From a virus: a stretch of DNA of 23,097 bases. Below the pieces are notes generated by a model, which had not been told where the DNA came from, did not search any database, and saw only the letters and a program-made list of their open reading frames with translations. How positions within the stretch are numbered: the first letter of the stretch is position 1; each line of letters starts with the position of its first letter. The translations under genes were made by a program, and so were the position numbers. The stretch spans positions 1 to 23,097 of IMG/VR virus record IMGVR_UViG_3300032053_000547; one strand, given 5' to 3'. Shown piece after piece: positions 1 through 23,097 of the stretch.

Positions 1-66
1 AACTGGACGGAGGCCATGATCCGGACCGAATGCGCGGCGCACTTGAACGACCCCCAGGTATTTTAG
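1..66 (+). CDS. C-terminal end of a probable phage major capsid protein (partial)
   Basis: An open frame enters from the left edge and ends at TAG 64-66, leaving 21 residues that include MIRTECAAHLNDPQVF. Many HK97-fold capsid proteins end in a similar way: a short strand or helix with Arg and Ala, then a 'xxPxxF' ending. The next genes are connector and neck genes, which is where a capsid gene would be expected. This is inference from a short tail and from gene order. It could be another head protein. The stop is 4 bases before the next start, so the two genes are probably co-transcribed. Confidence 0.4.
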   Translation, partial: NWTEAMIRTECAAHLNDPQVF

Positions 67-70
67 GGAA

Positions 71-595
71 ATGAATTACACAAATAATATTATGGGTTGG
101 ATATCCGACCTGGAACTCCAATGGTTATATTCCACGGCAAAGGAAATGGAGACAATCGTTGAGGTCGGGAGCTGGAAAGGGCGATCTACCCATGCCCTGC
201 TAAGCGGATGCCCAGGGACCGTCTGGGCCATCGACCATTGGCTCGGAAGCAAGAATGATGATGGACAGATCGAAGCGAAAGAACATGATATCTTCAAGAT
301 TTTTAAACAGAACGTGGGCTATTTTAAGAATCTAAAAATCATTAAAGCTTATAGTCTTGAGGCGGCGGTACAATTCGAGGAAAAATCGGTCGATATGGTT
401 TTTATTGATGGGGATCATAGCTATGAAGAAGTCAAAAAGGATATCAACACATGGCTTCCAAAAGCGAAAAAACTGATTTGCGTACATGATTATTGCTGGT
501 CTTCGGTTAGACAGGCAATAGATGAAGCATTTGATATTCCGGGTGTTTTATTTGAATCAATTTGGATCAAGCGGCTAGACGGGAGCGGAGGCTAA
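71..595 (+). CDS. Class I SAM-dependent methyltransferase (Methyltransf_24-like)
   Basis: A 174-residue protein with a Rossmann-type SAM-binding core. Motif I is VEVGSWKGRST (residues 30-40), followed by an acidic loop AIDHW (53-57), then FIDGDHSYEEVKKDI (111-125) and a late VHDY (138-141). The IDGDHSYE signature is typical of the Methyltransf_24 / cephalosporin-hydroxylase-like group, whose members often O-methylate sugars or small molecules. The real substrate cannot be read from the sequence. It is short, a single domain with no added N- or C-terminal domain. The start at 71 is preceded by TAGGGAA; a second in-frame ATG at 92 has no ribosome site. It sits between the probable capsid and connector genes, an unusual place for an enzyme, so a role in modifying virion or host surface glycans is possible but unproven. 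Confidence 0.8.
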   Translation: MNYTNNIMGWISDLELQWLYSTAKEMETIVEVGSWKGRSTHALLSGCPGTVWAIDHWLGSKNDDGQIEAKEHDIFKIFKQNVGYFKNLKIIKAYSLEAAVQFEEKSVDMVFIDGDHSYEEVKKDINTWLPKAKKLICVHDYCWSSVRQAIDEAFDIPGVLFESIWIKRLDGSGG

Positions 596-596
596 T

Positions 597-1064
597 ATGA
601 GCGGCGAAATAGGATACATCAATTTGGTCGACGCTGACACCTACTTTGCAACGCGCCTTTCTGCCGACGCCTGGACCTCCATTCTTCCGACGTCCGGAGA
701 CCCGAAAAAGACTGCTGCACTTCAAACGGCTTATGATCGCCTTTACTTCTCCGGGCTTTTCAATCTGCCATTATTCCTAGACGCGACGGCGGATCAATTA
801 GTCGTCCTGAAGAAAGCACAGTGTGAACTTTCATTATATATGCTCATCCATTTAGCTGACGAAGACAGGCGCAAGGGGCTACAGGCACAGGGCGTCACCG
901 TGGCCGGGATCGTCAAGGAACAATACGCAGAAACGGATTTGAACTATCTCCCGATTCCGCCTTTCGTGGCCGGACTTCTCGAGGAATTCTCAACGGCTGT
1001 AATAAATCCATTTTATGCTTCTGAGATTGATCGAGATGAAAATAAGGATGGTATAAAACTTTAG
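597..1064 (+). CDS. Head-tail connector / DnaT-like neck protein
   Basis: A 155-residue protein that opens with GYINLVDADTYFATRLSADAW and continues with an Ala-rich helical stretch (KKTAALQTAYDRLYF). This 'ADAYFAxRL...W...KxxALxxAxxxL' pattern is typical of the phage family annotated as putative DnaT-like ssDNA-binding protein. Members lie directly after the major capsid gene and act as connector or adaptor proteins at the head-tail joint. The helical middle (about 40-110) and lack of a signal peptide fit a cytoplasmic assembly protein. It starts 1 base after the stop of the methyltransferase gene, so translation is probably coupled. The family name reflects sequence similarity only; the structural role is the better inference here. 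Confidence 0.65.
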   Translation: MSGEIGYINLVDADTYFATRLSADAWTSILPTSGDPKKTAALQTAYDRLYFSGLFNLPLFLDATADQLVVLKKAQCELSLYMLIHLADEDRRKGLQAQGVTVAGIVKEQYAETDLNYLPIPPFVAGLLEEFSTAVINPFYASEIDRDENKDGIKL

Positions 1065-1073
1065 GAGGAAAAA

Positions 1074-1433
1074 ATGCCTTACAGTTCTTTGGGAAAAAAC
1101 GCAATGCTCAATGCGCTTGGAGCGCTGGCCGTCTTTGCTTCGCTCCATAGCGCTGATCCAGGAGACAGCGGCACAAACGAACATTCGACATCAGGCGGGA
1201 GTCCCGTCTATGCCAGAAAAGCCATCACCTGGAATGCGGCAGGATCGGGGACGATGGATGATTCCAATGTGCCGGTGTTTGATGTACCGGCTGGAAGAAC
1301 AGTCCTCTATGTCGGCCTCTGGTCGCTCGTTACCGGAGGCGTCTTCTACGGTTCAGCACTCGTGACTTCTGAGACTTTCGGGGCGCAGGGAACCTATACC
1401 CTGACCGACATGGATTTGGATCTGAACGCATAA
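1074..1433 (+). CDS. Small phage virion protein (tail-fibre-like, 'LHSADPG' type)
   Basis: A 119-residue protein. The region ASLHSADPGDSGTNE, then VYARKAITWNAA and a run of predicted beta strands (VPVFDVPAGRTVLYVGLWS, VFYGSALV), matches a widespread phage protein type usually annotated as 'phage tail fiber-like' or as a hypothetical virion protein. A very strong ribosome site, TAGGAGGAAAAA, precedes ATG 1074 and suggests high expression, as for a structural protein. It lies in the head/neck module rather than among the tail fibres, so a decoration role on head or neck is equally likely. It pairs with the long repeat protein immediately downstream. Confidence 0.55.
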   Translation: MPYSSLGKNAMLNALGALAVFASLHSADPGDSGTNEHSTSGGSPVYARKAITWNAAGSGTMDDSNVPVFDVPAGRTVLYVGLWSLVTGGVFYGSALVTSETFGAQGTYTLTDMDLDLNA

Positions 1434-1442
1434 GGAGTTTAC

Positions 1443-3245
1443 TTGGCTATTGGACTTCGGTCTGTCGGGGCTAGTCCGGGGGCGAATTCTGCAAACTGTA
1501 TAATTACTAAGCCCTCGGGTCTTTCCCTCGGCGACTTCATATTGGCGCATATCGTCAATAAGGCCACGTCCGGGACCATCACGCCGCCAGCCGACTGGAT
1601 GATAATCGGGGCACAGTCCAATACGGCAAGCTCCCGATCGGCACTATTCCGGAAAGTAGCAGTTCAGGCCGATGTTGATGCCACGACCTTCACTTTTACT
1701 CTCGGCACATCGGGGCGAAACCGGGGAGAGATGATGGCCCTGACGGGCGTCTCTACATCCGCCCCGATTGACGTAGCAAACCAGCAAATCAACGGGGCCG
1801 GAACCTCGATAGCCGTCCCCACCCCGACGGTCACAACGGGTTGCCTGGTTTTAGTTATCGGCAGCAATGCCTTGGGCGGGGTGGCGACCGCGTGCTCCGG
1901 GGCCGACCCAGCTTGTACCATTACCATAGGTTATGCCGTTGCCTATAGTACGTATTGTGCGTTGGCCTGCTTCAGCGGAATAAAGTCGGGAACGGATGCC
2001 ATCGATGCCCATTCACTAAGCACCTTCACGTCTGCTGTTAGCAGCGGGCACGCGGTAGCATTGGCTCCACAACCCGCCCCCGAAGAACATTCCGGCGCTG
2101 CCCTAATCCACGGGAATGGAACCATAACCCCAGTAGTCCAAAAGAATGGGAAGGGATCTGCCCTAGCCTCAGGGAATGGTTCCCTGGCGGGCATTGTTCA
2201 AAAGGCTGGCCTGGGTTCTGCGATAGCATCGGGGAAGGGAGCGCTCGTTGCCTTAGGTACGGTTGCCCTGATGGGGCTTGCTAGTCTCTCCGGTGGTCCT
2301 GGTCATCAAATCGCGGCGGGCCTAAAGACTTCTCAGAATATCTCGGCCATTTCCGGAGGCGGCTCGCTTACCGCAACGGGTGAGGCGAGCATTGCTCCTG
2401 AAGAACACTCCGGAGTGGCGGCGATCTCGGGAACTGGGATTCTCACATCATCGGGCGCAAAGGCAACCTCTATCTCGGCGTCGATCTCCGGTGCAGGATC
2501 GCTTATCGGGGACGGTCTCAAGGCGGCAGCTGACCTGGGAGCCATACACGCCAATGGTTCCCTTGTTGCAACCGGAACGGCCGTTGAATTTCATTCCGGG
2601 GCGGCCGCCCTATCTGGAGGGGGCGCTGCTTCCGGGATCGGGCTTAAGGCTGGCTCGATCACGGCAGGGCCAATCTCGGGGAGTGGTTCCCAGGTGGCCA
2701 ATGGGGCGAAGGCTGGATTTGCGATTGCCGGGATGACCGGAGGTGGTTCACTCTCCGCAACCGGGGAAGCTAGCGGGGTCGAACACCATTCCGGGGCTGC
2801 GGCCATATCCGGTAGCGGCTCACTTTCATCCGCGGGAATAAAAGACGGCAAGGATTCTACGGCGATCTCCGGTAACGGGACCTTGATCACCTCTGGGGCA
2901 AAAGCTGTTTCTTCGACCGCCTCAATCTCGAAGGCCGGGGCATTAACCTCAATGGGGCAGAAGGCCGTAGCCGGTTTAGCAATGATCTCGGGCAATGGTT
3001 CTATTATTGCAACCGGCGAAGAAGCCAAACCGGAAGATTATTTTGGTGTCGCTCTTATTTCCGGCGGTTGCTATTTGACCGCGTCGGGAACTGCATGGTG
3101 GTACGATCAAAGCAAAAGAAAGATTAACCGAAGAGCATCTATTAGAACAGGACAATCAATTCGTCCAATGCGATCAGTCCAGCCAGCTCGTCCTTTGAAA
3201 AGACCAACGGTAAGAAAGAAAACCACCAGGAGAAATTATCCGTGA
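1443..3245 (+). CDS. Repeat-rich virion surface protein (about 16 glycine-rich repeats, basic C-terminus)
   Basis: A 600-residue protein starting at TTG 1443, chosen because AAGGAG lies 6 bases upstream. Residues 1 to about 205 form a beta-rich domain of a common type ('KPSGLSLGDFILAHIV...TPPADW...TFTL...'). Residues 216 to 553 are about 16 units of 20-21 residues with consensus xxAISGxGSLxATGxKA. The last 47 residues switch to an arginine/lysine-rich tail (16 basic, 1 acidic, e.g. RKINRRASIR). There are no catalytic motifs. Repeats of this kind are seen in phage surface and fibre proteins; each unit may form one strand pair of a beta structure, which is inference. Its 3' end overlaps the next gene by 4 bases (GTGA). 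Placement among head genes favours a head fibre or decoration protein over a tail fibre. Confidence 0.6.
   Translation: MAIGLRSVGASPGANSANCIITKPSGLSLGDFILAHIVNKATSGTITPPADWMIIGAQSNTASSRSALFRKVAVQADVDATTFTFTLGTSGRNRGEMMALTGVSTSAPIDVANQQINGAGTSIAVPTPTVTTGCLVLVIGSNALGGVATACSGADPACTITIGYAVAYSTYCALACFSGIKSGTDAIDAHSLSTFTSAVSSGHAVALAPQPAPEEHSGAALIHGNGTITPVVQKNGKGSALASGNGSLAGIVQKAGLGSAIASGKGALVALGTVALMGLASLSGGPGHQIAAGLKTSQNISAISGGGSLTATGEASIAPEEHSGVAAISGTGILTSSGAKATSISASISGAGSLIGDGLKAAADLGAIHANGSLVATGTAVEFHSGAAALSGGGAASGIGLKAGSITAGPISGSGSQVANGAKAGFAIAGMTGGGSLSATGEASGVEHHSGAAAISGSGSLSSAGIKDGKDSTAISGNGTLITSGAKAVSSTASISKAGALTSMGQKAVAGLAMISGNGSIIATGEEAKPEDYFGVALISGGCYLTASGTAWWYDQSKRKINRRASIRTGQSIRPMRSVQPARPLKRPTVRKKTTRRNYP
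2088..3103 (+). repeat. Degenerate coding tandem repeat, ~63-bp units in higher-order blocks
   Basis: About 16 units of roughly 60-65 bases encode the A-I-S-G-x-G-S-L motif. Block starts are marked by a His-Ser-Gly codon trio (CAT/CAC TCC GGN) at 2088, 2406, 2592 and 2787, and by a diverged form (Tyr-Phe-Gly) at 3039. The blocks therefore span 5, 3, 3 and 4 units. The DNA has diverged while the protein motif is kept, which suggests selection on the protein rather than recent slippage. Confidence 0.8.
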
Positions 3246-4165
3246 AAAAACTGGCCCTGATCCCGATGAAGAAGCGAATCGCGGAGATCCAATCCGTCTA
3301 CGCTTCGGCGGCACAGAGGATTGTTGTGGCTCTATCTTCATTAGAACCGGATAGTTATACGGCGGTGAAGTCAGGCACGGTTCTGTCTCGGGTTAAGGAT
3401 ATTATCGGCGAACTCGATACGGCTGTCCAGATGTGGGCTCCGGGCGCGATCCGGGCGGCCTACGAGGAAAGCAAGGGCATGGCCTGGACACGGCTTGAGA
3501 TGATCGGCGCGAAGCGGCTCCCGACGAATAGATATAACCCGGTTCGGCACGATAAGAAGATCGCCGCGTTGACGAAGACCGTCATGAATGATTATTGGAA
3601 GGCGAATCGGACTATCGAAAGGACGGCGCGGAAATACTTGGCCGTTGTGTCTCAGGCGGCTATGGGCATAAAAAAGGTCGAACAGATACAGATGTTCGAT
3701 TCGGCAACCGTCAAAGGATTCATAAACCGCATGGTCGCGGCGTCGGTATCGGCAACGACCAAATACAACGTCGGCATGGCGCACCTTACGTCCAAGGATA
3801 TCGCCGCGAAGATCAGGGCGAAACTACTGAGTCAATTAAGCGGGGAGAATTTTATTACCATCAACGACCGTGATTACAATCTGCGCTCCTATGCGGAGCT
3901 TGTTGCCCGGACGAGGATGCGCGAGTCTCAAACAGAGGCAACTCTTGAGAGCATGAAGGAGTTCGGTGAGGACCTTGTAGAAATTCCGAGGCACGATAAC
4001 CCATGTAAGGAAATCTGCGCTCCATACCAGGGTCAGATTTATTCGATATCCGGCAATTCCAGCAAATACGAAAAGCTTCCGGACGGAGGCCCCCCCTGGC
4101 ACCCTTGCTGTGAAGATATTTGTAATCCTGTTTCCGAGAACGCGTTGGCTTGGAGAAACCGTTGA
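3242..4165 (+). CDS. Phage minor capsid protein, MuF / SPP1 gp7-like head morphogenesis type
   Basis: A 307-residue protein from GTG 3242, which overlaps the previous stop (GTGA) and has GGAG upstream. Residues 1 to about 200 are mainly helical and basic. The C-terminal part carries the MuF-type signature: YAELVARTRMRES (217-229), then C255 and C259, the segment YQGQIYSISG (262-271), and PPWHPCCEDIC (284-294). In this family the conserved Cys/His cluster (here H287, C289, C290, C294) is thought to bind metal. These proteins sit near the portal inside the head and take part in head assembly or DNA ejection. A family of minor capsid protein 2 (Phage_min_cap2) is the closest match. Unusually, it follows the capsid and connector genes instead of preceding them. 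Confidence 0.75.
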   Translation: MKKLALIPMKKRIAEIQSVYASAAQRIVVALSSLEPDSYTAVKSGTVLSRVKDIIGELDTAVQMWAPGAIRAAYEESKGMAWTRLEMIGAKRLPTNRYNPVRHDKKIAALTKTVMNDYWKANRTIERTARKYLAVVSQAAMGIKKVEQIQMFDSATVKGFINRMVAASVSATTKYNVGMAHLTSKDIAAKIRAKLLSQLSGENFITINDRDYNLRSYAELVARTRMRESQTEATLESMKEFGEDLVEIPRHDNPCKEICAPYQGQIYSISGNSSKYEKLPDGGPPWHPCCEDICNPVSENALAWRNR

Positions 4166-4461
4166 TAAATTGTTATTTAATCGATGACATTACGATTAAA
4201 TATCTCTCTGCCCTTGATCAATGGCAGGAACCGACCTGGAGCTCTGTCGCCGTCAAGGCACGTATTGAATGGCAGGATAAATTGATAAGGAACGCTCAGG
4301 GTGAGCAAGTCATCTCCGCCGCATTGGTTTATCTGGCTGGAGATATTCTTGCTCCAACGAACGCAGATCGGATCATTATTGAAGGAATTGAACACGTGAT
4401 TATGCGGGTCGATAGGAAGACGGATTTTTCAATTTCTCATTATGAGTGTTTCATCCAATGA
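4162..4461 (+). CDS. Head-tail joining / head-closure protein
   Basis: A 99-residue protein. Start TTG 4162 is preferred over TTG 4150 because GGAG lies 6 bases upstream and the codon overlaps the previous stop as TTGA, as at the preceding gene junction. The sequence is beta-rich: VKARIEWQDKLIRNAQGEQV, a small hydrophobic strand VYLAGDIL, then DRIIIEGIEHVIMRV. The pattern 'V.ariew..klvrn..GeevvssalVyl' is typical of small phage head-tail joining or stopper proteins of the minor-capsid/gp10 type. It would cap the connector before the tail is attached. Family assignment is from pattern and position, without a database search. Confidence 0.6.
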   Translation: MINCYLIDDITIKYLSALDQWQEPTWSSVAVKARIEWQDKLIRNAQGEQVISAALVYLAGDILAPTNADRIIIEGIEHVIMRVDRKTDFSISHYECFIQ

Positions 4462-4484
4462 ACGGACCAATGAAGGACGGCGGT

Positions 4485-4952
4485 ATGGCTATCGACTTCG
4501 AGAAATTCAATGCGCGGTTTTTTGAGTACGCGCTGAAGACCGCCCCGGCCGCCGCCGAAAAAGGGATGTGGGAAGCGCTGCGAGAATTAAAGGCCGATTG
4601 CGATAACGTGACGCCCAAGACGCCCCTCTTAGAGGGGAACCTCCGGGGGGATCATACGCTGATCCTGGAAGGCATCACGACGAGCAAGGTCGAGGAGAAG
4701 TCCGGTGGCAAGGGCAAGGATCACCATAAGGGCGGATCAAAACCCGCCGAGCGATTCGGGGCGAAAGACATTCTTTCCAAACTCATTTTTCGCATGCCCT
4801 ATGCGGCGAAGTGGCATGAGGCTGTAAATCGAAAGGTGAACTGGTCTGAAGGCGGAGTCGGGCCAAAATATTTGGAGACCAAACTCATGATGTTCGCTAA
4901 GAAATATTTTGGAATCGTCGCGACGCGGATCAAGGAGACAACGGGGAAATAA
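4485..4952 (+). CDS. HK97 gp10-like tail completion / neck protein
   Basis: A 155-residue protein. ATG 4485 is chosen because AAGGA lies 7 bases upstream and the product then begins MAIDFEKFNARFFEYAL, the normal start for this family. In-frame ATGs at 4458 and 4470 and GTG 4446 are possible but have poorer ribosome sites. The region ALRELKADCDNVTPKTPLLEG matches the family core ('lkadae..tP..tGnLR.s'), followed by a Gly/Lys/His-rich loop (GGKGKDHHKGG) and a helix with the typical PYAAKWHE motif. Family members complete the tail end or neck of siphoviruses. The basic, flexible middle loop is longer than usual. Confidence 0.7.
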   Translation: MAIDFEKFNARFFEYALKTAPAAAEKGMWEALRELKADCDNVTPKTPLLEGNLRGDHTLILEGITTSKVEEKSGGKGKDHHKGGSKPAERFGAKDILSKLIFRMPYAAKWHEAVNRKVNWSEGGVGPKYLETKLMMFAKKYFGIVATRIKETTGK

Positions 4953-4953
4953 T

Positions 4954-5355
4954 ATGTTCAAGGAATTCGCGGTCTGGCTCTGTGCGATGGTTCCTGGTCT
5001 GACTCGAGGTGTGAATCTCCAGGTGGGTTTTCGCGCCCAGGATGCACCCGTCCGGTGTCATACTCTCTTAGACTCCGGAGGCCCAGCCGACTTTGACCTT
5101 GCATATAGAACTGACATGATGCTCCAGGTAGCCACGAGAGGGGAGACGATAGTTCAGGCCCGCGACGATGCCTGGACAATCTATAGCGCCATTCATGGGA
5201 CGTCCGGCTGGACGATAGGGCCGCTCGTCTCTGGGGGTCAGCAGTACAAGATTTGGTCGATCGGTGCATTAGCGAAACCGCAATACATCGGAATTGGGGA
5301 GCAGGGCGGATTCGAATATTCAACGAACTACCTTTTGCATGTGAGTCCGGCATGA
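4954..5355 (+). CDS. Tail terminator-like / minor capsid protein
   Basis: A 133-residue protein from ATG 4954 (the frame stays open upstream, but only inside the preceding gene). The middle holds a hydrophilic beta segment VRCHTLLDSGGPADFDLAYR, then MMLQVATRGETIVQARDDAWTIYSAIHG, and ends with YSTNYLLHV. This layout ('...r.v..lQi..Ra.t...A...a..iy..l.g..g...') is typical of phage tail terminator or 'bacteriophage minor capsid' proteins that cap the tail tube and join it to the head. It lies directly before the tail tube gene, the normal place. It starts 1 base after the previous stop, suggesting coupling. Confidence 0.6.
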   Translation: MFKEFAVWLCAMVPGLTRGVNLQVGFRAQDAPVRCHTLLDSGGPADFDLAYRTDMMLQVATRGETIVQARDDAWTIYSAIHGTSGWTIGPLVSGGQQYKIWSIGALAKPQYIGIGEQGGFEYSTNYLLHVSPA

Positions 5356-5366
5356 GAACGCACGAC

Positions 5367-5380
5367 AGGGCGCAGGCCCT
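5367..5380 (+). promoter_or_regulatory. Short GC hairpin ahead of the tail tube gene
   Basis: AGGGC-GCAG-GCCCT forms a perfect 5-bp stem with a 4-base loop in the 52-base gap before the tail tube gene. There is no T-run, so it is not a standard terminator. It may serve in RNA processing or stability ahead of the most abundant tail protein; that role is inference. Confidence 0.35.
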
Positions 5381-5407
5381 TCGAATATAGGACCATAGGA
5401 GGTCAAC

Positions 5408-5920
5408 ATGAGTTTTCCATTAGGAGAAGTCGGACCCTGCCAGGTCAAATTTGGCGGGGTGGACTTGGGTTTCACGAAAGGCGGGACGACGTTTGAGCAT
5501 AAGGAGGAGACCATCAACATCACTTATGACCAAACGGGAAAAACCGTCCAGAATGTCATCGGTGTCGGCGGGAGCGCGACGGTCAAGACAGCGTTGGCCA
5601 ATCCTTCCTTGGCGATCTTGGCGTCCCTGATCACGGGGGCGGCTGTCGATGCGGACGGCATGATCGTTACTGCCTCCGCCGGGGTCAACAAGCGGGCGAC
5701 AATGGCCAAGGAACTGATCATCACGATCATGGACGGATTGCTCCCTTCGATCGATCCCGACGCGACCCTGGTTGTTTTCGTGGCGGTCCCGACATTCGGG
5801 GCGTCGTGGAAGTTTGACGATTCGTCTCAAAGGGCAACCGACATCACGTTCGACGCTTTGCCGGATGACCTTTCGGGCAACGTCGGTGGGATGTGGCGCG
5901 TCGGTCTTCCGACTCCTTGA
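5408..5920 (+). CDS. Major tail protein (tail tube)
   Basis: A 170-residue protein. It opens GEVGPCQVKFGGVDLGFTKG, then HKEETINITYDQTGKTVQNVIG, the signature of siphovirus tail tube proteins of the 'i.pc.v.fdg.dlG.tkGgv.v' type. The remainder alternates short beta strands (SATVKTALA, LVVFVAVPTFG) with one helix (LAILASLITG). The protein polymerises as hexamer rings around the tape measure. The ribosome site ATAGGAGGT, 6 bases before ATG, is the strongest in the window, which fits its high copy number. Position between terminator and chaperone genes is standard. Confidence 0.8.
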   Translation: MSFPLGEVGPCQVKFGGVDLGFTKGGTTFEHKEETINITYDQTGKTVQNVIGVGGSATVKTALANPSLAILASLITGAAVDADGMIVTASAGVNKRATMAKELIITIMDGLLPSIDPDATLVVFVAVPTFGASWKFDDSSQRATDITFDALPDDLSGNVGGMWRVGLPTP

Positions 5921-5938
5921 TCGGGGAGATGATGTTCT

Positions 5939-6322
5939 ATGCCAAAATTTAAGATTGAGACTAGTCTATTCGAGCCCGTGACGATCGAGATTGAAGGCGG
6001 ACGGACATTTGTGTCTGTTCCACTTTCGCCGTCCACGATCAAAGCTGTCTCGAATATCGAGGAACAGAGGAAGGCCAAAACGCTGGAAGACATGACGGCT
6101 CTTACGCAACAGGTCGCGCTTATTTTCGGGATCGATCCCAAGGAAGTTGAGACTACCGATATCCGAGTGCTGTCCAAGATCCTGGAACACGTGAACGATG
6201 CCATGACGGGCGGCAAAGCCGGAAAGGTAGCGGAGATCCCGGCTCCAGTCGGGACCGTGGTTGTCGATGAAGCGGCGTCCGAAAAAAACGGGCTGAGGCC
6301 CGAGGGCGGAATTTCGCAATAA
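5939..6322 (+). CDS. Tail assembly chaperone, short form (gpG-like)
   Basis: A 127-residue protein (MPKFKIETSLFEPVTIEIEG...). It has an N-terminal beta part and a helical middle (IKAVSNIEEQRKAKTLEDM), followed by a flexible Ala/Pro/Gly-rich end. Its place between tail tube and tape measure, together with the frameshift site at 6283-6289, identifies it as the short chaperone that binds the tape measure during tail assembly. GGGGAG upstream supports the ATG at 5939. The sequence itself is poorly conserved across phages, so the call rests on synteny and the frameshift. Confidence 0.75.
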   Translation: MPKFKIETSLFEPVTIEIEGGRTFVSVPLSPSTIKAVSNIEEQRKAKTLEDMTALTQQVALIFGIDPKEVETTDIRVLSKILEHVNDAMTGGKAGKVAEIPAPVGTVVVDEAASEKNGLRPEGGISQ

Positions 6323-6612
6323 TAGCGGAAGCATTCCCCGGGCTTTTCTCGTTCGTTGATCTATTGAACTTAGACGTACGAGACTTCGGTTTCTGGTTCC
6401 TGGCGGCACAAAGGAAGACGCTGAATGAGAAGATCGATGCGCTCCGAATGTCCCGAATGGCGTGGGCGGAGGGAGATACAGTGAAGTCTGAAATGGCTTT
6501 GTATCAAAATGCGTTGGCGAACCTGGATGCAATGGAGAGGGGTGTATTAGCGACCCCGAAAGTAACGACCTGGCTTGATATAACGGGCGGAAGACGAATA
6601 GGGAGAGCATAA
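5939..6612 (+). CDS. Tail assembly chaperone, frameshifted long form (gpGT-like)
   Basis: A -1 slip on A_AAA_AAC (6283-6289) joins the first 116 codons of the short chaperone to the -1 frame, which is open from after TGA 6268-6270 to TAA 6610-6612. The fusion is 224 residues and continues RAEARGRNFAIIAEAFPG, then DFGFWFLAAQRKTLNEKI and a helical, charged end. The downstream part has no ribosome site of its own before its first possible start (TTG 6364). This is the arrangement known from lambda gpG/gpGT and many siphoviruses: the long form carries the T domain that recruits tail tube protein. Confidence 0.8.
6283..6289 (+). promoter_or_regulatory. Programmed -1 ribosomal frameshift site
   Basis: The heptamer A_AAA_AAC lies in the reading phase of the short chaperone (codons gaa aaa aac) and fits the X_XXY_YYZ rule. 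It lies inside the only overlap between the two frames (6271-6322). A perfect hairpin CGGGC-TGAG-GCCCG (6289-6302) starts right at the site. Tail chaperone genes use this device widely; efficiency cannot be judged from sequence. Confidence 0.8.
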
Positions 6613-6614
6613 AA

Positions 6615-9600
6615 ATGGCATTCGATGGGGGCGCCGTAATCGGCCGTCTCGAGATGAATATCGCCGGCTGGCAAAAAGCCGTAGAGACGGTCAAGAAAGA
6701 CCAGACCAGTCTGTCCGGGCTAGTCTTGCGGCATGAGCAGGGAATTAAAAATCTCGGCAAAGCATTCACTGTGGCGGGCGGCATCATGGTCGCTTCCCTC
6801 GGGGCGTTGATTAAAAAGACGGCCGATGCTGGCGATCAGATCAATGACCTTTCCCAGCGCACGGGGATCGCTACGGAGACCCTGAGTGGGTATAAACTCG
6901 CGGCGGATAAGAGCGGGACATCGCTCGAAAGTTTCGCACAGGGTATGCGTGGTCTCGCAAATACCATGCAGGCCGCAATGGATAAGAGTAGTGCTCAGGC
7001 TAAGATGTTCGATGCTATGGGCGTCTCCATCGTCGACAGTAGCGGAAAACTGAGACCCCTCAACGACGTGATGCTCGACGTAGCGGACCGATTCGCCTCT
7101 ATGCCTGACGGAGCCGAGAAGACCGCCCTAGCTATGGACGTACTCGGGCGCGCGGGCATGGAGCTCATCCCCATGTTCAATATGGGAAAGCAAGGCCTCT
7201 TGGATAACTATGAGGCCACGAAGAAATTAGGGGGGATATGGTCAAAGGAGGCGGCGAAGGCGGCTGATGATTTCAACGATTCCATAGCCCAAATGAAAAC
7301 ATCAATGGGCGGTTTAACCAAGGAAATCGGCATGATATTTTTGCCGACCGCCAAAAAGGTCGTTGACGGTCTTACCGATATCATCTCCAAGTTTAGGGAA
7401 TGGGCGGCTGAACATCCAGGGGCGATCGCGACAATTGGGGGGATGACTGTTGGCCTAGGAGCCCTTCTAACTCAAGTGGGGCCACTATTAGTTGCCCTGC
7501 CAAGGTTGATTGAATTATTTAAGCTTCTCAAAATAACAAGGGCGGGCGCACTTACGGGGGGCGCTGTTGGTATTTTAGCGGCTGTTGGTATCGCGGGTAT
7601 CGCCGAAACTGTAAAGAATCTGAAACTCTATAACCAGGAGGCCGAACTTACGGGGAAGAAAACTCCCGCTGTTATCAGGCTCATAGAAAGTTTCAATATG
7701 GCTCTGGCAAAAATTGGTATCGGCGTGGATCGTAGCCGCGTTGTCATGAAGGGTTTCGCCGATACGGAATTGATGAACACAAGAAAGGGGTTGGAACTTG
7801 CGGGGTTATCTACTGAAACCCTAACTACTGCAAACGCGAATCTGGGTCAGAGTTATATGCGTCTTATTGAACCAGTAAAGGCCTGGAACGAGGTGCTGGG
7901 GGTCATGACCAGGTTAGATCTTGCAAATAAAATTGCCCTCATGGAGCAGGCACTTGCGAAATATAAGGCTCAAATGCCGATATCCGAGCAGGCGCGATTG
8001 ACCGAGGAGATTAAAAAGGCCAAAGACGAACTCGCAGGTTTCAATATTACGGCCCAAGTTACGCTCGGACTCTTGCCCAATCTCAGGGATAACACAGAGA
8101 AATTCATCACAAGCCTCGACAAATGGAATAGCTTTCTCCCGAATCTTCGGGCTGAAACCGAAAAACTTTTTATAACCTGGGATGAATATACTGAAAAATC
8201 TTCCAGCAAAATGGAGGCCATGAGCGAGGATGTTACTTCCGCGGGTGAAAAGATTTCGATCACGATAGCAAATATGATTGGGGCTATCGCTGGGACGATA
8301 GGTCAAAATCTTAGTGCCGCAAAACAAAAGTTTTTGATGCTTGTTCAAACAATGATTCTGGGCGCGGTTCAAATATGCGTCGCGTTAGGAACAATCAAGG
8401 CCGCCACTGGGGACATTATTGGAGCTATCGTTGCGATGGCCGGAGCTATTTTCGCCGCACTATTCGGGGGGAAACCAAAAAAGACATATGCCGAGAGAAT
8501 GGCCGAAGAAATTATCATGATGACAAAGGAGCAGATTTCCATTCTATCCAAATACGGGGAAGTATCAGAAAGCACTTCTCAGAAGATAGCAGAAGCCCGA
8601 CAGAAAGGAATGGAAGGTTATGCGGCCATCTCTAAATACTTCGCCGATATCATTCGGGATACGGGGGTCACCGGGGAGAATATCAACAAACTCTGGGCGG
8701 GCGCTGGAGAGATCCTTGATTCGATAAAGAAAGGCGGATTGAGTGCGGCCGAAGGAATCAAGTCCTTGGGTGATTCCTTTACGGCCATGCTCGAGGGCGC
8801 AAAGAAACTCGGTCAAGAGGGTTCCAGGGCGATGGTCGATTTCATTAAGAAAATCCGGGAATCCGGCCTCGAGGTTGCCGAGATTACCCAATATGTTGTT
8901 GAACAATTAAGCAAAATTCCGGCCGCCATGAGTACGATCGTTAGTTCCATAGCGATGCCCACTAAATCGATCGAGGAAATGCGGGCGGAACTCGATATCC
9001 TTTACAAGAAATTATCTGAGGTCAAAGAGGGATCGACAGAATGGAACGCTCTTAATGAGCAAATCAAAACCTCGGAAAAAGAGCTGGGTAAATGGGAGGG
9101 AAGAATCCCCGGTGTCATAAATCATCTTAATGCTATGGCCGGCATAGCAACGCTTACCTTCCAGAGCCTCATCCAAAACGGGAAGACATACATCGAAGCC
9201 CTGGAGATGATGAAGGGGCCGCTTCAGGCGATGATAGATCGCTACAGGAAATTCGGGGTCGCAATTCCGGACGCGTTGAAGCCGATGGTTGCACTGATGC
9301 ATACGATGGAGAAATTCCCGGCCATCTTCGAACGACTCGGCGCCGCACAGACGATTTTAACAAGCCTTAGAAACGCTGGATATTTGACCCAGCAAAGTTT
9401 TAGTGCCTTAGCGAGCTATGCCACCGCCGCCGCCAAGGCAATTCTGGGTGTCAGGGGTAATTTAAATTCTTTTATGGATACCGCAAAGTTGAGTAATGCT
9501 CAAATTGAACAACTCTTACCGATTGTGGCTCAGTTCGTCGGCGCCGCGGCAACCTTTGGATTAACCGTTCCCACATGGATGAAGACCTTTGTAACAAAAC

Positions 9601-10076
9601 AGTTGGGGGTGGACTGGGAAAAATTTAAGGAAACAGCCGCGGCCCAAGCTAACGCGGGAATAGCTACCGTAGAAAAACTGAAACTGATGCTCGACGCCCA
9701 GAAAACCTATGATTCAAGAATGAAGGATAGATTTAATACTCTTAGGATAGGAATACGCGACAAACTCGATTTCGTGATTGCCGCAATCAAGGGACTTCCT
9801 CAGGCTGCGACTGGTGCTTATTTTCCGAAACCTGCATTGGTTCATGTGGCGGAAAAGGGACCCGAATGGATTTTCAATAAACCGCAAATATTGAATCTTG
9901 CGGGCGCGGGCGGGGGAACAAGCCGAGACGTGAATCTGACTTTTAATATCAATACCATCGATAACGAGGGAATGAAAACGACCATCGTTAAAAAAATTAT
10001 CCCGATCATGACTCAGGTATTTCGGGGGAACACGAATCAATTGACAACAAACTTCAAAAAGGAATTGGGGATATAG
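6615..10076 (+). CDS. Tail tape measure protein
   Basis: A 1153-residue protein, by far the longest in the window. The N-terminal part has the PhageMin_Tail pattern (GDQINDLSQRTGIATETLSG, then ALDVLGRAGMELIPMF-type segments around residues 75-195). Hydrophobic stretches lie at about 270-295, 312-335 and 550-620 (IIGAIVAMAGAIFAALFGG), as is usual for tape measures that may insert in membranes at DNA entry. Long helical, charged stretches fill the rest. The C-terminus ends with DVNLTFNINTIDNEGMKTTI, a common tape-measure ending. At the generally observed ratio of about 0.15 nm tail per residue this would give a tail near 170 nm. No lysozyme or peptidase domain was recognised. It starts 2 bases after the chaperone stop. 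Confidence 0.9.
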   Translation: MAFDGGAVIGRLEMNIAGWQKAVETVKKDQTSLSGLVLRHEQGIKNLGKAFTVAGGIMVASLGALIKKTADAGDQINDLSQRTGIATETLSGYKLAADKSGTSLESFAQGMRGLANTMQAAMDKSSAQAKMFDAMGVSIVDSSGKLRPLNDVMLDVADRFASMPDGAEKTALAMDVLGRAGMELIPMFNMGKQGLLDNYEATKKLGGIWSKEAAKAADDFNDSIAQMKTSMGGLTKEIGMIFLPTAKKVVDGLTDIISKFREWAAEHPGAIATIGGMTVGLGALLTQVGPLLVALPRLIELFKLLKITRAGALTGGAVGILAAVGIAGIAETVKNLKLYNQEAELTGKKTPAVIRLIESFNMALAKIGIGVDRSRVVMKGFADTELMNTRKGLELAGLSTETLTTANANLGQSYMRLIEPVKAWNEVLGVMTRLDLANKIALMEQALAKYKAQMPISEQARLTEEIKKAKDELAGFNITAQVTLGLLPNLRDNTEKFITSLDKWNSFLPNLRAETEKLFITWDEYTEKSSSKMEAMSEDVTSAGEKISITIANMIGAIAGTIGQNLSAAKQKFLMLVQTMILGAVQICVALGTIKAATGDIIGAIVAMAGAIFAALFGGKPKKTYAERMAEEIIMMTKEQISILSKYGEVSESTSQKIAEARQKGMEGYAAISKYFADIIRDTGVTGENINKLWAGAGEILDSIKKGGLSAAEGIKSLGDSFTAMLEGAKKLGQEGSRAMVDFIKKIRESGLEVAEITQYVVEQLSKIPAAMSTIVSSIAMPTKSIEEMRAELDILYKKLSEVKEGSTEWNALNEQIKTSEKELGKWEGRIPGVINHLNAMAGIATLTFQSLIQNGKTYIEALEMMKGPLQAMIDRYRKFGVAIPDALKPMVALMHTMEKFPAIFERLGAAQTILTSLRNAGYLTQQSFSALASYATAAAKAILGVRGNLNSFMDTAKLSNAQIEQLLPIVAQFVGAAATFGLTVPTWMKTFVTKQLGVDWEKFKETAAAQANAGIATVEKLKLMLDAQKTYDSRMKDRFNTLRIGIRDKLDFVIAAIKGLPQAATGAYFPKPALVHVAEKGPEWIFNKPQILNLAGAGGGTSRDVNLTFNINTIDNEGMKTTIVKKIIPIMTQVFRGNTNQLTTNFKKELGI

Positions 10077-10077
10077 C

Positions 10078-10872
10078 ATGAATACGCTTTATGTTAAGGG
10101 GAATTTTGTCAATGTAAATACTTTAATTTCAGTCACCTCCGAAGACCCGGTTTATGTTAAGGAGTGGATGTACAATCGAAGGCAATCGAAGCCACTTAGG
10201 TTCATGGCCAAAAGTGGGAATCAAATCCTCATGGGTGATGGGGTCACAAGGATATCACCGACTATCGCCGCAATTATGAATCACAACCTGGCCGGTACGA
10301 GTGGCGGCGGTGCCTTCCTTTGCAAGATTAAGGGGGATGATAATAACCCACCGGTAGGTGGTTGGGATGCTCCAGCCTATTCGAGAGACATAGCTTGGCA
10401 CACCCTCAATATGTTCAAACTCCTCGATGGTGCGCCGAGTTTTTATTATTGGCTTTTGGATATAGACGATTTTGACAACGCACTGGCTGGATGTAACATC
10501 GGGGAGTTCATTCTCCATACCTGGGCGGCCTTTCCGAGAAATTATGCCCCCGGTTCCCAAAATGCCGCCGAATATATTCAGTTTGATAATGAGACTCCTT
10601 ATAAACAGCGGTGGCGGGCGTTCGGGGCAAAGAGGAAAACATTCAATATTAGTTTCCACGGCATAACCAACACTCAAGTGGTCTCGGAAATGGAAGCCAT
10701 GTTCGATGATCTTGACGGAATTCATCCCTTCATTTTCATCCCGGATAGCGCTGAGCCAGATTGTTGGTATGTCGAATGTCCCGGTATTTTGACTGTCGAT
10801 CGCGAATGTAAAAACGTCAATAATTTTTCTCTTGAACTTTTTGAGCAAACCCGGGGAATAACAATCTTATGA
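10078..10872 (+). CDS. Distal tail / tail tip protein
   Basis: A 264-residue protein directly after the tape measure, one base past its stop. Aromatic- and acid-rich, with segments such as DGAPSFYYWLLDIDDFDNALAG and HPFIFIPDSAEPDCWYVECPG. It has an N-terminal beta region (PLRFMAKSGNQILMGDGV) that resembles the 'ilD' and 'nhNl' segments of tail tip proteins seen in Gram-negative siphoviruses (IAAIMNHNLAG). Position between tape measure and fibre/hub genes supports a distal-tail role, linking the tube to the tip. The family is not firmly recognised. Its stop overlaps the next start as ATGA. Confidence 0.55.
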   Translation: MNTLYVKGNFVNVNTLISVTSEDPVYVKEWMYNRRQSKPLRFMAKSGNQILMGDGVTRISPTIAAIMNHNLAGTSGGGAFLCKIKGDDNNPPVGGWDAPAYSRDIAWHTLNMFKLLDGAPSFYYWLLDIDDFDNALAGCNIGEFILHTWAAFPRNYAPGSQNAAEYIQFDNETPYKQRWRAFGAKRKTFNISFHGITNTQVVSEMEAMFDDLDGIHPFIFIPDSAEPDCWYVECPGILTVDRECKNVNNFSLELFEQTRGITIL

Positions 10873-12050
10873 ACGTTGTCGATAAAATCAAGGAGTTGAT
10901 GACTCAGATCAAGAGTCTGTGGGGCGCGATCACGGACCTTCAGGACGGCGTTGATATAGCTGGATCGCATGATCTTCTTTCCTCGACCCATCCCGATACC
11001 ACGGTCGGATCGCCCGTACGCGGTGATCTTGTCACGGGCCAGAATGTAAGTCCAGTTTGGAAGAAAAAGGCACTTGGAACGACGGGGAAGGTCGTTCAAT
11101 CGGACGGTTCGGATGTTATCTATGATGACGTTGCCTGGGCGAATGTAAAAAAGGTAGGATCGAGCATAGCCGATCTTGCGACCCATTCCCATGCTGTACT
11201 GTCGGGGATCGGTGAAGATGACCATCACAATAAGGTTCACGCCCTCGATAGCACGACCGAACATTCGGCGCTTTCAAATAATACCGATCATAATGTCAGC
11301 ATTACCAAACATGGTTTATGTCCCCTATTACCGAATGATGATACTAAGTTTTTGAGCGGAAAGGGAACGTGGCTTCCGGGAGGGGGAGGAGGTGCCGGTG
11401 CTACTTTTGATCCCGATGAATTCCCGGCTTCGCCGACTTCTCAGTCGGATCATTTTGACGATGCCTCAATAGATGTTAAATGGGTGGCATGGCAAGCGGG
11501 CGGCAATCTAACCGTTGCAGAATCGAATCATCATTTGGTTTATACGAATACGGGGGATAATGCCTACACATGGAGAGGGCATTTCCAGGCACTCCCGGCG
11601 GGTGATTTCACAATAGAGGTGAAGGTCAATCCTATATTTCCGTTCGCTAATTATCTTTCCGTCGGACTGGCCCTCTATCAAGACGCAACTAATAATCCCA
11701 ATACTACCGATGTGTTTGCCTATACTTGCGAGATGGCGTTGGGAACACCACAGACTCGTGTCACATATCTAAACGCCTACAATTCCTGGGGCTATAGTCC
11801 CTCAGACATGGTACATTCAAATTATTGTCCTTCCTATCTAAGGATTCGGCGAAGCGGAACGACCCTTTATTTCGATCATAGCACTAACGGTATCCAATGG
11901 CTTCAGCAATATACGGTCGCTCAACCCTTTGCCGCCGCGGAGATGGGATTGATTATGTGGAATTACGCTAACGCCGTAACCGGGATTGCCCTGTTCGATT
12001 GGTTTTATTATCTCGGTAGTAATTCACTCATATCTCCGGTGGGAGCATAA
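10869..12050 (+). CDS. Tail fibre protein with lectin-like C-terminal domain
   Basis: A 393-residue protein. Residues 1-30 form a likely coiled coil. Residues about 33-90 hold a common phage fibre module (HDLLSSTHPDTTVGSPVRGD, then ALGTTGKVVQSDGSD). Residues about 105-145 are His-rich with an HSH motif and GIGEDDHHNKVHALD; HxH motifs in other fibres (T4 gp37) bind metal along a trimer axis. A hinge of PGGGGGAG follows (about 170-178). The C-terminal ~210 residues are a beta sandwich of the concanavalin-like/DUF1349 type: GDFTIEVKVNP, YLRIRRSGTTLYFDHSTNG. This suggests glycan binding for host recognition. The domain calls are by pattern; the receptor is unknown. Confidence 0.65.
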   Translation: MNVVDKIKELMTQIKSLWGAITDLQDGVDIAGSHDLLSSTHPDTTVGSPVRGDLVTGQNVSPVWKKKALGTTGKVVQSDGSDVIYDDVAWANVKKVGSSIADLATHSHAVLSGIGEDDHHNKVHALDSTTEHSALSNNTDHNVSITKHGLCPLLPNDDTKFLSGKGTWLPGGGGGAGATFDPDEFPASPTSQSDHFDDASIDVKWVAWQAGGNLTVAESNHHLVYTNTGDNAYTWRGHFQALPAGDFTIEVKVNPIFPFANYLSVGLALYQDATNNPNTTDVFAYTCEMALGTPQTRVTYLNAYNSWGYSPSDMVHSNYCPSYLRIRRSGTTLYFDHSTNGIQWLQQYTVAQPFAAAEMGLIMWNYANAVTGIALFDWFYYLGSNSLISPVGA

Positions 12051-12052
12051 CG

Positions 12053-13534
12053 ATGACGATGCCTTATCGTTTGTTTTATCGCTTTCATTCGGTGGTACTT
12101 CAGGGGCAGGATATCAATAATGATTACACTACCGCCGTGGATTGGCTGAATGTCTATAGTCAGATCGGGCAGATGGGTTATATAAAATGGTATTCTCTCG
12201 GAAATAATATGTGGAATAGATGGACTACATTATTTCGGGGTTTCATAGAGGACGATTTCGCCGCCTCCGAAAATCCTGACCAAATTTGTAGAATAGACAT
12301 AACCGGATGTGTGGGCGTTCCAAACTATAATCAGAAACCCATTACAGACATCGTTATCTCTGACGGAGTCCCGGTTATACCTGCTGCACCCGATGCCTGG
12401 GCGAATGATTCCGCGACGGGAAAATATTATGACGGAGTAAATGAATATGCCAGTTATCCCCTAAATATTTGGATTGCCACAACGGAAATTATAAACGTTG
12501 CCGTTGCCGATCTCCCGAAAGAAATTGAGGGACATTGCCCCGCCTGGAATATGGGTGTTGGATTAAACGCAAATGCGGCTCAGGACCACTTCTGGAGGAA
12601 TGGATACGGAATTTTTATTTCGGATTCTACCCCGGCTCAGGCCACCTGGGGAGGGGATGATGGCGTCCGCTGCGACTTTGTTCCCTATTCAATGAAGGTG
12701 GTATTTTTCAACGCCCTCACGAATTCTTTAAATCGTTATTCTATGCCGACAGCCGGACTTGTCACGGTCTTATTGAACGGCCTCGGATTTCAGAATGATG
12801 AGGATGAAATAGAATATGGGGGAAGCGTTAAACCCGGCGGTTGGGGTGATTCCGTCAACGAGATTTATTTCGAGGGGCTGCAAGGTCAGGGCAATTATAC
12901 TATTTATCTCGCACCGTATGCCGGGAATGAATTTATCATCAATTCAAATAATCAAATTGAAATAACTACGATGCCTGCGATGGCAGCGGGAACCTACCAG
13001 ATCAAAACGAGAAAGGGAAATCATGGCACGGCGAAAAACATTGACTCCTATGCCGGAGACTGGCGCTGTGATACGGACGGTAGGATTTATCCTGGGACAA
13101 GAATCATTTTCACCGTTGCGGACGACGGCGACGGCGACGGAGAAGAAGATCCCGTCATCTATATCAAGTGGCCCTGGAAATCCAGGACAACTACGATCTT
13201 CAAGTATTGGGCCCCAATAGATACTCGTACGCCGGACATTTTCTTCGAGGGAAAAATTCTCGATCTCGGTTCTTTCGAACGCTCCCCGAGCGATATCTCC
13301 GGACTTGCCCAGGTTTCTGATTTGACCATTGAAATTGCTAACCACGACCAGGAAATTTCAATGCTTCTGGCAGAATATGAATGCCTGAATCAGGCGGTCT
13401 CATTCTGGTGGGGATTCAGGAATGATCCCTATAACTGGAAAAGTTATCTTTGTTCTATGGTTGTAACCGATTATGAGAAACCGGATTCGACCTGGAGAGT
13501 GACGCTCCGAGATGTCAATGCGAGGTATTTTTAA
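12053..13534 (+). CDS. Tail hub-associated protein (upstream half of the tail tip)
   Basis: A 493-residue, beta- and aromatic-rich protein. The C-terminal region (about 390-493) has FFEGKILDLGSFERSPSD, then QVSDLTIEIANHD and a Trp-rich end. That resembles the 'Grilsi....s....vsdl.i.l.n.d' segment that begins tail hub proteins. The middle carries a Gly-rich stretch and an acidic loop DDGDGDGEED (residues 357-366) like a calcium-binding DxDxDG loop. No catalytic motif was seen. It overlaps the next hub-like gene only slightly if that gene starts at its best site, and the two probably form one tail tip complex. Start could also be ATG 12059. Confidence 0.5.
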   Translation: MTMPYRLFYRFHSVVLQGQDINNDYTTAVDWLNVYSQIGQMGYIKWYSLGNNMWNRWTTLFRGFIEDDFAASENPDQICRIDITGCVGVPNYNQKPITDIVISDGVPVIPAAPDAWANDSATGKYYDGVNEYASYPLNIWIATTEIINVAVADLPKEIEGHCPAWNMGVGLNANAAQDHFWRNGYGIFISDSTPAQATWGGDDGVRCDFVPYSMKVVFFNALTNSLNRYSMPTAGLVTVLLNGLGFQNDEDEIEYGGSVKPGGWGDSVNEIYFEGLQGQGNYTIYLAPYAGNEFIINSNNQIEITTMPAMAAGTYQIKTRKGNHGTAKNIDSYAGDWRCDTDGRIYPGTRIIFTVADDGDGDGEEDPVIYIKWPWKSRTTTIFKYWAPIDTRTPDIFFEGKILDLGSFERSPSDISGLAQVSDLTIEIANHDQEISMLLAEYECLNQAVSFWWGFRNDPYNWKSYLCSMVVTDYEKPDSTWRVTLRDVNARYF

Positions 13535-13535
13535 G

Positions 13536-14696
13536 ATGAAGATACCTCAATATATTTGCACTCGGGCAATATACCCGAACATCCATAAGGACCATGAGGG
13601 TCGCGCCATGCCCGAGGCGCTAGGTCTCTGCAGCCTTGTGGCCGCCGATAGCCACACGCCCGGGGCCATCGAGGCGATCCTGGTCGATAAACCAGCGCAT
13701 AAATATCTCTGTGGCCGGGGGTCACTCAAGGGCCTAGATCAGGTTTATACCAACGGCAAAATCAAGAACTCCGGTTGGGCGGTATCATATGCTGACGGTG
13801 GCCGAACCTATCTGACCTTTACGAACTCACAGGGTGCGAAACGGATAACTTTTAATTGCCGCGGCTACATGTATGCGGCCTGGGATTCGGCAAACGGCTA
13901 TGTTCAAAATCCGGCCTATGTTTTGTTATTCTATTTGGCCTTTTTCCTGGGTGTTGCACAGGAAGATTTAAACATCCAGAGTTTCCTGGACATGGCCGCA
14001 TATTTCGTTGACCAGGGCTGGGATGAGACTGGGAAATTTATCGCCCAGGAGCAGAATGAATCGAACGCAAGCCTTCAGGAGCTTCTCGTTTCTTTCGGAC
14101 TCCGTTATTGGAATGATACCGACGGCCGGATCAAAATTGGCCGCCGTGACGTTTCAACCTACACTTCAGCTGAACATATTTTTTGTCAGCTCGATGTTTT
14201 AGACCGTCCCGAGAAACCGATGAATTGGGGGGAGGCCATAAATTATCTGGCCTACACCTGGGATAATTTCCCATGTTCAAACGTAATGCTGGGATCAGGG
14301 GTTACCTTGAATCAGGACAGCATTGATTTTCTGGGAGAGAAAAGATCAGATCTCGCTTTCCCCTGGACAACTGATGAGAATATGGCGCTTGCGCTTGCGC
14401 AAGAGGAACTTTTTCGGATGGCCTATGGCAATCCCAAGTTTAATGTCAAGGTTCCCTTCTTTTGGCTTGATCATGTGGATATCGGAGACGTCGTGGCGAT
14501 TCAAGACCTTTTCGGTATCAATGTTTTGGGCCTAGGAGAGGCTACGCATTATTATCTAATCAATTCAATAAGTCCGGACTTCAAGGGCTATAATATCGCA
14601 CTTGACCTGGAAGACACGACTTATTTACTCGGTATCTATGATGACGAAAGCCAACCACTTCTGGATGATGACGGTTCGGTTTTAATCGGAGAATAA
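13536..14696 (+). CDS. Tail hub / tip attachment protein
   Basis: A 386-residue protein from ATG 13536, with GAGG 10 bases upstream; an earlier ATG at 13512 would lie inside the previous gene. The N-terminal part (PQYICTRAIYPNIHKDHEG) and the central NPAYVLLFYLAFFLGVAQED, then SLQELLVSFGLRYWNDTDG, match the hub pattern 'nPa.il..ll.....g...ld..sf....ll.s.g...w.d.dG.l.i' found in siphovirus tail hubs. The C-terminal part (about 300-386) contains strands VPFFWLDHVDIGDVVAI. It would form the centre of the tail tip where fibres and spikes attach. No peptidase domain was found. Confidence 0.55.
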   Translation: MKIPQYICTRAIYPNIHKDHEGRAMPEALGLCSLVAADSHTPGAIEAILVDKPAHKYLCGRGSLKGLDQVYTNGKIKNSGWAVSYADGGRTYLTFTNSQGAKRITFNCRGYMYAAWDSANGYVQNPAYVLLFYLAFFLGVAQEDLNIQSFLDMAAYFVDQGWDETGKFIAQEQNESNASLQELLVSFGLRYWNDTDGRIKIGRRDVSTYTSAEHIFCQLDVLDRPEKPMNWGEAINYLAYTWDNFPCSNVMLGSGVTLNQDSIDFLGEKRSDLAFPWTTDENMALALAQEELFRMAYGNPKFNVKVPFFWLDHVDIGDVVAIQDLFGINVLGLGEATHYYLINSISPDFKGYNIALDLEDTTYLLGIYDDESQPLLDDDGSVLIGE

Positions 14697-14699
14697 AGA

Positions 14700-15074
14700 A
14701 TGAATTACGCCTATCAAAAAACACTTTTCAGGCTTGCTTCCGTAGCTGGGATCGACCTAAATGACGATTCTGCGAAAGTCGTTCTCTATACCGTCCCGAC
14801 GGGGAAATCTTGCATTATCACTCATGTCGTTGTTCGCAATGCTTCAATAAATTTGACCACCGCTGAATACGGTTTTGGATTTGATGCAAGCGCCGCTGAC
14901 GTGATTGCCGCCGCCGCTCATATCGAATTAGATGGAGCGACGAAATATACGGTTCTCACAGCAAAAGCGGGATCTGTTCGAGGCGTAGCGGCGGGGACAT
15001 TCGGAATAAAAGTCACGGTTGAGCAGGGAGCTCCGGCCACCGTAACCTGCGAAATTTTTGGTTATCTCTTTTAG
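14700..15074 (+). CDS. Small beta-sandwich virion protein of the tail tip
   Basis: A 124-residue protein. Alternating strands are visible: KVVLYTVPTGKSCIITHVVV, AEYGFGFDAS, KYTVLTAKAGSV, GIKVTVEQGAPATVTCEIFG. The 'VPtGKsciiThvvvrN.s' pattern recurs in small phage structural proteins placed between hub and spike genes. GGAG (14688-14691) precedes ATG 14700 by 8 bases. It may act as an attachment or adaptor protein for the spike or glycosidase-like protein downstream. Function is inferred from position and fold type only. Confidence 0.5.
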   Translation: MNYAYQKTLFRLASVAGIDLNDDSAKVVLYTVPTGKSCIITHVVVRNASINLTTAEYGFGFDASAADVIAAAAHIELDGATKYTVLTAKAGSVRGVAAGTFGIKVTVEQGAPATVTCEIFGYLF

Positions 15075-15083
15075 GAGATTAGG

Positions 15084-16268
15084 ATGAATATCAGAAAATG
15101 GCTTTGCGGAATCGCCAGAAAGAATAAATGGAAGACACTCAAAAATCTGTGTCAATGTGACAAATATTATCCTATCCCCGAACCTGAACCGATCCGTCCG
15201 GCTCCGCCGGAGCCACCTATCCCGCCCGAACCGCCACCTCCACCTCCACCTCCTCCTAAACCCGAACGTCCGGACGCACTTATTGGGACCAGCCACTATC
15301 AGATGATGGAATGTAAACTCGCTGATATCGATTGGTTCCTGGACGAGGGCTATTATTCCGGCTGGACCGCAACCGAAGCCTTCACAAGTTATACTTGGTC
15401 AAGAGGGGTTAATTGGCAGCCCTACATAAATGTCGGGACGGCCACGGAGCCAATGTTCAATTACACAAAAGAGCATGAAAATCCGGCCTACTTTGAGAAA
15501 CTCGAATATATCATGACCGGATGCGCGAAACGGGATACAGCTCTGGTTATCAGGCTTCTCGATTACTGTTCTGTCGCAAATCCAGATTACTATGAAAAGT
15601 TATGCTGGCACCACAGCGTTCAGAAAACGAACTGGCAGGATGTTCAGCATAAGGCTTGGGGCGGATTCTATGGCCACGGACCCCGGCCCTATTACTCGGC
15701 CTTTATGAAGCGGATCGTCGGCCTGGCAGCGAAGACGAAATGCCGGGTGATCTACCACGCCGTCAATGAGGCCGGATACAAACCCAGTAAAAAGGAACTG
15801 GCCGGCTGGCTCTTGAAACTCAAAAGCCCGACGGCAATGAAAGATAAGATCATTCTGGAATTTCACCAATGGATGGCCGATGAACTGAGGCGACTCGGAG
15901 CGAAGTTGTCGATCATCAGCACCAATTTGGACTACGTCAAAAACAGAGAATGGGCGGCCGCTAACGGGATTTATTTCGAGGTTCATGGATGTAATTCTCC
16001 CGAGCGGCTAACCGAGGTTTTCAAATTAGGGAAAACCTACATGGCGAACGGGGACGGTCCTGATAAGTTGGCTAAAGGTCGGCAGGGCGATAAGCCGGAG
16101 AAGCGGGAGCCTTCAGTTTCCCAGGGAACAGAGATGGGTCAAATCCTGAAAGCAGGGAAGAAGCCTATGTATCTCTACTACAATCGTAATGCGGAGAACC
16201 CGCTTCCATCCGATATTCGACGGGCAAGGTTCGATGTTCTGAAAGCGATAGTAAAAGCGATGATCTGA
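15084..16268 (+). CDS. Glycoside hydrolase-like TIM-barrel protein with proline-rich linker
   Basis: A 394-residue protein. Residues 1-28 are basic with several Cys; 30-63 form a proline-rich linker ending in nine prolines; 64-394 resemble a TIM barrel of the cellulase superfamily (clan GH-A). The sequence RVIYHAVNEAGY puts N228-E229 where clan GH-A has its acid/base Asn-Glu after strand 4. YFEVHG (E299) fits the nucleophile after strand 7. Strand-like segments DTALVIRLLD and KLSIISTNL support the fold. No signal peptide is present. Placed among tail tip genes, it may degrade host surface polysaccharide, or be a lysis enzyme since no other is seen here. The substrate is not predictable. The strand order is inferred and the catalytic pair is unproven. 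Confidence 0.55.
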   Translation: MNIRKWLCGIARKNKWKTLKNLCQCDKYYPIPEPEPIRPAPPEPPIPPEPPPPPPPPPKPERPDALIGTSHYQMMECKLADIDWFLDEGYYSGWTATEAFTSYTWSRGVNWQPYINVGTATEPMFNYTKEHENPAYFEKLEYIMTGCAKRDTALVIRLLDYCSVANPDYYEKLCWHHSVQKTNWQDVQHKAWGGFYGHGPRPYYSAFMKRIVGLAAKTKCRVIYHAVNEAGYKPSKKELAGWLLKLKSPTAMKDKIILEFHQWMADELRRLGAKLSIISTNLDYVKNREWAAANGIYFEVHGCNSPERLTEVFKLGKTYMANGDGPDKLAKGRQGDKPEKREPSVSQGTEMGQILKAGKKPMYLYYNRNAENPLPSDIRRARFDVLKAIVKAMI

Positions 16269-18004
16269 TGTCCAACTATATCGTCGATCCGGTCAATGGA
16301 GCCGATCCGAATAGCGGCCTTACAGAATCCACGGCCTGGAAAACTCTCCTCAAAGCATCCGATACTCTCATTGCCGGGGATACTGCCCGGTTACGGGGCG
16401 GACCCTATCTACCGAATGATGGGAATGTCGGACTCCGAACCAAGCGGAACGGCGCCGCCGGAGCACCGATAACCTTTAGAAATTATGGGGCCGAGATAGT
16501 TACGATCAAGGGACAATTTATCGGGGTAATGGTTGATCATAGTTTCATTGCCCTGAAAGGCCTCGCCGTAATCAACGACAACCAAGGGGCAATGGAAACT
16601 GGAATTTGTCACTGGTTCGATCATGGACAGATCAGCAATGTGACGGTTGAGGACTGTGTAGTCAGAAACATGAAACCCGGAGATCCATCTCATGGGATTC
16701 GGTTGGAGGGCGTTTCCTATGCGGTAGTTCGGAGATGCATAATGGACCATATCGGGACCGCCCCTCAACCAGGCCCAGAGGGCGGAAACGGACTGTGGAT
16801 AACCGGAAATTATTGTCTTGTTGAAGATAATCAGGTTGATTTCTGCGGCCACGCCGGATTGTTCTTAATGGGAGACAGGGTTGTTGCCAGGAGAAATAAT
16901 TTTAATGGGACTTGGGGGGTATGCGCGGAATATCTCTGCTATAACACGACTAATTTCCGATCATTGATCGAGGACAACATTTTGAGAAACGCGTCTGGTC
17001 TGCAAGATGGCCTATGGAGAGACCCCGCCTGGGAACAGATGGGGAGCGGAACGATATTCAGGCGGAACAGAATTTATCGCGGAGTCGGAGCAGCTTTCCA
17101 GATTTATTCGCGTCAGGATTACCAATCAAAGCATAATAGATTTTATCACAATGTCGCCTACGATTGCGGAGGAGTCCCGCCTCCGAGCTATCTCTGCGCG
17201 CCTTATGAGATTCAGGAGGACGTCGCTGGGACTCAAGGTGATAATATCTCCGTAAACAACATCCATTTTTTCAACAAGAGAAACGACCGGGCGACTTTCG
17301 CGGGGACAGGCAATCAAGCTGTTCTCGTTTTCCTGGTCAATTCATGGAACGATACGGACCCGATGTTTCGAGACCCGGCTAGCGGTGATTTTCGGCTCTG
17401 CGCCGGAAGCCCCTGCATTGACACCGGGCAATTCCTGACAAAGCTCCGCTCAAACGGATCGGGGCGGACGCTTGAGGTCGAGGACGCCGGGTATTTTTGT
17501 GACGGATGGGGGATCGTTGAGGGGGACTATATCCAACTCGAAGGCACGGACGAGGCTATCCAGATTGCCTCGATTGACTATGCAAATAACATCATAACCT
17601 TGAAAGAAGGCGCCTCATGGCAGGTCGGCCAGGGAGTCTCATTGCCCTTCCTTGGCACTAAGCCAGATATAGGTGCATTTGAATACTTAGGAGGAATCAT
17701 GCCAAAAAGCATTGATATCATTTTGAACATTCAGGGAATCCCCGACTATTCTATAGTGGCGGATAAACAATCAGCTTCTTTCCAGCGCGGACAAAGTGCA
17801 ACATTCAAGATCACGGCTTCAGGGATAGATGGGTATAACAAACCAATCCCATTATCTATTTCAGGATTACCCCCGAATGTGACCGCTCAGTTTTCACCAA
17901 CCTCGATATGGCCGGGGGAGGAATCCATATTGACCATTATGTCCACGGTGGCAGCCATTCCTGGTGCTTACACAATAAATGTAAAAGGGCCAGATATAAG
18001 CTAA
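16268..18004 (+). CDS. Beta-helix tailspike with C-terminal Ig-like domain
   Basis: A 578-residue protein whose ATG overlaps the previous TGA by one base. Residues 1 to about 400 show right-handed beta-helix features: repeated short strands with Asn-rich turns (VTVEDCVVRNM, CLVEDNQVDFCG, VVARRNNFNG, GTIFRRNRIYRG). An opening of 'YIVDPVNGADPNSGLT' and a later 'FRLCAGSPCIDTG' with 'PDIGAFEY' (467-474) are typical of the choice-of-anchor Q / pectate-lyase-like family. Residues 478-578 form an Ig-like domain (LSISGLPPNVTAQFSP, then GEESILTIMSTVA). The likely role is a tailspike that binds or cleaves host surface glycan. The active site could not be located. A strong ribosome site occurs inside the gene, at 17688-17701. 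Confidence 0.7.
   Translation: MSNYIVDPVNGADPNSGLTESTAWKTLLKASDTLIAGDTARLRGGPYLPNDGNVGLRTKRNGAAGAPITFRNYGAEIVTIKGQFIGVMVDHSFIALKGLAVINDNQGAMETGICHWFDHGQISNVTVEDCVVRNMKPGDPSHGIRLEGVSYAVVRRCIMDHIGTAPQPGPEGGNGLWITGNYCLVEDNQVDFCGHAGLFLMGDRVVARRNNFNGTWGVCAEYLCYNTTNFRSLIEDNILRNASGLQDGLWRDPAWEQMGSGTIFRRNRIYRGVGAAFQIYSRQDYQSKHNRFYHNVAYDCGGVPPPSYLCAPYEIQEDVAGTQGDNISVNNIHFFNKRNDRATFAGTGNQAVLVFLVNSWNDTDPMFRDPASGDFRLCAGSPCIDTGQFLTKLRSNGSGRTLEVEDAGYFCDGWGIVEGDYIQLEGTDEAIQIASIDYANNIITLKEGASWQVGQGVSLPFLGTKPDIGAFEYLGGIMPKSIDIILNIQGIPDYSIVADKQSASFQRGQSATFKITASGIDGYNKPIPLSISGLPPNVTAQFSPTSIWPGEESILTIMSTVAAIPGAYTINVKGPDIS
17688..17701 (+). promoter_or_regulatory. Internal ribosome-binding site with in-frame ATG in the tailspike gene
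   Basis: TTAGGAGG (17688-17695) precedes an in-frame ATG at 17699-17701, codon 478 of the tailspike. The site lies exactly where the 'PDIGAFEY' ending of the beta-helix family meets the Ig-like domain, and would give a separate 101-residue Ig-like product. Either it is used, or it is a relic of two fused genes. Confidence 0.5.
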
Positions 18005-18100
18005 ATGCCCCATTCACTACCGCTTAATCTGATTATTACCCGACAGGGATGGTGGTCTAGGCTGTGGCAATGGCTCAAAAGACTCCTAAGCTTCGCCTGA
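18005..18100 (+). CDS. Possible 31-residue Trp-rich amphipathic peptide
   Basis: A short open frame begins with ATG directly after the tailspike TAA (TAAATG) and ends at TGA 18098-18100. The C-terminal half, GWWSRLWQWLKRLLSFA (residues 15-31), holds four Trp and would make a clear amphipathic cationic helix: S18, R19, Q22, K25, R26 and S29 on one face, W, L and F on the other. No good ribosome site was found, so expression would depend on coupling to the tailspike stop. The shape fits a membrane-active peptide. It could also be chance, since the frame is only 96 bases. No function is claimed. Confidence 0.3.
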   Translation: MPHSLPLNLIITRQGWWSRLWQWLKRLLSFA

Positions 18101-18118
18101 TAGGTTAGGTTTGACGAT

Positions 18119-18132
18119 CTAGGTTTACCTAG
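18119..18132. repeat. Perfect inverted repeat CTAGGTTTACCTAG
   Basis: Five to six base pairs form the stem, CTAGG(T)/(A)CCTAG, with a 2-4 base centre. A related TTAGGTTT lies just upstream (about 18105-18112). It may be a protein-binding site or part of the attachment region; no T-run follows, so it is not a standard terminator. Confidence 0.4.
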
Positions 18133-18134
18133 TG

Positions 18135-18189
18135 ACCTTGCCTTCGTGAAGCCGATCGCCTCTTAAAATCGATCCTACGCGGTCAAGGT
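18135..18189 (+). other. Possible small folded RNA or DNA element (three-way junction)
   Basis: ACCTTG (18135-18140) can pair with CAAGGT (18184-18189). It encloses a short hairpin CTT-CGTG-AAG (18142-18151) and a second hairpin GATCG/CGATC (18154-18158 with 18170-18174, 11-base loop). It has no tRNA T-loop or usual acceptor length. The structure is weak and could be chance. Confidence 0.25.
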
Positions 18190-18206
18190 GTGCCCTGATT
18201 GTGCCC
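18189..18206. promoter_or_regulatory. Candidate integrase arm-type sites, left pair (TGTGCCC x2)
   Basis: TGTGCCC occurs at 18189-18195 and 18200-18206, 11 bases apart, about one helical turn. The second copy extends to TGTGCCCAAA. A matching pair lies about 200 bases to the right, at 18397-18415. Arm-type sites of tyrosine integrases are short direct repeats flanking the core. The identification is inference. Confidence 0.4.
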
Positions 18207-18358
18207 AAAGACATGGTTTATAGGTCATTTTATATCTTAGAATGTCCCGGTTTGTCTTTGAGAAATAATGATATTCCTGTCTGATAATCAGGGGGATATG
18301 GGGGGAAATTTAAAATATCTATCAGTCCGACACTGTACTGTGGAAAACTTAGAGCGGT

Positions 18359-19450
18359 TTACATTCCTGCCTTATTTTCAGGATTAAAATTGTGACTGTG
18401 CCCAAAAATGTGCCCAAGGCCTTGGACTGCTCGGTGCTTCCTTTCCCGATCTGTGTGCGAGTAAATTAGGCTTGTATAGGCCTTAGAATGCCCCAGAATC
18501 TCCGCGATCGTAACGATATCAACGCCGGACTCAAGGAGACTCGTCGTGAAGCAGTGCCTCAATAGATGAAAATGAAAGTCGATCCCGGTTTCGCGCCTGA
18601 TGATTTCCGTAGTGCGCCTAAAAATTCCCTGGTTGCGCCGATTCTGTGAGCCCAGATCAAAGATAAATTCCGTGGTGCGGGGTTGACTTAGGATTATCTT
18701 TTTCGCCGTCTCGTTGAGGGGGATCATTCTATCCTTGGCTCCCTTCCCGGTCACCAGAATTTCATCCCCGGCCAATCTATCCCAGCGCAGATTTATGACT
18801 TCGCTTTTTCTCATGCCGGTGTTGAGTGCGAGAATGACCATATCATAGAATTTCGATTGAAGCGGAGACTGGGGATTTCCCGCGATCCGCCGGCATACGG
18901 CCAAAATCTTCTCAATCTCCGCAGCCGTCAGCGCCCTCATTGAGGATGTTGTTTTATAGAATTTGATTTTCCTCAAAGGATTGGGCCCGGGATGCAGACC
19001 CCAATCTATGGCCCGATAGAACATTGTCCGAAGCAATTGCAGATAAATGTTGATCGTCGATTTGGAAAGCTTCTTATCTTCAGCCGGAGCGCGCGGCTTC
19101 CTGAATCTGCTTTTATCCTTGAGGTAAGACCGGAAATTTTCTATGGTCAGAGTCGAGATATCGGATAGATAGATTATAGAATTCGTCTCGAGAAACTTCT
19201 GGAATCGTTTTATGCGGACGATCTCGCAGGGCACGGTTGAGGGCTTAGTCGTCCAGGCCCAGGCGATGTATTGCTTGAAAAAGGCATCGATCGTTATCCG
19301 GCCTTGCTGATGTTCTGCCAGGAGTTCATTTCGCTTGTCCTGGAATCGGTCTAAGGCTTCAGATTTATTGTCGGTCTTGAGAGATTGCCGATAGCGTTTG
19401 CCCTTAATGCGGATATCGAGATAGAATCGTTTGCCGCGGCGACGAAGCAT
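18359..19450 (-). CDS. int: Tyrosine-type site-specific integrase
   Basis: A 363-residue phage integrase. Residues 1-55 form the arm-binding domain (KRFYLDIRIKGKRYRQSLKT), about 56-165 the SAM-like core-binding domain, and about 170-345 the catalytic domain. The catalytic residues are visible: R214 (LNTGMRKSEVINLRW), Lys in GKGAKDR (K236 or K239), H295 and R298 (HFHLLRH), H321 (LGHS) and nucleophile Y330 (YSHTD). All are intact, so the enzyme should be active. It would join phage and host attachment sites to form the prophage. It begins 2 bases after the lipoprotein stop (TAAGGATG), so it is the last gene of the leftward operon. The gene end points at the likely attP region. Confidence 0.95.
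   Translation of the reverse strand: MLRRRGKRFYLDIRIKGKRYRQSLKTDNKSEALDRFQDKRNELLAEHQQGRITIDAFFKQYIAWAWTTKPSTVPCEIVRIKRFQKFLETNSIIYLSDISTLTIENFRSYLKDKSRFRKPRAPAEDKKLSKSTINIYLQLLRTMFYRAIDWGLHPGPNPLRKIKFYKTTSSMRALTAAEIEKILAVCRRIAGNPQSPLQSKFYDMVILALNTGMRKSEVINLRWDRLAGDEILVTGKGAKDRMIPLNETAKKIILSQPRTTEFIFDLGSQNRRNQGIFRRTTEIIRRETGIDFHFHLLRHCFTTSLLESGVDIVTIAEILGHSKAYTSLIYSHTDRERKHRAVQGLGHIFGHSHNFNPENKAGM
18397..18415. promoter_or_regulatory. Candidate integrase arm-type sites, right pair, inside the integrase 3' end
   Basis: TGTGCCCAAA (18397) and TGTGCCCAAG (18409) lie 12 bases apart inside the integrase gene, where the other strand encodes GHIFGH. Their match with the non-coding pair at 18189-18206 argues that they are more than a coding accident. 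Overlap of an integrase gene with its attachment region is known in temperate phages. Confidence 0.4.
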
Positions 19451-19452
19451 CC

Positions 19453-19824
19453 TTATTGCTGTTTTTCGAGAATCGCGTTGACGTTCTTTTGGTCAAGACT
19501 ATACCATGCGCCGGTTGCCGCATCGACGATAACTGGGACAAGACCCATAAGGACGTCTAAGACTATCCAGCCAGCACCGATATGGTTTGCGATATTGATC
19601 ATCTGTGTTTTATAACCTTCGGCCTTGAACTCGATCTTATAACTCTTTTTTGATTCGAGTTTCAATGAGCATGGTGTCTGGCCCATATCTTCGCCATTCA
19701 CGATGACGCGCGCCTTCTGTGGATCGCTGTTGAAATTGACATCCTGACGAGTTCCCTTGAAAAGTGTCGCGCAACTAGAGAGATAAAAAAGAACGAGACC
19801 CAAAGATAGAATTTTGTTAATCAT
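19453..19824 (-). CDS. PEGA-domain lipoprotein (probable lysogenic-conversion gene)
   Basis: A 123-residue protein. A signal peptide with lipobox L15-S-S-C18 (MINKILSLGLVLFYLSSC) predicts a lipid-anchored protein with mature residue C18. Residues about 34-78 match a PEGA domain (ARVIVNGEDMGQTPCSLKL, then YKIEFKAEGYKTQ). A hydrophobic segment IVLDVLMGLVPVIVDAATGA (about 87-106) follows, a feature seen in a known family of PEGA lipoproteins of Gram-negative bacteria. AGGGAAAT precedes the ATG. It lies between the repressor and integrase genes in the same operon, 8 bases from the repressor stop, so it should be expressed in the lysogen. It could protect the host against superinfection or alter its envelope; this is inference. 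Confidence 0.75.
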   Translation of the reverse strand: MINKILSLGLVLFYLSSCATLFKGTRQDVNFNSDPQKARVIVNGEDMGQTPCSLKLESKKSYKIEFKAEGYKTQMINIANHIGAGWIVLDVLMGLVPVIVDAATGAWYSLDQKNVNAILEKQQ

Positions 19825-19832
19825 ATTTCCCT

Positions 19833-20108
19833 CTATGATTTATTTGATTTAATCCAATCTTCCATAAATCTTATAAAATCTTCCTGGTGGGGCCGGCCAT
19901 CTTGGGGATAGAAAAATTCTTCTACGCCGCATTTTAGGGCCCCTGCAATTTTGAAAAGCCAATCAATCCCATAATTTGCATTTCCGGTTTCTATTCGGCT
20001 TATTTGTTCCGACCGAGTCTTCAAGATTTTTGCCAATTGTTTTTGTTTAAGTTCACGATCATTTCGAACTTTTTTAATACGCGATCCTATTTCTCTTTTC
20101 GAAATCAT
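19833..20108 (-). CDS. XRE-family transcription regulator (probable CI-type repressor)
   Basis: About 91 residues from ATG 20108 (MISKREIGSRIKKVRNDREL...). A helix-turn-helix is plain: LKQKQLAKILKTRSEQISRIE, then a helix containing WLFKIAGALKCGVEEFF. ATG 20108 gives the normal family start; an earlier ATG at 20153 (GGGG upstream) would add a 15-residue leader (MLKIQYLDTK...). It is too short for a LexA-type peptidase domain, so induction would not be by RecA-driven self-cleavage. It is the first gene of the leftward operon and diverges from the early genes, with the palindrome at 20194-20206 in between, consistent with the lysogeny repressor. A Cro-type role cannot be excluded. Confidence 0.75.
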   Translation of the reverse strand: MISKREIGSRIKKVRNDRELKQKQLAKILKTRSEQISRIETGNANYGIDWLFKIAGALKCGVEEFFYPQDGRPHQEDFIRFMEDWIKSNKS

Positions 20109-20174
20109 CCAAGGCCGCCTTATTTTGGTATCGAGATATTGAATTTTTAGCATAATAAACCCCGCATTACAAAT

Positions 20175-20203
20175 CAAATAAAGTTAAAAAAAAGACTTGA
20201 CAA
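20175..20203 (-). promoter_or_regulatory. Candidate leftward promoter for the repressor operon
   Basis: On the minus strand TTGTCA (20203-20198) is followed after 17 bases by TATTTG (20180-20175). The -35 box is good and the -10 box is weak, as expected for a regulated lysogenic promoter. It shares its -35 position with the palindromic operator. Confidence 0.45.
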
Positions 20204-20206
20204 GTC
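20194..20206. promoter_or_regulatory. Palindromic operator GACTTG-A-CAAGTC
   Basis: A perfect 6+6 inverted repeat with one central base covers the -35 box of both the rightward and leftward promoters. A dimeric helix-turn-helix repressor bound here would block both. Either encoded HTH protein could bind. Confidence 0.65.
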
Positions 20207-20225
20207 GAATTGCTTGCTTTATATT
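20197..20225 (+). promoter_or_regulatory. Strong sigma-70 early promoter (rightward)
   Basis: TTGACA (20197-20202) and TATATT (20220-20225) are separated by exactly 17 bases. Expected start of transcription is near 20232, only about 4 bases before ATG 20236. The first mRNA would therefore be almost leaderless, as is lambda cI mRNA from its maintenance promoter. Confidence 0.75.
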
Positions 20226-20235
20226 TAACGGGCCA

Positions 20236-20463
20236 ATGATAAATACAGATACAGCGCAAATTATTGACCGATTTCGAAAATTTGTCTATGAACGTGACCT
20301 CACCCTCAAACAAATTGCTCTAATTCTGAAAATATCCCATTCCCAGGTTTCCTATATTCTCAATGGAATAGCAAAAAATCCTCACCCGAGAACGCTCTAT
20401 AAAATCAAAAAAATGATGGGGGAAATCAATGAATTCTCTGTTGTCCAAAAAAGCGGTAGCTGA
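20236..20463 (+). CDS. Small HTH regulator (Cro-like)
   Basis: A 75-residue protein with a helix-turn-helix: LTLKQIALILKISHSQVSYIL, followed by a basic stretch (KNPHPRTLYKIKKM). Start ATG 20236 is used because the frame further upstream runs through the promoter. It is the first gene after the rightward promoter and faces the repressor, the position of cro in lambdoid phages. The second HTH helix (SHSQVSYILNG) contacts DNA by family rule. Its last bases overlap the next gene by 35 bases. It could alternatively be a general XRE regulator; repressor and Cro roles are assigned from layout only. Confidence 0.65.
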   Translation: MINTDTAQIIDRFRKFVYERDLTLKQIALILKISHSQVSYILNGIAKNPHPRTLYKIKKMMGEINEFSVVQKSGS

Positions 20464-20611
20464 AATCTGGGGCTGCTCTACCAGGAAAGTAGGCCGGATA
20501 ATGCAGAAACGGGCAATAGCCTTTGTCTATATAGGCGGGCGGGTCATGTTCAAACAGGAAGACGTAAGTAAATTCATTGAGGCTCACACGATCCGGGCGC
20601 GAGCGGTTTGA
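20429..20611 (+). CDS. Excisionase-like / MerR-type (HTH_17) DNA-binding protein
   Basis: A 60-residue protein with the winged-helix pattern of excisionase family proteins: MNSLLSKKAVAEIWGCSTRK, then VGRIMQKRAIAFVYIGGRVM, and FKQEDVSKFIEAH. The layout 'lltkkevAeilgvs.rtv.rli..g.i.......grv.f..edv..fi' is the HTH_17 consensus. GGGGGAAATC before the ATG is a fair ribosome site. It may assist excision by the integrase or regulate early genes; these cannot be told apart here. The gene starts inside the end of the Cro-like gene. Confidence 0.7.
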   Translation: MNSLLSKKAVAEIWGCSTRKVGRIMQKRAIAFVYIGGRVMFKQEDVSKFIEAHTIRARAV

Positions 20612-20617
20612 AATCAT

Positions 20618-20977
20618 ATGAACAATATGAGCGAAGCTATTTCGGGCGTCAATCCAAAAATTAGGTATGCCTCTGGATTGCAATGCTACTTCTATACGAT
20701 GTTCATTACCCAGAAAAAATATAGGTTCGATGAGGTATCCAAAAAAATGGGAATTGCCGAGGATACCCTTCGCGCTTATGCCTCCGGGGAATTGCCAATT
20801 TCAGTTTCGCGGTTTCTTGATTTCATGAAGGCAACGGATGATCTCGATTATCTCAAATTCATGGCCGATGAAATGGGATGTCGGCTCAGACCGAAACTTG
20901 ATGATCGGTATGAAATTTTAATAGATAGCATCATCAATGGGGTCAAGGCAATAAGTGGAGACGGGAGCAAGAAATGA
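20618..20977 (+). CDS. CII-like phage regulatory protein
   Basis: A 119-residue protein. The middle reads YRFDEVSKKMGIAEDTLRAYASG, a helix-turn-helix-like segment, followed by SVSRFLDFMKATDDLDYLKFMADEMGC. The arrangement (short helix, 'G.s.dtLr...sG', then acidic helix ending 'ylk.ma.e.G') resembles the Phage_CP76/CII regulatory protein family, which controls the lysis-lysogeny choice. The C-terminus is basic (DGSKK). No strong ribosome site precedes ATG 20618; ATG 20627 is possible. It could also be an unrelated small HTH protein. Its final bases overlap the next gene as ATGA. Confidence 0.5.
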   Translation: MNNMSEAISGVNPKIRYASGLQCYFYTMFITQKKYRFDEVSKKMGIAEDTLRAYASGELPISVSRFLDFMKATDDLDYLKFMADEMGCRLRPKLDDRYEILIDSIINGVKAISGDGSKK

Positions 20978-21186
20978 TTTGCTTTTGCGAAGTTTGTAAC
21001 ACCACCAAAAATGAAGTCGACATGAAAGACCGCGAAATTTGCGAGTCTTGTTTTTATTCAACTCAAGGAGGAGTGAATCCAGCAGATAGGCTAAACAAAG
21101 AGACGATTAACAGCGCGAGCAAAGCGGGAGGCCCCCGGGGAACCAGGCCTCCCCGCGCGCTCGCAAAACAATTGGGGCTTTTTTAA
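20974..21186 (+). CDS. Small zinc-cluster protein
   Basis: A 70-residue protein. The N-terminal 26 residues have a CxCxxC...CxxC arrangement (CFCEVCNTTK, then CESC), a likely zinc ribbon of the kind common in small phage proteins. The remaining part is low-complexity and basic (RGTRPPRALAKQLGLF), with a very GC-rich hairpin in its DNA. GGGAG lies ahead of ATG 20974, which overlaps the previous stop. The function is unknown; a DNA- or RNA-binding accessory role is possible. There is no recognised family. Confidence 0.55.
   Translation: MICFCEVCNTTKNEVDMKDREICESCFYSTQGGVNPADRLNKETINSASKAGGPRGTRPPRALAKQLGLF
21115..21164 (+). repeat. Long GC-rich hairpin inside the zinc-cluster gene
   Basis: GCGAGC (21115-21120) can pair with GCTCGC (21159-21164), and GCGGGAGGCC (21124-21133) with GGCCTCCCCGC (21146-21156, one bulged base). 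A loop of 12 bases remains. T6 follows (21179-21184) 14 bases downstream, just before the ribosome site AAGGAGGT of the next gene. It may attenuate or protect the early transcript. Confidence 0.5.
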
Positions 21187-21196
21187 GGAGGTGAAC

Positions 21197-21388
21197 ATGG
21201 AATTAAATTTCAGTTCACAAGGAAAAGTGGGCGAGAGATTTTCTACTGACGCAGGCCAATCCCCGAATCACAGTTTGGAATTGGCCCAGATAACACAATT
21301 AGTGCAAATCGCACTAGCAATCTCTTATTTAATAGCAGAACTCACGCCCGCTGTCAAGGAGGAAACAAATGGAAACCAAAAAACCTAA
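21197..21388 (+). CDS. Small hypothetical protein of the early operon
   Basis: A 63-residue protein with a near-perfect ribosome site AAGGAGGTGAAC directly before ATG 21197. Residues 1-28 are polar (FSSQGKVGERFSTDAGQSPN). Residues about 33-50 form a hydrophobic helix, ITQLVQIALAISYLIAEL, which may be a membrane segment or a coiled coil/dimer helix. No family was recognised. It overlaps the next gene by 20 bases and is part of the same operon. A cryptic role with the annealing protein downstream is possible but not shown. Confidence 0.5.
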   Translation: MELNFSSQGKVGERFSTDAGQSPNHSLELAQITQLVQIALAISYLIAELTPAVKEETNGNQKT

Positions 21389-22427
21389 AGACCAACAGGA
21401 ATTAGTCAAGGTTCAAAACGGGGGGGTGAAGAAGGACGTCCTTGGATTGACCGCGGATTTCGGCATAGTTTATACGAAAGTCCAGGAGGGTCAGATCATG
21501 GCTCCTATCCGTGCTGATATGACGCTCTATGAAAAGCTGGGTCATATTTACAAGCAAAAGGACAAATATCCGATAACGGGTCCGGGATACAGATATCTCA
21601 ACAAGGTGGCCTCCATTTCGCTCGTTACGCCTCAGTCCGTTATCGTCGATGGTCGACCGGTCCCGAATCCGCATATCGAAAGGAATCCCAAAACCAAATC
21701 CGTCGAAAGCGTCAACATCCGTAAAATGGGAATCGGGTATTCTCCGGCCGGGAATATTGTCGTCATCGACAAGACGCTTTTCTATAACGTCTACACCTAT
21801 TTCATTCAAAGCATTCAGGCGAAGATGAAAAGGGTCGTGTGGGCGAGCGGCAAGCCGACTGACGCAAAGGAATTTCCAGATTGCGCGGTTTATGGAACCG
21901 CCGACGAGCGGCCAACCAAACCGGGAAAGTGGGCCTTTTATTTAACTGAGGACCCTATCGGCATTTGGATCAACTATGAGAGCCCGGCCATTATTGACTG
22001 CCTAGAGGAACATACGCAAAGGCAGCGCTTCGGGGACCGCATAGCGGCAACGATTGTTGAAAGGAACATTCTCAAGGACCATCCGGCAATCGCCGTTTCC
22101 CAGGTTTTCTATCGGGAAACAACGCTCGGAGTCCAAGCGACCGTGACGGTCCACGGCTGGAGAAACGATAATACGCCACGGAATCTAGCGGCTATTATGC
22201 GACAGGCTGAAAGTGGAAAAGAATCTGGCGATTTTCATGATGCTATAGAAGTCAAGGCCGAAACCATTGTCGATCTTGAAGCCGAAGAGGAAATCGAGGC
22301 CAGGAAAGAAGCCTCTGAGATTGAGATGGACACGTTGCAGCCCGAAGATATGGGAGATCCAGCCAAGGACAAAGAGCCGCCGGCTGCCTTTTTTGAGAAA
22401 CAAGCGAAGGAAAAGGCGAAGAAGTGA
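21369..22427 (+). CDS. Putative single-strand annealing recombinase (RecT-like)
   Basis: A 352-residue protein after a strong AAGGAGG site. The first 260 residues are a compact alpha/beta domain with segments such as ADMTLYEKLGHIYKQKDKYP and TQRQRFGDRIAATIVERNIL (about 217-236), then LKDHPAIAVSQVF. The motif 'A..rAerni.k.hP' near the C-terminal part of the core recalls the RecT/Red-beta type. The last ~85 residues are charged and probably flexible (EAEEEIEARKEASEIEMD). A RecB-type exonuclease follows at once, the usual partner of phage annealing proteins (exonuclease plus SSAP). Without a search the family call is mainly from context. Confidence 0.5.
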   Translation: METKKPKDQQELVKVQNGGVKKDVLGLTADFGIVYTKVQEGQIMAPIRADMTLYEKLGHIYKQKDKYPITGPGYRYLNKVASISLVTPQSVIVDGRPVPNPHIERNPKTKSVESVNIRKMGIGYSPAGNIVVIDKTLFYNVYTYFIQSIQAKMKRVVWASGKPTDAKEFPDCAVYGTADERPTKPGKWAFYLTEDPIGIWINYESPAIIDCLEEHTQRQRFGDRIAATIVERNILKDHPAIAVSQVFYRETTLGVQATVTVHGWRNDNTPRNLAAIMRQAESGKESGDFHDAIEVKAETIVDLEAEEEIEARKEASEIEMDTLQPEDMGDPAKDKEPPAAFFEKQAKEKAKK

Positions 22428-23097
22428 TGGAAACTCAAACGATCACCACGGAAAAAGTCCTGTCACAAAAGCCTTCCGAAGATCGAATCCTTCTCGAGCA
22501 ATTGAGTGAGATCGGCGCGGAAATAGAGATGAAGCTAGATGCAGAACTTGAACGCAAAGAGAATGAAAAAGGCGGACCCTATCCTCATGATGAATGGAAT
22601 TGGGCGAGTGAGATCCATCATCCCTGTAAAAAGAATCTCGTTCATACTCGTCTTGATTGGACCCAGAAAAAGCCTATGGACCTCCGGGCCCTTTGGAGAA
22701 TCAAAGAGGGGAATGAAATCGAGCGTCAAACGAAAGCCAACCTCAGCATCATAGGCTTTGAGCTCATTGAGAATCAGAAGCGGTTTACGCTTGAGGAGTC
22801 GAGAATCAGCGGTAGGATCGACGGTCTAGCGCCATTGAATAGAAAGCTGGGCGACCCATTCGCTTCGGTCAAGACCATCCCTGCGGAAATCAAGTCGATC
22901 AATCCGAACTACTGGGACAGCACAAAGACGATCGACGATATCCGTTCTCACCGCGGCTGGTGGATCAGAAAGTATCCGGCGCAGCTCAACCTATACAACC
23001 TCATGAATGATTGCCCGGGCGGCTTCCTTATTCTTGTGACCTTCGGAAAGCGGCCCCGGGTCCTTCCGATGCTATTGGATTATGACCTGGCTGATGC
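22427..23097 (+). CDS. RecB-type PD-(D/E)XK exonuclease (partial, cut at window end)
   Basis: At least 223 residues, open to the right edge. Its ATG overlaps the previous TGA by one base (TGATG). The catalytic centre is clear: GRIDG (D132), AEIKS (E154 and K156), and a Q-x3-Y motif QLNLY (Q186, Y190), the mark of the RecB-like exonuclease branch. The N-terminal SEIHHPCKKNLVHTRLDW is the 'hy.S.l..C.rk.vy.rl' segment of Cas4/RecB-like nucleases; C67 might be the first ligand of an iron-sulphur cluster if three more Cys follow beyond the window. It should resect double-strand ends for the annealing protein upstream. The rest of the gene is missing. Confidence 0.85.
   Translation, partial: METQTITTEKVLSQKPSEDRILLEQLSEIGAEIEMKLDAELERKENEKGGPYPHDEWNWASEIHHPCKKNLVHTRLDWTQKKPMDLRALWRIKEGNEIERQTKANLSIIGFELIENQKRFTLEESRISGRIDGLAPLNRKLGDPFASVKTIPAEIKSINPNYWDSTKTIDDIRSHRGWWIRKYPAQLNLYNLMNDCPGGFLILVTFGKRPRVLPMLLDYDLAD

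Follow-up and report, generated by a model that had tools for sequence, protein, structure and literature searches.

We propose, with a probability of a little under 0.6, that the open reading frame at positions 1443-3245 specifies an adhesin: an accessory fibre on the virion of a temperate, long-tailed phage. This fibre would have three parts (an N-terminal domain, a repeat array and a C-terminal tail) and would probably be positioned at the head-tail junction via a Gp80-family protein. The window, i.e. the whole stretch of DNA analysed, is a viral record of 23,097 bases that carries a series of head and tail genes and, in addition, an integrase gene. Judged from sequence comparisons, some phages have a cassette consisting of a small gene and the fibre gene and other, otherwise similar ones lack it, and the N-terminal domain, repeats and tail recombine. 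The comparisons also suggest that the family of the small protein goes with the repeat type, among related phages and with one exception in a further check. The features are as follows.

597-1064, +, head-tail adaptor Ad1-like gene (phrog_477, E 1.5e-4)
1074-1433, +, small Gp80-family protein of 119 aa, proposed fibre base (PF23140, phrog_240)
1432-1437, +, ribosome-binding site AAGGAG ahead of the TTG start (from the sequence)
1443-3245, +, putative fibre gene, an open reading frame of 600 aa with a TTG start
1443-2072, +, N-terminal domain (aa 1-210), common to unrelated phages
2088-2405, +, repeat block 1, opened by HSG, 5 units (two degenerate, by eye)
2406-2591, +, repeat block 2, opened by HSG, 3 units
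2592-2786, +, repeat block 3, opened by HSG, 3 units
2787-3038, +, repeat block 4, opened by HSG, 4 units
3039-3101, +, final single unit, opened by YFG
3102-3242, +, basic C-terminal tail of 47 aa with 16 K/R, going with phage backbone B1 (see below)
3228-3232, +, Shine-Dalgarno sequence AGGAG for the next gene, within tail codons
3242-4165, +, minor capsid protein (Phage_min_cap2 / MuF-like; PF06152 3.9e-10, phrog_4611 3e-27)

The cassette and its neighbourhood

The GTG start of the minor capsid gene overlaps the stop of the fibre gene. Further downstream are genes for a connector, a tail terminator, a tape measure protein (6615-10076) and a beta-helix protein (16268-18004), and an integrase gene lies on the minus strand (18359-19450). 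The sequence-only reading had assigned the fibre gene to a head module, and the matches of its neighbours to Ad1, Gp80/head protein, minor capsid protein 2, connector, tail terminator and tape measure agree with that assignment. A prophage-made surface or secreted protein that alters the host cell and forms no part of the virion would also be accessory, present or absent at one site, and the phage does carry an integrase; but the overlap with the minor capsid start, the position among structural genes and the absence of a signal peptide by eye make this reading very improbable.

Other genes were seen around this module. An open frame running off the window end (22424-23095) matched the Cas4-domain exonuclease phrog_1990. 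Methyltransferase/glycosyltransferase-like genes (PF13578, PF00535, PF13704, PF01075) were found at 71-595 of the window, at 1673-3280 and 4357-5142 of L001 and at 3025-4404 of L002; these genes precede the adaptor gene in this group of phages and perhaps act on virion or host glycans. At the position of the window's tape measure gene, L007 has an open frame (10634-11413) with a NUMOD3 motif, which is of the homing endonuclease type.

Relatives of the window's minor capsid protein were found at six places in 4 of the 142 genomes of the class to which the L022 genome belongs. Five of the six places were read in context (L041 was left out). In four of these five backbone-like regions (L042, L043, L044 and L046) the cassette is absent and the Ad1-like gene is followed directly by the minor capsid gene. 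In the fifth, L045, a small gene and a fibre gene precede the adaptor gene, and this fibre combines 22-aa repeats and a basic tail with another kind of N-terminal domain. The cassette is likewise ahead of Ad1 in L003, and it lies between Ad1 and MuF in the window, L001, L002 and L007. Being absent from similar regions, the cassette looks dispensable. On the basis of the binning of L022 and the regions in bacterial genomes, these phages may infect Aminicenantes-like bacteria; the proposal, if true, may also link phages to poorly cultured hosts of this type.

By profile matching, the gene ahead of the fibre gene is a member of the Gp80 neck-fibre/whisker family. It scored 44.7 bits against PF23140 (Gp80; cut-off 27) and E 1.8e-24 against phrog_240. 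Searched alone against the PDB, it matched 9c39_K at 0.0054 and 8jou_a at 0.033; with a profile of eight sequences (the gene plus seven relatives, of which three come from other phages), the values became 1e-4 and 1.3e-10, respectively. 8jou_a is the GP4 protein, described in the paper on phage LSH1 as a fibril joining an adhesin to the tail collar (PMC13243795). 9c39_K is a neck chain of Sf14, in which, as far as the accessible text goes, whiskers of gp30 and gp31 are tied to the neck by an adaptor protein (PMC11821841). Because the neighbour gene is a neck-family member, we infer a neck position for the fibre, which would be part of the virion; the Gp80-family protein would mount the fibre there.

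The repeat array and the N-terminal domain

In the window protein, HSG occurs at residues 216, 322, 384 and 449, and YFG opens a fifth block at residue 533. A unit profile recognised 14 units of 20 residues, and two more degenerate units were found by eye at about residues 261 and 281, giving about 16 units in blocks of 5, 3, 3, 4 and 1. The sequence-only reading had described about 16 units in HSG-opened blocks of 5, 3, 3 and 4; this description was accurate, and the YFG-opened single unit is to be added. Because the profile was seeded from the protein's own units, shuffled sequences were needed as a control: 500 shuffles of the repeat region gave a mean of 0.35 and a maximum of 3 units. As an independent measure, self-identity per lag over residues 206-553 showed its maximum at lag 20 (0.26). 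In the full-length AlphaFold model, which is of low confidence (mean pLDDT 48), the repeats appeared as short strands without a long helix. The fibre shaft probably consists of 20-residue repeats forming beta-hairpins.

The same profile detected 15 units in L001, 15 in L002, 14 in L003 and 9 in L004, 3 in the truncated L015, and none in L005, L007, L013 and L019, whose proteins have 22-aa repeats or are repeat-free. Alignment of the relatives showed gains and losses of one or two whole units. The notion of a repeat fibre with variable unit number fits these counts. The related expectation that relatives carry the repeats stood for L001-L004 and failed for some close relatives, which have different repeats or none, and for some similar phages, which lack the gene. 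Tandem Repeats Finder detected no tandem DNA repeat within 1443-3245, and direct DNA repeats in the gene were short only and mostly diverged. The lack of a tandem DNA repeat argues that the array is not the product of recent expansion; a slippage-prone DNA repeat was ruled out on the same ground. The number of units would set the reach of the fibre.

Residues 1-210 constitute a separate non-repeat domain, which did not figure in the sequence-only reading. Searching the phage collection with the full protein returned one record, and with the N-terminal domain nine records at E <= 1, all weak matches (best E 4e-3). Among viral sequences, 7 loci matched the protein and 15, an overlapping set, matched the N-terminal domain profile; an extra contig, L022, titled Candidatus Aminicenantes MAG, was also found. 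L009-L012 and L016 duplicate L001, L005, L006, L007 and L002, and L017, L020 and L021 are truncated and lack the full fibre. The N-terminal domains of the relatives are 74-97% identical to that of the window protein (14 aligned). The domain is followed by 20-aa units of the GSG type in L001-L004 and L015, by 22-aa units (AEGxQxQxSDxPALTQTH) unrelated to the 20-aa ones in L005-L007, L013, L014, L017, L018 and L022, and by no repeats at all in L019.

The genes around these fibres differ. Adaptor and minor capsid genes are common to the window, L001, L002 and L007 (backbone B1), and L003 has distant versions of them. L013, L014, L017, L018, L020 and L022 have a second gene set in common, and L004, L005/L006, L015, L019 and L021 stand apart from both groups. 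DNA similarity between groups typically extends from about -15 (the ribosome-binding site) to about +620 (the end of the N-terminal domain). In L017 and L019 it begins at about +1, and several other loci have similar upstream sequence around the ribosome-binding site. In a tree of 14 N-terminal domains, four changes are required to account for the four B1 members, and strongly supported branches enforce each of them; neither repeat type occupies one side of a branch, and each needs at least 2 changes. dN/dS was 0.05-0.10 for the N-terminal domain (6 pairs), 0.21-0.27 for the repeats (3 pairs) and 0.35-0.71 for the tail (6 pairs).

The AlphaFold model of the N-terminal domain (mean pLDDT 60) has fair confidence in residues 1-110 only, where it shows beta structure. 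Foldseek found no match to this model below E 0.1, and a PDB sequence search with the domain profile gave no credible match (best E 0.14). VIA-align returned Z scores of at most 4.2, within the uninformative range of the tool, to Tuc2009 tripod, BclA, C1q, collagen-binding and other chains; the top score, from the low-confidence model, was to a chain of 5e7t (the Tuc2009 baseplate tripod) over residues 1-100. phrog_13624, annotated 'hydrolase', was matched in L007, L013 and L015 only over its positions 14 to 167-232 of 651, and was not matched in the window protein. Weak relatives of the domain occur in open frames of bacterial genomes and within a minor tail protein. A further domain, of VDNxGAW type (by eye), follows the GSG repeats in L015 (5001-6221) and is N-terminal in L045 (5232-7007); given these different placements, domains shift position within these fibres.

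Small-protein type and repeat period

Loci with 22-aa shafts have another small gene, termed M-type. This gene had no Pfam match in L007, L013, L018 and L022 and no PHROG match in L007 and L013, and hhalign detected no relation to the Gp80 family (probability 0.4%, with thin profiles). The pairing of small gene and repeat type was noted on the loci then in hand, before loci were collected by their small proteins; its 20/22 form was first seen in the data of 106 loci. These included 79 M-type loci (80 of 120 matched M-type relatives had been taken in) and 27 G-type loci, i.e. those with a Gp80-family small gene; truncated L017 was left out, so that 106 of 107 loci were used. The downstream protein was taken as the longest forward frame starting between 40 bases before and 400 bases after the end of the small gene, and repeats were called at a self-identity of at least 0.25 that was also above all shuffles, a threshold of our choice.

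A downstream protein of at least 200 aa was present in 58 loci and absent in 48, some of which are contig ends. Removal of 10 near-copies at 90% left 48 proteins, 32 with repeats and 16 without. Among the M-type matches listed, the period was 22 aa in 20 of the 22 repeat-bearing proteins, 21 in one and 33 in one; in the G-type set it was 20 aa in 8 of the 10 repeat-bearing proteins and 33 in the other two. Among the 106 loci, no M-type gene was found with 20-aa repeats and no G-type gene with 22-aa repeats. Fisher's exact test on type versus period gave 3.2e-7, and 4.9e-5 after removal of seven loci known beforehand (of 28; 16 and 5 remained, with no crossing), both values being optimistic because the loci are related. 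Collapsed on N-terminal clusters (12 and 5, two clusters having both types), the value was 1.6e-4, likewise optimistic and dependent on a cluster threshold of our choice, since looser clustering merges many N-terminal domains into one superfamily.

A tentative interpretation, which we regard as possible rather than probable, is a widespread system in which base and shaft are matched. Of two small neck families, one would take shafts with 20 residues per unit and the other shafts with 22, with the period as a code for the base; the C-terminal half would serve as the anchor, and the tip would be exchanged freely between unrelated phages. Our preferred reading of the fibre goes less far: its repeat/C-terminal half would pair with the small base protein, and the N-terminal domain, traded among phages, would serve as an exchangeable tip binding a host ligand. 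Against this reading stand the 16 of 48 downstream proteins without repeats and the occurrence of a 33-aa repeat after both small-gene types.

The association could instead reflect linkage only: two old gene pools would swap N-terminal domains but not their flanks, with no physical fit between base and shaft. The link between small gene and repeats, like that between tail and next gene (see below), may be plain genetic linkage. We hold this to be possible but doubtful. The small gene and the fibre gene are adjacent, the tail tracks the next gene, and one exception, Mahdia gp28, was met; but the N-terminal domain separates the two parts that co-vary, and both types occur with two of the N-terminal clusters. 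In addition, two proteins with a nearly identical C-terminal tail differ in repeat type: gp11 of Octadecabacter Antarctic DB virus 2 (DB2), where both M and G genes are present, has 22-aa repeats, and the protein of L035, with only a G gene in the DNA examined, has 20-aa repeats. In the DNA examined, L019, L033 and L034 have neither small gene, and their fibres have no repeats. Mae-JY22 combines 22-aa repeats with an M-type gene, which, however, lies downstream of the repeat gene with one gene between.

The further check covered 16 G-type loci of the phage collection, and 12 downstream proteins from 11 loci were measured. Five passed the repeat criterion and two were too short; Lutum, Gandalph gp23, Whirlwind, Itty13 and PBC5 failed it. 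Four of the five had 20-aa repeats: Magritte, Leaf, MT835599 (a faecal clone, not a cultured phage) and, marginally, Suerte, which was in both further checks and whose sequence had been seen before them. The fifth, Mahdia gp28, broke the rule with 22-aa repeats in a G-type locus. In five mycobacteriophages (ZoeJ, BabeRuth, Nibb, phiGD23-1 and MacnCheese) the G-type gene is followed by lysin A and not by a fibre, with a short gene intervening in two cases. The gene next to the Gp80 homologue of Erwinia phage phiEa21-4 encodes a prohead protease.

Several downstream proteins have features of their own. Strong 33-aa repeats (LVTGTVIGDVNLGATDNAVLDTIDAAIDAINAK) are encoded at L066:530-1678, L140:4390-5637 and L141:4383-5918, after both small-gene types. 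The proteins of L113 (4393-6558) and L123 (4393-6555) show a 14-residue periodicity in one stretch; by eye, these proteins resemble trimeric autotransporter head repeats. The 20-aa repeat protein encoded behind a Gp80-family gene in Gordonia phage Suerte (gp28, L030:5322-6695) has its basic stretch (by eye) at the N-terminus and not at the C-terminus.

The C-terminal tail, polarity and known neck fibres

The last 47 residues contain 16 K/R, as had been counted from the sequence alone, and 1 D/E. All four B1 phages retain the basic tail; among 28 repeat-bearing relatives, 12 have a net tail charge of at least +4, and in many it is absent or acidic. When 35 repeat-bearing proteins were clustered loosely, a shared tail went along with a shared next gene in 30 of 31 pairs (those with the next gene found), but a shared N-terminal domain cluster with a shared tail in only 28 of 232. 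The tail matches the next gene and not the N-terminal domain, and therefore goes with the backbone. In B1, the AGGAG of the minor capsid gene lies in the last fibre codons, and this stretch is nearly identical in the window, L001, L002 and L007. In the full-length model, the tail has a block pLDDT of about 32-52. The tail may be an anchor or just linked DNA. Derivation of the tail from the end of Ad1 was rejected, no resemblance being seen by eye.

The sequence-only reading had suggested a head fibre or decoration protein, with the basic tail perhaps as glue to DNA or capsid surface. Retention of a basic tail throughout B1 and the head genes nearby fit such an arrangement. However, the tail is weakly constrained (dN/dS as above), lacks a basic charge in many relatives, tracks the next gene and houses a Shine-Dalgarno sequence, so that its role as glue finds little support; the adjacent partner, moreover, belongs to a neck fibre/whisker family, which speaks against placement on the capsid. 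Pfam and PHROGs at E 0.1 gave no family for the 600-aa protein, a result that excludes nothing. We consider capsid decoration improbable. T4 Hoc and fibritin are dispensable fibres or decorations, and Hoc is bound by its C-terminus.

An accessory neck fibre closely comparable to the one proposed here is the neck passage structure (NPS) of lactococcal phages (936 group, TP901-1), which is also optional and modular. According to the available part of the source, it occurs in 73 of 113 phages, has a conserved N-terminus of about 180 residues joined to several kinds of remainder, with the N-terminus modelled as the anchor and the C-terminus as the tip, and was proposed to provide extra host binding (PMC6669499). 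Accessory presence in part of a set of similar phages, an NPS trait, was found here as well. In place of the predicted coiled-coil shaft of the NPS, there are 20-aa repeats weakly modelled as strands; as to its BppU-like N-terminal beta-sandwich, the best Z score here, obtained with a low-confidence model, was 4.2 to the 5e7t chain. The present system further differs in its separate small partner gene, in an N-terminal domain common to unrelated phages and in hints of opposite polarity.

From exchange patterns only, we infer that the repeat/C-terminal half faces the base and that the N-terminal domain is the distal, ligand-binding tip. If true, anchoring by the C-terminal half would be the reverse of most phage fibres. 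The same accessory neck fibre with the usual polarity, in which the conserved N-terminal domain is the anchor and repeats and tail point outward, is a serious alternative, though on balance an unlikely one. The N-terminal domain is the most constrained part (dN/dS 0.05-0.10); in the 936-phage NPS proteins, as far as the available text goes, it is the first ~180 residues that are nearly identical, with seven kinds of remainder (PMC6669499); DB2 gp11 and the neighbouring tailspike gp10 are alike in about their first 18 residues (by eye), a likeness typical of anchors; and residues 1-100 weakly resemble the Tuc2009 tripod chain. However, the domain is common to phages whose small base proteins look unrelated by comparison of (thin) profiles, and other domains take its place in loci with an unchanged small protein and repeat type. 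Its weak relatives in bacterial open frames and inside a minor tail protein also argue against the N-terminal domain as anchor.

Other systems show partial likeness to the proposed fibre. The gp80 fibre of Ralstonia phage GP4 (PF23140) and the Sf14 neck protein 9c39 are of the same family as the product of gene 1074-1433, but the repeat protein itself has no match, and no repeat fibre gene comes after the homologue in phiEa21-4. In Alishewanella phage LSH1, the accessory genes gp34-gp36 include one for a Gp80-like fibril protein and one for a putative adhesin, which is similar to the present arrangement; that adhesin is a lyase-like beta-helix, and the available part of the source describes no 20-aa repeats for it (PMC13243795). 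A limited literature search found no paper describing phage fibres with 20- or 22-residue repeats, which is a weak negative. In DB2 gp11, the N-terminal domain clusters with that of the window protein at a loose threshold and is followed by tandem repeats, with both small genes nearby; it differs in its 22-aa repeats and its Trp/Glu-rich tail, and between the window protein and L033-L035, which are related to gp11, the N-terminal domains show 19-24% identity. We found no virion proteomics for any member of the group, and none for DB2 gp11 in the available part of the Octadecabacter paper (PMC9239159).

If the proposal is true, unrelated phages exchange one adhesive tip among themselves, with shaft and mount remaining matched, and whether repeat length must fit the base protein becomes a defined biochemical question. 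A small neck gene beside a protein with 20- or 22-residue repeats would then be a recognition rule for unannotated accessory fibres. At least one such repeat protein carries a misleading name: DB2 gp11 (L031:7065-8591; MW805364) is annotated as ribonuclease E and actually consists of an N-terminal domain and 22-aa repeats.
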